From Nitrosomonas sp. (GTDB lineage Bacteria > Pseudomonadota > Gammaproteobacteria > Burkholderiales > Nitrosomonadaceae): DNA of 64,000 nucleotides. Of this stretch, positions 1 through 64,000 are shown in pieces (the first letter of the stretch is position 1; every line of letters starts with the position of its first letter). The stretch lies in contig JAIETK010000022.1 in NCBI GenBank assembly GCA_019745325.1, positions 90,246 through 154,245 of the forward strand, read 5' to 3'. The translations under genes and the position numbers were made by a program. The notes under the pieces are model-generated. The model did not search any database. It was given only the letters and a program-made list of their open reading frames with translations, and was not told the origin of the DNA.

Positions 1-1
1 G

Positions 2-511
2 TTGATTGCTTATCTGGCGGGCGATCACAATTTTGCAATGATTAATTTCTCGATTGCCGCCGCGGCAATGGCTTTTTTGTTGCATAATTTTCATCCGGCG
101 CGGGTTTTTATGGGAGATGCCGGTTCAGTTCCACTGGGGTTTCTGGCGGCAGTGTTCGGGTTGTTGGGGTGGTTGAACCAGCTCTGGACGATCTGGGTGC
201 CTTTATTGATTTTTTCCCCTTTCATTACGGATGCCACGGTGACGTTGGCAAGGCGCTTATTGCAAGGAAAGAAGATTTGGCAAGCGCATCGGGAGCATTA
301 TTATCAGCGCTTGGTGCAAAGCGGTTTCGGTCATCGCAATACCGCATTGGCCGCCTATGCGTTGATGCTGATTGCCGGCGGCTGCGCGATATGGATCAAT
401 CAACAGGACATGGTGGTACAACAATGGGGCATGCTGATGTGGGGAGGGGCTTATTTTGCGGCAATGATGATTGCCGATCGCAGTCTCAAACCGTTCTCTG
501 ATCAGGGATAA
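2..511 (+). CDS. WecA/WbpL-type undecaprenyl-phosphate sugar-1-phosphate transferase, 5' truncated
   Basis: This is the C-terminal 169 residues or so of a glycosyltransferase family 4 membrane protein; the start lies outside the window. The visible part keeps the family's cytoplasmic motif FMGDAGS (the Asp is a metal/catalytic residue in MraY/WecA relatives) and the basic HREHYYQRL motif typical of WecA/WbpL enzymes, between hydrophobic segments. Such enzymes move a sugar-1-phosphate from a UDP-sugar to undecaprenyl phosphate and so start O-antigen or related glycan synthesis at the inner membrane. The next gene starts immediately after the stop codon and is a WbpM-type enzyme, a common pairing at the end of O-antigen clusters. 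The exact sugar cannot be told from this fragment. Confidence 0.85.
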   Translation: MIAYLAGDHNFAMINFSIAAAAMAFLLHNFHPARVFMGDAGSVPLGFLAAVFGLLGWLNQLWTIWVPLLIFSPFITDATVTLARRLLQGKKIWQAHREHYYQRLVQSGFGHRNTALAAYALMLIAGGCAIWINQQDMVVQQWGMLMWGGAYFAAMMIADRSLKPFSDQG

Positions 512-512
512 T

Positions 513-2381
513 ATGTTTGTCGGCCGATACGGAATTCGTACTTTTATCGCTTTTACGCACGACTTTATCGCGATTGCCGCAGCTTGGTGGCTCGCTTACC
601 TTTTACGTTTTAACTTTCAAATTCCGGCTTCGTCGGTGTTATTCCTTTTGGAGACTATTCCCTGGATCGTGTTGGTTCAAGGCGGATTCTTTTTATGGCT
701 GGGTCTTTACCGGGGGTTATGGCGGTATGCCAGCTTACCGGATTTGAAAAGAATTTTTATTGCGGTGATGGCCGGTTCCACAGCGGTGATTCTGCTGCTC
801 GGGTTATCCGGTTCGCTGGTAAAAGTTCCCGGAGCGGTGATTGTGCTGGCACCCCTTTTATTGATGTTTATCATGGGCGGCAGCCGTTTGATTTACCGCG
901 CCTGGAAAGAGCGCCGCCTATACGGCTTGGAAAGCCCCGAAGCCAAGCTGGTGCTCATTATCGGAGCAGGCAGCACGGCCGTCAATTTGGTCAAGGCATT
1001 GACCGGAAGCCGGGAATGGCATGTGGTCGGGATGCTGGACGACGATCCAAGAAAATATGGCACCCGTTTGCAAGGCATTCGCGTTTTGGGAAAGATTGGC
1101 GAATTACCGCATTGGATTCATAAACTCAATGTCGAGCATGTGATTATCGCGACGCCATCGGTTTCCCGCCGGATTCACCGGCAGGCTTTGGAAATCTGCT
1201 CGGAACTGGGCGTTAAGGCAATGACGGTGCCGTCGTATGCCGATTTAATCAACGGAAAAGCAACGGTCTCGAATATTCGCGAAATCCAATTGGATGATTT
1301 GCTGGGCCGCGCACCGGTGGTTCTGGACGATGAAGGGTTGCACGGCCTGCTGACCGAAAAAGTTGTGTTGGTAACCGGAGCCGGAGGATCCATCGGTTCG
1401 GAATTGTGCCGTCAATTAGCGACATTTGCGCCAGGGCGGATAGTGTTTCTCGAACTCAACGAATATGCGTTGTACAATGTTCAGGAAGAATTTACCGCGC
1501 GTTATCCTGAAATGAAAATGTCGTTTGTGATCGGTGATATCAAAGATCAGGAACGGATGGTGCAATTGTTCGAGCAATACCATCCGGTGGTGGTATTTCA
1601 TGCCGCTGCTTATAAGCATGTGCCGCTGATGGAACTGGGGAATGCGTGCCAGGCTTTGTTGAACAATGTTTTGGGTACTTATGTGCTGGCGCAAGTGGCG
1701 ATCCGTTTCGGTGTTGAAAAATTTGTGCTGGTTTCAACCGATAAAGCCGTGAACCCGGTTAGTGTCATGGGCGCCACCAAACGCCTGGCGGAAATGGTGT
1801 GTCAGGCGTTGCAGCAATCCATTCAGAAAGATCATGCGCATCGCACCTGCTTTGTAATGGTGCGTTTTGGCAATGTATTGGGCAGTACCGGCAGCGTCAT
1901 TCCTAAATTCCAGGAACAAATTGCCAAGGGTGGCCCGATTACCATCACCCATCCCGACATGACGCGCTATTTCATGTCGATTCCCGAAGCCGCGCAACTG
2001 GTTTTACAAGCGGGGCTGATGGGGGGCACCAAAGGCGGCGGAGAGATTTTTGTAATGGATATGGGCGATCCGGTCAGGATCGTGGATCTGGCGAATGACC
2101 TGATCCATTTGTCCGGATTGGCGGAAGGCGATATCCGGATTGTTTATACCGGTCTTCGTCCGGGTGAGAAGCTTCATGAAGAATTGCTGGCGGCTAATGA
2201 AAATACCTATCCGACACCGCATCAAAAGCTACGTATCGCGCAAGCGCGGCAGGTGGACGAACAATGGCTGGCTGGTTTAGTGGCATGGCTGGATAAAATT
2301 ACCGTGCTCAATGATCAAGAAGTTCGCGATCAACTGACCAATTGGGTGCCGGAATATAGCCGCAAGGAAATTGAATCTTAG
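513..2381 (+). CDS. WbpM/CapD-type nucleoside-diphosphate-sugar 4,6-dehydratase
   Basis: A 622-residue membrane-anchored nucleotide-sugar dehydratase/epimerase. The N-terminus has about four transmembrane helices, followed by a first dinucleotide-binding region (VLIIGAGSTA) and then the catalytic short-chain dehydrogenase domain with the NAD motif GAGGSIG near residue 290. The active site reads S408, M419, K423, the SMK arrangement of large WbpM-type enzymes rather than the usual SYK. The family converts UDP-GlcNAc to a 4-keto-6-deoxy sugar for O-antigen or capsule. I start at the ATG at 513, which follows an AGGGA ribosome site and lies just after the preceding stop. An in-frame ATG at 471 would overlap that gene. 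The stop codon TAG (2379-2381) lies inside the terminal sequence of a dispersed repeat. Confidence 0.93.
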   Translation: MFVGRYGIRTFIAFTHDFIAIAAAWWLAYLLRFNFQIPASSVLFLLETIPWIVLVQGGFFLWLGLYRGLWRYASLPDLKRIFIAVMAGSTAVILLLGLSGSLVKVPGAVIVLAPLLLMFIMGGSRLIYRAWKERRLYGLESPEAKLVLIIGAGSTAVNLVKALTGSREWHVVGMLDDDPRKYGTRLQGIRVLGKIGELPHWIHKLNVEHVIIATPSVSRRIHRQALEICSELGVKAMTVPSYADLINGKATVSNIREIQLDDLLGRAPVVLDDEGLHGLLTEKVVLVTGAGGSIGSELCRQLATFAPGRIVFLELNEYALYNVQEEFTARYPEMKMSFVIGDIKDQERMVQLFEQYHPVVVFHAAAYKHVPLMELGNACQALLNNVLGTYVLAQVAIRFGVEKFVLVSTDKAVNPVSVMGATKRLAEMVCQALQQSIQKDHAHRTCFVMVRFGNVLGSTGSVIPKFQEQIAKGGPITITHPDMTRYFMSIPEAAQLVLQAGLMGGTKGGGEIFVMDMGDPVRIVDLANDLIHLSGLAEGDIRIVYTGLRPGEKLHEELLAANENTYPTPHQKLRIAQARQVDEQWLAGLVAWLDKITVLNDQEVRDQLTNWVPEYSRKEIES

Positions 2382-2526
2382 GGAAATGCTGGCTGATTGA
2401 CTGCACGGGCGAATCACTTCGTTGCGCGGCACCCGCATCCTCGTCTATCTTGATATGCCTCGGTTGCTGCGTTCCGTGCGCCTCGTGCTTCCTCTCGTTC
2501 GCCGAATTAATCAGCGTTTCGTTAGG
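2378..2526. repeat. MITE-like dispersed repeat, copy 1 (diverged)
   Basis: About 150 bp of non-coding sequence that, read on the minus strand, matches the element at 27860-28008 along most of its length, including the shared blocks GGCGCACGGAACGC and CGTGCAGTCAAT. Its left edge begins TTAGGGAAATGCTGGCTGAT and its right edge ends in a degraded form of the same terminal sequence (AATTAATCAGCGTTTCGTTAG). A small central hairpin (TATCAAGATA on the minus strand) is kept. The left edge provides the TAG stop of the upstream dehydratase gene. It lies between two genes running towards each other. Confidence 0.8.
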
Positions 2527-2536
2527 GAAAGCAGCT

Positions 2537-4222
2537 TTACGGTTGATAACTATCCAGCGTTCTGAGATTTTTAGTAATGCTGCCATTTTCCAATACGATG
2601 ATCCGGTCAATTTTTTTGAGCTGCTGCGGAATTTGCTGGCTGAAGATCAACGTGGTGCGATTCTCCATCAAGTTTTCCAGAACTGACAGCAATTCGCCGG
2701 GATCGCAACCGGTCAATGCGAATACTTCATCCAAGATCAAGATCGGGGTGTTTTTGACGAATGCGCGGGCGATGCTGAGTTGCAGCAATTGCTGTGGCGT
2801 TATTTCGTTTGTTTCCAGAGTCACTTGCGTTTGCAAACCGGCGGGCAAATGACGGATGAACTCCACCGCTCGTGAAGCCTGGGCGGCGGCGGTAATGGCA
2901 GCTTCGTTACTGCAGCGCTTCGCGCCGTACGCGATGTTGCCGGCGACTTTGTCGTCCAATAAAAAAGTGTCCGGGGAAACCATCGCAATATTGGCATGCA
3001 GGCTATCGAGTCTGATTTGCTCCAACGGATGGTCGTCCAGCCAGATTTTCCCGCTGACGGGCTGTTGCAGGCGAAGTATCAGATCAATCAATGCGGTTTT
3101 TTCTCCGGTGGAATAACCTTTAAAAACAACGATATTTCCTGGTTCAATGGTAAAGTTAATGTGATTCAGGCTGGATCCGGACTCTGCTTTATCGTCATAG
3201 CAAATTTTTTCGAATTGCAATTTTCCGTGAAACCGGGGAATGTCCAAAGTACCGGTATCGGTTTCAAGCGGTTGATCCAGAAACGCAAAAATGGTTTCTA
3301 ACGGTTCCCGGTGATGCTCCAGTTTTTTGGGTATTTTTAAAATGCGCCGGACCGGTGCCACCAGCAGAAGCGTGGCGGTAACAAGCGCTCCGGTCTGCGG
3401 CAAGCTCAGGGCGCCATTAATGGCTTGAAACCCCACAGCATAACCGGCGGCTACGAGAATCAGCACCGCGATTGTTTGCGAGAACAAAGTTGCCATCGCG
3501 TTTCGTTTTGTTTGCCGCATTTCTTCCAGTTGAATCGTTCCGGAAATCTTTTCCAGACGTTCACTTTCTTGCGCGATGCCGCCATCCAGCCGGATTGTTC
3601 GATGATGTCCGATTGCTTGGGATAAATGTTGCAGTAAGCCGGCGATTGCGGATAAGTTTTGTTGATCGGACCGGCCGGAATCATCAGCCAGCCGGTAAAT
3701 TAATGCAAGGAGCGGTGCGATCAGCACCAGCAGCATCGCAAAATCCTGATTAAGATACAACGTGCATAACACTAAGACGGCCATTATCAGGCAATCTTGC
3801 AGCAATTGCGCGAAAAGGAGAGCCGTGCTCGGGGAAACTTGATGAATGCAGGCGATCAGCTGATCAGCCCGATGGTTCATGGGTAATGATAAACCCTGGT
3901 TGATAGGCAATGCGAGCAACTTATTGATAACATCCAGCCGTAAATCCTGTGTCAGGAGACTGCTGGTCTTGCCAATCGAGAGGCGTTTGATATAAACAGC
4001 CGCAGCGTGGATCGTGAACAGCAGGATCATCATTACGGCTGCCGACTGCAGAATCGCGTGGTTTCCGGTGATGAAAATGCTATCCAGCAATTGATAAAGT
4101 AGAAGCGGAAAGGCGGCGATGGCCGCGGCCGCCAGCAACATCGAACCTGCTGTCAGCAAGTGTAATTTTCGATACGGCGTGAGTTTGGTGAATAGGCGGA
4201 GATAAAGTCGCATGCGGATCAT
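2537..4222 (-). CDS. MsbA-like ABC exporter with degenerate ATPase motifs
   Basis: A 561-residue fused permease/ATPase with the layout of type IV ABC exporters such as MsbA: six transmembrane helices in about residues 20-290 and a nucleotide-binding domain from about 330. The fold is recognisable but the ATPase motifs are eroded. Walker A reads GYSTGEKT (369-376), with Glu where the invariant Gly before Lys should be. The Q-loop Gln is Pro (VSPD, near 415-418). The LSGGQ signature is ITPQQ (474-478). The H-loop His is replaced (FSQQ, near 527-530). Walker B and the catalytic Glu are intact (LILDE, 495-499). The frame is open and full length. It may be a transporter with weak or no ATP hydrolysis, or a gene starting to decay. 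The neighbourhood suggests a polysaccharide or lipid substrate, but none can be named. Confidence 0.85.
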   Translation of the reverse strand: MIRMRLYLRLFTKLTPYRKLHLLTAGSMLLAAAAIAAFPLLLYQLLDSIFITGNHAILQSAAVMMILLFTIHAAAVYIKRLSIGKTSSLLTQDLRLDVINKLLALPINQGLSLPMNHRADQLIACIHQVSPSTALLFAQLLQDCLIMAVLVLCTLYLNQDFAMLLVLIAPLLALIYRLADDSGRSDQQNLSAIAGLLQHLSQAIGHHRTIRLDGGIAQESERLEKISGTIQLEEMRQTKRNAMATLFSQTIAVLILVAAGYAVGFQAINGALSLPQTGALVTATLLLVAPVRRILKIPKKLEHHREPLETIFAFLDQPLETDTGTLDIPRFHGKLQFEKICYDDKAESGSSLNHINFTIEPGNIVVFKGYSTGEKTALIDLILRLQQPVSGKIWLDDHPLEQIRLDSLHANIAMVSPDTFLLDDKVAGNIAYGAKRCSNEAAITAAAQASRAVEFIRHLPAGLQTQVTLETNEITPQQLLQLSIARAFVKNTPILILDEVFALTGCDPGELLSVLENLMENRTTLIFSQQIPQQLKKIDRIIVLENGSITKNLRTLDSYQP

Positions 4223-4360
4223 TTTACATCAACATTCCCCCGGTATCGCAGCGCGCGATCATCGGGCATACGGCATAGATATAGTACAATCGTCAATTGT
4301 TTATCATGAACTGATCCGGCTATATCCGGTATTTCCTATTTAAGAGGTCATTTTATATCC

Positions 4361-5245
4361 ATGCTTCCACGACGAAAAGGTATTATCCTGGCGGGCGGTT
4401 CCGGTACCCGGCTTTATCCGGTGACGCAGACAATATCCAAACAATTGCTGCCGGTATTCGACAAGCCGATGATTTATTATCCGCTCAGTACATTGATGCT
4501 GGCCGGAATCCGGGAAATTCTGGTGATTTCCACGCCGCGCGATATCGGTAGTTTTCAGGAATTATTGCAAGATGGAAGCCAGTGGGGATTGGCTATTTCC
4601 TATGCGGAACAGCCATCTCCCGATGGGCTGGCGCAGGCTTTTCTGATCGGCGAATCGTTTATCGGTAACGATCTTTCGGCATTAGTGCTGGGTGACAACA
4701 TTTTCTATGGGCACGACTTCCAGCAGCTATTATTTAATGCCATGAAACGCACCGAAGGCGCCAGTGTTTTCGCCTACCACGTGCACGATCCGAAACGCTA
4801 TGGCGTTGTTGAGTTCGATGCCGCCGGCAAAGTGATGAGTCTGGAGGAAAAACCCGAGCAGCCAAAATCCAATTTCGCAGTCACCGGTTTATATTTTTAC
4901 GACAGCAACGTTGTTGCTTATGCCAAGCAACTGAAACCGTCGGCACGCAACGAACTGGAGATCACCGATTTGAACCGGATTTATCTGGAGCATGCGGCGC
5001 TCAATGTGGAAATCATGCGGCGCGGTTATGCCTGGCTGGATACCGGCACGCACGAATCGTTGCTGGATGCGAGTCAGTTTGTCGCTACGATCGAGCACCG
5101 GCAAGGTTTGAAAATATCTTGCCCCGAAGAAATTGCATACCTGCAAGGATGGATCGACGCTCAACAACTCGAGCGGCTGGCATTGCCATTGGCAAAAAAC
5201 GGCTATGGGCAATATTTGTTGCAAGTGTTGAAACGCGGTTTTTAA
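4361..5245 (+). CDS. rfbA: glucose-1-phosphate thymidylyltransferase
   Basis: A 294-residue sugar nucleotidyltransferase, the usual length for RfbA/RmlA. It makes dTDP-glucose from dTTP and glucose-1-phosphate, the first step towards dTDP-L-rhamnose. The N-terminal signature [16 protein letters not shown], the downstream [15 protein letters not shown] and the VLGDNIFYG segment are characteristic, and [19 protein letters not shown] and [13 protein letters not shown] follow in the expected order. It is followed 29 bases later by rfbC in the same direction. The remaining two pathway genes, rfbB and rfbD, are not in the window, so they must lie elsewhere or the product is not rhamnose. Confidence 0.96.
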
Positions 5246-5274
5246 TCGTTTTTGAGTGTTAGAGGCTATCAGGC

Positions 5275-5820
5275 ATGAAATCAAGTCGTTTGGCAATTTC
5301 CGATATCATTTTGCTGGAACCCCGTGTATTCAGCGATAACCGCGGTTATTTTTTCGAGAGCTTCAATCAACGGGAATTTGAAACCATTGTTGGGGAACCG
5401 GTCAGCTTCGTGCAAAGTAACCATTCGCAATCGGTGCAGAATGTGTTGCGCGGTTTGCATTACCAGATCAAGCATGCGCAAGGAAAAATGGTGCGCGTGG
5501 TGGTTGGCGAAGTGTTTGATGTCGCGGTCGATTTGCGCCGGTCGTCGCCGACTTTCGGGCAGTGGGCCGGCGATGTGCTGAGTGCTGCTAACAAAAAACA
5601 ATTATGGATACCGCCTGGGTTTGCGCATGGTTTTGCCGTGCTATCCGAAACGGCTGAGCTTTTGTATAAAACCACCGATTACTGGTCGCCGGAACATGAG
5701 CGCTGCATTGCCTGGAATGACCCGACTTTGGCGATTGACTGGCCGCTGGGCGCGGAACCCATTCTCTCCGGTAAAGACGCGCAAGGCGTGGCGTTCACTG
5801 AAGCGGAAGTTTACGATTAG
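5275..5820 (+). CDS. rfbC: dTDP-4-dehydrorhamnose 3,5-epimerase
   Basis: A 181-residue cupin-fold epimerase matching the standard RmlC length. It acts on dTDP-4-keto-6-deoxyglucose. Typical segments are FFESFNQREF near the N-terminus, SNHSQSVQNVLRGLHYQ (with the catalytic His of LRGLHYQ), GEVFDVAVDLRRSSPTFG, and IPPGFAHGFAVLSETAE. The Tyr of the active site pair is in LLYKTTDYWSPEHE. It lies directly downstream of rfbA and 11 bases before radA, so these three genes may share a transcript although radA is functionally unrelated. Confidence 0.95.
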   Translation: MKSSRLAISDIILLEPRVFSDNRGYFFESFNQREFETIVGEPVSFVQSNHSQSVQNVLRGLHYQIKHAQGKMVRVVVGEVFDVAVDLRRSSPTFGQWAGDVLSAANKKQLWIPPGFAHGFAVLSETAELLYKTTDYWSPEHERCIAWNDPTLAIDWPLGAEPILSGKDAQGVAFTEAEVYD

Positions 5821-5831
5821 CAGCCATCGTC

Positions 5832-7181
5832 ATGGCCAAGCAGAAAACCATCTACTCCTGTACTGAATGCGGCGGCCAAACCTTGAAGTGGCAAGGCCAG
5901 TGTCCGCATTGCCAGGCATGGAATACCCTGATTGAAACCCTTGCGGAAAAACCGGTATCGCGTTTCAGTCCGGTCTCTGAAACCGGCGAAGTGCAAAATT
6001 TAAGCATGATCGAAGCGCGGGAAGAACCGCGCTATCCTACCGGCATCGAAGAACTCGACCGGGTGCTGGGCGGTGGCATGGTACGTGGCGGGGTGGTGCT
6101 GCTGGGTGGCGATCCCGGCATCGGCAAATCGACTTTGCTGTTGCAAGCATTATCATCCATGTCGGCACAGCATGCCGTACTGTACGTCAGCGGCGAAGAA
6201 TCGGCGCAGCAAGTGGCGTTGCGCGCCAAGCGGCTGGCGCTGGATGTCCGTTCGGTTGATTTGTATGCGGAAATTCAGCTGGAAAAAATCCAGGCGGTAC
6301 TGACGAAACGCAAGCCGGCTGTCGCCGTGATCGATTCGATCCAGACGGTTTATTCGGAAATTTTGCAATCCGCGCCGGGTTCGGTTGCGCAAGTACGCGA
6401 ATGCGCGGCGCAATTGACGCGGCTGGCCAAGTCGAGCGGCACTTGCATCATCCTGGTCGGCCATGTCACCAAGGAAGGCGCGCTGGCAGGGCCGCGCGTG
6501 CTGGAGCACATGGTTGATACCGTGCTGTATTTCGAAGGTGATATGCACTCCACTTTCCGCATGATCCGCGCGTTCAAGAACCGTTTTGGCGCGGTCAATG
6601 AATTGGGGGTGTTTGCGATGAGCGAGAAGGGGCTGCGCGAGGTTAAAAACCCTTCGGCGTTATTTTTGTCGCACCACGATGCGCAAGTACCGGGATCGTG
6701 CATCATGGTGACGCAAGAGGGAACGCGTCCGTTGCTGGTGGAAATTCAAGCTCTGGTTGATGAAGCGCGTTCACCGAATCCGCGCCGGTTGTGCGTCGGC
6801 CTGGAACAAAACCGGCTGGCAATGCTGTTGGCGGTGTTGCACCGTCACGCCGGCATTCCATGTTACGATCAGGATGTATTCATCAACGCCGTGGGAGGGG
6901 TCAAAATCACCGAACCCGGCGCCGATCTGGCGATTTTGCTGGCCGTTGTTTCGTCGTTGAAAAACAAGCCGTTGGCGGAAAAAATGATTGTCATCGGTGA
7001 GGTCGGTCTGGCAGGTGAAATCCGCCCGGTGCAGCGCGGCCAGGAAAGGTTAAAAGAAGCCGCCAAACTGGGTTTCAAACAAGCGATCATTCCGCTGGCG
7101 AACAAGCCCAAGCAAACCATCGAGGGTATGACCATCATTCCGGTGGCGCGTCTTAAGGATGCCGTTGTGCACATGCATTGA
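5832..7181 (+). CDS. radA: DNA repair protein RadA (Sms)
   Basis: A 449-residue RecA-like ATPase that drives branch migration of recombination intermediates during repair. The N-terminus carries the four-cysteine zinc finger (CTECGG...CPHC). This is followed by Walker A GDPGIGKST, Walker B region VAVIDSIQT, the RadA-specific motif KNRFGAVNE, and a C-terminal Lon-protease-like domain (VGGVKITEPGADLAILLAV) that has structural rather than proteolytic function. Length and motif order are normal for the family. It starts 11 bases after rfbC and its product is cytoplasmic. Confidence 0.97.
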   Translation: MAKQKTIYSCTECGGQTLKWQGQCPHCQAWNTLIETLAEKPVSRFSPVSETGEVQNLSMIEAREEPRYPTGIEELDRVLGGGMVRGGVVLLGGDPGIGKSTLLLQALSSMSAQHAVLYVSGEESAQQVALRAKRLALDVRSVDLYAEIQLEKIQAVLTKRKPAVAVIDSIQTVYSEILQSAPGSVAQVRECAAQLTRLAKSSGTCIILVGHVTKEGALAGPRVLEHMVDTVLYFEGDMHSTFRMIRAFKNRFGAVNELGVFAMSEKGLREVKNPSALFLSHHDAQVPGSCIMVTQEGTRPLLVEIQALVDEARSPNPRRLCVGLEQNRLAMLLAVLHRHAGIPCYDQDVFINAVGGVKITEPGADLAILLAVVSSLKNKPLAEKMIVIGEVGLAGEIRPVQRGQERLKEAAKLGFKQAIIPLANKPKQTIEGMTIIPVARLKDAVVHMH

Positions 7182-7210
7182 TAAAGACCCGGAAATTCCG
7201 GTACGAATGA

Positions 7211-7993
7211 ATGAAGACACATCATCATTTATGGTTATTCACCGGCGCAACGATTCTGGTTGCCGTCGCAGCCATCATTCTGCCGCCGGTCGCGCAACCG
7301 GCTGAGTACCACCTTTTTGCCGATCAACGCAATTTTCTCGGTATTCCAAATTTCAGCGATGTGGTATCCAACTTGGCTTTCTTGGTGAGCGGCGGTGCCG
7401 GTTTGTTGTTTTTATGGCGGGTGAGGCAAATGCCGGAGCAATTCACATTTGCCGAGCGGAAAGAAAGCCTGCCTTATTGGGTGTTATTTTTCAGCGTGAC
7501 TGCCGTTGCGTTCGGTTCCATGTACTATCACTGGCAGCCGGATATCGACCACCTGCTGTGGGACCGGTTGCCCATCGTGATTGCGATCGCGGCGCTGCTG
7601 TCGGCAATGCTGGCCGATCGAGTGAATATGACCGCCGGTTTAGCGGCTTTGCCGTTGCTTGTGATGCTGGCGGTGCTGAGTGTGTTGTATTGGTATTGGA
7701 CCGAACTGCAAGGCGCAGGCAATCTGAATTTTTATCTGGTGATGCAATTTTATCCGATCCTGCTGATGGTATGGATCAGCTTGTGCTTTCCATCGCGTTA
7801 CAGTCATGGATATACGGTGTTTCAAGTGATAGTGCTCTACGCGGGCGCAAAGCTATTTGAAATACTCGATTCGCAAATTTTTACCTGGACAAGCGGCTGG
7901 ATCAGCGGTCATTCGCTCAAGCATCTGACCGCTGCGTTTGCAGCTTATTGGATCGTGCGGATGCTGCGGAAACGCCGGAGATTGGGACCATAG
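7211..7993 (+). CDS. ceramidase-like integral membrane hydrolase (CREST superfamily)
   Basis: A 260-residue protein with about seven transmembrane helices. It has three motifs of the alkaline ceramidase/CREST membrane hydrolases: the block RNFLGIPNFSDVVSNL near residue 40 (with the Ser/Asp positions), SMYYHWQPDIDHLLWDRLP near 100, and GHSLKHLTAA near the C-terminus, whose His residues together with the first His would form the metal site. Eukaryotic members hydrolyse ceramide. Bacterial homologues are mostly uncharacterised and the substrate here is unknown, since Nitrosomonas-type bacteria are not known for sphingolipids. It follows radA by 29 bases. The assignment to the superfamily rests on motif recognition; the activity is inferred. 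Confidence 0.75.
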   Translation: MKTHHHLWLFTGATILVAVAAIILPPVAQPAEYHLFADQRNFLGIPNFSDVVSNLAFLVSGGAGLLFLWRVRQMPEQFTFAERKESLPYWVLFFSVTAVAFGSMYYHWQPDIDHLLWDRLPIVIAIAALLSAMLADRVNMTAGLAALPLLVMLAVLSVLYWYWTELQGAGNLNFYLVMQFYPILLMVWISLCFPSRYSHGYTVFQVIVLYAGAKLFEILDSQIFTWTSGWISGHSLKHLTAAFAAYWIVRMLRKRRRLGP

Positions 7994-8048
7994 CCTTCCT
8001 ATGCCTGACTGGCATGAATAAGTGCAAAATTCAGGATTCTATGAATGA

Positions 8049-9110
8049 TTAGACTTCAGGAGAAGGCTTGCCGATATAAAATCCTTGCAGCAAGTCGGCG
8101 CCGATACTAGCGGCGAATTGTTCATCCTGTTCGGTTTCTATGCCTTCCGCGAGTACCAGCAGATTACGTTTGTGACCGAGTTCCACCAGCGCTTTGCAAA
8201 TGTCGCGATGCAAGCTGGATTCACGCGCGCGCTGGATTAATTCCAAATCGATTTTGATCAGATCCGGATTCAGTTCCGCCAGCCGGTTAAGCGATGAAAA
8301 GCCGCTGCCGATGTCATCCAGCGCGACCTTGTAACCGACATGACGATAATGCGCCAGTACTTTGGTTAAGTGCGCCATATCGTCGACTGCTTCGGTTTCA
8401 ACGACTTCGAATACCACATTCTCCGGGCGGATACCGGCTGCTTCGGCTGCTGCGTTGGTGCTGCGTAAACAAAACTCAGGGCGATAAATCGACGAGGGCA
8501 GGAAATTGATCAGTATGTGCATCGATTGCAGATTGGGAATTTTCGTTCCGGCATTCTTGAGATGAATTTCACGCGATAAGCGATCCAGCATGAACACCAG
8601 ATTTTCCCGCTTTGCCCATTCGATCAATGCGCCCGGGCTGATTAAATCACCGTTGTCAGCGCGTCCGCGGAGCAAACATTCGTATCCCCAAGTGCTACCG
8701 TCCGATACTCGCTTAACCGGCTGGAACCAAGTTTCAATCCGGCGATGATGGAGGATGCTGACAAGCGATGAACCATCATGCGGTACCATGCTGACCAGAG
8801 AACCGGCATGTATCAGTTTTGGAAATTGTTTTTCAATGGTTTCGCGATCGTTGAGCCAAGCAGCTCGCAATGAGCGCAGTCTGGCCTGATCGAGCAATCC
8901 TCGAAGAAAATTGACGAACCCTGTCAGTGATTTTGTCGGTTCTTCGATACCGAACGGTATTTCCAATGCATGAATATCTTGGTGATAACACCAGTTGGTT
9001 TGGTTGCCGAACATCAGTAGTTCGGGAAATTCGATATCCAAGTTGGGTGAAAGTACAATCAGCCGCCTTTTTCCGGTGGCGCATGTGCAAGTAGCGGGAT
9101 CGTGAGTCAT
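8049..9110 (-). CDS. EAL-domain cyclic-di-GMP phosphodiesterase
   Basis: A 353-residue cytoplasmic protein with an N-terminal region of about 115 residues that I do not recognise (it includes a small Cys cluster, TCTCATGK) and a C-terminal EAL domain. The signature is ECLLR (144-148) instead of EALLR, a tolerated change. The other catalytic positions are present: Asn in LINFLP, Glu in FEVVETEAV, the DD of ALDDIGSGFSSL, Lys in DLIKID, Glu in AEGIETEQ and Gln in LQGFYIGKP. It should therefore hydrolyse c-di-GMP. No GGDEF partner is nearby. It is a lone gene, convergent with the ceramidase-like gene and separated from rhlE by a long gap. Confidence 0.9.
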   Translation of the reverse strand: MTHDPATCTCATGKRRLIVLSPNLDIEFPELLMFGNQTNWCYHQDIHALEIPFGIEEPTKSLTGFVNFLRGLLDQARLRSLRAAWLNDRETIEKQFPKLIHAGSLVSMVPHDGSSLVSILHHRRIETWFQPVKRVSDGSTWGYECLLRGRADNGDLISPGALIEWAKRENLVFMLDRLSREIHLKNAGTKIPNLQSMHILINFLPSSIYRPEFCLRSTNAAAEAAGIRPENVVFEVVETEAVDDMAHLTKVLAHYRHVGYKVALDDIGSGFSSLNRLAELNPDLIKIDLELIQRARESSLHRDICKALVELGHKRNLLVLAEGIETEQDEQFAASIGADLLQGFYIGKPSPEV

Positions 9111-9581
9111 AAGATTTTCCAGTGTTGTTAAGCGATTGGTGGCATCAGTATGAACGATAGGATTGAGATTTATGAGAAGAAGAATTAACCAATAACCCTT
9201 TAATTCAATTTTATGTTGTCAGATATCCTGGGGGTTAATCCAAAACTCTTAAGTACGCCATTTGTGTATATATTGTAGAAATGCAGTTTTTCCCTATTAC
9301 GGAATTCTGATACGGAAATTAAATTTTAGAATCGTAGTAGCTACCAGTCATTCTTCAAATGAAGTCTTTGCATAACTGTGTTTCGATAGTTATCCGCAAA
9401 ATAAAATAGAAGTTTGTCTGGATCATTGAATTAAATTTCGTGATATCGAATCACCAATTCACAAAGCTTAGAATTGAGATAAATGCATCTTCTGCAGGCT
9501 GCGGTCAAATCAAGATCTATGATTCGTGACGGACAGGAAAGCGTTGCAGAAGATGGAGATGGCGTGAAATGACTGCGGTTA
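9111..9581. other. AT-rich intergenic region between EAL gene and rhlE
   Basis: About 470 bases without a convincing gene. It should hold the promoter of the EAL gene and the 3' end of the rhlE transcript. The only structure I can point to is a perfect 11-base inverted repeat, CATCTTCTGCA at 9486-9496 and TGCAGAAGATG at 9545-9555, separated by 48 bases, just downstream of the rhlE stop. There is no T-run next to it. Short open frames here have no recognisable product. Confidence 0.6.
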
Positions 9582-10982
9582 TTACTTGGTGCGCGCGAAT
9601 TGATGGGAAGATTTGCCACCACTGCTATTTCGCACTGCGTTGCCGCGAGGATGATGTCCGAATGAACGGTTGCCGTCAAAAGATTTACCGCGCTCGCCGT
9701 TACGGGTTCTGCCGGGTTCATGGGGGGTCTGAGCTGCTGCGCCGAAGGCGGGGCGCTTGTCGTTACCGGCAAAGGGCGAACGCTTATGTTTTTGTGTCAC
9801 ATTGGGTGCGCTTCTCGGGCCATTATTATTGAAGCGAGGTTTGATGCGCGGTTCCAAGCCGGGAATGATGTGCGAGGAAATGCGTTGGCCGGTATAGCGC
9901 TCAATTCTGGACAGGTGGAGACTGTCTTTGACCGATGCAAATGAAACCGCTGTGCCTGCTGCGCCGGCGCGGCCGGTACGGCCAATACGGTGCACGTAAT
10001 CTTCAGCGAATTTAGGCAGATCGAAGTTGATGACGTGCGTGATGTCGGCGACGTCAATGCCGCGCGCGGCGACATCGGTTGCCACCAGCACACGCAAACC
10101 GCCGTTGCGCAGCCGGGTGAGCGTGCGGTTGCGTTCGCGTTGATTCATATCGCCGTGCAGAGCAGCGGCGGCAAAGCCTTGGGCATGCAGGTTATCCGCC
10201 AAGGTGTCGGCATCGCGTTTGGTAGCGGTGAACACGATCGCTTGTTTCATTGATTCGTCACGTAGGAGATGATCGAGCAAACGATTTTTATGCGACATAT
10301 CGTCGGTGTAATGCAGTCGCTGTTCGATATTGTCAAGCCTGGTTTTGGAGGATGCGACTTGAATTCGTTTGGGCGTTTTTAGCAGTTTCGCAGCGACTTT
10401 GTCGATGGCACCGTCGAGTGTGGCGGAAAATAGTAATGTTTGTCGAGTATTCGGTGTCGCGGCTGCGATGGTTTCGACATCTTCGATGAAACCCATGTCC
10501 AGCATCCGGTCGGCTTCGTCCAATACCAGCATCTGCAAGCGTTTAAAATCAATGCGGCCACGTTGTATGTGATCAATCAGCCGCCCTGGTGTGGCGACTA
10601 AAATTTCGACCGGTTGCGACAACAGTTTGTTTTGCAATGGGTAAGGCATGCCGCCCAGGATGCTGACCACATTGATGCGAGGAAGGTGTTTGCCATATTT
10701 CTTGGCAGCTTCGGAAACTTGTAATGCCAGTTCGCGAGTCGGTGTCAGCACCAGAATGCGCGGTCCGCGGCTGCGCACTTGTGACGGTGTTGCCAGGAGA
10801 TGTAATGCTGGTAGCATGAAAGCGGCGGTTTTACCGGTTCCGGTTTGTGCGCTGGCCATCACATCGTGACCGGCGATTAATTCGGGGATCGCTTGTTTTT
10901 GAATCGGGGTCGGGGCGGCATATCCCGCTTCGGTGATTGCTTTGATAATAGCAGGGTGTAGATTTAAATCTTCAAAAGACAC
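9582..10982 (-). CDS. rhlE: DEAD-box ATP-dependent RNA helicase RhlE
   Basis: A 466-residue DEAD-box helicase with all core motifs in order: the Q motif (FEDLNLHPAI...TPIQKQAIP), Walker A AQTGTGKT, PTREL, TPGR, DEAD, SAT, then in the second RecA domain VFTATKRDADTLA, ATDVAARGID and HRIGRTGR. After the core comes a basic, Asn/Gly/Arg-rich low-complexity tail of about 90 residues typical of RhlE, which probably binds RNA. The family works in ribosome assembly and RNA turnover and is often cold-induced. The gene has about 270 bases of upstream sequence before tyrS, so a long 5' leader is possible. Confidence 0.95.
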   Translation of the reverse strand: MSFEDLNLHPAIIKAITEAGYAAPTPIQKQAIPELIAGHDVMASAQTGTGKTAAFMLPALHLLATPSQVRSRGPRILVLTPTRELALQVSEAAKKYGKHLPRINVVSILGGMPYPLQNKLLSQPVEILVATPGRLIDHIQRGRIDFKRLQMLVLDEADRMLDMGFIEDVETIAAATPNTRQTLLFSATLDGAIDKVAAKLLKTPKRIQVASSKTRLDNIEQRLHYTDDMSHKNRLLDHLLRDESMKQAIVFTATKRDADTLADNLHAQGFAAAALHGDMNQRERNRTLTRLRNGGLRVLVATDVAARGIDVADITHVINFDLPKFAEDYVHRIGRTGRAGAAGTAVSFASVKDSLHLSRIERYTGQRISSHIIPGLEPRIKPRFNNNGPRSAPNVTQKHKRSPFAGNDKRPAFGAAAQTPHEPGRTRNGERGKSFDGNRSFGHHPRGNAVRNSSGGKSSHQFARTK

Positions 10983-11249
10983 GTTGATTTCCTAAAAAGT
11001 GAAATAGAACGCGCGGGCAGGAAAACATTGCCAAAAAAAATGGTGATGGTGCATAACCTTGCAAGCGCATTAATAAAGCATCGCCGCTAACCAAAGTTGT
11101 TGCACATTTTCCGGAAAAACTTGAAAAATTAAGGAGAGGCCAGGAACGATGAGACCAGAAAAAGTTGACCGAATCAAAAATTCCCATCAACTTAGGCCGC
11201 GCAGTATAGCGGGTTCTTCTCAAGCATGCAAATTATTCTATAAGGTTTG

Positions 11250-12452
11250 TTATTGAATGATGGCCTTGGCGAATTTCCGTTTGCCGACTTGGATGATCAC
11301 TGTGATACCTTTCTTGAGCTTGAGCGATTTGTCTTCCGTTTTTTCGCTATCCAATTTGACCGCGCCTTGTTCGATCATGCGCAGCGCTTCGCTGGTACTG
11401 GCGGTTAATCCGCATTGTTTTATCACGTGCGCCAAGGGAATTTCGCCATCGGCCGTTTGAACAATGGTTTCCGGAATATTCTCCGGCAAAGCGCCATGCT
11501 TGAAGCGTGTCTCAAAATCCGCCAAAGCTTCTTCGGCATCACGCTGGCTATGGAATCGTGCCACGATTTCTTGCGCGAACCGGACTTTGATGTCACGAGG
11601 GTTGCGCCCGGATTCTATTTCTTCACGCCACTTCTGAATGGTTTGCAGCGATTCAAAAGACAGTAGCTCCAGATAACGCCACATCAATTGATCGGATATC
11701 GACATCAGTTTGCCAAATATATCTTTCGGGCTTTCGGTAATTCCGACGTAATTGTTGAGCGATTTGGACATCTTGTTAACGCCATCCAGTCCTTCGAGCA
11801 ACGGCATGGTCAGGATGCATTGCTGAGGTTGCCCGAAATGTTTTTGCAGTTCCCGTCCCATCAATAAGTTGAATTTTTGATCGGTTCCACCCAATTCAAG
11901 ATCGGCTTTGAGTGCAACGGAGTCATATCCCTGGATGAGCGGATAGAGAAATTCATGAATGGCAATGGCTTGATTGTTGCGATAACGTTTGTCGAAATCG
12001 TCGCGCTCCAGCATGCGTGCGACCGTGTGCGTCGCTGCTAATTTGACTAGATCCGCTGCATTGAGTTTGTCCATCCAGGTCGAATTGAATACGACTTCGG
12101 TTTGCTCCGGTTTTAAGATTTTAAAAACTTGCGCAGTGTACGACTTGGCGTTTTCTGCGACTTGTTCCCTGCTGAGCGGCGGGCGTGTGGCGTTCTTGCC
12201 GCTGGGATCGCCGATCATCCCGGTGAAATCGCCAATCAGAAACAGGATTTTGTGTCCCATCTCTTGCAACTGGCGTAATTTATTGATTAATACCGTGTGC
12301 CCTAAATGCAAATCCGGTGCTGTCGGGTCAAATCCGGCTTTTACGCGCAGTGGATGTCCGGAAATAAGCTTACTTTCCAGCTCTGTTTCTACTAATAGTT
12401 CGTGACTGCCACGCTTTATAATGCCAAGATCAGATATTATTGATTTTTTCAC
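11250..12452 (-). CDS. tyrS: tyrosyl-tRNA synthetase
   Basis: A 400-residue class I aminoacyl-tRNA synthetase that charges tRNA-Tyr. The HIGH motif appears as HLGHTVLI near residue 50 and the KMSKS motif as NKMSKSLNN near 230; [13 protein letters not shown] is the tyrosine-binding segment. A C-terminal S4 RNA-binding domain ([16 protein letters not shown]...) completes the protein. The length fits the TyrS subfamily common in Proteobacteria other than the enteric form. It is transcribed divergently from the downstream M23 peptidase gene; the shared 155-base intergenic region is AT-rich. Confidence 0.96.
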
Positions 12453-12607
12453 GATAATATTAACTTAATGATTTTTATTGATAATATTGTGCTGCGAGTT
12501 AATTTTTTAGTACTTTTCTAGTAGTTTCTTAGTACAAATTTACTATTTTCATGTTAGACTCGCGCCTGTTTGCAAAAATGATACAAACGACTGGAGGTAC
12601 TTCATAG

Positions 12608-13945
12608 ATGCTTTATACGTCTATTAGCAGTAAACAAAGGATTCTAGCTCAAAAATCATCAAAACTAACAAAAAAATCAATTCGCTGGCTGGTCGCTTTA
12701 TCCAGCATCCCACTTTTCGGCATCGTAACGGCATTCGGAATTGCACCTAATTCTCCTTCATTCGGGAACGTTCAAGTTGAGGAAGTTGTGCTTGATCTTG
12801 ATTTGTCCATTCCGGATGCATTGGCAGAGGCGCAAGCTAATCAAACCTTCTGGCGTCAGGAAAGTATCCGCCGGGGTGATACGATTGCAAGTATTCTGAA
12901 TCGCTTGGATATCAGCAGTCAGGATTCGAGTGACTTTCTTCAAGCGGCTCGCGGCAGCCGCGCCATGCGTCAACTGAAGCCGGGTAAAACCATTCATGCT
13001 CAAACAACAGCCGATGGCGAATTGTTGTCAATGCGTTATTTTTTCGGTAACGAAGAGTTGTTTTTGATGGAAAAAACGGATGATGAATTTAAGATGACCG
13101 AGCAGTCTATTGAGCTCGATAGTCAAGTTCATATGAAGTCCGGTGTAATTACCAGCTCGTTGTTCGCGGCAACGGATAACGCGGGCATTCCCAACAATAT
13201 TGCCATGCAGCTGACCGAGATTTTTGCGTCGGAAATCGATTTTTATCGCGATCTACGTCAAGGCGATCGCTTTACTGTTGTTTATGAAACCTTTTCAAAC
13301 AATGGTGGGCGCGCCAAAACCGGGCAAGTGTTAGCCGTTGAGTTTGTCAACAAAGGAAAATCCCATCAGGCCATTTATTTTAAATCATCGAACGGCGCGG
13401 ATGGATATTACACGCCGGAAGGTGATAGTCTGCGTAAAGCCTTTCTGTTGTCGCCACTCGCTTTTACGCGTGTAAGCTCCGGTTTCACCAATGCGCGCTT
13501 TCATCCGATTTTAAAAGAATGGCGCGCCCATCGCGGTATTGATTATGCTGCACCGACAGGCACGCCTGTGAAAGCCACAGCAAGCGGTATTGTCGCTTTC
13601 TCCGGATCGCAGCGGGGATATGGAAACCTGGTGGTGCTGAAACATAACGGTAAATACGAAACAGCGTATGGTCATTTATCCCGTTTTGCTTCAGGACTGT
13701 CGAGAGGTAAACGAATCAATCAAGGGGATGTGATTGGATATGTCGGTTCTACCGGCATGGCAACCGGTCCGCATCTGCATTATGAATTGCGTGTCGATGG
13801 CGTGCAGCGTGACCCGACGAAAGTGATGTTGCCGACGGCGCCGCCAATTGCCAAGCGCGATTTGAACAATTTCCAGAAAGAAACACAATCGTTGGTGGCG
13901 CGCCTCAATATCATGCGCAGCATCCAGCTTGCTGCAATCGAATAA
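12608..13945 (+). CDS. M23-family peptidoglycan endopeptidase (MepM-like)
   Basis: A 445-residue envelope protein. A single N-terminal hydrophobic segment near residues 27-47 (WLVALSSIPLFGIVTAFG) suggests a membrane anchor or signal. A LysM-like/OapA-type region (RRGDTIASILNRLDI) and a middle domain follow, and then the C-terminal LytM/M23 zinc metallopeptidase domain with the HxxxD ligand pair in HRGIDYAAP and the HLHYE motif near the end. These enzymes cleave peptide cross-links in the cell wall. The start is preceded by GGAGGT at about ten bases. It is followed by anmK, which recycles peptidoglycan, so the pair is functionally coherent. Confidence 0.93.
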   Translation: MLYTSISSKQRILAQKSSKLTKKSIRWLVALSSIPLFGIVTAFGIAPNSPSFGNVQVEEVVLDLDLSIPDALAEAQANQTFWRQESIRRGDTIASILNRLDISSQDSSDFLQAARGSRAMRQLKPGKTIHAQTTADGELLSMRYFFGNEELFLMEKTDDEFKMTEQSIELDSQVHMKSGVITSSLFAATDNAGIPNNIAMQLTEIFASEIDFYRDLRQGDRFTVVYETFSNNGGRAKTGQVLAVEFVNKGKSHQAIYFKSSNGADGYYTPEGDSLRKAFLLSPLAFTRVSSGFTNARFHPILKEWRAHRGIDYAAPTGTPVKATASGIVAFSGSQRGYGNLVVLKHNGKYETAYGHLSRFASGLSRGKRINQGDVIGYVGSTGMATGPHLHYELRVDGVQRDPTKVMLPTAPPIAKRDLNNFQKETQSLVARLNIMRSIQLAAIE

Positions 13946-13969
13946 TCAATCAAAGCAATCATGCGAATT

Positions 13970-13987
13970 GGCGATGACCACATCGCC
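13970..13987 (+). terminator. small hairpin after the M23 peptidase gene
   Basis: GGCGATG and CATCGCC form a perfect 7-bp stem with the loop ACCA, 25 bases after the peptidase stop codon. There is no T-run after it, so it is only a weak candidate for termination or message stabilisation before anmK. Confidence 0.3.
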
Positions 13988-14040
13988 ATCAATCGTATGA
14001 GGAACTACCGGACTCTGTCATTTCTCAAGCATTAAGTTAG

Positions 14041-15141
14041 TTGGAATCTGTTTTTTATATCGGCATCATGTCGGGTACCAGCCTTGATGGCGTGGATGCC
14101 GTTTTGGCGGATTTCCAGGATACCTCCCCGGCGCTGTTGCAAACTTTCTTCCTTCCTTATGATAATGCGTTAAAAAAGGAATTATTAGCGCTTCATCAAC
14201 CCGGAAATGATGAGTTGCATCGCGCCGCGATTCTTGCTAATCAGTTATCGCATTGTTATGCACAGGCGGTTACCGGTTTACTCAAAGGCGCAGGTGTCAA
14301 TTCCAAGCGGATAGCGGCTATCGGTTGTCATGGGCAAACTATCCGTCACTGCCCGGAGAAAGCGAAGAGCTATACGATACAACTGGTCAATTCTGCATTA
14401 TTAGCGGAATTAACCGGAATTTCTGTGATTTCCGATTTTCGCAGCCGCGATATTGCTGCCGGCGGTCAGGGCGCGCCATTGGTTCCGGCTTTTCATCAGG
14501 CGGTGTTCATGCACGCCAGTCATCCTCGCGTTATCGTCAATATTGGCGGGATCGCCAATATTACCCGGCTGAATTCCAGATTGCCGGTAATGGGCTTCGA
14601 TAGCGGACCGGGGAATTTGCTAATGGATGCGTGGTGCTCGCGTCACACCGGGCGGCATTATGATGATAATGGCTACTGGGCAGCCAGCGGATGTGTTATT
14701 TCAACTTTGCTGGATGCTTTATTGGCAGACTCTTACTTTGAACGCAAGCCACCCAAAAGCACCGGCAGAGAATGGTTTAATCTGGAATGGCTGGAGCAAA
14801 AAATTTCGGGAAATGAATCCCTCGAAGACGTGCAAGCGACTCTGCTGGAATTGACAATCCGTTCGATTGCCGCGGCAATTGTGGACTATTGTCCGGATAC
14901 GGAAGAAATCTATGTTTGCGGCGGCGGTGCTCACAATGCAGCGTTGATGAGACGTTTGGCCGGTCAGTTGCCTGATCGAAGGATTGAAATGACCGATTCG
15001 CTTGGTGTCGCTGCCGACTGGGTCGAAGCTTTTGCATTCGCATGGCTGGCCCGGCGAACTTTGCTGCGCGAAACCGGAAATCTGGCTGCGGTGACCGGCG
15101 CAAGGGGCGATAGAATTCTGGGGGCGATTTATCCGGCTTGA
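14041..15141 (+). CDS. anmK: anhydro-N-acetylmuramic acid kinase
   Basis: A 366-residue kinase of peptidoglycan recycling that phosphorylates 1,6-anhydro-MurNAc released by lytic transglycosylases. The N-terminal phosphate-binding segment GIMSGTSLDGVDAVL, IGCHGQTIRH, SDFRSRDIAAGGQGAPL, NIGGIANIT, FDSGPGNLLMDAW and YVCGGGAHN are all family signatures. The start is a TTG codon: an in-frame TAG lies immediately upstream (14038-14040), and the first internal ATG is inside the catalytic MSGTSLDG motif, so no other start is reasonable. It is followed by the convergent erpA gene. Confidence 0.95.
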   Translation: MESVFYIGIMSGTSLDGVDAVLADFQDTSPALLQTFFLPYDNALKKELLALHQPGNDELHRAAILANQLSHCYAQAVTGLLKGAGVNSKRIAAIGCHGQTIRHCPEKAKSYTIQLVNSALLAELTGISVISDFRSRDIAAGGQGAPLVPAFHQAVFMHASHPRVIVNIGGIANITRLNSRLPVMGFDSGPGNLLMDAWCSRHTGRHYDDNGYWAASGCVISTLLDALLADSYFERKPPKSTGREWFNLEWLEQKISGNESLEDVQATLLELTIRSIAAAIVDYCPDTEEIYVCGGGAHNAALMRRLAGQLPDRRIEMTDSLGVAADWVEAFAFAWLARRTLLRETGNLAAVTGARGDRILGAIYPA

Positions 15142-15144
15142 ATT

Positions 15145-15177
15145 CCGTATGATTTGAGCCGGACTCGAATCATACGG
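15145..15177. terminator. hairpin between convergent anmK and erpA
   Basis: CCGTATGATT (15145-15154) and AATCATACGG (15168-15177) pair perfectly, and the inner bases GAG/CTC extend the stem. It spans the end of erpA and lies just after anmK, so it could end transcripts from both sides. There is no clear T-run on either strand, which keeps confidence moderate. Confidence 0.45.
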
Positions 15178-15514
15178 AGAATGATGATCCGCAACCGCAA
15201 GTGCTTGTAGCGCCAGGATTCTTAATGATGAATTGCGCACCCTGTAAGTTTTCCTGATAATCAATTTCAGCGCCGATCAAATACTGAAAACTCATCGGAT
15301 CCACCAGTAATTTGACACCGTTTTTTTCCATCACGGTGTCGTCTTCGTTGACTTGTTCGTCAAAAGTAAAGCCGTATTGAAATCCTGAACAGCCGCCACC
15401 GCTGACAAAGACCCGGAGATTAAGATTATTGTTACCTTCTTCCTCGATGAGCTGCTTGACTTTGGTCGCCGCATTTTCGGTAAAGTTAAGTGGTGCATTG
15501 ATTTGTGTGTTCAT
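15170..15514 (-). CDS. erpA: iron-sulfur cluster insertion protein ErpA
   Basis: A 114-residue A-type Fe-S carrier that passes clusters to target enzymes. The three ligand cysteines are present: one in [11 protein letters not shown] and two in the C-terminal [10 protein letters not shown] start at the ATG at 15514 ([11 protein letters not shown]), which gives the normal family length; an upstream in-frame start at 15559 would add 15 unrelated residues. The start has only a weak ribosome site (AGGA about 12 bases upstream). It is transcribed after the bactofilin gene in the same direction, with a 57-base gap. Confidence 0.94.
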
Positions 15515-15571
15515 ATACGCTGACAGTCCTGTAGATGAAAATTGTTGCTTACTCAGCACAAAGTGCGAGCG

Positions 15572-16033
15572 TTATTTTGCAATGGTTTCTGCGGGAGATT
15601 GCTGCTGATCAGCCGCAGCAGGAATTAATGGTATCATTTTATCCACGTTCTTTGCATGATCGCCTTCCGGAAAATTCTGGTGAATCATCTTTCCTTGAAC
15701 GGAAGCGCCCAAATGGATTTCCAGCGAGCCGTACTGAACATCTCCGTAGACTTTGGCATTTTCTTGTAATTCCAGATAGCTTGGCGCATGAACAGGGCCG
15801 TTGACAGTACCGTTTATTACGACGTTGGCAACGCTGATTTTGCCGGTAATGCTGCCTGCGTTACTGAGTACTAAAGTATCGTGTTCGCCGCCTGCAGCGA
15901 TGATATTACCGGTGATGTGTCCGTCAATCCGCAAGCCGCCGGTAAAATGCACATCACCCGTCAGTTTGGTGTTCGCGCCAATCAAGGTATCAATGTGGTG
16001 ATGTAGTTGGTTTTTTCTTTTTCTGCCGAACAT
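15572..16033 (-). CDS. bactofilin (polymer-forming cytoskeletal protein)
   Basis: A 153-residue protein with the bactofilin (DUF583) beta-helix core, visible as a run of short repeating strands such as LTGDVHFTGGLRIDGHITGN, SITGKISVANVVINGTVNGPVHA and AKVYGDVQYGSLEIHLGA. It is flanked by a short basic N-terminus (MFGRKRKNQ) and a proline/glutamine-rich C-terminal tail. Bactofilins polymerise without nucleotide on the inner membrane and position envelope enzymes, often M23 peptidases, one of which is encoded about 2 kb away. It forms a likely operon with the upstream membrane-anchored coiled-coil protein gene. Confidence 0.92.
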   Translation of the reverse strand: MFGRKRKNQLHHHIDTLIGANTKLTGDVHFTGGLRIDGHITGNIIAAGGEHDTLVLSNAGSITGKISVANVVINGTVNGPVHAPSYLELQENAKVYGDVQYGSLEIHLGASVQGKMIHQNFPEGDHAKNVDKMIPLIPAAADQQQSPAETIAK

Positions 16034-16046
16034 GTTTTTTTCTCCT

Positions 16047-16775
16047 TCACAAGACCGGTGACACGGTTTCGGTAAGAATGGCTTTGTTGTTGCCTTCTCT
16101 AAAGACTTCTACCTGGATATTTTCGACGCTGGTATCCGGCGGTACTATAAAGCTTTCTTCTAATCGATGCAGAAATTTGAATTCAACTGGAAAATTACGA
16201 TGGGAGTTTTTATTGACCAATGGAATCAATTTACTCTGCCCATTTTGGGATAATTTAATTTGAAATTTAAGGCTGCCTTTAAACTCATTCGGGCGCTCGC
16301 CACTTTGAATTAAGGTCAGCGCGTAGCGGTATTTTCCCGATATTTCGGTTTCTTTTAAACTGAATTGATAAACGGATATCCCGCTTTTGGCGTTATTTGA
16401 TACGAGATGTTGGAAGAAAGCTAATTTTTCTTTGAGATGATCGTTTTCTTGCGCGAGTGATTTCACTTGTTCGGCGAGATTTTGGTTGGCCGTGTTTCCA
16501 ATTTGCAATTGCTGGGCCAAATCCCCTATCTGTGAACACAATTGGCGTTTCTTCGTTTGTCTGCAAATCCCAGGATCGAAGGAATAGCTGAAATTTTCTT
16601 CGATGACATCATTGAATGTATTTTCCGAGCGCTTGCCGGCTTCGTACATAACCCACGATAGTAAAATAATAAGTAAGCAGCAAGCGATACCCGCTAAAAG
16701 ATAGAATTGCCAGGAACGAAGCGGCCGGACGGCGACACGAGGAATTTTTGTTTTTTGAGGAGGAATCGTATGCAC
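16047..16775 (-). CDS. membrane-anchored coiled-coil protein (DUF6776-like)
   Basis: A 242-residue protein with one transmembrane helix near residues 27-46 (LLAGIACCLLIILLSWVMY), a coiled-coil stretch at about 82-122 (heptad-like QIGDLAQQLQIGN...LAEQVKSLAQEN) and a C-terminal beta-rich domain probably in the periplasm. I recognise it as the DUF6776 type that accompanies bactofilin in Betaproteobacteria; its molecular function is not known. The start is a GTG with a weak ribosome site. The gene ends 13 bases before the bactofilin start, which suggests a shared role in envelope organisation. Confidence 0.7.
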   Translation of the reverse strand: MHTIPPQKTKIPRVAVRPLRSWQFYLLAGIACCLLIILLSWVMYEAGKRSENTFNDVIEENFSYSFDPGICRQTKKRQLCSQIGDLAQQLQIGNTANQNLAEQVKSLAQENDHLKEKLAFFQHLVSNNAKSGISVYQFSLKETEISGKYRYALTLIQSGERPNEFKGSLKFQIKLSQNGQSKLIPLVNKNSHRNFPVEFKFLHRLEESFIVPPDTSVENIQVEVFREGNNKAILTETVSPVL

Positions 16776-16901
16776 CAGACTTACTTGCTTGTTAAATGGA
16801 TGTTTAATTACTTACACATGACATCCGGTTATTGTAACCGAATGCATCGGACATCTTACCGCAATCAAGTCAAAAAAACAGCGTTTACTGATTTCCGGAA
16901 A

Positions 16902-17930
16902 CTAGGGCAATAAGGGAATCTGCTGGATGCCGAGTGATTCCGGCAGACTGAACATGATATTCATATTTTGAATTGCCTGTCCTGCTGCGCCTTTAACAAG
17001 GTTATCGGTGACCGACAAAATCACCGCAGTATCGCCATTCTGTGGCTGGTGTACGGCGATCCGGCAAAGATTCGAGCCTCTGACGGAGCGAGTTTCCGGG
17101 TGTTTTCCTGCTGGTAATACATCGACAAAAGCTTCATTCTGATAACGTTGCTCGTAGAGTTCCTGTAGATCAATTTTTTTAGTAAGTTTAGCGTAAAGCG
17201 TAGCATGAATCCCGCGGATCATCGGCACCAAGTGAGGTACAAAAGTCAAACCTACCGGTTGCTTGGCGACATTCGATAATCCTTGCTTAATCTCGGGAAG
17301 GTGCCGGTGTCCAGGCACGCCATAGGCTTTAAAGTTGTCGCCCGCTTCAGCAAGTAGTGTATGAACTTCCGCTTTCCTGCCGGCACCGGATACACCTGAT
17401 TTGACATCGGCGATCAGGTGGCCGGTGTCAATTGCTTTCGCTTCTATTAAGGGTAAAAAACCAAGTTGAACGGCAGTGGGGTAGCAGCCCGGATTGGCGA
17501 TTAAACGCGCATTTTTGATTTGCTCCCGGTTAATTTCAGGGAGCCCGTAAACTGCTTCAGCTACCAGGCTTGGGCAGGCATGTTGCATGCCGTACCATTT
17601 TTCCCATTCGGCGACATTCTTGATACGAAAATCTGCTGCAAGGTCGATAATTTTTACACCCGATTGGAGCAAGGATTCCGCTTGCTGCATTGCAATGCCA
17701 TTGGGTGTGGCAAAAAATACCAGGTCGCATTTATTTAGTTTCGCATTGGCAGGGTCGCTAAATTTGAGATCGATATACCCTCTGAGATTGGTAAATAATT
17801 CGGAAACAGCCATTCCTGCTTCGTTACGCGATGTGATCGCCTTAATTTTTACTTTGGGATGGAGTGCCAGCAACCGCAGTAACTCGACTCCTGTGTAACC
17901 CGTACCACCGACGATACCGACATTAATCAT
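16902..17930 (-). CDS. argC: N-acetyl-gamma-glutamyl-phosphate reductase
   Basis: A 342-residue NADPH-dependent reductase of arginine biosynthesis (third step). The N-terminus has the dinucleotide motif [17 protein letters not shown] and the catalytic Cys lies in [12 protein letters not shown] near residue 148. The segments GVSGAGRKA and PGHRHLPEI are also typical of ArgC. It lies downstream of rpsI, as in many Betaproteobacteria, but a strong terminator separates the two, so it probably has its own promoter in the 17931-17973 region. Confidence 0.96.
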
Positions 17931-17973
17931 GATGACTCCTGTATTTTATTTAAGGTACTTGCAAAAGTATCAA

Positions 17974-18002
17974 TAAAAAAGCCGCCTGTAAAAAGGCGGC
18001 TT
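17974..18002 (-). terminator. rho-independent terminator of rplM-rpsI
   Basis: Read on the minus strand, a 9-bp stem AAGCCGCCT/AGGCGGCTT with a 6-base loop is followed by a run of six T. It lies 24 bases past the rpsI stop codon. Confidence 0.88.
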
Positions 18003-18025
18003 CAAAATTCCAAATACCAGTAAAA

Positions 18026-18418
18026 TTATCGTTTTGAAAATTGCTTGCGACGTCTCGCCTTCCGCAAGCCCACTTTCTTTCTTTCCACTTCTCGAGCATC
18101 CCGGGTAACGAGTCCGGCTTTGCTTAATACGGGTTTTAAAGTCGCGTCGTAATCAATGAGTGCCCGTGTAATCCCATGCCGTACCGCGCCAGCTTGACCT
18201 GATTCACCACCGCCATGAATATTGACCATGATGTCAAATGTTGTCAGATTTTCTGTCAATTCAAGGGGTTGTCTGACGATCATACGTCCGGTTTTCCGGG
18301 AGAAGTAATCATCGACAGGTTTGTTGTTGACGGTGATTACTCCCTTGCCGGGTTTTATGAACACACGAGCCACTGCACTTTTGCGACGGCCGGTTCCATA
18401 ATTAAATTGGGTAGTCAT
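18026..18418 (-). CDS. rpsI: 30S ribosomal protein S9
   Basis: A 130-residue ribosomal protein of the small subunit. Signatures are [13 protein letters not shown] at the N-terminus, [15 protein letters not shown] in the middle, and the basic C-terminal tail [13 protein letters not shown] that reaches towards the P-site tRNA. It begins one base after the stop of rplM, the conserved L13-S9 operon, and is followed by a terminator. Confidence 0.98.
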
Positions 18419-18419
18419 A

Positions 18420-18854
18420 TTATGCTCTTACTTCGAGTGGTTTAGGTTGTTGAGCCGCATGCGGATGTGAATCTCCGGCATACACTTTAAGCTTCTTCAG
18501 CATCGCATAGCCCAGCGGTCCCTTGGGTAACATGCCTTTAACAGCTTTTTCAAGTGGTCTGGCCGGAAAACGAGCGTGCATTTTCTTAAAAGTGGTGGCA
18601 TAAATCCCGCCGGGATAGCCGGTATGGCGATAATAGATTTTATCGTCCGCCTTATTACCGGTTACGCGTAATTTATCCGCATTGATTACAATGATATAGT
18701 CACCTGTGTCAACATGCGGCGTGTAGATTGGTTTGTGCTTACCGCGTAAGCGATGGGCGATTTGTGATGCGAGTCGGCCCAATACTTTGTCAGTAGCGTC
18801 AATAAGAAACCAATCATGATTGACTTCGTGTGGTTTGGCTGAAAATGTTTTCAC
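18420..18854 (-). CDS. rplM: 50S ribosomal protein L13
   Basis: A 144-residue large-subunit protein. [15 protein letters not shown] at the N-terminus, [18 protein letters not shown], and [20 protein letters not shown] are diagnostic. I start at a GTG at 18854-18852, because this gives the exact family length and is preceded by a GGCAGG ribosome site six bases upstream. The frame is open 35 codons further, but that part has no similarity to L13. The upstream stretch to holA should carry the operon promoter. Confidence 0.96.
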
Positions 18855-18968
18855 GAAAACCTGCCCTGCGTATTCAAAAGAGTCCGGAATTCTAAGGTAG
18901 ACATCCATAAAAGTCAAATTTGAAACAGTCATCGATCGGTTCTCTGGGATGCTGTTCAATCTCCGATG

Positions 18969-19979
18969 CTAACTGTGATGGTCAATTACGGGTAAACCCA
19001 ATTGTAATAATTCATTCCAGACATCACCTTGGGCAACGCCTTTGATAATACGGTCTATAAGCGCAGCTTGGCAGAGCTTCTGCAATAAAGTTTGCAAACT
19101 GGTGCGTTTGGCGGCGGTTAAGACGGTTTTTTGGCGTTCTCCCCAAATTCTCGCTTTTAGCAATAATTGATCCGGAGATTGGCCGCTGTTAAGTCCTCGG
19201 CGGATAGTGATGAGTTGGCGGATTTGCTCGGTCAAGGTGGCGAGGATCAGCAAAGGAGCGGTTCCTTCGCCTTGTAACCCTGACAGGATACGGTTGTAGC
19301 GCTGGCTATCGCCGGAGATTAAAGCATCCGCTAGTTGATAGACATCGTACCGCGCAACATTCAGCACGACGTCTTTCACTTGATCGAATGACAGTTCGCC
19401 GCTCGGGTAGAGCAAGGCAAGCTTTTGCATTTCCTGATGCGCCGCCAGCAGGTTTCCTTCCAGGCGATCGGCCAGAAACTGCAACGTTGCCGGAGTTGTT
19501 TTCTGGTGTTGTCCGGCAAGCCGCTGACTAAGCCATTCCGGTAACTGGTTACGATCGATCGGATAAAGCGGGATGAATGCACCGGCAGATTCGAGTGTTT
19601 TAAACCACTTGCTTGCTTGGCCTTGTTTATCGATTCTCGGCAGGGTAACCAGTGTCATGGTATCGGGCGGCAACGCTTTGCAGTAAGCTTCAATCGCTTT
19701 GCTGCCCTCTTTGCCGGGTTTTCCGGACGGAATGCGGATCTCGATGAATTTCCGGTCACCAAATAGTGAGCGGTTATTGCCTGCATTGAGCAGATCGGAC
19801 CAATTAAAGTGCTGATCAACAGTGAAAAGCTCGCGCTCGGTGTAGCCTTGCTGACGCGCGCAGGCACGCACTTGATCCGTGGCTTCCTGGATCAGGAGCG
19901 GTTCATTGCCGGAAAATGTATAGAGCGACGTGGATTGATTCTTCAGGAATTGTGTTAATTGCTCAAACCGAATGCGCAT
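18969..19979 (-). CDS. holA: DNA polymerase III delta subunit
   Basis: A 336-residue clamp-loader subunit that opens the beta clamp. The N-terminal clamp-interacting segment TFSGNEPLLIQEATDQVR, the internal LVTLPRIDKQGQASKWFKTLE and the C-terminal helical collar domain (RGLNSGQSPDQLL..., with LLQKLCQAALIDRIIKG) match HolA. It is the third gene of the leuS-lptE-holA operon, starting 23 bases after lptE, an arrangement conserved across Proteobacteria. Confidence 0.94.
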   Translation of the reverse strand: MRIRFEQLTQFLKNQSTSLYTFSGNEPLLIQEATDQVRACARQQGYTERELFTVDQHFNWSDLLNAGNNRSLFGDRKFIEIRIPSGKPGKEGSKAIEAYCKALPPDTMTLVTLPRIDKQGQASKWFKTLESAGAFIPLYPIDRNQLPEWLSQRLAGQHQKTTPATLQFLADRLEGNLLAAHQEMQKLALLYPSGELSFDQVKDVVLNVARYDVYQLADALISGDSQRYNRILSGLQGEGTAPLLILATLTEQIRQLITIRRGLNSGQSPDQLLLKARIWGERQKTVLTAAKRTSLQTLLQKLCQAALIDRIIKGVAQGDVWNELLQLGLPVIDHHS

Positions 19980-20002
19980 AAAATGCTCTACAGAATAAAC
20001 GG

Positions 20003-20515
20003 TTATTGTGAGCTTTCTGCGGGTGCTTTATAGGCGGATAGCCGCCAGATGATTTGTTGCAATGCATCGCTCTGCATCTCTTTCACGAGTAATCGCTCTT
20101 CACCTTCTTTCGCCAGAATTTGCGCATCCAGGAACGGCAGGATACGGGTCAAAGCAATTTCGGTATTCGGCACAATTTCAATGCCGCGCTGATCCAATAC
20201 CCGGTAAATCACCCGGTAGATCAAGTTAAAGTCACGCACACGCCCGCCGCCCGACAGTGACAGAATCGCCCGTTCGTTGACCGCGCTGATAATGTCCAGT
20301 GTGGCTTCCGCTTCTGTCCGGGTGGTTGCTAATCGGGTTGTCGATGAATTTTTTATGAGACGCTCCATTTCCAATCCGATGGTATGACCATCTGGCGCCA
20401 TGACATACATCGACTTGAACGGCAAAGGCGAAATCTGGCCGCGCAGTTTGAATCCGCAAGCGGTGAGTAAACATAAAACGATCAAACTCATTAATGGCAG
20501 CGTATAAAGTTTCAT
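20003..20515 (-). CDS. lptE: LPS-assembly lipoprotein LptE
   Basis: A 170-residue outer-membrane lipoprotein that plugs LptD and helps insert lipopolysaccharide. The signal peptide ends in the lipobox LTAC, giving a lipidated Cys at residue 20, followed by GFKLRGQ, which is typical of LptE. The gene sits between leuS and holA, its usual place, and starts 18 bases after leuS. Confidence 0.93.
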   Translation of the reverse strand: MKLYTLPLMSLIVLCLLTACGFKLRGQISPLPFKSMYVMAPDGHTIGLEMERLIKNSSTTRLATTRTEAEATLDIISAVNERAILSLSGGGRVRDFNLIYRVIYRVLDQRGIEIVPNTEIALTRILPFLDAQILAKEGEERLLVKEMQSDALQQIIWRLSAYKAPAESSQ

Positions 20516-20533
20516 GGGCTAAGAAAATCGGGA

Positions 20534-23164
<2,631 letters not shown>

Positions 23165-23224
23165 TTATACTGCTATCCGGCGCGCTTAGTCTCTTTCAAT
23201 CCGACATCCACATAAAAAAGAATC

Positions 23225-24136
23225 ATGAGAATTCATCCGTTACAGCGGAGCTTTTTTTGCTGTTTTGTTATGATCGGCTGGCTTTCTATGCATATCGGTT
23301 CATACGCCGATACCGCAGCACTGGTGAGCAGCAATCAGGGTATTGGCGCATTGGGGCGGATCGAGCCACGTTCCCGGGTCATTAAAATATCCCACAACGC
23401 CGGGCCGGAAGGAGCTCAGGTGCGGCAATTACTGGTTCAAGAAGGCGATCTGGTTAATTCCGGCGACAAACTGGCAATCCTCACGGATCATGCAAAAAGA
23501 AAAGCGGAAGTCGAGGCTGCCAGGACTTTTGTGACGGTTCTTGAAGCACAATTGAAAGCGGAACGGCACTCGCTGGCTTTCAACCAGAGAGAGTTTCAAC
23601 GCTACCAATCCTTGCAACAAGATGCCGCCGCCAGTGAATCGCAAGCCGACAGCAAACGGTTGGCACTGCAGCAATCGGAAACCACGATTCAACGCTTGTC
23701 CGCTGAGATCGCCAACGCCCGCTTCAAACAAAAAATCGCCGAAGCCGAACTGGAAAATACTTTTATTCATGCACCGATTGCCGGTACTGTTTTGAAAATT
23801 CTGACGCGCCCCGGCGAGCGTATTAAAGATAGCGGTTTGCTGGAAATGGCGGATTTATCGCAACTGGATGCGGTTGCGGAAGTCTACGAAGCGGATTTGC
23901 TGCAAATTAAACCGGAACAGCAGGCCTTGATCAGCGCGACCGGTTTGTCGCGGGCTTATCGGGCACAGGTCAGGGAAATCGGTTTTCAAGTAAAGAAAAA
24001 CGATTTAAACGATACCGATCCTTTGGCGGATATCGACAACCGTATCGTGGAAGTGCGCTTGACGCTAGAAGCGGACGCAGTTGGGGTGCTGCGGCATCAG
24101 ATTTTCCGTCAAGTCAGAATACGTTTCGTGCCATGA
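23225..24136 (+). CDS. DevB/HlyD-type membrane fusion protein
   Basis: A 303-residue periplasmic adaptor. An N-terminal signal/anchor is followed by a first half-lipoyl segment (GRIEPRSRVIKISHNAGPEGAQVRQLLVQEGDLV), a long coiled-coil hairpin at about 85-180 (KAEVEAARTFVTVLEAQ... to ...ANARFKQKIAEAELE) and the second half-lipoyl segment FIHAPIAGTVLKI. This is the DevB-type adaptor that links an inner-membrane ABC transporter to a TolC-like outer-membrane channel. The next gene overlaps its stop by four bases (ATGA) and encodes the cognate DevC permease. Confidence 0.9.
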   Translation: MRIHPLQRSFFCCFVMIGWLSMHIGSYADTAALVSSNQGIGALGRIEPRSRVIKISHNAGPEGAQVRQLLVQEGDLVNSGDKLAILTDHAKRKAEVEAARTFVTVLEAQLKAERHSLAFNQREFQRYQSLQQDAAASESQADSKRLALQQSETTIQRLSAEIANARFKQKIAEAELENTFIHAPIAGTVLKILTRPGERIKDSGLLEMADLSQLDAVAEVYEADLLQIKPEQQALISATGLSRAYRAQVREIGFQVKKNDLNDTDPLADIDNRIVEVRLTLEADAVGVLRHQIFRQVRIRFVP

Positions 24137-25302
24137 ATTTCGCTAGCTGGTGCTATTTTCCGGCGCGTTTGGCATGGCGGCAATTGGTGTTTGACCGCAC
24201 CAAGCTGGCCGCCGCGATTTTCGGTGTAATGTTCGCGTGCGTGCTGGTGTTCATGCAATTGGGCTTCAGGGATTCCTTGTACGATAGTGCGATCTCCGCG
24301 CCGTTGCGATTAACCGGTGATTTGTTTTTGATGCACAAGCAAACTGAAGCGATGTGGCGTCCGGTCAAATTTCCGCGTCGTGAATTGATGCGAGTGCTGG
24401 GGCATCCGGCGGTGGCCGAGGTCACGCCGGTATATTTAGCGCTGGCGTCATTTAAGAATATCGAGACTCAGGTGAAGCGAACGCTGATGGTCTATGGTTT
24501 TGATCCTGATGCGGAGATATTCGATATCGCCGGTATCCGCGATCACCGCATTGATATGCGGATCAAGGATACGATTTTGTTCGATGAATATTCCCGCCCG
24601 GAATTCGGACCGATGCGGCAATTGCTGGAAACGGGCCGGGTTACGACCGAAGTCAACGATTACAAAGTCAGCGTTGCCGGGGTATTTCGTCTAGGCGTAT
24701 CTTTTGCGGCTGACGGTAATATCGTTACCAGCGATCTCAATTTCATGCGCATTTTTCCCAATCGCAATCATCATGCGATCGACCTGGGCGTGATCAAGCT
24801 GCATTCCGGAGCACCGATTGCGCAAGTGCAAATGGAGTTCAGCCGTCAACTGAACGAATTTGTTGATATTTTTACCTACGAAGAGTTGTTGAAACATGAA
24901 AAGGATTACTGGGCGAATATGGCGCCGATCGGATTCATTTTCGGCTTCGGCACGATCATGGGATTGGTGGTCGGTCTTGTCATTGTCTATCAGATTCTGT
25001 TTACCGACATTGCCAATCTGCGCTATGAATTCGCCACACTGAAAGCGATGGGATACGAGCATGGCTATTTTATCCGGGTGGTATTTGCCTCGGCGTTTTT
25101 TCTGGCAGTGCTCGGATTCGTTCCCGGCCTTATTTTGTCGACGGCTTTATATCATCTCGCTGAATCGCAGATTTTCATGCCGATGCCGATGACTTTCAGC
25201 AAGCTCGGCACGGTGTTTTTGTTTATTCTTTCCATGTGCACCATAGCCGGGTTGCTGGCTATCCGCAAACTAAAAGCCGCCGATCCGGCGGATATGTTCT
25301 GA
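24133..25302 (+). CDS. DevC-type ABC exporter permease
   Basis: A 389-residue FtsX/MacB-like permease with one transmembrane helix near residue 30 (AAAIFGVMFACVLVFMQLG), a large periplasmic domain and three C-terminal helices from about 255. The block MQLGFRDSLYDSA and the pattern of the C-terminal helices fit the DevC family. In cyanobacteria DevBCA exports heterocyst glycolipids. Here the substrate is unknown. The start overlaps the DevB stop and the stop overlaps the DevA start by one base, so the three are translated together. Confidence 0.9.
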   Translation: MNFASWCYFPARLAWRQLVFDRTKLAAAIFGVMFACVLVFMQLGFRDSLYDSAISAPLRLTGDLFLMHKQTEAMWRPVKFPRRELMRVLGHPAVAEVTPVYLALASFKNIETQVKRTLMVYGFDPDAEIFDIAGIRDHRIDMRIKDTILFDEYSRPEFGPMRQLLETGRVTTEVNDYKVSVAGVFRLGVSFAADGNIVTSDLNFMRIFPNRNHHAIDLGVIKLHSGAPIAQVQMEFSRQLNEFVDIFTYEELLKHEKDYWANMAPIGFIFGFGTIMGLVVGLVIVYQILFTDIANLRYEFATLKAMGYEHGYFIRVVFASAFFLAVLGFVPGLILSTALYHLAESQIFMPMPMTFSKLGTVFLFILSMCTIAGLLAIRKLKAADPADMF

Positions 25303-25979
25303 TGGCGGGGATTATCGACGTGCAGCATCTCAACTTCAGCTTTGGCAGCGGTGAGATCGAGCGTCCGGTTTTAAAGGATGTCACGCTGTCGATTGACAAG
25401 GGTGAAATCGTGCTGATGACCGGGCCGTCCGGTTCCGGGAAAACGACGTTTTTGACCATCGTCGGCGGTTTGCGCCAAGCCTGCCATGGCAGTGTGCACG
25501 TGCTGGATCAGCAACTGGTTGGTAGCACCGAGCCGGTCAGAATCAAGATCCGGCAGCAGACCGGTTATATTTTTCAGCAACATAACCTGCTCAAGGCATT
25601 GACTGCATTGCAAAATGTCAGCATGGCCCTGGAAATGCACGACGCCATGACGGAACAGCAGCGGCTTGAACAAGCAGTAGCGATGCTGGATGCCGTGGGG
25701 CTGGGCGACCGGATGGACTATCGGCCCGAACAACTTTCCGGCGGACAGCGCCAGCGGGTTTCGATTGCCAGAGCGTTGGTCGGGCAACCCAAAATCGTTT
25801 TGGCCGATGAACCGACAGCTTCGCTGGATAAGCAGAGCGGCTACGAAGCTGTCGGAATTTTAAAAAAATTAGCTAAAGAATCGGGCACTACCATTTTGCT
25901 GGTTACGCATGACTACCGCATTCTGGATATCGCTGATCGTGTTGTGGAACTGGAAGACGGCGTGATTCGAAATGCGTGA
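25302..25979 (+). CDS. DevA-type ABC exporter ATP-binding protein
   Basis: A 225-residue LolD/MacB-type ATPase with intact motifs: Walker A GPSGSGKTTFL, the Q-loop in GYIFQQHNLL, signature LSGGQRQRV, Walker B IVLADEPTASLD and the H-loop in LLVTHDYRI. I start at the ATG at 25302, which overlaps the DevC stop (TGATG). A further in-frame ATG at 25236 would lie inside the devC frame and adds a non-homologous leader. Together with the two preceding genes it forms a complete DevBCA tripartite exporter apart from the outer-membrane channel. Confidence 0.93.
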   Translation: MAGIIDVQHLNFSFGSGEIERPVLKDVTLSIDKGEIVLMTGPSGSGKTTFLTIVGGLRQACHGSVHVLDQQLVGSTEPVRIKIRQQTGYIFQQHNLLKALTALQNVSMALEMHDAMTEQQRLEQAVAMLDAVGLGDRMDYRPEQLSGGQRQRVSIARALVGQPKIVLADEPTASLDKQSGYEAVGILKKLAKESGTTILLVTHDYRILDIADRVVELEDGVIRNA

Positions 25980-26052
25980 TGGCGCATGGTGCGTGCTATA
26001 AGAACATTACTTGTCTTATGGCAATCGCCAGCAAAAGCTTGCAGCAGCCTTA

Positions 26053-26259
26053 TTAATCTAGGCGAAAACCGATTTTCAGTTTTACCTGGAAGTGCGCGAC
26101 TTTGGCATCAACAATATGACCGCGGGTTTCCACAACCTCAAACCAATCCAGGTTATGCAAGCTTTGCCCGGCTTTTGCAATGGCTTGATGAATAGCGTCG
26201 TCACTGCTTTTCGTCGATGAGCCGACAATTTCAATCACTTTATAAACATGATCGCTCAT
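26053..26259 (-). CDS. dodecin (flavin-binding protein)
   Basis: A 68-residue protein of the dodecin family, which forms hollow dodecamers that bind and buffer flavins. SDHVYKVIEIVGSS near the N-terminus, the helix with SSDDAIHQAIAKAG, and the strand LDWFEVVETRGHI, whose Trp stacks on flavin, match the family at full length. It is a single gene convergent with the DevBCA operon and divergent from the M48 protease gene. Confidence 0.93.
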   Translation of the reverse strand: MSDHVYKVIEIVGSSTKSSDDAIHQAIAKAGQSLHNLDWFEVVETRGHIVDAKVAHFQVKLKIGFRLD

Positions 26260-26337
26260 TTTGAAATTCCCCTTTTATGTTGTTGGAAAAAACGTTATAT
26301 CATATTTCCGGCGATTATTTTAATGGAGCAGTTTGTT

Positions 26338-27123
26338 ATGAAGTTCAGATTGGTTGTTGTTTTGTTGATATTAGTTACTTTATGCGGTTGCGCCACGACC
26401 CCTACCGGACGAAGCCAATTGGCATTCATGCCGGATGATGAGCTGGACGCCATGGGATTACAAGCATTTACCGAAATGAAGAATGAAAAACCGATGAGTC
26501 AGGATACGCGCGAGAATCGGTTTGTGCGTTGCATTACCGACGCCATTACGCGTGAAACCGGCGGTGAGTGGGAAGTTGCGGTATTCGAGGATAAGTCATT
26601 GAATGCATTTGCATTGCCCGGCAAGAAAATCGGCGTTCATACCGGTTTGATCGATCTGGCGGACAACCAGGATCAGCTTGCAGCCGTTATAGGGCATGAG
26701 ATCGGTCATGTATTGGCGAAGCACAGTAACGAACGGATGTCACAGAAACTGGGCGCGCAAATCGGCATGTCCGTGATTGCCGCGATTGCTGCGCCGCGTA
26801 CGCCGATGGGCCAAACCGCCATGGGGTTGCTCGGTGTCGGTACGCAGTATGGCGTATTGATGCCGTTTAGCCGCTTGCATGAAAGCGAAGCTGATGCGAT
26901 CGGGATCGAATTGATGGCGAAAGCCGGGTTCAATCCGGCTGAGAGCATTACGCTCTGGCAGAAAATGGCGCAAGCCAGTCAAGGTTCGCAACCGGCTGAA
27001 TTTTTATCGACGCATCCGTCGCACGATACCCGGATCGATGATCTCCAGGAACTAATGCCCAAAGCCACGGCATTGATGCAGCAGGCCCGCGCCGCCGGGA
27101 AAAAACCGGATTGCGAGAAATAG
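26338..27123 (+). CDS. M48-family lipoprotein metallopeptidase (LoiP/YcaL-like)
   Basis: A 261-residue zinc protease anchored in the envelope. The signal peptide ends in LCGC, a lipobox. The catalytic motif is HEIGHVLAKH near residue 118, and the third zinc ligand Glu is in HESEADAIGIELM. The start at 26338 follows GGAG with nine bases of spacing. Upstream in-frame starts would put a charged stretch before the signal peptide. Relatives (LoiP, BepA) take part in outer-membrane protein quality control. It is convergent with the VOC protein gene. Confidence 0.92.
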   Translation: MKFRLVVVLLILVTLCGCATTPTGRSQLAFMPDDELDAMGLQAFTEMKNEKPMSQDTRENRFVRCITDAITRETGGEWEVAVFEDKSLNAFALPGKKIGVHTGLIDLADNQDQLAAVIGHEIGHVLAKHSNERMSQKLGAQIGMSVIAAIAAPRTPMGQTAMGLLGVGTQYGVLMPFSRLHESEADAIGIELMAKAGFNPAESITLWQKMAQASQGSQPAEFLSTHPSHDTRIDDLQELMPKATALMQQARAAGKKPDCEK

Positions 27124-27127
27124 CGGG

Positions 27128-27514
27128 TTATTGTTCCGGCGCCGGTTCGTGTGCCGGAAAATCCAGTTCGACCTTAGCACCGTCCGGATCATGGCAGAAT
27201 AACTGCCATATCTCCAATCCTTGCAAGCGCTTTAATTCATAAGCGACACCGCATTGCTTAAGCCTATCGACAGTTGCTTGTAAACCGGAAGCGGTAAAAG
27301 CCATGTGATCGATGACACCGGCCGCATCGGCCGGTATCGGCTTGCCCGCCATGATATGCAACACGGCCTGATCGCCTGCGTAGAGCCAGGCGCCCGGAAA
27401 CGTAAACGGTGGCCGGTAGCCTTCTGATAGGCCTAAGATGTTGATATAGAAATCTTTGCTGCTTTCAAGGTTGCTGCTTAAAACCGTGAAGTGATTCATT
27501 CCGAGAATCTTCAT
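27128..27514 (-). CDS. VOC/glyoxalase-superfamily protein
   Basis: A 128-residue protein with two beta-alpha-beta-beta-beta modules. Possible metal ligands are His in MNHFTVL, the His of AVLHIMAG or VIDHMAF, and Glu in KVELDFP. The closing strand DPDGAKVELDFP is typical of lactoylglutathione lyase-like and dioxygenase-like VOC proteins. The substrate cannot be assigned. I start at the ATG at 27514, seven to eight bases after an excellent AGGAGG site. An ATG at 27532 would include the ribosome site itself in the coding region. It ends four bases from the convergent M48 gene. Confidence 0.85.
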   Translation of the reverse strand: MKILGMNHFTVLSSNLESSKDFYINILGLSEGYRPPFTFPGAWLYAGDQAVLHIMAGKPIPADAAGVIDHMAFTASGLQATVDRLKQCGVAYELKRLQGLEIWQLFCHDPDGAKVELDFPAHEPAPEQ

Positions 27515-27532
27515 TTTATTGTCCTCCTGCAT

Positions 27533-27859
27533 TATGCCAGCTCCTTTCCAGAACGAAGCTGAGTCTCTTCATACTCTTATTCCTACAAATATAATGGGTT
27601 TTTCTTTTTTTATTCGATACTTGGATTTTTTCCATCATCGCTAGAATAGTAGAGACGGAACATTTTTATCATCGGTTGATACTGCTCGGAAACTGCGTTA
27701 GCCAGTTGATGAAACAATATTTTATCAGCATTGTTTTTTATGCGGCCATTTCTTTGATGCGGCTATCAATGTCAAAGAATCAATTAAAGAAAATATTTCT
27801 TTTATCCGTAAGAAAAATCTTACCTGTTATTTGAATCGGTAAATACCTGAATAATCATC
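27533..27859. other. AT-rich region upstream of the VOC gene and MITE copy 2
   Basis: No convincing gene. Two small inverted repeats are visible near 27790-27825: AAAGAAA/TTTCTTT with a 3-base centre, and GTAAGA/TCTTAC with an AAAA loop. They may belong to a promoter for the cheW-MCP pair or be chance in an AT-rich stretch. I could not find a clear sigma-28 type motaxis promoter. Confidence 0.5.
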
Positions 27860-28008
27860 TAGGAAAGCGCTGATTAATTCAGCGAACGTGATGAAGGGCG
27901 AGGCGCACGGAACGCAACAACCGAGACCTATCAATCTGATAGGCGAGGGATTGAGTACCGCGCAACGAAGCAATTCGCTCGTGCAGTCAATTAATCAGCA
28001 CTTCCCTA
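27860..28008. repeat. MITE-like dispersed repeat, copy 2 (most complete)
   Basis: A 149-bp non-coding element with terminal inverted repeats. The left end TAGGAAAGCGCTGATTAATT and the reverse complement of the right end TAGGGAAGTGCTGATTAATT agree at 18 of 20 positions, and both start with TA. A central perfect hairpin, CCTATCA-ATC-TGATAGG, lies at 27927-27943. The interior carries no coding potential, so it would depend on a transposase made elsewhere. It lies 38 bases before the cheW start. Confidence 0.85.
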
Positions 28009-28046
28009 ATCAAAAATCAGCAATGTAACTAGAAGGAGTGGAAAAC

Positions 28047-28559
28047 ATGTTACAGGAGCAGACGACCTCTGCAGCAAGCGGGTCACCGCAGCCACAGATC
28101 AGCAGCATTACCAATGAGTTCCTGACCTTTCGCTTGGGGAACGAGGAATACGGGATTGAAATCCTAAAAGTGCAGGAAATTCGCGGCTATGAAGCGATCA
28201 CGCAAATTGCCAATGCGCCCGACTTCATCAAAGGTGTGGTGAATTTAAGGGGCATCATTGTGCCGATCATCGATATGCGGATTAAATTTTGCTTGGGCAG
28301 CGTCGAATACGATCAATTCACCGTCGTGATTATTCTCAATGTAGCAGGGCGGGTGATGGGGATCGTGGTGGATGGCGTATCCGACGTGATCAGTTTGGAG
28401 TCTGAGCAGATTCGCCCAACGCCGGAACTAGGTTCGGTGATTGATACCGAATATATCATGGGTCTTGGGACGATTGATGATCGAATGTTGATCATGATTG
28501 ATATCGAGAAGCTGATGAGCAGTCACGATATGGGATTGATTGAACCCAGCATCAACTAG
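28047..28559 (+). CDS. cheW: chemotaxis coupling protein CheW
   Basis: A 170-residue CheW that bridges chemoreceptors and the CheA kinase. After a short Ser/Gln-rich N-terminus come the conserved strands [51 protein letters not shown] (the NLRG motif) and [10 protein letters not shown]. The ATG at 28047 follows AAGGAG with eight bases of spacing; a GTG nine bases upstream lies within the ribosome site. It is directly followed by a chemoreceptor gene, but no cheA, cheY or cheR is in the window. Confidence 0.95.
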
Positions 28560-28597
28560 CAGGACGGTTTTTTAGGAAAAATTCATAGGAGGTTGGA

Positions 28598-30322
28598 ATG
28601 TTCACAGAAACGACAATTAAGTTTCGTTTAAATTTAGTATTGATCATGATGGCAATGTTGCTAGTGAGTACCGGTACCATTGGTTTGTATGGTTTTAATC
28701 AGGGCAATGACAGGCTGGAAACGGTCTACGAGGATCGCTTGATTACTACCGGACAACTAAGCTCGATTCTGGATGTTTGGTATCAAGTCCGGGAAAATAC
28801 CAGAAATGCGGTTGAGTCGAATAATGTTGCGACAGCCAAAACGCTGGGAGACGATGCGAACCGCTTGGTCAAGCAAAATGAAGGCGTGTGGGCAAAATAT
28901 CTTGCAACGTACTTAACGCCTGAAGAAGAGGCGTTGACCAAAACCAAGGGTGAGCAGCACGTGCAGTATGTGAGTTCAATGAATCGCACGATTCAGTTAG
29001 CGTCGTCCGGGGAGTTTGAAGCTGCGGCACGGAATCTGGCTGCCGATACCGTACCGAAGTTTGCTGCTTTGCGCGATACGGTTTTTGCCTTGCTGGATTT
29101 GCAAAGTAAAATTGCCGAGCAGGAATATGCGCAAGCTCAAACCGATTTTCAGACTATTTTCATGATTTTATCCGCGATCATGATCGTCAGTATCGTGGCG
29201 GCAGCCGTGTTCGGCATGTTGCTATTAAAGTCGATCGTTGACCCGCTGAATGAAGCCATAGAGATTGCTCATAAAGTCGCGTCGGGAGACCTCACTTCGA
29301 ATATAACGGTGGGGTCAACCAAGTCGTCGACCGGGAGATTACTGCAAGCATTAAAAGAGATGAACGATAGCTTGATAGACCTGGTCGGAAAAGTGCGTTC
29401 GAGCACGGATCAAATTACCACGGCATCGGGAGAGATTGCATCGGGCAACTCGGATCTGAGTCAGCGCACCGAAGAACAAGCGTCAAGCCTGGAAGAAACC
29501 GCATCCAGCATGGAAGAATTGACCTCAACCGTCAGACAAAATGCCGATAATGCACGCCAAGCGAATCAACTGGCGGCAGGCGCATCGGAAGTTGCAGTCA
29601 AGGGAGGTGCGGTAGTGGGGCAAGTGGTGCAAACCATGAGTTCGATCAATGAGAGTTCCAAGAAGATTGTCGACATCATCAGCGTTATCGACGGGATCGC
29701 ATTTCAAACCAACATTCTGGCATTGAACGCAGCGGTCGAAGCGGCCCGGGCCGGAGAGCAAGGCCGCGGCTTTGCGGTGGTGGCGACGGAAGTAAGAACC
29801 CTGGCGCAACGTTCAGCAGCGGCGGCAAAAGAGATCAAAGAGCTGATCAGCGACTCGGTGGCGAAAGTGGAAGACGGTACCCGTCTGGTCGACGAAGCAG
29901 GTGCGACGATGGATGAGATCGTGAGCGCGGTGAAACGCGTGACCGATATCATGAGCGAAATTTCCGCGGCATCGCAAGAACAAAGCTCGGGAATCGAACA
30001 GGTCAATCAAGCGGTTACGCAGATGGACGAGGTGACGCAACAGAATGCTGCGCTGGTGGAAGAAGCGGCTGCCGCCGCCGAATCAATGCAAGAACAAGCG
30101 CAATCGCTATCGCAAGCGGTCAGCATATTCAGGCTATCAGGTGGTCATGGAGCGGTAACGCCGGTTAAGAGAAGTAATCGTCCGGCAGCGGTCGCCAAAC
30201 TGCCTAGTCGCGGCCCGGCAACGAGAAAAGCGGTGGTAAAATCCAATGCGAGTGTGGCCAGTGAACCGGCGCCCCGCAAAGTTGCAGCCGGTGGCGGCGG
30301 GGGCGACTGGGAAGAATTCTAA
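28598..30322 (+). CDS. methyl-accepting chemotaxis protein
   Basis: A 574-residue receptor with transmembrane helices near residues 10-32 and 188-212, a four-helix-bundle-type periplasmic sensor between them, a HAMP domain ([23 protein letters not shown]), methylation helices ([18 protein letters not shown]) and the invariant tip ([23 protein letters not shown]). After a Pro/Ala/Lys-rich linker it ends in DWEEF, a C-terminal xWxxF pentapeptide of the kind that tethers CheR/CheB in high-abundance receptors. It is cotranscribed with cheW and ends at a strong terminator. The ligand is unknown. Confidence 0.95.
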
Positions 30323-30353
30323 AGCTTATCCAGTCGTAGTCAGAATAACGAAG

Positions 30354-30384
30354 CACCACCTGGTTTCCAGGTGGTGTTTTTTTT
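30354..30384 (+). terminator. rho-independent terminator of cheW-MCP
   Basis: CACCACCTGG-TTT-CCAGGTGGTG forms a perfect 10-bp stem followed by eight T, 31 bases after the receptor stop. Confidence 0.96.
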
Positions 30385-30493
30385 GGTAGCTGCATGACTG
30401 AAGTTTGTTCCAAGGCGATGTCATAACCCGCTCGTTCGATTTACGGGCTATTCATATAAATCAACATGAAATCATACGGTTGAATAGTTTTTT

Positions 30494-30646
30494 ATGAAAT
30501 CGATGCCGTTGCCGGAGTTAATGCAAAAAGATCTCGACAGTTGCACCGATTGTTACAATAATGAAGGAATCCATCAGAGTAACGCCAAAAAATATTCGAA
30601 TTTTGGATTGTTATTGAATCCGATCCACATCAGCCCCAAACCTTAA
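30494..30646 (+). CDS. possible small open frame of 50 codons
   Basis: In the 317 bases between the terminator and the RND pump gene, an open frame runs from an ATG to TAA and would encode MKSMPLPELMQKDLDSCTDC and a further 30 residues with no family I recognise. There is no good ribosome site. It occupies the place where the pump's membrane fusion protein gene would normally be, but does not resemble one. It is probably not a real gene. Confidence 0.15.
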   Translation: MKSMPLPELMQKDLDSCTDCYNNEGIHQSNAKKYSNFGLLLNPIHISPKP

Positions 30647-30701
30647 TTTGCTATAAATGCTTGAATTTTGCGAGGGGTACTAAAAATACGGTAACAGCGA
30701 C

Positions 30702-33700
30702 ATGGCTAAATTTTTTCTTGAAAGGCCGATTTTTGCCTCGGTATTGTCAATCATCATTGTGCTCGCCGGTTTGGCTGCGGTTGTGCAATTACCGGTTGAG
30801 CAGTATCCCCGCATCACCCCGCCTACGGTCATCGTAACCGCAACCTTTCCGGGTGCGAGTGCTGAAACCATGATTAAAACCGTAGCTGCACCCATCGAAG
30901 AAAAATTGAGCGCCATCGAAGGATTGCTGTACTTCAATTCCAGTGCGGATTCCAGCGGCCGGCTGACGATTACGGTTACCTTTGAAATCGGAACGGATGT
31001 CGACCGGGCTGTGTTTAATGTCAGTAACGAAGTCAATACCGCGTTGGCGCGCTTGCCCGATGAAGTCAGGCGGACCGGTATTACGGTGCAGAAGCGCTCC
31101 AATGATTTACTCCTGGTTTTTGCGTTGACTTCCAAGGAATCCAGCCATAACACCCTGTTTCTGAGCAACTTTATTACGATCAATTTGTTGGACGATTTAC
31201 GACGGGCCACAGGTGTGGGCGAAGCACGGATTTTCGGGGCGCAGGATTACGCCATGCGGATCTGGTTGCGGCCTGATCGCATGGCGCAACTGGGCATCAC
31301 CACCAGCGATATCGTGAACGCCATCCGTGCGCAAAATGCGCAGCAAGCGATTGGGAAAATCGGCCAGGAACCGGCGCTGGTTGATCAGCAACTGGTCTAT
31401 ACGGTAACTGCGAAAGGCCGGTTACTGGAACCGGAGCAATTCGAAGAGATCATCCTGCGCTCCGATGGCATGCGCGGTGTGTTGTATTTGAAGGATGTCG
31501 CGCGCATTGAACTCGGCGCGCAGGATTATGCAACGCGCACATTGCTGAACGGTCACCCCGGTCTTGGGATCGGAATTTTTCTGCGGTCCGGTGCCAATGC
31601 GCTGGAAACCGCAGCGGCTGTCAAAGCCAGAATGCAGGAACTGAAACAGTATTTTCCGGAGGGGGTGGAGTACGTCATTTCCTACGATACCAGTGTGTTT
31701 GTCAAAGCATCGATCTGGGAAGTCGTGAAGACCTTGGGAGAAGCTTTGTTGCTGGTGGTGCTGGTAGTCTATCTATTCTTGCAAAGCTGGCGGGCAACCC
31801 TCATTCCGGTCATCGCCATCCCGATCTCGTTGATCGGCACATTTGCCGGGTTGTGGTTGCTGGGATACTCCATTAATACGCTAACGCTTTTTGCCATGGT
31901 GCTGTCGATCGGCATCGTCGTCGACGATGCCATCGTGGTGCTGGAAAATATCGAACGTCTGATCTCGCAGGAAAAGCTATCACCCCTGGATGCCGCAATG
32001 AAAGCGATGCAGCAGGTTTCCAGCGCGGTGGTGGCGATGACCATGGTATTGGCAGCGGTTTTCGTACCGGTAGCTTTTTTGGGAGGCATTGCCGGGGAAC
32101 TGTACCAGCAATTCGCGGTAACGGTCGCTGTTGCCGGCGTGATTTCAGGTATCGTGGCGTTAACGTTGACACCGACTTTATGCGCGATGTTGTTGCGATC
32201 CACGCACCGGCAATCGGCTTTTTTTACCTGGTTTGACCGTCATTTCGAGCGGACGCGCCGGTTTTATGTCGGCATGGTCGGTCTGAGTCTGCGTCATTCG
32301 ATTAAAAGCGCGTTGCTATTCATGGCAGTGATTATGTGTGTATTCATTCTGGTGAGAAACATACCGGATAGTTTCGTGCCGCCGGAAGATCAAGGGTTTG
32401 TGCTCGGCGCGGTGATTTTGCCCGACGGCGCCGCGCTTGGCCGCACCATCCGAACCGCCGATGCCATTACGGCTGAAATGGCCAAGCTGTCCGGCGTTAC
32501 TTTCCAGTTTGCTGTCAACGGCTTGGATTTTATTGGCGGCGGCAACAAAACCAATGTGTCGACGATTTTCTTGCGGATGCAGGATTGGTCCGAGCGCACA
32601 ACGACAGCGGAAGACGTGGTAAAAAAAATGTCGGAAGTCGGCGCGCAGCAGCCGGATGGGATAGCCATTGCCTTTAACCCGCCGGCGATTCGCGGGCTTG
32701 GCAGTACCGGCGGGTTTGAATTTTTTGTGCAGAGCCGGACAAACTCCGATCCGGTGCAATTGGCGCGTGTGGTCGACGAATTGATGCAAACGCTGCGGCA
32801 AGAGCCCAAGCTGGCAACGGTCAATTCATTTCTGCGGACATCGGTGCCGCAATATTTCATTGAGGTCGATGATGCCAAGGCAATCGCGCAAGGCGTGTCG
32901 ATATCGGATATTTATGCAACGCTGCAAAGTACCATGGGTACCTTTTATGTGAATGATTTCAATCGCTCCGGACGAACTTACCGCGTGCAATTGCAAGCGG
33001 AAGCGCCATTTCGCATGACGGCGGAGGATCTCGGCAAAGTGTATGTGCGTTCCGAGTCGGGCGCAATGATCCCGCTATCGGCTTTAAGCACGGTGAAGCA
33101 CATTGTCGGCGCGGAACAACTGGAGCGGTTCAATGGTTTGTTAGCGGCTAAAGTGATGGGTAGCGGCGCGAAGGGGGTGAGTTCGGGGGAAGCGATTGCA
33201 CGGGTGGAAGAGGTCGCCGCCGGAACATTACCGGATGGTTATCAGATCGCTTGGACGGGGGCAGCTTTCCAGGAGAAAAAAATGGGATCGGCCGCGATTA
33301 TTGCGCTGAGTCTCGCGGTCGTGATGGTTTTCCTGATTTTAGCGGCGCAGTTTGAGACTTGGGCGCTGCCGCTGGCGGTCATCATGGCGATTCCTTTTGC
33401 GATGGCCGGCGCGTTGCTGGCGATTTTGCTGCGCGGCATGCCGAATGATATTTATTTTCAGATTGGTATGGTGACTTTGGTCGGATTGACCGCGAAGAAT
33501 GCGATATTGCTGGTCGAATTTGCCAATCAGAAAATGAAACAAGGCATGGCAGTCTCCCATGCCGCTTTGCAGTCGGCGCAACTGCGTTTCCGTCCTATCG
33601 TGATGACTTCGATGGCTTTCATACTGGGTGTCGTGCCGCTGGTACTGGCTACCGGCGCCGGTTCGGCAGCCCGGCAATCGATGGGAACCGGCGTTTTTGG

Positions 33701-33842
33701 CGGCATGATATTGGCCACGGCGGTCGCGACAATTTTTGTGCCATTATTTTTCTCTTGGTTTGTACGCAGGCAAAATCCCGGACAACCCGGGAGTAATAAT
33801 AAAGCCACGCAACAGCAACCAATCGCATCGATCGATCGATAG
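30702..33842 (+). CDS. RND-family multidrug efflux permease (HAE1/AcrB type)
   Basis: A 1046-residue inner-membrane proton antiporter with 12 transmembrane helices and two large periplasmic loops. The N-terminus FFLERPIFASVLSIII, the proton-relay pair in GIVVDDAIVVLEN (helix 4) and the relay Lys in GLTAKNAILLVEF (helix 10) are all intact, so the pump should be functional. The family exports hydrophobic drugs, bile-salt-like compounds or solvents. Normally a membrane fusion protein gene precedes it and often a TolC-type gene follows. Neither is adjacent here, so it must use partners encoded elsewhere. Confidence 0.95.
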   Translation: MAKFFLERPIFASVLSIIIVLAGLAAVVQLPVEQYPRITPPTVIVTATFPGASAETMIKTVAAPIEEKLSAIEGLLYFNSSADSSGRLTITVTFEIGTDVDRAVFNVSNEVNTALARLPDEVRRTGITVQKRSNDLLLVFALTSKESSHNTLFLSNFITINLLDDLRRATGVGEARIFGAQDYAMRIWLRPDRMAQLGITTSDIVNAIRAQNAQQAIGKIGQEPALVDQQLVYTVTAKGRLLEPEQFEEIILRSDGMRGVLYLKDVARIELGAQDYATRTLLNGHPGLGIGIFLRSGANALETAAAVKARMQELKQYFPEGVEYVISYDTSVFVKASIWEVVKTLGEALLLVVLVVYLFLQSWRATLIPVIAIPISLIGTFAGLWLLGYSINTLTLFAMVLSIGIVVDDAIVVLENIERLISQEKLSPLDAAMKAMQQVSSAVVAMTMVLAAVFVPVAFLGGIAGELYQQFAVTVAVAGVISGIVALTLTPTLCAMLLRSTHRQSAFFTWFDRHFERTRRFYVGMVGLSLRHSIKSALLFMAVIMCVFILVRNIPDSFVPPEDQGFVLGAVILPDGAALGRTIRTADAITAEMAKLSGVTFQFAVNGLDFIGGGNKTNVSTIFLRMQDWSERTTTAEDVVKKMSEVGAQQPDGIAIAFNPPAIRGLGSTGGFEFFVQSRTNSDPVQLARVVDELMQTLRQEPKLATVNSFLRTSVPQYFIEVDDAKAIAQGVSISDIYATLQSTMGTFYVNDFNRSGRTYRVQLQAEAPFRMTAEDLGKVYVRSESGAMIPLSALSTVKHIVGAEQLERFNGLLAAKVMGSGAKGVSSGEAIARVEEVAAGTLPDGYQIAWTGAAFQEKKMGSAAIIALSLAVVMVFLILAAQFETWALPLAVIMAIPFAMAGALLAILLRGMPNDIYFQIGMVTLVGLTAKNAILLVEFANQKMKQGMAVSHAALQSAQLRFRPIVMTSMAFILGVVPLVLATGAGSAARQSMGTGVFGGMILATAVATIFVPLFFSWFVRRQNPGQPGSNNKATQQQPIASIDR

Positions 33843-33932
33843 GCGAGGAATCTGCAGGATAAACCCGGCGGAATGCAATCCAATGAAAAGTGTTGCCGCG
33901 TGTAGACTGTGATTTCGGCTACAATCACAGGT

Positions 33933-35630
33933 ATGAATTTAAGTAAAACGAAAATATTGCAGCCCCTTCAGAAAAAAATCGGAAATACCAATATTATCCT
34001 GATCGGCATGATGGGCGCCGGCAAAACCACGATCGGCAAGGCGCTGGCCAGCTCTTTGAACAAAGAGTTCATTGATTCCGATCATGAGATTCAGAAGCGC
34101 ACCGGTGTAAAAATCCCGGTCATTTTTGAAATCGAAGGGGAAGCCGGATTCCGCAAGCGCGAATCGGAAGCGTTATTTGATTTGGCGCATAAAAGCAACG
34201 TTGTGCTGGCGACCGGCGGTGGAGCCATTCTGAGTCCGGACAACCGCCGGTTGTTACGGCGCAGCGGTATCGTTATCTATCTGCGGGCATCCGTCAATGA
34301 TTTATACCGGCGTACCCGGCATGACAAGAACCGGCCGTTGCTGCAGACCGATAACTTGTACGGCCGGTTGAGCGAACTTTATGGCCAGCGCGATTCTCTG
34401 TATCGCGAAACAGCGCATTTGATCATCGATAGCGGCAAGCAAGGCGTTCGTTTTCTGGTTCAAAAACTTATCAATCAATTAATCTCTGAAGACCTCGATC
34501 ACATTATGCACGGTAGTGACATGAACGCTATGCAAACCATTACGGTAGATTTTACATCTTCATCCGAGAAACGCAGTTATCCGATCCATGTCGGTCACGG
34601 GATTTTGCAGCAGGCCGATTTGATTGCATCTTGCTTGCCGCAAAAACGGGTGGCGATTGTCAGCAATACCACCGTTGCGCCATTGTATCTGGATCAATTG
34701 CGCGCAGCTCTGGAAGCCAAAGGAGTCGTTTCCCTTCCGATTATTCTTCCCGATGGAGAAGCCCATAAGAATTGGGAAACATTGAATTTGATTTATGACG
34801 CGCTGCTGACAAACCATTGCGAGCGCAAAACCGCTATTTTGGCGCTGGGTGGCGGCGTGGTCGGCGATTTGACTGGATTTGCCGCAGCCACTTATTTGCG
34901 CGGCGTGCCGTTCATCCAGATTCCAACCACGCTCTTGGCGCAAGTGGATTCTTCGGTCGGCGGTAAAACCGGCATCAATCATCCGTTGGGCAAAAATATG
35001 ATCGGTGCGTTTTATCAGCCGCGTTTGGTTTTAACCGATAGCGCAACGCTGAATACCCTGCCCGACCGGGAATTGCGTGCGGGAATCGCCGAGATTATTA
35101 AATATGGCCTGATTCGCGATCCGGCGTTTTTCGAATGGCTGGAACAAAATATGCATCGTTTGCTGGCGCGAGATCCGATGACGCTGAACGAAGCGATCCG
35201 GCGAAGCTGCGAGAACAAGGCTGAAATCGTGGCGTCCGATGAACAGGAAAAAGGTGTGCGGGCGTTATTGAATTTAGGCCATACCTTTGGTCACGCAATC
35301 GAAAATGGCATGGGATACGGTGTCTGGTTGCATGGCGAAGCGGTGGCGGCTGGAACCATACTGGCGGCGGAGCTGTCGCGCCGCATGAAACTGATTGGTG
35401 AAGCGGATGTGATTCGAATCCGCAGAATTTTTCTCCAGGCGGGTTTGCCGGTTGTCGCGCCCGCGATGCCCGTGGAAAAGTATCTGCAATTGATGACGCT
35501 GGATAAAAAGGTCGAATCCGGTAAAACACGATTTATCGTTCTGAATCGCATTGGAGAAGCGGTGATGCGCGCCGATGTTCCAGCCGATCTCCTCAACGAC
35601 ACGATTCTGGCTTGCATGCCGCATGAGTAA
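33933..35630 (+). CDS. aroKB: fused shikimate kinase / 3-dehydroquinate synthase (AroK-AroB)
   Basis: One open frame of 565 codons encodes two shikimate-pathway enzymes that are usually separate. Residues 1-190 are shikimate kinase: Walker [27 protein letters not shown], the ATGGGAIL strand and the lid Arg in KNRPLL. Residues from about 200 are 3-dehydroquinate synthase: [33 protein letters not shown], and the zinc-site region [11 protein letters not shown]. The linker contains Met codons (for example at 34521) but no ribosome site, so a fused product is likely, although internal initiation cannot be excluded. The ATG at 33933 gives a normal AroK N-terminus; an in-frame GTG at 33909 is an alternative. 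TACAAT six bases before the ATG could be a -10 box. Confidence 0.9.
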
Positions 35631-36744
35631 GCTTGCCGGTTATGCAGTGTCCTGCGAGAATTCACGAGGGCGCGCGATTGATGAGGATCCGCCGGCCGGT
35701 CGCAGCGAATTTCAGCGGGACCGGGATCGCATCATTCATTCGGCGGCTTTCCGCCGCTTGGAATATAAAACCCAGGTGTTCGTGAATCATGAAGGCGATT
35801 TGTTTCGTACGCGTTTGACGCACAGCCTGGAAGTCGCGCAGATCGGGCGGTCGATTGCTCGAAACCTGGGATTGAACGAGGATTTGGTGGAAGCTATTAC
35901 CTTGGCGCACGATTTGGGACATACGCCATTCGGGCATGCCGGGCAAGACGCATTGAATGGCTGTATGCGGGACTATGGCGGTTTCGAGCACAATCTTCAA
36001 TCGCTGCGGGTTGTCGATGTCCTGGAAGAACGGTATGCAGCTTTCGATGGCCTTAATTTATGTTACGAGACCCGGGAAGGCATTCTCAAGCATGTGTCCA
36101 GAAAAAATGCACAGAAATTGGGAGCGTTGGGAGAGCGTTTCTTGCAACACAAAAGCCCTTCTTTGGAAGCGCAGCTCGCAAATTTTGCCGATGAGATCGC
36201 CTATAATAATCACGATGTCGACGACGGCTTACGGTCCGGCTTGATCAATTTGGCGCAATTGCAGGAAGTTTCGATTTTTTCCCGCCACCTCCAGCGCGTC
36301 AAGGCGATGCATCCGTCGCTTTCCGAACGGCGCATGGTTTATGAGACCGTGCGCAATATGATCAATACCTTGGTCACCGATCTGATACAGCAAAGCACGC
36401 ATAATATCCGCGAAGCGGGTATCCGTAATCTGGAAGACGTTCATGCGGCACCGCCGTTGATCGGTTTTAGCGCGCAAGTCAAACAGGAACAGCAAACATT
36501 AAAGAAATTCTTGTTTGATAATCTGTACCGGCATTTCCGGGTGATGCGCATGAATAACAAAGCGCGCCATACCATCGAGAAATTATTCACTGCATTTAGT
36601 TCGGAAATACGGTTGTTGCCATCGAAGTATCAGGAGAAATTCGACGCCGACGGGCAACAAGCCATCGCCGACTATATTGCCGGCATGACCGATCGCTATG
36701 CGATAAAAGAATATCAACGCTTATTCACGATTGCAGAGGATTGA
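35623..36744 (+). CDS. dgt: deoxyguanosinetriphosphate triphosphohydrolase-like protein
   Basis: A 373-residue HD-domain dNTPase of the dGTPase-like family. [27 protein letters not shown], the HD-domain ligands in TRLTHSLEV and [17 protein letters not shown], and [14 protein letters not shown] are characteristic. Members regulate dNTP pools. The ATG at 35623 overlaps the end of aroKB by eight bases and gives the standard start [10 protein letters not shown]; an upstream in-frame ATG at 35575 lies deeper inside aroKB. The tight overlap implies cotranscription and translational coupling with aroKB. Confidence 0.94.
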
Positions 36745-36893
36745 CGGGTGCTATTGAAGCACTGGACGGTTCTTTGAACTATTTACATATCCGGTTTTTC
36801 TGAAATAGTGAAATGGTGTGCCTGAATTTTGATCGGATGGATTGAGAATATACGCGGTGGCCATTCGCTGGTAAAATTGCAGTCAAGGAAAGG

Positions 36894-36964
36894 TTAGGGA
36901 AGCGCTGATTAATCCGGTGAACGAAGTGATTCGTTCGTGCAGTCGGTTAATGAATGTTTCCTCA
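36894..36964. repeat. MITE-like dispersed repeat, copy 3 (internal deletion)
   Basis: A 71-bp shortened form of the same element. The left end TTAGGGAAGCGCTGATTAAT is almost identical to copy 2, and the right part retains CGAAGTGATTCGTTCGTGCAGTC and a decayed end. About 80 internal bases are missing, joined at a GAACGA sequence that is present in both flanking parts of the full copies. It lies between the dGTPase gene and hemE. Confidence 0.8.
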
Positions 36965-37016
36965 GGTATTTGCAAGATTGCAGCCTTTTATAACAACTAT
37001 AAGCATAGGCTTTGGA

Positions 37017-38090
37017 ATGACAACACTTAAAAACGACACATTGCTTCGCGCATTGCTGAAGCAGCCAATAGAATACACACCGGTTTGGTTGATGCGGCAG
37101 GCAGGAAGATATCTTGCGGAATATAATGAAACGCGTGCGCGGGCGGGGGATTTTCTGTCGCTCTGTAAAAATCCGGGATTTGCAACCGAAGTGACCATGC
37201 AACCCCTCGCGCGTTTTCCGCTGGATGCCGCGATACTGTTTTCCGATATTTTGACGATCCCGGATGCGATGGGATTGGGGTTGTATTTCTCCCAGGGCGA
37301 AGGTCCCATGTTCAAACATCCGTTGCGGGAAGAAGCGGAAATCCGGGCATTGAAGGTGCCCGATCCGGGAGCGGAGTTGCGCTACGTGATGGACGCCGTG
37401 TCGGAAATCAGAAAAGCTTTGGACAATCGTGTTCCGCTGATCGGTTTTTCCGGCAGTCCTTTCACGCTGGCTTGCTACATGGTGGAAGGCCGCGGCGGCA
37501 CCGAGTTCCGGGAAATCAAGACCATGCTGTATTCACGTCCGGAGCTGTTGCATCACATCCTGGACGTCAATGCGAAAGCGGTGACGGCTTATTTGAATGC
37601 GCAGATCGAATCGGGCGCGCAAGCCGTCATGATATTTGATACCTGGGGCGGCGTGCTGTCGCATGCAGCGTACCGGGAATTCTCCTTGCGCTATATCCGT
37701 CAGATTGTTGCCGGATTGAAGCGGGAGCAGGATGGTTCGCGCATACCCAGCATAGTTTTTACCAAAGGCGGCGGGTTGTGGCTGGAAGCGATTGCAGATA
37801 TCGGATGCGACGCCGTCGGGCTGGATTGGACCATCGATATCGGAGAAGCGCGCCGCCGTGTCGGTGATAAAGTGGCATTGCAGGGAAATCTCGATCCGTC
37901 CGTGCTGTTTGCCACGCCTGAAGTCATTGCCGCGGAGGTGGAAAAAATTCTGATGAGCTATGGTAATGGGAGCGGGCATGTCTTTAATCTCGGTCACGGT
38001 ATTTCGCAATTTACGCCACCGGAGAATGCCGCGGCGTTAGTCAATGCGGTACATACCTTGAGCCGCAGGTTCCATGCCGGAGGTGCTTAA
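37017..38090 (+). CDS. hemE: uroporphyrinogen decarboxylase
   Basis: A 357-residue heme-pathway enzyme that converts uroporphyrinogen III to coproporphyrinogen III in the cytoplasm. The N-terminal [22 protein letters not shown], the [15 protein letters not shown] block with the catalytic Asp, and [16 protein letters not shown] are diagnostic. I start at the ATG at 37017; an in-frame start at 36954 lies in the end of the repeat and would add 21 unrelated residues. Nitrosomonas needs large amounts of heme c for hydroxylamine oxidation, so an active heme pathway is expected. Confidence 0.96.
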
Positions 38091-38121
38091 CCACAACCAA
38101 TTGATAGTTGCAGGTAATCTT

Positions 38122-38811
38122 ATGCATATATTAATTATTGAAGATGATCTGGCGATTGCTGCCAATCTATATGACTTTCTGGAATCAAGGGGGCATACGG
38201 TCGATGCTGCAGTGAATGGTGTTGCTGGTCTCCATCTGGCGGTTACGCAACGGTTTGATGCAATTTTGCTCGACTTGGGTTTGCCTGGAATGAACGGCAT
38301 GACGCTATGCCGTAAACTCAGGCAGGAATCACAAATCGACACACCCATTTTGATGCTGACTGCGCGCGATACGCTCGAAGATAAGCTGGCGGGTTTTGAA
38401 CAGGGAGCCGACGATTATCTGATCAAGCCTTTTGCGTTGAAAGAAGTGGAAGCGCGTTTATTGGCATTGCATAAGCGGCATGCTGGAAAAGTAGCCAATC
38501 GCACGCTGGAGTTTGACAAGCTCTCTTTCGATCCGAAGACGCTGTCGATTCGCTTTGAGAACAAGAACGTCAAACTTCCTCCCAAGTGTATCCGCTTATT
38601 GGCCCTGATGATGAGCGAACCGGGCCGGGTTTTCAGCCGCGAGGAACTGGAACTGGAGGCCTGGGAAGATGTTCAAGAAACCAGTGACACACTGCGTAGC
38701 CATATGCACATACTGCGGCGGGCATTGACCAAAGCGGGCGGATACGATCCGATAGAAACCGTGCATGGTCTCGGTTATTGTTTGACATCGCGTGTTCAGA
38801 TTCCCGAATGA
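38122..38811 (+). CDS. OmpR/PhoB-family response regulator
   Basis: A 229-residue regulator with an N-terminal receiver domain (acidic pair EDD at 8-9, phospho-acceptor D51 in LLDLGLPG, Thr in LMLTARD and Lys in LIKPFAL) and a C-terminal winged-helix DNA-binding domain (VFSREELELEAW...SDTLRSHMHILRRAL...ETVHGLGYCL). The ATG at 38122 follows AGG by seven bases. The next gene, its sensor kinase, overlaps it by 20 bases, so the pair is coupled. The target is not known from sequence; the sbtA gene with tandem half-sites in front lies immediately downstream. Confidence 0.95.
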   Translation: MHILIIEDDLAIAANLYDFLESRGHTVDAAVNGVAGLHLAVTQRFDAILLDLGLPGMNGMTLCRKLRQESQIDTPILMLTARDTLEDKLAGFEQGADDYLIKPFALKEVEARLLALHKRHAGKVANRTLEFDKLSFDPKTLSIRFENKNVKLPPKCIRLLALMMSEPGRVFSREELELEAWEDVQETSDTLRSHMHILRRALTKAGGYDPIETVHGLGYCLTSRVQIPE

Positions 38812-40066
38812 AAATAGTCTGCGCTACCGGGTTGCCGTAGCGCTGACAACTTTTAGCGTTTTTATCGTTGGAACGCTTTGTATTATTCTTTACTTTGTCT
38901 CGGATAATATCGAGGAAGAACATATTGAGCAGGTGATCGAGATGGAAATGGATCATCTTGTTCAGCGCTATAAAAAGCACTCCGATTTTATCTACCAAGT
39001 CGGTTTGCATCTTAAAAGTTATGTTATTCATAACATCGATGACGAGCTGCAGATTCCAACTTATTTGCGCGGTTTGAATGCGGGATATCATCGGATTTAC
39101 TATGGGCTGGAAGATTTTCACGTATTGGTGCGCACCGACCAGGGAGTGAAATTTCTTGTTGCCTACCGGATTGCGTTGCATCAGCAACGGTTAAGTAAGT
39201 TAAGAGTGATTATCTTATTTTCCTGGTTTGCGGTGGTTGCCATCGCTTTTGTCGTCGGGTACTTACTCGCCGGTGTGCTGGTCAAGCAAGTAACGGATCT
39301 GGCGGATCGTGTCAGTTCACTGGCAACAGAGGGTGATCAAACAGGCTTATTGACGCAACCGGATATGGACGAGGAAGTTGCGCAATTGGCGCAAGCCTTG
39401 GATGATTACCAAATCCGCATTAAACGGATGTTGCAGCGCGAGCAAGAGTTTACCGCCAATATCAGCCACGAATTACGGACGCCGATTACTACCATTCTTA
39501 CCAGTTGCGAGTTGCTGGTTGCTTCTGTTGATATACCGGCGCGAGCGCAACACCGGATAAAAATGATCGAAAGCGCGGCGACGCGCATGGGCGAGCAATT
39601 GCAAGCCTTGCTGTTCTTGGCGCGGGAGCAAGCGCTGGGCGCGACCGAGCCGATTGCGATTGCTGAATGCGTTTTCGATGCAGTTGAGCCGATCTGTACC
39701 GAAATTTACCGCAAAGGACTGGATTTCGAAGTCAATATCGCACCGTCTGTGACGATAGTACTGAACCGCCAAGCCTTGCATACCGCTCTGATGAACTTGC
39801 TGCGCAACGCAGTACAGTACACCGAGAGTGGTTTTATTCGTGTCGATTACAATAATCGCCGCTTATCCGTTACCGACTCAGGTATCGGCATTGAACCGGC
39901 CTATCTGCCCTTACTGTATGAGCGTTTCTTTCGCGGCTCTGAGCAAGGCGAGGGCCTAGGAATCGGCTTGGCAATCGTCAAACGAATCTGCAATCACTAC
40001 GGTTGGCGTATCGAAGTCGACAGCACCCCGGGCAAGGGTACGACTTTTCACATTATTTTCCCTTAA
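38792..40066 (+). CDS. two-component sensor histidine kinase
   Basis: A 424-residue membrane kinase with a transmembrane helix near 13-36, a periplasmic sensor of about 100 residues, a second helix near 137-162, a HAMP-like linker, and the kinase core. The phosphorylated His is H226 in ISHELRTPI. N-box LLRNAVQYT, G1 DSGIGIE and G2 GLGIGLAIVK are intact. The start is a GTG inside the response regulator gene; an ATG at 38808 is out of frame. The periplasmic domain has no family I can name, so the signal is unknown. Confidence 0.94.
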   Translation: MFRFPNENSLRYRVAVALTTFSVFIVGTLCIILYFVSDNIEEEHIEQVIEMEMDHLVQRYKKHSDFIYQVGLHLKSYVIHNIDDELQIPTYLRGLNAGYHRIYYGLEDFHVLVRTDQGVKFLVAYRIALHQQRLSKLRVIILFSWFAVVAIAFVVGYLLAGVLVKQVTDLADRVSSLATEGDQTGLLTQPDMDEEVAQLAQALDDYQIRIKRMLQREQEFTANISHELRTPITTILTSCELLVASVDIPARAQHRIKMIESAATRMGEQLQALLFLAREQALGATEPIAIAECVFDAVEPICTEIYRKGLDFEVNIAPSVTIVLNRQALHTALMNLLRNAVQYTESGFIRVDYNNRRLSVTDSGIGIEPAYLPLLYERFFRGSEQGEGLGIGLAIVKRICNHYGWRIEVDSTPGKGTTFHIIFP

Positions 40067-40091
40067 TTTTTGAAGAAAGACACATCGTTCT

Positions 40092-40128
40092 CTTCACGAA
40101 TTCTTCACGTTTCCTGTGTTAACGTTTC
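40092..40128 (+). promoter_or_regulatory. candidate response-regulator binding site upstream of sbtA
   Basis: CTTCACG occurs at 40092-40098 and again at 40103-40109, an exact 11-bp period, which is the half-site spacing used by OmpR/PhoB-type regulators. A related sequence in the opposite orientation (CCGTGTGAAG, 40119-40128) follows. The site is between the histidine kinase gene and sbtA; a possible -10 (TATAAG, 40163-40168) lies downstream. Recognition by the adjacent regulator is inferred. Confidence 0.5.
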
Positions 40129-40223
40129 CGTGTGAAGGGTAATTCAGTCACGGGTTTCCAGGTATAAGACAGAGTGTTTTTCGTCGCCTGATTTAACTAG
40201 GTAGTCACGTCTCGTAGAATCTT

Positions 40224-40240
40224 GATTCAAGAATTGAATC
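40224..40240. promoter_or_regulatory. perfect palindrome in the sbtA leader
   Basis: GATTCAA-GAA-TTGAATC is a perfect 7-bp inverted repeat with a 3-base centre, directly before a terminator-like hairpin. It could be a protein operator or an RNA hairpin competing with the next one. Confidence 0.4.
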
Positions 40241-40241
40241 T

Positions 40242-40274
40242 CTCCCTCAATCAGAGGGGGGCGTTTTTCTTTTT
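40242..40274 (+). terminator. terminator-like hairpin upstream of sbtA
   Basis: CTCCCTC (40242-40248) pairs with GAGGGGG (from 40254) around AATCA, with one G-T pair, and is followed by GTTTTTCTTTTT. It may end the two-component transcript, or act as an attenuator if the sbtA promoter is upstream of it. Confidence 0.6.
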
Positions 40275-40364
40275 GCTTCGATTTCATCGAGACTCTGGAA
40301 GATACTGGAGTGAAAAATATTAATAAAACGGAATGGATATAACTATTAAAATAAGGAGTGTTGC

Positions 40365-41321
40365 ATGGCTACTATACAACCAGTAGTGTTCTTTTTTGTT
40401 GCTGGGGTTCTGGCGGGCGTGATCAAGTCTGACCTGAAAATACCCGAAGCTTTGTACAAGAGTATGAGCTTGTTCTTGCTGATTGCCATTGGTTTCAAAG
40501 GCGGTGTGTCAATGGCGAAGTATGAAATCATGGAAGTATTACCAATTGCAGTTTCCATGGTGGTTTTATCGGCTTTGGTTCCATTAACCGCTTATCCGAT
40601 TTTAAGATTCGTCGGTAAATTCACCCAGGCTGATGCTGGCGCCATTTCCGCGCACTATGGCTCGGTCAGCGCGGTGACCTTTGCCGTGGGTGTGGCTTTC
40701 CTAGCGGCCAAGGATGAGCCTTCTGAAGGGTATATGGTCTTGATTATGGCGCTGATGGAAATACCCGCGTTGGTAACTGGTACAGTCCTGGCGCGCGCCG
40801 GTGCTGGCGGTGAAAAAACCCAATGGGGCAAGCTGATGCACGAGATTTTGACCGGTACCAGTCTTTATCTGTTAATTGTGGGCGTTCTCATCGGGTACTA
40901 TGCAGGGGTAGTAAAACTGGTATCGCCATTGGATAAAATGTTCATGGACTTGTTCATGGGCGTATTGGCATTCTTCCTGCTGGAAATGGGATTACTGGCA
41001 TCGGCGCGGTTGAAGGCGGTTATGGCAAAAGGTGTTTTTATTGTGTCGTTCGGGATTTTGTTCCCGTTGATGGCTGGAATGTTTGGCGCTTATTTGGGCT
41101 GGATCTTCGGTCTGACTGAGGGCGGCACCATGCTGTTGGCGGTCTTGTATGCCAGCTGTTCATATATTGCTGCACCGGCAGCTATGCGCATTGCAGTGCC
41201 GGATGCCGATCCCGCGGTTTCAATCGGTGCATCGCTGGGTGTAACGTTCCCTTTTAATATCTTTATCGGGGTACCGATTTACTGGGAAATGGCGCACTGG
41301 TTCCATGGCATGGCAGTATAA
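40365..41321 (+). CDS. sbtA: sodium-dependent bicarbonate permease SbtA
   Basis: A 318-residue inner-membrane transporter with about ten helices in two inverted halves. FFFVAGVLAGVIKSDLKIPE at the start, FKGGVSMAK, GAISAHYGSVSAVTFAVG and the C-terminal SYIAAPAAMRIAVP...SIGASLGVTFPFN are the hallmarks of SbtA, including the substrate-site serines of the GSVSA and S-x-G-A-S type segments. It imports bicarbonate with sodium and feeds autotrophic CO2 fixation. The start has a good AAGGAG site. The PII-like regulator gene sbtB follows after 38 bases. Confidence 0.93.
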   Translation: MATIQPVVFFFVAGVLAGVIKSDLKIPEALYKSMSLFLLIAIGFKGGVSMAKYEIMEVLPIAVSMVVLSALVPLTAYPILRFVGKFTQADAGAISAHYGSVSAVTFAVGVAFLAAKDEPSEGYMVLIMALMEIPALVTGTVLARAGAGGEKTQWGKLMHEILTGTSLYLLIVGVLIGYYAGVVKLVSPLDKMFMDLFMGVLAFFLLEMGLLASARLKAVMAKGVFIVSFGILFPLMAGMFGAYLGWIFGLTEGGTMLLAVLYASCSYIAAPAAMRIAVPDADPAVSIGASLGVTFPFNIFIGVPIYWEMAHWFHGMAV

Positions 41322-41359
41322 TAAAGTACTTAATTAACCGGACAATTAATGGGGAAAAT

Positions 41360-41677
41360 ATGAATAATACGATTGCTATGAGACGATTTGAAATCGTTAT
41401 CGGTATTGAGCAGCTTGAGCAACTGACGGATATATTGGAAAAATGTGAAGTACGTGGCTATACGGTACTTAAAAATGCAGGCGGTTTGGGATCGCGCGGT
41501 GTGCGTGATCCGGATGATGTACTGATGGAACAAGAGAACGTGATGGTTGTGCTTGCTTGCAAAGATGATCAGGCACAGAGAATTGTCAACGAAGTGCGGC
41601 CGGTATTGAAAAAATTGGGTGGTATGTGCCTGATTTCGGATTGTCTGTGGCTTGAGGGACCGGCAGTCTCTTATTAA
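41360..41677 (+). CDS. sbtB: PII-like regulator SbtB
   Basis: A 105-residue small trimeric PII-like protein. RFEIVIGIEQLEQLTDILEK and GYTVLKNAGGLGSRG (the T-loop region) and VLACKDDQAQRIVNEVRPVLKKLGG resemble SbtB. In cyanobacteria SbtB binds adenine nucleotides including cAMP and gates SbtA. Its position directly downstream of sbtA and before a strong terminator supports a two-gene unit. The C-terminus ends in LEGPAVSY without the two-Cys redox motif found in some cyanobacterial members; the two Cys it has (MCLISDCLW) are internal. Confidence 0.88.
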   Translation: MNNTIAMRRFEIVIGIEQLEQLTDILEKCEVRGYTVLKNAGGLGSRGVRDPDDVLMEQENVMVVLACKDDQAQRIVNEVRPVLKKLGGMCLISDCLWLEGPAVSY

Positions 41678-41707
41678 ACGGTTCTTGTTGTTGTTTCGTT
41701 TTATCCA

Positions 41708-41750
41708 GCAAAACGCGCAATAGGTTTCTATTGCGCGTTTTGCTTTATCG
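41708..41750. terminator. terminator after sbtAB
   Basis: GCAAAACGCGCAATAG and CTATTGCGCGTTTTGC form a perfect 16-bp stem with the loop GTTT. The lower part of the stem plus following bases gives TTTTGCTTT after the GC-rich CTATTGCGCG, so it should terminate sbtAB transcription. Confidence 0.85.
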
Positions 41751-41810
41751 CAAACGGTTTAGCCGATTGCCGGGAAATCCAAAAATCCGGCTTTGTTATT
41801 CAAGTTACCT

Positions 41811-42614
41811 ATGCATGCCATGCAAAAAACTACACCGCTGCTATTACAGGTTATCCGGGTAATTAAATTGCTGTTTCATGTCATATCCGGTGTATTGCAA
41901 TCGCTGGTGTATCCCTACTTTCCTCAGCACATCCGGCGATCGATGATGCAGCGATGGGCAACAGGCGTGCTGGCCTGTCTTGAAATCCGGTTGCAATGTT
42001 GCGGGAGCGTGCCGGTAGCGCAAGTGCAGCGGGTGCTGCTGGCGGCCAATCATGTTTCCTGGCTGGATGTGTGCGTGCTGATGGCTGCCTGCCCGACTCG
42101 TTTTGTCGCCAAAGCGGAGATCAGCCAATGGCCGGTTTTGGGGTTGCTAAGCCGGAATGTCGGCACGCTGTTTATCGAGCGTGCAAAACGCAGCGATACG
42201 CAGCGTATCAATCAGCAGATTGCAGAGGCGTTGGAGAATGGCGAAGTGGTGACGGTGTTTCCGGAAGGCACGACAACCGACGGCTTCCAGCTAAACCATT
42301 TTCATGCTTCTTTACTGCAATCGGCAGTCAATGCGGATGCCTTGCTTTATCCAGTGGCGATCCGGTATCGCAACGTTGCCGGCGGGATTTGCAGGGAAGC
42401 GGCGTATATCGATTCATCGCTGATTGTGTCGCTGCAGAACATACTCAGCCAGCCGCGGATTGAAGCGGCATTAACTTTCACGCCTCCAGTTCCAAGCGGT
42501 TTGAGAAATCGCCGGGAATTGGCACGCCTGGCCGAGCATGCGATTGCGGAAGTCTTGGCGGTGCCTATTGTCCACAAGGAATCTGGAAAATTTTCCGGTC
42601 TTCCAAGCGAATAG
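41811..42614 (+). CDS. plsC: 1-acyl-sn-glycerol-3-phosphate acyltransferase
   Basis: A 267-residue membrane acyltransferase that makes phosphatidic acid. An N-terminal amphipathic/hydrophobic segment precedes the catalytic NHVSWLD (the H(X)4D motif), then IERAKRSD and the substrate motif FPEGTTTDG. The start is uncertain: ATGs at 41811 and 41820 and a TTG at 41793 are all in frame and none has a good ribosome site. The 3' end overlaps the convergent apaH gene by 50 bases, which is unusual but both frames are well supported. Confidence 0.9.
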   Translation: MHAMQKTTPLLLQVIRVIKLLFHVISGVLQSLVYPYFPQHIRRSMMQRWATGVLACLEIRLQCCGSVPVAQVQRVLLAANHVSWLDVCVLMAACPTRFVAKAEISQWPVLGLLSRNVGTLFIERAKRSDTQRINQQIAEALENGEVVTVFPEGTTTDGFQLNHFHASLLQSAVNADALLYPVAIRYRNVAGGICREAAYIDSSLIVSLQNILSQPRIEAALTFTPPVPSGLRNRRELARLAEHAIAEVLAVPIVHKESGKFSGLPSE

Positions 42615-43368
42615 CGGTTAATTGCCTGCCCCAGACGCAACCGCTATCCAAGGCAATCACATGATCGCTCAGATGTAACCCTAATGCCGACCAATGCCCG
42701 CACACGATGGTATGCTGTTCACTGGCGCGGTGCGGCACGCGAAACCACGGTAAATAATCGGATGGAATGGTTGATAAAGTACCTTTAAAGTAAAGATTCA
42801 TTTTGCCATCGGCGGTACAAATCCGCATTCGCGTCATGGCATTGACGATGACGCGTAAACGGATGAAGCCGCTCCAGTCGTCAAACCAGTAATCGGGTTC
42901 ATTGCCATAGATGCCTGAAAAAATTTCGGGATAGCCGTCCTGACGTAAAGCGTTCTCCACTTCGGTCGACAGTTGCACGGCTTGAGCGATGGGCCAGGAA
43001 GGCAGCAAGCCGGCATGTACCATCGCATAGGGGCCTTCGCTGTGAAATAATTTCTGCTGACGCAGCCAATACAATAATTCCTCCCGGTCAGGCGCGTTGA
43101 GGATCGGTTGCAAGGTATCACTCGGATGATTTCTCCCGATACCCGCCGCAACCATCAATAAATGCAGATCATGATTCCCCAGTACGATTTGCACCGCATC
43201 GCCGGCTTGCTTGACATAGCGCAAGATCGCTAATGAATCCGGACCGCGGTTGACAAGATCCCCCACCAGCCATAATTTGTCTTGGGTGGGATCGAAGCGG
43301 ATTAACGCGATGAGGCGTTGGAATGCTGTGAAACAGCCTTGCAAATCACCAATCGCATAAATGGCCAT
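42565..43368 (-). CDS. apaH: bis(5'-nucleosyl)-tetraphosphatase, symmetrical
   Basis: A 267-residue metallophosphatase that splits Ap4A to two ADP and also removes nucleoside-tetraphosphate RNA caps. The metallophosphoesterase motifs are present: YAIGDLQGC, LVGDLVNRGPDS, VLGNHDLHLL and CGHWSALGL. The gene starts ten bases after dapB in the same direction and its 3' end overlaps plsC on the opposite strand. Confidence 0.96.
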   Translation of the reverse strand: MAIYAIGDLQGCFTAFQRLIALIRFDPTQDKLWLVGDLVNRGPDSLAILRYVKQAGDAVQIVLGNHDLHLLMVAAGIGRNHPSDTLQPILNAPDREELLYWLRQQKLFHSEGPYAMVHAGLLPSWPIAQAVQLSTEVENALRQDGYPEIFSGIYGNEPDYWFDDWSGFIRLRVIVNAMTRMRICTADGKMNLYFKGTLSTIPSDYLPWFRVPHRASEQHTIVCGHWSALGLHLSDHVIALDSGCVWGRQLTAIRLEDRKIFQIPCGQ

Positions 43369-43378
43369 GGCGAGGGTT

Positions 43379-44239
<861 letters not shown>

Positions 44240-44644
44240 TTATTTTTGACCACCGTTCTCTGGAGCGTTTTCTTCTTTTTCAGGGGGTGTTTGAGCCGGT
44301 TTTTGTTTTGCGGTCTCCTCTTTCGAGAAATTCATATAGTCTTCGATATTAATCAAAATATCATTGTCGAAGAAAAGCGTGAGCCGTTTTTGTTCAACCA
44401 GATCACCTTTTTCGCGGAACAAATAGACATAATCCCAGCGGTTGTCGCGAAAAGCGTCAATGATCAGCGGCGATCCCAATACGAATAACACCTGCGATTT
44501 GGTCATGCCGGGCTTTAATTTTTCCAGCATTTCATCAGTAACGACGTTTCCTTGCTGAACATCGATCCGATAAATGACATGCGGCAAGTATGAGCAGCTT
44601 GCCAGCAGCAAGAAAGTAAGCAGAACGGTAAATTTCGCAACCAT
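44240..44644 (-). CDS. bamE: outer membrane assembly lipoprotein BamE
   Basis: A 134-residue lipoprotein of the BAM complex. The signal peptide ends in LLASC (lipobox), followed by the BamE fold with QGNVVTDEMLEKLKPGMTKSQV and VLGSPLIIDAFRDNRWDYVY. The C-terminus is a low-complexity Lys/Pro/Glu tail. I use the ATG at 44644; an in-frame GTG at 44677 would place eleven polar residues before the signal peptide. Divergent from fur, as is common in Betaproteobacteria. Confidence 0.93.
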   Translation of the reverse strand: MVAKFTVLLTFLLLASCSYLPHVIYRIDVQQGNVVTDEMLEKLKPGMTKSQVLFVLGSPLIIDAFRDNRWDYVYLFREKGDLVEQKRLTLFFDNDILINIEDYMNFSKEETAKQKPAQTPPEKEENAPENGGQK

Positions 44645-44721
44645 TTTGTTGATATGATATGTTTCCAAAGTGAACACGGCGCTATATGATACAGTAAATT
44701 ATTTTCCGAACAGAGATAACT

Positions 44722-45162
44722 ATGGGTAACTTTGATGATCTGAAAAGCATCGATCTAAAAAACAGCGGCCTTAAAACGACACTGCCACGACTGAAAATAT
44801 TGAATTTATTCGAGCAAAGTAGTGTGCGGCATCTGTCGGCTGAGGATGTTTACAAGGAGCTGATTAATGAAGGCGAAGACATCGGGCTGGCGACAGTCTA
44901 CCGGGTGCTGACGCAGTTCGAACAGGCCGGATTGCTGGAACGGCACCATTTCGAGAGTGGTAAAGCGGTGTTTGAACTGAAAGGCGACGGTCATCACGAT
45001 CACTTGGTTTGCTTGCAGTGTGGCCGCGTGGAAGAATTCTACGATGCCGAAATCGAAAAACGTCAAACCGCCATCGCAAAAGAACGCGGTTTTAAGTTGC
45101 AAGAGCATTCTTTGTCGTTGTATGCGGATTGCATAAAACCCGATTGCCCGCATCGAAAATAA
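44722..45162 (+). CDS. fur: ferric uptake regulator
   Basis: A 146-residue iron-responsive repressor. The winged-helix region includes [15 protein letters not shown] and [11 protein letters not shown]...[18 protein letters not shown], and the metal-binding half includes [19 protein letters not shown], whose His and Cys residues form the regulatory and structural sites, plus C-terminal [11 protein letters not shown]. It shares a 77-base region with divergent bamE and is followed four bases later by a lytic transglycosylase gene. Confidence 0.96.
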
Positions 45163-45165
45163 AGA

Positions 45166-46437
45166 ATGCCAGCGATCGCGTTCAGCATTCCTTCAATCAA
45201 GACTCTCCTCGATCTCAGGGGGGCGCAGGCGGTTATTGTTGCGTTCGCCTTATCATTGTCAATACCGCATACAGAAGCCAGTAATCCCCAATTTGGCGAA
45301 TGTATCTCCCAAATCAAAGATCAAGCGAGAATCGAAGGGATTTCCGACCAAACAATCCAACAGGTTCTGGGGAAAGCAAGATATCTGCCGCGCGTGATTG
45401 AACTGGACCGGCGCCAGCCCGAATTCACGCAAACATTCGCAAACTACTTTGGTACGCGTATCAGCGAGGAACGCATTCAGCGCGGGCGGGAGCTATTGAC
45501 CAGGCATCGTGAGCTGCTGCGGCAGATTGAGCGGGGATCGGGCATACCGGCGCAATTTCTGGTTTCATTTTGGGGACTGGAAACCAACTATGGCGGTTTT
45601 TTTGGAGATTTCCGGATCACCGATTCGCTGGCGACATTGGCTTGCGATCCGCGCCGTAGCGGTTATTTTACGCAGGAACTGCTGAATGCGATGCGTATCG
45701 TTGATGCCGGTGATATTGCCGTAGAGCGGATGATCGGGTCTTGGGCGGGCGCGATGGGGCACATGCAATTCATGCCGTCGACTTTTTTAAGGTACGCCAG
45801 AGATATCGACGGCGACGGACGCCGCGATTTGTGGGGGAGTATTCCGGATGCGATGGGCTCCGCAGCCAATTTTTTACGCCAGCTGGGCTGGGTGCCGGGT
45901 TTAAACTGGGGGCAGGAAGTGCGTTTGCCGCCATCTTTCGATTATTCGCTGGCAGGGCGCGATCAGCTGATGAGCTATGCCGAGTGGCAGCGCCTTGGCG
46001 TAACGGCGATATCTGGTGCATCGCTGGGTCCTGCGGAGCAAAAAGCCGCACTGCTGGTGCCTTCCGGTCATCAAGGGCCGGCTTTCTTGGTGACCCAGAA
46101 CTTCCACGTGATCATGCGCTGGAATCGCTCGGAATTTTATGCATTATCCGTCGGACATCTGGCCGACCGGATCGCGGGTGCCGCGCGATTGCACCGCATG
46201 CCGCCGGTTGAAACCGTCAAAATTTCACGTGAACAAGTGCGTCAACTGCAAAGGGATTTACTGGCATTGGGAATCGACGCCGGTGAGGCGGACGGCGTGC
46301 TGGGTTCCACAACGCGGAAAGCGATCAGCCGTTTCCAGCAGAGAACACAACGCATCGCCGACGGCCATCTCGATACCGCCTTGTTGGTTGCGATTCGCGA
46401 AGCGGCAAACGGGGTAATGCAACAAATGGTGGAATAG
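45166..46437 (+). CDS. MltB-family lytic murein transglycosylase
   Basis: A 423-residue periplasmic enzyme. The N-terminus has a hydrophobic signal segment (QAVIVAFALSLSIPHTEAS). The catalytic SLT_2 domain has the Glu in FWGLETNYGG and continues with AGAMGHMQFMPSTFLRYA. A C-terminal peptidoglycan-binding domain (REQVRQLQRDLLALGIDAGEADGVLG split over the PG_binding_1 repeat) follows. The product cleaves glycan strands to 1,6-anhydro-MurNAc, the substrate of the AnmK encoded 30 kb upstream. It converges on mdh with a 12-base gap. Confidence 0.94.
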   Translation: MPAIAFSIPSIKTLLDLRGAQAVIVAFALSLSIPHTEASNPQFGECISQIKDQARIEGISDQTIQQVLGKARYLPRVIELDRRQPEFTQTFANYFGTRISEERIQRGRELLTRHRELLRQIERGSGIPAQFLVSFWGLETNYGGFFGDFRITDSLATLACDPRRSGYFTQELLNAMRIVDAGDIAVERMIGSWAGAMGHMQFMPSTFLRYARDIDGDGRRDLWGSIPDAMGSAANFLRQLGWVPGLNWGQEVRLPPSFDYSLAGRDQLMSYAEWQRLGVTAISGASLGPAEQKAALLVPSGHQGPAFLVTQNFHVIMRWNRSEFYALSVGHLADRIAGAARLHRMPPVETVKISREQVRQLQRDLLALGIDAGEADGVLGSTTRKAISRFQQRTQRIADGHLDTALLVAIREAANGVMQQMVE

Positions 46438-46449
46438 TTCCGGGTATTC

Positions 46450-47436
46450 TTAAACCAATAAGTGCCGGATGGCTTCTTGTTCGGCGACCAGTTCGCGGTA
46501 ACTGGCTTGCATTTTCTCGTTATCCGCGTCGGTGATTTCCAGATCCTCGACAATTCGATACCGGCCATTTTGGCAAGTGACCGGGAAACTATAAATCACA
46601 CCGCTGGGTATCCCGTAACTGCCGTTCGACGGTACCCCCATTGATACCCAATCGCCTTCCCGGGTGCCGAAGATCCAATCTTGCATGTGATTGATAATCG
46701 CATTGGCGGCGCTGGCTGCGCTGGATTTGCCGCGGCGCGCTTCAATGATCGCCGCGCCGCGTTTTTGCACGGTCGGGATAAAGTGGTGTTCGACCCATCC
46801 GGCATCGTTGATCAGCGTTGATACTTTGTCATTGCCGAACATGGCGTGACTCAAATCCGGGAATTGCGTGTTGGAGTGATTGCCCCATACGATCACTCTT
46901 TTGATGCCGGACACCGGTGCCCGGAGTTTTAACGCCGCTTGCGACAAGGCGCGATTGTGATCCAGCCGCAGCATCGCCGAAAAGTTGCTGGGATCCAAGT
47001 CAGGGGCGTTTTTCAAGGTGATATACGCATTGGTATTGGCCGGATTGCCAACCACTAGAATCTTCACGTCGCGTTTGGCTGCGGCGTTCAACGCCCTTCC
47101 TTGCGAAATGAATATCGGGCCATTCGCTGTGAGCAAGTCTTTCCGTTCCATATTTTCACCGCGCGGGCGCGCCCCGACCAGTAGGGCGATGTCGGCATTA
47201 TCGAATGCAACTTCCGGATTGTCGGTGGTAACAATGCCTGCTAGCAACGGAAAGGCGCAGTCATAAAGCTCCATTACCACGCCTTCAAAGAACGGTTGCG
47301 CTTCGGTCACATCGTGCAATTGCAAAATGACCGGCTGATCTTTGCCAAGCATGTCTCCCGCAGCAATGCGATATAACAGGTTATAACAAATCTGCCCGGT
47401 TGCTCCGGTGACGGCGATACGAATAGGCGATTTCAT
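46450..47436 (-). CDS. mdh: malate dehydrogenase
   Basis: A 328-residue NAD-dependent TCA-cycle enzyme of the longer betaproteobacterial type. [22 protein letters not shown] is the nucleotide-binding turn, [16 protein letters not shown] the mobile loop with substrate-binding Arg residues, [11 protein letters not shown] and LDHNRA the core, and [12 protein letters not shown] holds the catalytic His. Its upstream region of about 326 bases separates it from the divergent DUF5995 gene. Confidence 0.97.
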
Positions 47437-47762
47437 TTTTTTCCAATCCTCGAAAAGCCACCAATAGGTTGGAAAATTGGCGGTATATGGGGAAATGTGA
47501 ACGGATTATACTTGCAATCAATGCCTCGCGGAAGAGCCGCTGCGCTGCGACTACCAGAATAAGGGCAGCATATTGATGATTGCATGCCGGAATAATTACT
47601 TTCCTTGAAAACGGATCACGGCAAGAAACCCGGCACGTTATGAAAATACAACATTGCAGACGGACGGAAATGCAACATAACCCGGACCGGATTGCCCGCT
47701 TTGGCTTGCATCACCGTGCACATTGCGTATGATGCAAGCACTCACAATTTCCAGGAGATGTC
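47437..47762. other. intergenic region between mdh and the DUF5995 gene
   Basis: About 326 bases between two divergent genes, with no open frame I would call. It should hold both promoters. A GGAGA-type ribosome site for the DUF5995 gene lies at its right edge. I see no convincing -35/-10 pair or repeat. Confidence 0.5.
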
Positions 47763-48542
47763 ATGTCGCCCACCAGCTTTCCTTCCGCCATTGCTTCCCC
47801 GGCCACAACCATTGACGAAGTCATTACGCAATTAACTGCCATCGTCGAATGGTCCAAACAAAATAATTCCCGCATGGGCTACTTCGCCGCGCTGTACCGC
47901 AAAGTGACGATCCAGGTCAAGAAAGGCATTCAGGAAAATTATTTTGACGACGGTCCGCGCATGGAACGGCTCGATGTGATTTTCGCCAATCGTTACATTC
48001 GCGCCTGTTATCTGCACTTTACCGACCAAACCCCGACCAAATCTTGGGTGCGGGCGTTTGACGCCACGCAACATTGGTGGCCGATCGTGTTGCAACATTT
48101 GTTGCTGGGCATGAATGCGCACATCAATCTGGATCTCGGCATCGCCGCAGCGGAAACCGTGTCGCCGGGGGAGCTGCAAAACCTCAAGGGTGATTTCGAC
48201 AAAATCAATGAAGTTCTGGCGGATTTGGTCGGCGGCGTGCAAAGCGAATTGGCGCAGATCTGGCCGGTGCTGGGGTTGCTCAACCGCTTTCTGGGTTCGG
48301 TGCAAACCGCCATCATCAATTTCAGCATGGAAAAAGCCCGTGATGCCGCATGGTCATTCGCGGAGAAGTTATCGCCGTTGCCGGGGCCGCAGCGCCAACA
48401 GGCAATCCGGGAAAAAGACGAAATGATGGCATTGTTTTCTAACGTGATTTCCCATCCGGGTTTTTACGGTTCACTCATCATCGGCATCATCCGCCTGGGA
48501 GAACGTGGCACCACACGCCAGCGCATCGAGATTCTGGAGTAA
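47763..48542 (+). CDS. DUF5995-family protein
   Basis: A 259-residue, mainly helical cytoplasmic protein of a family without a known function. RMGYFAALYRKVTIQVKKGI, DDGPRMERLDVIFANRYI and the strongly conserved QHLLLGMNAHINLDLGIAAAE are the features by which I recognise it; the His/Asn/Asp pattern in the last could bind a metal. The ATG follows CAGGAG by seven bases. It is followed by a DUF1428 gene in the same direction after 57 bases. Confidence 0.75.
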   Translation: MSPTSFPSAIASPATTIDEVITQLTAIVEWSKQNNSRMGYFAALYRKVTIQVKKGIQENYFDDGPRMERLDVIFANRYIRACYLHFTDQTPTKSWVRAFDATQHWWPIVLQHLLLGMNAHINLDLGIAAAETVSPGELQNLKGDFDKINEVLADLVGGVQSELAQIWPVLGLLNRFLGSVQTAIINFSMEKARDAAWSFAEKLSPLPGPQRQQAIREKDEMMALFSNVISHPGFYGSLIIGIIRLGERGTTRQRIEILE

Positions 48543-48599
48543 CGCATCCAGCGGTAATACCGCTGGATGAATGTGATTAACTGAAAAAGGGAGAACAAG

Positions 48600-48962
48600 A
48601 TGGGGATATATGTCGATGGTTACGTGCTTCCGATAGCTTGGAATAAACTGGACGAATATAAAAAAATGGCAGAGTTGGCCGGAATGGTCTGGAAAGAACA
48701 CGGTGCACTGGCTTATATGGAATGTGCCGGTGACGATCTCGAGCAGAAAGAAATGGTTTCGTTTAAGCAATTAACCGGTGCCAATGAAGAAGAAACAGTA
48801 ATTTTTGCATGGGTGGTTTTCGAATCGAAAGAACACCGTGATCGGGTCAATCAAGCTGTCATGGCGGATCCGCGTTTGGCCGGGGTGATGAATCCCGATG
48901 CGCATCCGTTCGATTGCAAGCGGATGGCATATGGCGGTTTTACCGCGATTGTCGACTTGTGA
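48600..48962 (+). CDS. DUF1428-family protein
   Basis: A 120-residue protein with a ferredoxin-like alpha/beta (dimeric ABM-like) fold pattern. YVDGYVLPIAWNKLDEYKKMAELAG at the N-terminus, WKEHGALAYMECAGDDL and the ending KRMAYGGFTAIVDL match DUF1428. Its role is unknown. A candidate ribosome site GGGAGAA lies about nine bases upstream. Confidence 0.85.
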   Translation: MGIYVDGYVLPIAWNKLDEYKKMAELAGMVWKEHGALAYMECAGDDLEQKEMVSFKQLTGANEEETVIFAWVVFESKEHRDRVNQAVMADPRLAGVMNPDAHPFDCKRMAYGGFTAIVDL

Positions 48963-49125
48963 TTTTTTTGCGGCTTGTAAGGCGCAATAGCCGAAGGGCA
49001 TTGCACCATTCACAAATCGTCGAGCGATAAAAAACTCAACATCGGGATTCGGTTTCAATTTCTGTCATATGATAAAAAATGTAGTATCAAAATTATCGAT
49101 GGACCTATAACGTGGGGAGGGCGAT

Positions 49126-50721
49126 ATGAGTGTGTCCTTGAAAACACGAATCTGGAATACGGTTGAGAATCCTGATCAATTTCCAGAGCTGAATGACGAC
49201 GATTATCGAAGCGACTGGGTGCGCGAACGCCGTGATTTTGGCGTTGCTTTTTCGGGAGGGGGTACGCGTTCAGCATCGGCAACGCTTGGTCAGCTGCGCG
49301 GATTGCGAGAAATAGGGCTGCTTGAGAAGGCCGGTTATATTGCTGCGGTTTCAGGGGGATCATGGGCAGCGACGCCTTTTACTTTTTTACCGGAGAATAT
49401 TGCGGATGATATTTTTCTCGGTCCAGTAGTAAATCCGGAGAATCTGTCGATGCAGAATCTAGGTTACGCACCGGAGCATTCATTGGCTTATGCGATTTCA
49501 CATACTATTTTAGTCGATGATTTGTTTAAAGGCATTGCTGGCGACGAAACCTATGCTCGAATCATCGGCAGGCTTTTTCTCAAACCGTTCGGGCTGAACG
49601 ATACCCAAAAATTCTTTACCTACGATGAAAAATCCCGGGTGGCGGCATTGCATAATAATCCATCAAGCGATATGGATTTTTATTTGACAAGAAAGCACAG
49701 GCCTTTCTTGATTGTCGGCGGCACTCTACTGATGAAAGGCAACAACCCGGAGCAGCGGAAAATGCAAGTTGAGTACACACCGATTTATACCGGTATCCGC
49801 AGTTCTTTTCCGCAAGCCGGAAAAAGAAAAGGATTCTTGTCTTTTGGTAAAAAAGCCAACCTGGGCGGCGGTTATATCGAAACCTTTGCTTACGATTCGG
49901 TGAAACCGTCAGCGACATCAGAAAATCGCATCTTTCAAGTAGCATTGAAACGGCAAGGCGCGCGTTTTACATTGTCGGACATGATAGGCAGTAGCGGTGC
50001 AGCGCCGGAGGAGCAAGTGCATAAGCACAATTTCACATTTCTCGGCTTCCCCGAATTCGAGCACTGGATCGTGCATCCGATCGATCAAATCGATAAAAAT
50101 TCTGCGGCTGAATATCCGCATGGCGATGGCGGAAGCTTGGAAAATTTTGGAATCATGCCGTTGCTTGCGCGCCAAGTGAAAAAAATCTTGGTATTTATCA
50201 ATACATCGAAGCCTTTTACAGCAACTGCTGACTATACCGACGATTTGGCGCCATTATTCGGTAGGCGCGAGAATGTTGATGAAAAGGATGGAGAAGTTCA
50301 GTTGCGGGTGAATCAAGTGTTTGCCAAAGAGAAACTGGATGCAATGATTCAAAGCTTCAAGAATTGCTTGGAAAAAGGCGATACATTAATTCATAGCGAT
50401 GAATACGATGTGATGGAAAATAAACATTACGGTATTCGTCCTTATCGCGCGAAAATCTGTTGGATCTACAACGCACAAGTCGATAGATGGCGTAATGCGA
50501 TTGGTGATGAATCGCTCAAAGCCAAGATACCGACGCGATCTGTGAAGCCCGATGGTGAATTTAGACGATTTCCGCATTACAGGACTTTTTTTGAAAATAA
50601 AACCATCAAAGGCGCTGGCATCATCGATTTGACCGCCAGGCAAGTCAACTTGCTTTCGCATTTGCCTTGCTGGAATGTGCTGGAAAACCGTCAGCGCATT
50701 GCAGAGTTTTTTCAATTGTGA
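49126..50721 (+). CDS. patatin/cPLA2-like phospholipase-domain protein
   Basis: A 531-residue protein with the active-site pattern of patatin-like and cytosolic phospholipase A2-like lipases. The oxyanion loop is FSGGGTRSAS (43-50), the likely nucleophile is S76 in AAVSGGSWAA, and the likely catalytic Asp is D334 in HGDGGSLENFGIMPLL. The SGGSW form and the Arg in GTRSAS are closer to the cPLA2 branch than to typical bacterial patatins. No signal peptide is seen, so it is probably cytoplasmic or peripherally membrane bound. It has a good ribosome site (GGGAGG) and stands alone. The lipid substrate and the biological role are unknown. Confidence 0.82.
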   Translation: MSVSLKTRIWNTVENPDQFPELNDDDYRSDWVRERRDFGVAFSGGGTRSASATLGQLRGLREIGLLEKAGYIAAVSGGSWAATPFTFLPENIADDIFLGPVVNPENLSMQNLGYAPEHSLAYAISHTILVDDLFKGIAGDETYARIIGRLFLKPFGLNDTQKFFTYDEKSRVAALHNNPSSDMDFYLTRKHRPFLIVGGTLLMKGNNPEQRKMQVEYTPIYTGIRSSFPQAGKRKGFLSFGKKANLGGGYIETFAYDSVKPSATSENRIFQVALKRQGARFTLSDMIGSSGAAPEEQVHKHNFTFLGFPEFEHWIVHPIDQIDKNSAAEYPHGDGGSLENFGIMPLLARQVKKILVFINTSKPFTATADYTDDLAPLFGRRENVDEKDGEVQLRVNQVFAKEKLDAMIQSFKNCLEKGDTLIHSDEYDVMENKHYGIRPYRAKICWIYNAQVDRWRNAIGDESLKAKIPTRSVKPDGEFRRFPHYRTFFENKTIKGAGIIDLTARQVNLLSHLPCWNVLENRQRIAEFFQL

Positions 50722-50961
50722 GTGGCATCTGGTGCAATACCCGTTGGTTATTGTACCGTTTGTGGTAAATCCTCATGGTGCATTGCGCTATGCTCGTTAG
50801 CACCGCACAATCTTATTGTTGTTTTACTCGCCTTGCCTGTTGAGCTTGTGCGAAGACCGTGGACAAATGAACTTTTGTTCATGCTGCGTTACCTTTGCCT
50901 TCGATAAACTGATTGCCATTTCCATACACAATGGCTCATCACCCACTAGGAGGGGTTCAAC

Positions 50962-51660
50962 ATGAAATCGATGAAATACGAAGGTGTAGCTATCATGCTT
51001 CTGCTGATGGTTACATCGGTACCGCAGCCGAGTTTCGCCGGCCCCTTTCTTATGACAGCTGAGGGCTACATCTATGGTCAACTCAGTAATGTGCGCCAAG
51101 AACGTAGTATTAACCAGGTTTACGTTGGAGAAATTTCGCTGGGGCATGAGAGTTTTGCAAATACCGGCTCAACTCATTTGTGGCATTTCTGCTTTGAAAA
51201 AAACCGTTATGAGGAAATTGAAAGTTTTATCGGTAGGAATGTGGTCGTTGAGTATAAATTTCCGAAAAGCAATGATTTGTTATCTTGTGCGCAACCTAAT
51301 GAATTACTGGAAATTTGCACGATTAACCAGGAATTTTCATGGGAGCAGAAGCATTTTGTTGGCGATATTCATACTTCCGATCCTGAGGTATCACGTGGGG
51401 TCAAAATCGGTAGAATTACCAATCTGACCAAAAACAAAGACATGAGCAGAATTTATTATATGACGTTACAGATTGGCCGCGGTGGTAGTAACTTTCATCA
51501 TTTCATGATCGATGATCACGATTTGTATGATTTTGCGATCAATGCATTAAAAAATGCGGCGTTGGTGAAAATACATTACAGCGATCGCAGGTCATATGGG
51601 AATGCCTATGGATTGGGTTTTCGATCGGTTGTTGCGGAAATCGAGGTTGTTGATCGATGA
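50962..51660 (+). CDS. secreted protein of unknown function with internal duplication
   Basis: A 232-residue protein with a signal peptide (hydrophobic core IMLLLMVTSV, likely cleavage after SFA at residue 26). I do not recognise a family. The mature part looks like two copies of one unit: residues 35-103 (GYIYGQLSNV...SLGHES...LWHFCFEKN...NVVVEYKFP) and 147-208 (VKIGRITNLT...QIGRGGSNFHHFMIDDH...ALVKIHYSD) share the same order of strands and a central HxF/HHF core. Three Cys residues lie in or after the first unit only. The ATG follows a strong AGGAGGGG site, which supports a real gene. It may be periplasmic or exported. Confidence 0.7.
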   Translation: MKSMKYEGVAIMLLLMVTSVPQPSFAGPFLMTAEGYIYGQLSNVRQERSINQVYVGEISLGHESFANTGSTHLWHFCFEKNRYEEIESFIGRNVVVEYKFPKSNDLLSCAQPNELLEICTINQEFSWEQKHFVGDIHTSDPEVSRGVKIGRITNLTKNKDMSRIYYMTLQIGRGGSNFHHFMIDDHDLYDFAINALKNAALVKIHYSDRRSYGNAYGLGFRSVVAEIEVVDR

Positions 51661-52009
51661 GATTTTTGAGCTAATGTGCCGTGTTTGTCGCCGCACAGAT
51701 TTCAAATTTATTGCCTTTTGCTTCGTCCGGAATCAATCAGCGTGAGCTGCAGCGTTTGTTATGCGCTCCCTGATGCAAGTAAGGAAAATTCCAACATTGC
51801 GCAGCAAAAAATGGAGAATTACTATCTGCGGCACGGAAAAGTAGTGTTAGAATCCTAACGCCGGGTTAATTTTTATCATATAAGGGAGTTGAAAAGATTG
51901 ATAAAGACGGCTTTGGCAATGTTTGCCCTTTCCTTGAGTTACTTTGAATATGGCAAGTATGAAATAGAACTTATGATCAAATGACTAATTACTACAAAGG
52001 ATATCTAAA
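51661..52009 (+). other. intergenic region upstream of the carbonic anhydrase gene
   Basis: About 350 bases. An open frame near 51676-51858 gives no recognisable protein. A 28-codon open frame is described separately. The last part is AT-rich and should contain the promoter of the carbonic anhydrase gene. Confidence 0.5.
51898..51984 (+). CDS. possible 28-codon small protein
   Basis: A TTG-initiated frame follows an AAGGGAG ribosome site by about nine bases and would encode IKTALAMFALSLSYFEYGKY and a short tail after the start residue. The hydrophobic first half could form a short membrane segment. It ends 25 bases before the carbonic anhydrase gene. There is no homologue I can name, so this is only a candidate. 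Confidence 0.2.
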   Translation: MIKTALAMFALSLSYFEYGKYEIELMIK

Positions 52010-53014
52010 ATGTTTGAAAGTTTAAAAAATCTGTTAAAACATTTTACAGGCAGTCAAGAAACAGCATCGTCAGCACCAGAAACTCAAACACCACTACAAC
52101 AACCACAAACCGCTTCAACATTCGCCTCAACCGCTTCAGCTTCTGAAGAAAGTCTTAATCAGTATATCTCGTTAGCGCAATTTAACCTGGGTCTGGGCAG
52201 TATCGGGCCCGACAATCGCGATGACATCGATAAGAATGTATTAGTACAAATGTATCAGGCGATTGCGTCCGGTGTTTTCAATGTACCCGCTAACGGCGTG
52301 GTACCGGAAATCTGTGTCGACGGTCGCACCAAAGCCGATGGTTCGCGCTTTAGCGCGCCGTGTGCGGCGGGCGGCACCTTGAGCATCGTATATGGTGGCG
52401 ATTTGGGCGGTAATTCATCCGCCGGGGACGTGAACGAGCTCCAATTGACGGCGCAGACGATTGATTCGCTCAAATCGAAAGGGCATTCCACCGGCGTGCA
52501 CGGCGATGACCACGGATCTTGCGGATGCGGCGCGTGCGCCAAAGCGCCGACGATTTATCAGCACGTCTCGGAACGTATCAACGATATCGCCGCGCTGGTT
52601 GGAAAGCTCGGCATTAACGTGACCGACGCGGAGAAAGGTTCGATTGTGCAGCAAGCCAACAATCGCCTGGGGCAGGCAGGCTTTTTCGCCGAAGACCGCG
52701 CTGCGGTGCTGCAAACGGCGCAGGATTGCGGAGCGCTCTTTGAAGAACTGGTCGGCAAGCACAACGAACTCGGCATCGCATTGAACACCAAGCCCGGCAC
52801 CACCGTGGATCGCGCTGCGATTCGCGCCAAGTATGGCCCGCAATACGATATATTCGTGGTCGATGCCTGGGCATTCGGCAATGCGGCTAAGGATATCAAT
52901 ACCACCGGCAGCGATGACGACATTCAACGTGTCGCGAAAGCCATTACCATTCAGAATGTTGCCACGGCTTCGATTCTTGGTCATGGCTCATTGCGGATTA
53001 TTCCCATCGCTTAA
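52010..53014 (+). CDS. zeta-class (cadmium-type) carbonic anhydrase
   Basis: A 334-residue protein. After a Ser/Thr/Gln/Pro-rich N-terminal linker (about 15-48) comes a domain with the active-site pattern of zeta carbonic anhydrases: CVDGR (C102, D104, R106), a His in STGVHGDDHG (H164) and a Cys in GSCGCGA (C173). In the diatom enzyme the metal is held by Cys, His and Cys, and an Asp and an Arg in a C-x-D-x-R arrangement assist catalysis, exactly the spacing seen here. There is a single repeat and no signal peptide, so it should act in the cytoplasm. The neighbouring SulP transporter supports a role in bicarbonate supply. Metal preference (Zn or Cd) cannot be told. Confidence 0.78.
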   Translation: MFESLKNLLKHFTGSQETASSAPETQTPLQQPQTASTFASTASASEESLNQYISLAQFNLGLGSIGPDNRDDIDKNVLVQMYQAIASGVFNVPANGVVPEICVDGRTKADGSRFSAPCAAGGTLSIVYGGDLGGNSSAGDVNELQLTAQTIDSLKSKGHSTGVHGDDHGSCGCGACAKAPTIYQHVSERINDIAALVGKLGINVTDAEKGSIVQQANNRLGQAGFFAEDRAAVLQTAQDCGALFEELVGKHNELGIALNTKPGTTVDRAAIRAKYGPQYDIFVVDAWAFGNAAKDINTTGSDDDIQRVAKAITIQNVATASILGHGSLRIIPIA

Positions 53015-53029
53015 CTTCTTCAGATAACA

Positions 53030-53073
53030 GACGCCCTTCATCGGGGCCGTTTTCGATCCCGATGAAGGGTGTC
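53030..53073 (+). terminator. long hairpin between carbonic anhydrase and SulP genes
   Basis: GACGCCCTTCATCGGG (53030-53045) pairs with CCCGATGAAGGGTGTC (53058-53073) in a 16-bp stem with one G-T pair and a 12-base loop. It starts 16 bases after the carbonic anhydrase stop. There is no T-run, so it may reduce read-through or protect the 3' end rather than fully terminate. Confidence 0.55.
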
Positions 53074-53245
53074 TTGCAACACGGCAGCGGCAATTCTTGT
53101 CTTTCGGCTGTTCAACAACTTGTGATGTATATCAAAGTCACGCGCTGGCAAATCGTATGTAATATTCCAGCCTGAGCTGAACGCATAGCTGGTTTATCCT
53201 GGCGCGGATAATTCCCACGGACTTTTTGCAGCATTCGGAAAAATC

Positions 53246-54538
53246 ATGTCGCAGAACACGCAAAACCCATCGACCGGCCCGGCTGCCTTCCAATCGCGAT
53301 TTTTTGTGCGCGACCTGCAAGCCGGCATCATCACCGGAACCATGGCAATTCCGCTATCCGCCGGGATTGCATTGATGTCCGATTATCCGATCAAGGTAGC
53401 CTTGGCAACCGTCGTGTTCGCATGCTTCGTCGGCTGGATCAATGCCTGGTTCCGTCCCGGGAATTATGTCGGCGCTCCCGGTGTCGCCGCCGGCTTGGCG
53501 CCGGTGCTGGCATTGGGCGTGGCAACGTTCGGCATGGAAAATATGGCGTTTGTCATTTTTATGACGGCTTTGATGCAGGCCATTATCTGGAAATTCAATT
53601 TGCAGAAGTACATTCTGGTCGCCGTTCCGGAATATCTGGTTGAGGGATTGTTGGCCGGCGTCGGGCTGAAAATTGCCATCAATTTTTTTGCCATGACTTA
53701 CGAAATACCGGACAGCCTGGTTACGGAAAGCTTCTGGAACGCTGCGCGCATCCAAATGGTGTCGATCTCGCTGCTGGGGATGGTTGCATTCGTGTTTCTC
53801 TTCAATCAATTTCAGTCCAGGCAACCTGCCATTCCGTATTTCTTCCTGATGGTTGCCGGTGCGATTCTGGCGCAGTTTATCGCGATGCCGATGCTGCACG
53901 TGGAGGATGTGCCGTTGCAGTTATCGCTGCCGTTGCCGCGTTTCGACCATGCGCTGATGTGGTTGTATGTTTTGGGATTTGCAGCCATGCTGGCGGTGAT
54001 TGATGTGATTGAGCAAGTTATGAGTAATGCCGCCATCCAAAAAATCGATCCGTTGCAGCGCAGATGCAATACCAATAACAGTTTGCTGGCGATCTGGGTT
54101 GCCAACATGGGGTCGAGTTTTTTCGGCGGCATGACAAATCTGGATGGATTGGCCAAAAGCACCACCAATAAACTGGCCGGCGCCTATACCAAATTCTCGG
54201 TACTGGTGATCGGGTTGGTAGTTTTATTTTTTGTGATCAATACGCAATATCTCGAATTCTTGCCGAAATTTTCGCTGGCGGTGATCATGATTTTCACCGG
54301 CTGGAAGATGATTCTGGGGTTATTGCATGTTGCGCACCAAGGACAGTACGCATTGATGCTGGCGACGTTGTGCGCGTTACTGGTTTACCGCCTGGGGATT
54401 TTCGAAGGATTGCTGCTGGCGCTGGCTATCCACGGGTTTGTGAACTATGTGGTGCTGTATTATGTGCATAATGTTAAATCCGGCGCGATCATCAGGAAAT
54501 ATTTGCAGCGCTTTTCCATCGGGGGCGGCGCCGATTAA
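53246..54538 (+). CDS. SulP-family inorganic anion transporter, no STAS domain
   Basis: A 430-residue inner-membrane transporter of the SLC26/SulP family with about 12-14 helices. The N-terminal signature DLQAGIITGTMAIPLSAGIALMSDYP, the helix-3 region YVGAPGVAAGLAPVLALG and the FFGGMTNLDGLAKSTTNKLAGA segment are typical. The cytoplasmic STAS domain usual in this family is absent; the protein ends soon after the last helix. Members carry sulfate or bicarbonate (BicA). With a carbonic anhydrase gene directly upstream, bicarbonate is the most likely substrate here. The TAA stop (54536-54538) lies in a solo end of the dispersed repeat, so the C-terminal residues may have been changed by its insertion. 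Confidence 0.88.
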   Translation: MSQNTQNPSTGPAAFQSRFFVRDLQAGIITGTMAIPLSAGIALMSDYPIKVALATVVFACFVGWINAWFRPGNYVGAPGVAAGLAPVLALGVATFGMENMAFVIFMTALMQAIIWKFNLQKYILVAVPEYLVEGLLAGVGLKIAINFFAMTYEIPDSLVTESFWNAARIQMVSISLLGMVAFVFLFNQFQSRQPAIPYFFLMVAGAILAQFIAMPMLHVEDVPLQLSLPLPRFDHALMWLYVLGFAAMLAVIDVIEQVMSNAAIQKIDPLQRRCNTNNSLLAIWVANMGSSFFGGMTNLDGLAKSTTNKLAGAYTKFSVLVIGLVVLFFVINTQYLEFLPKFSLAVIMIFTGWKMILGLLHVAHQGQYALMLATLCALLVYRLGIFEGLLLALAIHGFVNYVVLYYVHNVKSGAIIRKYLQRFSIGGGAD

Positions 54539-54553
54539 TCAGCATTTCCCTAA
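54534..54553. repeat. MITE-like dispersed repeat, solo end (copy 4)
   Basis: Twenty bases whose reverse complement, TTAGGGAAATGCTGATTAAT, is the terminal sequence of the dispersed element (copies at 2378, 27860 and 36894). No other part of the element is present. It contains the stop codon of the SulP gene. Confidence 0.7.
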
Positions 54554-54580
54554 AGTATTTTCATCACGTAGTGAAACCCT

Positions 54581-55387
54581 ATGAATGACAAACCATCACC
54601 TGAATCGCAATCGTTTGCTGCACTGGTTTTAGCGGCCGACCGCACCGGCAAGGATCCCATTACCCGGCATACCGGCGCTGCGTGCAAGGCGTTCGCGCCT
54701 GTTGCCGGTATTCCGATGATTATCCGCGTGCTGGATACGCTGGCCGCCTGTGAATCGATTAATCAAATCATTTTATGCGGTCCGCCGGAATCGTTGTTGC
54801 ACCATTGCCCGGAATTGCAACAACGGATTGCCAGCGGGCAAGTCACCTGGCTGGCCAATCTCGATTCGCCCAGCCGCAGCGCCGAGCGGGGTTTAAGTAT
54901 TGTTCCGGATGATACGCCGGTGCTGATTACCACGGCTGATCATGCGCTGCTGACGCCCGCGATGGTGCAGGAATTTTTAAATGCATCAAGGACGGCGGCA
55001 GGCGATGCCATGGTTGGAACTGTGACGGAACAAGCAATTGCCGCAGCTTTTCCCGGCGCCAAGCGCACCATCATACGTTTGCGCGACGGCGGTTATCGCG
55101 GCTGCAATCTTTATGCATTCAGATCGCGAGGGCGCGCGCTGGTGCGTTTCTGGCAGCAAGCCGAGGATTTGCGGAAAAATCCCGTGAAACTGATCGCGCG
55201 CGTGTTGGGTTTCAAAACCGTGTTGTCGTATTTCTTTGGTTTTCTAACGTTGAAGCAAGGCGTCTCGGCGGTATCGGAGAGATCGGGCGTCACGATACAA
55301 GTGCTGGTACTGAGTGATGCGCGCGCCGGTATCGATGTTGATAAAGTGGAAGATCTGGAATTGGCGGAATCGTTGCTGAGGCAGTAG
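54581..55387 (+). CDS. MobA-like nucleotidyltransferase-family protein
   Basis: A 268-residue protein with the fold of sugar/cofactor nucleotidyltransferases: ALVLAADRTGKDPITRHTG at the N-terminus resembles the GxGxR nucleotide loop, then CKAFAPVAGIPMIIRVLDTL, and VLITTADHALLTPAMV holds the metal-binding Asp. The canonical GGxSxRMG loop of MobA is altered, so the nucleotide and acceptor are uncertain. It is in the same direction as the SulP gene (42-base gap) and converges on nudB. Confidence 0.72.
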   Translation: MNDKPSPESQSFAALVLAADRTGKDPITRHTGAACKAFAPVAGIPMIIRVLDTLAACESINQIILCGPPESLLHHCPELQQRIASGQVTWLANLDSPSRSAERGLSIVPDDTPVLITTADHALLTPAMVQEFLNASRTAAGDAMVGTVTEQAIAAAFPGAKRTIIRLRDGGYRGCNLYAFRSRGRALVRFWQQAEDLRKNPVKLIARVLGFKTVLSYFFGFLTLKQGVSAVSERSGVTIQVLVLSDARAGIDVDKVEDLELAESLLRQ

Positions 55388-55415
55388 CGTAGTTAATGTG
55401 ACAACTTTGGGCTTG

Positions 55416-55847
55416 TTACCGTGTCGGCAAGCTCATGATGGCTTCGGCATTGCTGCTGGAGAAGACTTTCCGGGCGGCTTGTTGCCACGGCAGCCAGATA
55501 TAGTTCAGATGCTCACGGGTTGAGATGGTAACCGGCATCGCCGACGGCAAACGCAAGCCGAACACGTGCTCGGTATTGAACCGTACATCCGGGCCATAGC
55601 GCCAGCGCCATTCTTCGTAGATTTCGTAGCGGTTTTCGACGTGCCAGCCGGTGAGTTGATAATCGGCTGCGTTTAAGCCGGTTTCTTCGGCGATTTCGCG
55701 CATTGCGGTATCGAACAGCGTTTCACCGGGATCCTGGCTGCCGGTTACCGACTGCCAGTAACCGGGGTGATCGGCGCGTTCGAGCAGTAAAACCTCTAAA
55801 TCAGCAGTATGAATAACGACCAGGACTGATACCGGGATTTTGTACAT
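55416..55847 (-). CDS. nudB: dihydroneopterin triphosphate diphosphatase
   Basis: A 143-residue Nudix hydrolase of folate synthesis. The Nudix box reads GSQDPGETLFDTAMREIAEETGL with all key residues, and YKIPVSVLVVIHT, LLLERADHPGYWQSVTGS and WRYGPDVRFNTEHVFGL are typical of NudB. It lies 18 bases downstream of aspS in the same direction, the conserved aspS-nudB order. Confidence 0.93.
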   Translation of the reverse strand: MYKIPVSVLVVIHTADLEVLLLERADHPGYWQSVTGSQDPGETLFDTAMREIAEETGLNAADYQLTGWHVENRYEIYEEWRWRYGPDVRFNTEHVFGLRLPSAMPVTISTREHLNYIWLPWQQAARKVFSSSNAEAIMSLPTR

Positions 55848-55865
55848 TCGCCGGCAGACCGATAC

Positions 55866-57647
55866 TCAACCTGGTTTTACTTCCGTTTGGCGTAAACGGA
55901 TGCTCAATTCGCGCAGTTGTTTTTCGTCGACGGTGCTCGGTGCATGCGTCAGCAAGCATTGCGCACGCTGGGTTTTGGGGAAGGCGATGACATCGCGGAT
56001 CGATTCCGAGCCGGTCATCATCGTCAGGATGCGATCCAGACCGAAAGCAATGCCGCCATGCGGCGGCGCGCCGTATTGCAACGCTTCCAGCAGGAAGCCG
56101 AATTTTTCTTGCGCTTCTTGTTCGGAGATATTCAGCGCGCGGAAAACCTTGGACTGTATTTCCTGGCGGTGAATCCGCACCGATCCGCCGCCGATTTCGG
56201 AGCCGTTCAGCACCATGTCATAAGCCTTGGATAATGCCTTACCGGGATCGGTTTCGAGCAGATCTTCGTGGCCGTCGGCCGGTGAAGTGAACGGATGGTG
56301 CAGGGCTTTCCAGCGGTTTTCTTCGTCATCGAATTCAAACATCGGAAAGTCGACGACCCACAGCGGTTTCCAGCCGGGTTCGGCGTGGCCGTGCTGATGA
56401 CCGATTTTGATACGCAATGCACCCAGCGATTCATTGACGATTTTGGCTTTGTCCGCGCCGAAGAAAATCAAATCGCCGTTTTGCGCTTTGGTTCTGACAA
56501 GAATTGTTTGAATCGTCGCTTCCGGCAGGAATTTCAGAATCGGCGATTGCAATCCTTCGACGCCATCCGCCAAGTTATTGACTTTGATATATGCCAATCC
56601 CTTGGCGCCGTAGATGGCGACAAAGCTGGTGTAATCATCGATCTCCTTGCGCGACAGCTCACCGCCCTTTGGCACGCACAGCGCGGCAACGCGGCCATCG
56701 GGTTTTTCCGCGGCTTCGCGGAAAACCTTGAACGGCACCTCTTTCATGATGTCGGTCAATTCGGTGAATTCCAGCGGCACGCGCAAATCCGGTTTATCCG
56801 AGCCGTATTTGAACATCGCTTCTTCATGCGTGAGCCGGGGGAACGGATCGGGCAGTTCGACATTGATCACCGATTTGAACAGTCCGCGAATCATGCCTTC
56901 CATCAAGGACATGATTTCATTTTCTGACAGGAACGAGGTTTCAATATCGATCTGCGTGAATTCCGGCTGCCGGTCGGCGCGCAAGTCTTCATCGCGGAAG
57001 CAACGGGTGATTTGGTAATAGCGATCAAACCCGGAGATCATCAATAACTGCTTGAACAGTTGCGGCGATTGCGGCAGTGCGAAAAAATGCCCAGCGTTGA
57101 CGCGCGACGGCACCAGGTAATCGCGCGCGCCTTCCGGTGTCGACTTAGTAAGCATCGGTGTTTCGATATCGAGAAAACCGTTCTGATCGAGAAACATGCG
57201 TACGGCCATCGCCACCCGGTGGCGCAAGCGCAGATTCGATTGCATCGCCGGACGGCGCAAATCGAGGTAGCGGTGCTCGAGCCGCACCACTTCGCTGAGG
57301 TTGTCGTCGTCCATCAGGAAAGGCGGTGTTAACGAAGTATTCAAAACTTCGATGGCGCTGACGAGGATTTCAATTTCGCCGCTGAACAACGCCGTATTGA
57401 CGGTTCCTTCCGGGCGCTTGCGCACCTTACCGGTAATTTTCAGCACGAATTCATTGCGTACTTTCTCGGCGATCTGGAAGGTTGCCGCATTATCGGGATC
57501 GCAAACGATTTGCACCAGGCCTTCGCGGTCACGCAGGTCGATGAAGATAACCCCGCCGTGATCCCGGCGCCGGTGAACCCAGCCGAAAAGCGTGACGGTT
57601 TGATCGAGATATCCGGCATTGATGGCGCCGCAGTAATTGGTACGCAT
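55866..57647 (-). CDS. aspS: aspartyl-tRNA synthetase
   Basis: A 593-residue class II synthetase of the bacterial type with the GAD insertion. The N-terminal OB-fold anticodon domain ([22 protein letters not shown]), motif 2 region ([20 protein letters not shown]) and motif 3 ([16 protein letters not shown]) are clear. I start at the ATG at 57647, which gives the standard beginning MRTNYCG; an in-frame TTG four codons upstream is less likely. In non-discriminating versions it also charges tRNA-Asn; that cannot be decided here. Confidence 0.97.
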
Positions 57648-57767
57648 GATGTTGTTCAATAGGTTGAATGATGAAAATTAAAGGGTATTGTTTTTTGCTG
57701 CGCTGCAAGCGATCCAACGATCGGATCAATCCGACCGTTCCGGTATTTCGATAGCGGTTTCAATCCA

Positions 57768-58073
57768 TTACTCAGCGGCTGAAGCGGGAGTGGCGCTGCT
57801 TTCTTTACTTGCGGTTGACTCCGCAGCGGGGGCAGCCGCAGTCTGCGTGTTATCTTGAGTTGCCGCTGCTTTATCCGCCGGTTTGGATTTGCTGTTCTTG
57901 AAATCGGTGACATACCAGCCGCTTCCCTTCAACTGAAATCCCGCCGCGGAAATGCGTTTGACATAGCTGCTGCTGCCGCAAACCGGGCAAGCTGCAATCG
58001 GTGCGTCGCTTACTTTTTGTAAATGCTCTTTCTCAGCGCCGCATGAATTGCAACTGTATTCATAAATAGGCAT
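57768..58073 (-). CDS. FmdB-family zinc ribbon protein
   Basis: A 101-residue protein. The N-terminal zinc ribbon has the pattern MPIYEYSCNSCG...CPVCG, followed by KRISAAGFQLKGSGWYVTDFK, which is the family core; the C-terminal half is an Ala/Thr/Ser-rich disordered tail. The start ATG at 58073 follows GGAGGT by four bases. It is transcribed ahead of aspS, a common arrangement. The family name comes from a putative regulator of formamide use, but its true role is unknown. Confidence 0.9.
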   Translation of the reverse strand: MPIYEYSCNSCGAEKEHLQKVSDAPIAACPVCGSSSYVKRISAAGFQLKGSGWYVTDFKNSKSKPADKAAATQDNTQTAAAPAAESTASKESSATPASAAE

Positions 58074-58243
58074 CGAGACCTCCAACAATACAATATTGAA
58101 AAGCCGGGTATTATACCTTAACTCCCTGGGTTTGATAGGTTTCTGACCGTACTGCGTTTGTAATGAAAGACACTTCTACCCGGGATGCTTTTGTGCGCTG
58201 ACAACTCTGCTTGATCAGATTGATTTTCCGGAATCTCAGTTAT

Positions 58244-59575
58244 CTACAACACATATCTCGCCAGATCCTCGCTTTGCGACAAGTCTTTGAGGCGTTCGTC
58301 GACGTATGTCGCGTCGATGCTGATGGTTTCTCCGCTGTGTTTCGGGGCGTCGTAAGAAATGTCTTCGAGCAGTTTTTCCATGACGGTGTGCAAACGCCGC
58401 GCGCCGATATTTTCGGTTTTGCTGTTCACCGAAAACGCGATTTCCGCCAGGCGTTTGATGCCATCGTCGCCAAACTGCAGTTCCACTCCCTCGGTGGCTA
58501 GCAGCGCTTCGTATTGGCGGGTCAGGCAGGCATCAGTATTGGTCAGGATTTGCTCAAAATCACTCACGCTCAAGCTGGCGAGTTCGACGCGGATGGGAAA
58601 GCGGCCTTGCAGTTCCGGGATCAGATCGGACGGTTTGGACATGTGAAACGCGCCGCTGGCGACAAACAGAATGTGGTCGGTTTTGATCATGCCGTATTTG
58701 GTCGATACCGTCGTGCCTTCGACCAGCGGCAATAAATCCCGCTGCACGCCCTGGCGGGAAACATCGCCGCCGGTGTGACCGGAACGGCTGGCGATTTTGT
58801 CGATTTCATCGAGAAAAACGATACCGTTTTGTTCGACATTTTGTAAGGCGCTTAATTTCAGTTCTTCGTCGTTGACCATTTTCGCCGCTTCTTCTTCGAG
58901 CAGTATTTTTTTTGCTTCGCGAATCGTCATTTTGCGGGTTTTCTTGCGTTCACCGGTCATATTCTGGAACATGCCCTGAATTTGCGATGTCAGGTCTTCC
59001 ATTCCCGGGGGCGCGAAGATTTCCATGCTGGCGCGCGGCGACGCCACATCAATTTCAATTTCTTTATCGTCCAGCTCGCCTTCACGCAGCTTCTTGCGGA
59101 ATTTCTGCCGGGTTGAGCTATCGTGATCTTCGCTACCGGATTGCAAGCCGAAATCCCTTGAGCCCGGCAGCAGCGCATCGAGAATGCGGTCTTCGGCTTG
59201 ATCTTCCGCCAGCGGTTGTTTTTTTCGCGTTTCTCTTTCCCGGGCTTCCTTAATGGCCGTTTCCGCCAGGTCACGGATGATCGAATCGACGTCGCGTCCG
59301 ACATAACCCACTTCAGTGAATTTGGTTGCCTCGATTTTGATAAAGGGGGCATCGGCAAGCTTGGCCAGGCGGCGCGCAATTTCGGTTTTACCGACACCCG
59401 TCGGGCCGATCATCAGGATATTTTTCGGCGTGATTTCCTGGCGCAGCGGATCGGCAATTTGCTGCCGGCGCCAGCGATTCCTCAGCGCGATCGCGACCGC
59501 GCGTTTCGCTGCGTGCTGGCCAATGATGTGCTTATCCAGTTCGTGGACAATTTCTTGTGGAGTCATTTGTGACAT
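58244..59575 (-). CDS. hslU: ATP-dependent protease ATPase subunit HslU
   Basis: A 443-residue AAA+ unfoldase that feeds proteins to Hsl[28 protein letters not shown] begins the protein (split here for the family block), Walker A is [12 protein letters not shown], the pore motif is GYVGRD, Walker B is [11 protein letters not shown], and the intermediate domain lies between. The sensor region [12 protein letters not shown] and C-terminal DLARYVL, whose tail inserts into HslV, are intact. It follows hslV with a 91-base gap, longer than usual. Confidence 0.97.
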
Positions 59576-59666
59576 GATGATTAATTCGAATATGAAAAAT
59601 AGGTAAACAAAACACTAGGCCGGCGAGCAGGTGAAGAACAGATAGCGGATCGCGGGATTCATGATA

Positions 59667-60188
59667 CTAATCAATCGTTTCGATGATATGGTCTTGGTTG
59701 GTATAAATACAAATATCGCCGGCGATCGTCAACGCTTTTTTGACAATTTCCTTGGGCGGCAGATCGGTATTTTCCAGAAGCGCGCGGGCCGCGGCCAGAG
59801 CATAGGAACCGCCGCTGCCGATCGCGGCAATTCCCAGTTCCGGTTCGATAATATCGCCTGCGCCGGAGATGATCAACGTTGCCTCTTCGTTGGCAACCAC
59901 CAGCATGGCTTCGAGCCTTCGTAGAATCCGGTCAGTGCGCCAATCCTTGGCTAATTCGACTGCGGCTCGCATGATGTGGCCGTGATGCGCTTCCAGCTTG
60001 CCTTCAAAACGTTCAAATAGGGTAAATGCATCGGCGGTGCTACCGGCGAATCCCGCCAGGATTTTGTCATGGTACAGCCGACGTACTTTGCGCGCGCTCG
60101 ATTTGGCCACGACCGCTCCCAGCGTCACCTGACCGTCACCCCCCAACGCAACTTGCTTGCCGCGCCTTACTGAAACAATGGTTGTCAT
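59667..60188 (-). CDS. hslV: ATP-dependent protease catalytic subunit HslV
   Basis: A 173-residue proteasome-like peptidase. After removal of Met the N-terminal Thr of [20 protein letters not shown] is the nucleophile; [17 protein letters not shown] and [16 protein letters not shown] are conserved. The ATG at 60188 is fixed by this requirement, so the longer open frame upstream is not used. A perfect -10 hexamer TATAAT (minus strand, 60217-60222) lies about 30 bases upstream, but I found no -35 at normal spacing. Confidence 0.97.
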
Positions 60189-60267
60189 GAAATTTCTTAA
60201 TTTGTTACAAAATTCGATTATAACGCATAAAGCATCGCTGATCCGGTCAAGAAGCAAGCCGCGTTAT

Positions 60268-61161
60268 TCAACTTCTTTTTTTGGCTCGAGGATGCGCGGC
60301 GTCGTAGACTTTGGTCAAATGCTGAAAATCCAGGTGGGTATAGACTTGAGTGGAAGTGATATGCGCATGTCCGAGCATCTCCTGAACCGCGCGCAGATCA
60401 CCGCTGGATTGCAGCAAGTGAGAGGCAAACGAATGCCTCAGAATGTGCGGATGCACATTCTGCTGGATACCTTGCTGCTTGGCTCGCTGTTTCAAGCGGT
60501 AGCCGATGGTGCGAGGACTGATCGCACAGCCGCGTTGTGACACGAAAAGTGCTGTTTCGCCGGTATTGGCGATCAAAGGACGTTGTTTCAGCCAAGCCTG
60601 CAGCGCTTGGATTGCAAGTTTGCCGACTGGAACAATGCGGGCTTTGTTTCCTTTGCCAAGCACCTTCACCGTTTCCTCGGCAAAGTCGATATCACCGGGT
60701 TTGAGTTGAGTCAATTCTGTTAACCGCAACCCTGAAGAATAAAATAATTCAAATATGGCCCTGTCCCGGGCTGTCAGCAAATGATCGGCTGGGAATTGCA
60801 GCAACTGCGCCGCTTCATCTGGGGACAGCGCATTGGGAAGTTTTTGCGGTGACTTGGGCAGCCGGATGCCGATGCACGGATTTTGCTGGAAACGGTGTTT
60901 CCGGATTAGATAGTGATAAAAGCTGCGCCACGCCGACAACATTCTTGACAGACTTCTGCCGGAAAGACCTTTGCCGTGAAGTTGCGCGATGATATGGCGG
61001 ATATGCTGGGGGTGAACTTGCGCGAGGTTATTGGAGTTGAGATGTTTTAGCAGAACCGCAATATCGCGCGCATAATTCTTGCCGGTGTGCGGCGACAACC
61101 GCCGCTCGTAAGTTAAATAGTCGATATACGCAGCCGCTAAAGATCCGGATTCAGCGCTCAT
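60268..61161 (-). CDS. xerC: tyrosine recombinase XerC
   Basis: A 297-residue site-specific recombinase that resolves chromosome dimers at dif with XerD. An N-terminal SAM-like core-binding domain (YIDYLTYERRLSPHTGKNYARDI) precedes the catalytic domain with Arg in SSGLRLTEL, Lys in GKGNKAR, the HxxR in HILRHSFASHLL, His in LGHAHI and the nucleophile Tyr in TQVYTHLD. The ATG at 61161 begins ten bases after the DUF484 stop; an upstream GTG would overlap that gene. The dapF-DUF484-xerC order is conserved in Proteobacteria, which supports XerC over a mobile integrase. Confidence 0.94.
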   Translation of the reverse strand: MSAESGSLAAAYIDYLTYERRLSPHTGKNYARDIAVLLKHLNSNNLAQVHPQHIRHIIAQLHGKGLSGRSLSRMLSAWRSFYHYLIRKHRFQQNPCIGIRLPKSPQKLPNALSPDEAAQLLQFPADHLLTARDRAIFELFYSSGLRLTELTQLKPGDIDFAEETVKVLGKGNKARIVPVGKLAIQALQAWLKQRPLIANTGETALFVSQRGCAISPRTIGYRLKQRAKQQGIQQNVHPHILRHSFASHLLQSSGDLRAVQEMLGHAHITSTQVYTHLDFQHLTKVYDAAHPRAKKRS

Positions 61162-61171
61162 GAGAAATTGT

Positions 61172-61849
61172 CTATGCGGTGGCAGTCTCGGTGTTTTCAA
61201 GCTGGCCGCAGCGCGCTAAGGTGGTGCAGGCCAATTCCCCGAGGCGCTTTAAATGCAATGTACCCATTTCCGGGTAAAATCTTTCCGCGTCCGGGCTGCC
61301 CAAGACGAGCAAGCCGATGGTTTGTGACGTGTTTAATGGAATCATCGCGAATGAGTGCAAGTGTTCCGAGCTTTCGCCAAACCATTGTTTGATTTCGTCT
61401 GCGATATGATTGCCGCAATAAGGCTGGGGCAGACTCTCGGCTATGGCTTGAACATCTTCACTGGTCGGGGTGAATTCCACTTTTAACGGATCAGCGCCCG
61501 GTATTTTCCAGAAGCGCATCGCCACCAGCGGTACGGAAAAATCTTCTTTCAGGCTGAAATACAATGCATTCAAAAGTTCATCCAGATTGGCTACCGAAAT
61601 GAGTGCGATCGCCAGCCGGTGCATCTTCTCTCCAATTGCGTCATTTTCCTCGCCGAAACTGATCAATTCCAAAAGCTTGTCCTGCAATGCACGGTTTCTT
61701 TCCCTCAAGGAGATGAACTGGCGTTCGTTCAACGAGATAACCTTGTCGCTCTGCGGGTGCGAGATTTGAATATCCGCCAGCAAATCGGCGTAATCGTTGA
61801 AAAACTGCGGATGTTCCTGCAAATACTGTGCGACATCTTCTGCTTTCAT
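61172..61849 (-). CDS. DUF484-family protein
   Basis: A 225-residue GAF-like protein of unknown function found between dapF and xerC in many Proteobacteria. VAQYLQEHPQFFNDYADLLADIQISHP, then SLNERQFISLRERNRALQDKLLELI, and late IGLLVLGSPDAERFYPEMGT are characteristic. The ATG follows AAGGAAAC with a short spacing and lies 17 bases after dapF. Its operon position is the main hint to a cell-division or chromosome-related role. Confidence 0.92.
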   Translation of the reverse strand: MKAEDVAQYLQEHPQFFNDYADLLADIQISHPQSDKVISLNERQFISLRERNRALQDKLLELISFGEENDAIGEKMHRLAIALISVANLDELLNALYFSLKEDFSVPLVAMRFWKIPGADPLKVEFTPTSEDVQAIAESLPQPYCGNHIADEIKQWFGESSEHLHSFAMIPLNTSQTIGLLVLGSPDAERFYPEMGTLHLKRLGELACTTLARCGQLENTETATA

Positions 61850-61866
61850 GGTGTTTCCTTGATTGA

Positions 61867-62694
61867 TTACAAATTTATTTCACCTTCAAACACGGTGACT
61901 GCCGGACCGGTCATCCATACCGGCTCGTTCTTTCCTTCCCAGCGGATTGTCAAATTCCCGCCGCGTGTGCTGACGGTTACCCGCGGATCGAGCAATCCCA
62001 GATTGATACCGGCGGCGACCGCGGCGCAAGCGCCTGTTCCGCATGCCAGCGTTTCACCGGCGCCGCGTTCATAAACGCGCAATTTGATGTGCGTGCGATC
62101 CACCACTTGCATAAAGCCGGCATTGACTTTCTTTGGAAAACGCGGGTGTTGCTCTAGCAATGCGCCTTCCGTTTCAATCGGGGCGCGATCAACATCCGGC
62201 ACGACGCGAACCGCATGCGGATTACCCATCGACAATGCACTTATTGTAACCGGCTGACCGGCTATTTCAAGTTGATACGTTGGCGCGATGTGTTCAGCGA
62301 TAAAAGGGATCTGCGCCGGTTCAAAAACAGGTTGCCCCATGTTGACGGTAACGTTGCCGCTGATTTCCAGTTTCGGCGAGATCACGCCGCTGAGTGTTTC
62401 GATACGGATCTCGCTTTTTTGCGTTAGACCATGATCGTGCACGTAGCGCACGAAACAGCGCGCACCGTTGCCGCATTGTTCCACTTCGCTACCATCGGCG
62501 TTAAAAATGCGATAACGGAAATCCGCGTCGCCTTCGGCTTGTTCGACCAGCAGGATTTGATCGCAACCGATGCCGAAATGACGATCGGCCAGAAAGCGCA
62601 ATTGCTGCCGGTCAAGATGGATGGATTGATGAATTCCGTCCAATACGACGAAGTCGTTGCCAAGCCCCTGCATTTTGGTGAATTTAAGTTTCAT
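61867..62694 (-). CDS. dapF: diaminopimelate epimerase
   Basis: A 275-residue enzyme that converts LL- to meso-diaminopimelate for lysine and peptidoglycan. The two catalytic cysteines are in [10 protein letters not shown] and [13 protein letters not shown]. The N-terminus [19 protein letters not shown] is diagnostic. The start overlaps the stop of the upstream acetyltransferase gene (ATGA). Together with dapB at 43.4 kb the window holds two lysine-pathway genes at separate sites. Confidence 0.97.
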
Positions 62695-63212
62695 TGATGA
62701 TTTTTCCAGCGAGATAAATCAAGTGTCATCAAATAGTCATTCATGAAAAAACCGCCGCCGATATCCACAATACTATCACTCGTGATCTCAAATCCATAAT
62801 GTTGATACGCAGCAATGGCGGTTTGGTTTTGTTTGTTGACAGTCAGAATCAATGATTGCAGGTTATTTTTCTTGAGAATTGCGATTGCGTCGGCGATAAA
62901 CTTCCTGCCGTAGCCTTGGCGATGATGATTGCAATGTATGTAGAGCTTGTCGATTTTGAGTTCGCCCGGATTCGTCGTGCGCATGCAGCAGGAAAAACCG
63001 ATCACGTTTTCTTCAAGAACCAGCTTGCGCCACCAGATACCGGGATTTTTTAATTGCTCCCGGATCAGATCCGGTTGATAACGTTGTGCCAGCATATATT
63101 CGATTTGCGCGGATGAAATGATGCCGGCGTAGTGGTGCCGCCAGATAATTCCAGCCAGGGTTAAAATATTAAAAACATCCGCAGGCGCTAAAGGCGATAT
63201 GTTGACCGGCAT
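62691..63212 (-). CDS. GNAT-family N-acetyltransferase
   Basis: A 173-residue acetyltransferase. [20 protein letters not shown] at the N-terminus, the core strand [23 protein letters not shown] with the acetyl-CoA binding Q/RxxGxG/A pattern (RQGYGR), and [20 protein letters not shown] are typical. The acceptor cannot be predicted. It overlaps dapF by four bases, so the two are translationally coupled. Confidence 0.87.
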
Positions 63213-63251
63213 ATTCCCAGTCGCTGATCAGAAAACGATATTGTACGCGTC

Positions 63252-63686
63252 TTAACAATCGGTTGGAGATAATGTAAGCGGCGGTTTATTGAATTTACTG
63301 CGCATGGTGTTGATCGCATGCAAAATTGTGTGTTGTCCGACGATCTTCGATTCCAGTCTGCGTTTGCCGGGGAAGTCGATGAAAGAGATCCCGATCAGCA
63401 TCGTAAGCAAGCCTTGTCCTGGCAAAAACAACATCAGAAAGCCCGCGATCAGAAAAATAGTCCCGGCGATATTCTTCACGATCAATCCGATCAGGCGTAA
63501 CGCTGGATGATGATCTTTCATCCAATAACGAGGAACGCGCAAATCAAAGTAGTCGCTCGGCAGGCGGATCAGTATCCATGGAATGGCGATCAGCGAGCCG
63601 ATAAAGCCGATAATGGATGCGATCATTAGACCAATGAGGACATCGGTGGATACCCATTGTTGAACAACCAGGATCAAATCTTCCAT
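63252..63686 (-). CDS. PGPGW-like small membrane protein
   Basis: A 144-residue protein with three or so transmembrane helices: near residues 17-40 (LIGLMIASIIGFIGSLIAIP) and two from about 65 to 100 (LIGLIVKNIAGTIFLIAGF and LMLFLPGQGLLTMLIGIS). The LPGQGLLTMLIGISFIDFPGKRR motif (split over the helix end) resembles the PGPGW family of putative transmembrane proteins. Function unknown. It lies 39 bases upstream of the GNAT gene in the same direction and downstream of the amoC terminator. Confidence 0.72.
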   Translation of the reverse strand: MEDLILVVQQWVSTDVLIGLMIASIIGFIGSLIAIPWILIRLPSDYFDLRVPRYWMKDHHPALRLIGLIVKNIAGTIFLIAGFLMLFLPGQGLLTMLIGISFIDFPGKRRLESKIVGQHTILHAINTMRSKFNKPPLTLSPTDC

Positions 63687-63775
63687 GAAAGAAAACCGGT
63701 AGGATATAAAAACGATAAGACTTGCGGGTGCAATGAATGTGTTGCCGGATTGGTTGCTAGCCGCAGAAAGACATT

Positions 63776-63809
63776 AAAAAAACCTGCTGCCGGATCTTCC
63801 GGCAGCAGG
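63776..63809 (-). terminator. rho-independent terminator of amoC
   Basis: On the minus strand, CCTGCTGCCGGA-AGA-TCCGGCAGCAGG is a perfect 12-bp stem followed by seven T. It lies 26 bases past the amoC stop codon and isolates amoC from the downstream genes. Confidence 0.96.
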
Positions 63810-63835
63810 TCGATATCATTCCACTTGCGAATGAA

Positions 63836-64000
<165 letters not shown>

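Follow-up and report, generated by a model that had tools for sequence, protein, structure and literature searches.

On the forward strand of the window, a stretch of 64,000 nucleotides from Nitrosomonas sp., a two-component gene pair lies directly upstream of sbtA and sbtB, an order that the first-pass annotation had claimed and that gene calls and domain matches bear out. The upstream neighbour of the pair is hemE (36954..38090), encoding uroporphyrinogen decarboxylase, which is also found 5′ of the pair in most family loci read that extend that far. The response regulator gene (38122..38811) encodes a protein of 229 residues, in which a receiver domain (Response_reg, 95 bits) is joined to a winged-helix output domain (Trans_reg_C, 64 bits); D51, by analogy, is presumably the phospho-acceptor. 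The adjacent sensor histidine kinase gene (38792..40066) begins with a GTG at 38792, overlaps the regulator gene, and encodes HisKA and HATPase_c domains, which together with the regulator make up a two-component system of the OmpR/PhoB type. The product of sbtA (40365..41321) is a predicted member of the Na+-dependent bicarbonate transporter family, scoring 357.8 bits with the Pfam model Sbt_1, for which the cut-off is 27. The adjoining sbtB (41360..41677) encodes its PII-like partner (P-II domain, 47.3 bits, cut-off 25). Where an SbtA of the window's kind is linked to the pair, SbtB is found 3′ of it in 15 of 16 loci, and the sixteenth (L063) ends inside sbtA.

The sequence CTTCACG occurs twice between the kinase gene and sbtA, at 40092..40098 (distal) and, 11 bp further from start to start, at 40103..40109 (proximal). 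Both the repeat and its resemblance to the arrangement typical of the OmpR/PhoB family, a tandem of directly repeated half-sites with a spacing of about 11 bp at the target, had been pointed out in the first-pass annotation and were found as described. A conserved −10-like element, TGTGTTAA (40115..40122), follows 5 nt after the proximal half-site. The box as a whole, also on the forward strand, starts 25 nt past the kinase stop codon and about 260 bp 5′ of sbtA; a simple promoter scan called no promoter there, and an Rfam search of 39900-41900 returned a chance match only. Since the window contains 10 copies of CTTCACG against 7.5 expected, which is no enrichment, the pair of copies by itself is weak evidence, and the weight of the argument falls on conservation. 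TTCACGNNNTCTTCAC occurs a single time in the window's genome. TTCAC-N6-TTCAC alone has 11 matches there, as compared with 4 for the control. Among the places read, the window's own excluded, three are inside reading frames and the rest are beside genes with no recognised role in the uptake of inorganic carbon (DIC), and we therefore do not claim a wider regulon. A match upstream of a porin gene in another genome (G028, locus L138) was set aside, its −10-like part being absent.

Conservation of the box and exchange of transporters

The first-pass annotation had proposed a search for conserved synteny and half-sites in related genomes and had held that half-sites lacking conservation would refute it. 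As far as sequence shows, neither this nor its second refuting condition, regulator binding solely at other places in the genome, is borne out: the half-sites are conserved, and DIC transporters of several families follow them. The strict box pattern, TTCACNNNNTNTTCACN{5,7}TRTGNTAA, gave 77 matches in 73 of 125 family genomes, one match each in 69 of the 73, and the reversed pattern used as a control gave 0 matches in the same 125 genomes. The strict pattern had no match in a sample of 368 further genomes of the class, one of which (G006) belongs to the window's genus. A regulator ortholog (E ≤ 1e-75) is present in 104 of the 125 family genomes; by raw counts that ignore kinship, the ortholog accompanies the strict box in 72 of 73 genomes, and 20 of the 21 ortholog-negative genomes have no strict box. 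Comparison raises what had been a guess to a strong inference.

What lies behind the pair was determined in 74 of 80 titled loci (six were cut off), with the transporter defined as the first recognised module within 2.5 kb past the kinase. A DIC transporter was present in 61 of them: SbtA in 40, SulP in 9, DabA in 9, and a second SbtA type (SbtA2) in 3. Among cultured species, Nitrosomonas ureae and N. oligotropha have sbtA in this place and Nitrosospira multiformis has dabA. SbtA, SulP and Dab are known families of the DIC toolkit of autotrophs, according to a review (PMC10880623). On a quick tree of regulator plus kinase, the transporter type changed at least 10 times, or 8 times with both SbtA types merged. 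A full box, scoring 21 or more out of 26 with one position free, stands between pair and transporter in 52 of the 61 loci, and the other nine have variants with scores of 18-19. Strict boxes also occur away from the pair, where 11 of 12 precede SulP-USP-NuoM-DabA or NuoM-DabA clusters by no more than about 230 bp; four unlinked SbtA2 paralogs that were tested (L092, L096-L098) had no box. The earlier suggestion of a membrane sensor that would control bicarbonate uptake is supported by this comparison, but "bicarbonate" proved too narrow: because SulP or a Dab complex is found behind the same pair in relatives, the putative target function is better described as DIC uptake.

The association has exceptions. 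The strict box is absent in 32 of the 104 regulator-bearing genomes, 12 in the window's genus and 20 in two other genera, and some box-negative genomes contain near misses or variants outside the strict pattern (for example, L157, G035, L212 and L216-L219). No such variant accounts for G009 and G102, which have the regulator and no strict box and in which neither SulP nor DabA scored above the cut-offs applied. G107 and G006 have the regulator and a SulP with no box at the latter, G006 having only a weak box (20/26) before its SbtA, and the NuoM-DabA cluster of G103 also lacks a box (best score 18). In the N. marina group, eight loci lack a transporter, and the box scores next to the pair do not exceed background (15-16). 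In G010 the box is present, yet there is no regulator ortholog at 1e-75, and the second SulP of this genome has no box. Finally, no DIC gene follows the extra strict box of G118, which belongs to a 179-bp stretch copied, with 80% identity, from a gap between a kinase gene and dabA.

Relation to PmrAB and other known systems

The best-scoring curated model for the window regulator was that of PmrA-PmrB/BasR-BasS (167.2 bits), and BasR is among its best solved relatives; however, the score is far below the 330-bit cut-off of the PmrA/BasR equivalog (NCBIfam NF007928). The regulator also remained below the cut-off of the PhoB equivalog (NCBIfam TIGR02154; 164.9 versus 296 bits). The PmrA box is composed of 11-bp direct half-sites, YTTAA, and thus shares its spacing with the window box, in which the half-site is TTCAC. 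The PhoB box, CTGTCATAAAT, has a 7+4 bp layout that matches that of the window box, and PhoB-PhoR has the same OmpR/PhoB architecture, although half-site and target differ. The targets of PmrAB are lipid A modification genes, whereas the family's boxes for which the next gene was read are at DIC transporters, with one exception, in which no lipid A gene is involved.

Among the neighbourhoods of the pair that were read, a genomic context like that of PmrAB (ArnT-like, LAB_N or PAP2 genes) was seen only beside some relatives outside the family. The pair lies beside LAB_N and ArnT-like PMT genes in L285 and beside a PAP2 gene in L287, and the ArnT and lipid A phosphatase models scored below their cut-offs at the outside loci. 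TTCAC-N6-TTCAC was found within 200 bp of the pair in 4 of 10 outside-family loci that have no DIC neighbours (0.003 expected), which ties the repeat to the regulator. The sequence QETSDTLRSHMH, taken as the recognition helix, is shared unchanged by 4 of the 7 outside regulators aligned, and the other 3 differ from it at one to three positions.

Over the sensor part (residues 36-135), 8 outside kinases are only 17-36% identical to the window kinase, as compared with 43-95% for 31 family kinases, and thus the signal may differ. Residues H44 and K120 are invariant in 32 family kinases and absent in all 8 outside kinases. In a low-confidence AlphaFold prediction (mean pLDDT 68), the kinase has two long helices, taken as putative membrane helices, around a small alpha/beta region; the 50 Foldseek matches listed for this model align mainly as kinases and are uninformative on the sensor part.

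The best reading of these comparisons is that a PmrAB-like system was recruited to control DIC uptake, and it looks as if a PmrAB-like ancestor kept its half-site preference while its sensor part changed and its target was replaced. We lean slightly toward the fuller proposal that an envelope system of this kind was rewired in ammonia oxidisers into a sensor of inorganic carbon with nearly a single target, SbtA, SulP or Dab pumps being swapped repeatedly into a plug-in slot behind the kinase and the box remaining unchanged. One could instead envision a PmrAB-like pair with a general role in envelope or pH stress, and DIC pumps that function in pH homeostasis and not in carbon supply. PmrB senses mild acid and metals, and the lipid A type genes at L285 and L287 agree with such a role. 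However, no strict box with its next gene read precedes a lipid A type gene, all but the one in G118 being at DIC clusters, and with the diverged sensor part of the outside kinases the signal may be another one, so we consider a stress role doubtful.

A candidate switch for inorganic carbon uptake

It is highly probable, judging from comparative sequence data, that regulator and kinase form, in Nitrosomonadaceae, a two-component system dedicated to DIC uptake, and the unchanged docking site with exchanged pumps in ammonia oxidisers suggests a dedicated switch for inorganic-carbon uptake. The kinase would respond to carbon supply through a linked signal in the periplasm or membrane and, as the domains suggest, phosphorylate the regulator. 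The regulator would then bind head to tail on the two TTCAC half-sites, spaced 11 bp, before the −10-like TRTGTTAA, a box with which comparison associates it, and would switch on the transporter behind the box. The predicted target in the window's genome is sbtA-sbtB, where SbtB would add a second layer of control at the protein; SulP, Dab or another SbtA would come under this pair and box in relatives.

The lack of a good −35 hexamer besides the half-site makes activation the likelier sign. Repression, in which the regulator would occupy the promoter spacer and leave it under carbon limitation, is conceivable given that no more than some 5 nt separate the proximal half-site from the −10-like element, but the lack of a good independent −35 hexamer, and the fact that OmpR/PhoB-type regulators mostly activate, make it rather unlikely.

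Another scenario, to which we assign little probability, is that the box is merely a conserved sigma-70-like promoter (TTCACG as −35, 16 bp, TRTGTT as −10) and that the regulator acts elsewhere. TTCACG has 4 of 6 bases of the −35 consensus, the spacing is near ideal, and the −10-like part is highly conserved, in part because the search pattern fixed it. A promoter alone, however, would not explain the second half-site, which sits in the spacer and is equally conserved, nor the third half-site at 11 bp in L183, L232 and L215, nor the box variants in which TCAC recurs every 11 bp across 33 bp. Furthermore, the repeat beside the outside-family pairs has no −10 motif, and three regulator-negative genomes of the genus that keep SulP or DabA2 (G073, G036 and G001) have no box, against one (G010) that has it. 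That pair and transporters are adjacent through shared ancestry only, the box belonging to the locus and not to the transporter, is very improbable: the order hemE-regulator-kinase is kept even where no transporter follows, but the box was retained through the changes of transporter type and is followed by DIC clusters at 11 of the 12 sites away from the pair.

To our knowledge, little is known about the means by which chemolithoautotrophs perceive their carbon supply and select an uptake system. A search of titles and abstracts in the open-licence literature found no report that places DIC uptake of ammonia oxidisers under a two-component system, which is no proof of absence, and the main text of the DIC toolkit review names neither Nitrosomonas nor Nitrosospira and contains neither "two-component" nor "regulator" (PMC10880623). 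The DIC regulators described in parts of a cyanobacterial review are LysR-type: NdhR/CcmR and CmpR, which control genes for high-affinity DIC uptake, that of SbtA included (PMC4390856). Those are one-component, metabolite-binding proteins, whereas the family system would be a phosphorelay with a membrane kinase, by which carbon supply would be sensed at the membrane; the domain search of the window regulator, which returned Response_reg and Trans_reg_C only, detected no LysR-type domain, in accord with the difference from CcmR/CmpR control anticipated by the first-pass annotation. If pumps from different families were swapped repeatedly behind a single box, this would make a clean example of regulatory rewiring. 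With a defined pair, a defined box of 30 bp and several targets that can replace one another, the question is open to direct testing in cultures of Nitrosomonas and Nitrosospira.

The region between the box and sbtA has two further features, both on the forward strand. A terminator-like hairpin (40241..40261) is at best a possible attenuator before sbtA, its consensus energy being weak (−2.13 kcal/mol). In an alignment of sbtA leaders, the stretch GTGAAGGG..GTCACGGGTTTCC (40132..40161), missing from several shorter leaders, is kept, with changes, in 16 aligned leaders.

The box between the kinase and sbtA

The first-pass annotation had described, at window 38122-41677, an OmpR/PhoB-type regulator and its kinase directly upstream of a bicarbonate transporter (sbtA) and its PII-like partner (sbtB), with CTTCACG repeated in front of sbtA. 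Rechecking confirmed all four genes there (regulator and histidine kinase 38122-40066, sbtA 40365-41321, sbtB 41360-41677), and the two CTTCACG copies are present, 11 bp apart from start to start and separated by AATT. The box begins 25 nt past the kinase stop, about 260 bp ahead of sbtA, and TGTGTTAA is located 5 nt beyond the second copy. Because CTTCACG by itself is not enriched in the window (10 occurrences against 7.5 expected), the case depends on comparison. The closest titled relatives of the regulator, among 412 found, are from Nitrosomonas (99% in locus L154).

The form that recurs behind the pair with different transporters is TTCACGAATTCTTCACA-N5-TRTGTTAA. The strict pattern gave 77 matches in 73 of 125 Nitrosomonadaceae genomes (one in 69, two in 4) and 0 in the control, showing that the half-sites are conserved in related genomes; across 369 genomes of the class, the window's own box was the single match. 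Positions left free by the pattern are also conserved among the 47 distinct 30-base strict boxes: G6 in 41, A7 in 38, A8 in 37, T9 in 42, C11 in 34 and A17 in 40. An alignment of 16 kinase-sbtA gaps, from the window and from 15 of the 40 loci with SbtA described below, was judged by its list of invariant columns; outside the region of the sbtA start, no block is as densely conserved as the box. The alignment of sbtA leaders also revealed, 3′ of the box, the stretch GTGAAGGGTAATTCAGTCACGGGTTTCC (window 40132-40161), which is retained, with changes, across the 16 leaders and contains an inverted half-site. Between the box and sbtA, the sequence holds a terminator-like hairpin with a T-run (window 40241-40261), and a hairpin at this position is also predicted from ten aligned sequences, with weak covariation; it could be an attenuator, the end of a small RNA, or nothing.

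When matches were scored out of 26 (21 or more being a full box), 52 of 61 loci reached at least 21 between kinase and transporter, and the remaining nine scored 18-19 (L204, L211-L213, L216-L219 and L226). TTCACA stands ahead of an intact TRTGNTAA in L211, L212, L213, L216, L217 and L219 and of an altered one in L218 and L226, and TCAC copies lie 22 and 33 bp upstream of the proximal one in L212, L213, L216-L219 and L226. L204 has two TCAC copies at 11 bp without a TRTGNTAA-type −10. A third half-site at 11 bp was seen in L183, L232 and L215, and in L315 (G076; reverse strand, ~3442-3489) the entire half-site pair is tandemly duplicated ahead of dabA-dabB.

Exchange of transporters behind the pair

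In the loci read first, the order hemE-regulator-kinase is retained and the gene after the kinase varies, being sbtA-sbtB, SulP with a universal stress protein (USP), dabA-dabB, or a distant sbtA-sbtB. Pfam identifies SulP (PF00916), DabA (PF10070, 662 bits) and its NuoM-like partner. Of 37 genomes of the genus (G000-G036, G000 being this genome), 19 encode SbtA of the window's kind, at 70% identity or higher, and 30 a regulator of at least 74%.

We surveyed the 80 best titled loci of the 412 relatives, 6 of which end too early, and took the first recognised module within 2.5 kb after the kinase; the 74 counted loci gave SbtA in 40, SulP in 9, DabA in 9, a second SbtA type in 3 and none in 13. 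Since only a set list of query families was searched, small intervening genes may be missed. Of the 13 loci without a transporter, 8 belong to the N. marina group (box scores of 15-16, background) and 2 to Nitrosospira, and 3 lie outside the family. Both Nitrosospira loci have a CsoSCA_cat-like gene directly after the pair with an imperfect box ahead (scores of 20 and 23), identified by profile search in L202 (9036-10154) and by eye, from its likeness to the former, in L206 (9196-10314). A quick tree of regulator plus kinase requires at least 10 changes of transporter type, a number that drops to 8 if the two SbtA types are treated as one and rises to 14 if "none" is counted as a state. In L226, a small ORF resembling, by eye, a beta carbonic anhydrase lies between the box and the second-type sbtA.

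Boxes away from the pair and control genomes

Comparison of coordinates by eye placed 65 strict boxes directly 3′ of the kinase and 12 elsewhere. Eight of the 12 precede SulP-USP-NuoM-DabA (G002, G010, G026, G074, where a stop interrupts the SulP frame, G075, G086, G088 and G094), three precede NuoM-DabA (G083, G101 and G112), and one, in G118, lies ahead of a small unrelated gene in a region that copies a kinase-dabA gap (80% over 179 bp). With 11 of 12 unlinked boxes at clusters for dissolved inorganic carbon (DIC) transport, the box tracks the transporter and not the locus alone. TTCAC triple repeats in 11-bp steps, without the −10-like motif, occur in this genome at G000:C2:202212 (L101) and G000:C7:75144 (L105), in both cases upstream of a small opposite-strand ORF that resembles a membrane protein. 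Half-site pairs also lie by what appears by eye to be one porin family, upstream in L138 (G028:C1:1460626) and divergent in L272 (G118:C10); these may be due to chance.

Four SbtA2 paralogs that are not linked to the pair, the second SbtA of this genome among them, have no box (scores of 16-17, background). That second SbtA-SbtB (L092, G000:C6:21917-22873) adjoins, by eye, a divergent PAS-type kinase, which in L097 and L098 is followed by a FixJ-like regulator. In G026 and G010 (L093, 3496-5449; L094), a third SbtA type adjoins paralogous two-component pairs of the PmrA-like kind; DIC pumps and pairs of this kind may have come together on several occasions.

The control set consisted of 22 genomes of the genus: the 11 that lack the regulator, and 11 of the 12 that have it but lack the strict box; G084 was left out, its box (L157) missing the pattern by one base. 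SulP was found in 6 and DabA in 9 of the 22 at the cut-offs used. The box comparison excludes G092, G091 and G108 (upstream too short or sequence not included). Among regulator-negative genomes, neither SulP nor DabA was detected at the cut-offs in G004, G012, G017, G021, G071, G072 and G113; G073, G036 and G001 have SulP or DabA2, at which no box was found, and G010 has a box at one SulP and none at a second. Among regulator-positive genomes, no box was found at SulP in G107 and G006 or at NuoM-DabA in G103; a weak box (20 of 26) precedes SbtA in G006, a box of 22 precedes SbtA in G077, and a tandem box precedes dabA in G076. Over 125 genomes, uncorrected for kinship and with one unlisted ortholog-negative genome assumed to be G148, regulator and strict box occur together in 72, the regulator alone in 32, the box alone in 1 and neither in 20.

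Regulator and kinase within and outside the family

Ten loci whose regulators are 65-77% identical come from outside the family, L214 being placed there from the tree and its neighbourhood. Searches with the DIC query families found no member beside the pair in these ten, two of which (L225 and L227) end early. The neighbours, named by eye except in L285 and L287, which were profile-searched, are aat-bpt and pyrD and, in some of the loci, ArnT-like, LAB_N or PAP2 genes. Four of the ten (L214, L227, L231 and L287) carry TTCAC-N6-TTCAC no more than 200 bp from an edge of the pair, against 0.003 sites expected from base composition, which argues that the repeat marks the regulator in the absence of DIC genes as well. 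Of seven outside regulators aligned, four have the presumed recognition helix unchanged and the other three have 1-3 changes in it.

The gene order, the box, its conservation and the gene targets beside it are shown by the comparison. The pair would work as a phosphorelay whose regulator presumably binds the box; the direction of this control and the signal read by the kinase we likewise infer. In the portions of the sources considered here, cyanobacterial SbtA is controlled by LysR-type NdhR/CcmR and by CyAbrB2 (PMC4390856, PMC13421787). Among the matches listed in the literature searches, none describes two-component control of DIC uptake in ammonia oxidisers; the individual parts are of known kinds, and within that literature their combination, the box itself and the pump exchange appear to be new.

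A low-confidence model of the kinase (mean pLDDT 68) suggests a small alpha/beta region flanked by two long helices. The kinase core is 46-59% identical in 8 outside kinases versus 67-91% in 31 family kinases, and the sensor part 17-36% versus 43-95%. Every one of 32 family kinases has H44 and K120, and these residues are absent from all 8 outside kinases, which makes them candidates for a changed signal.
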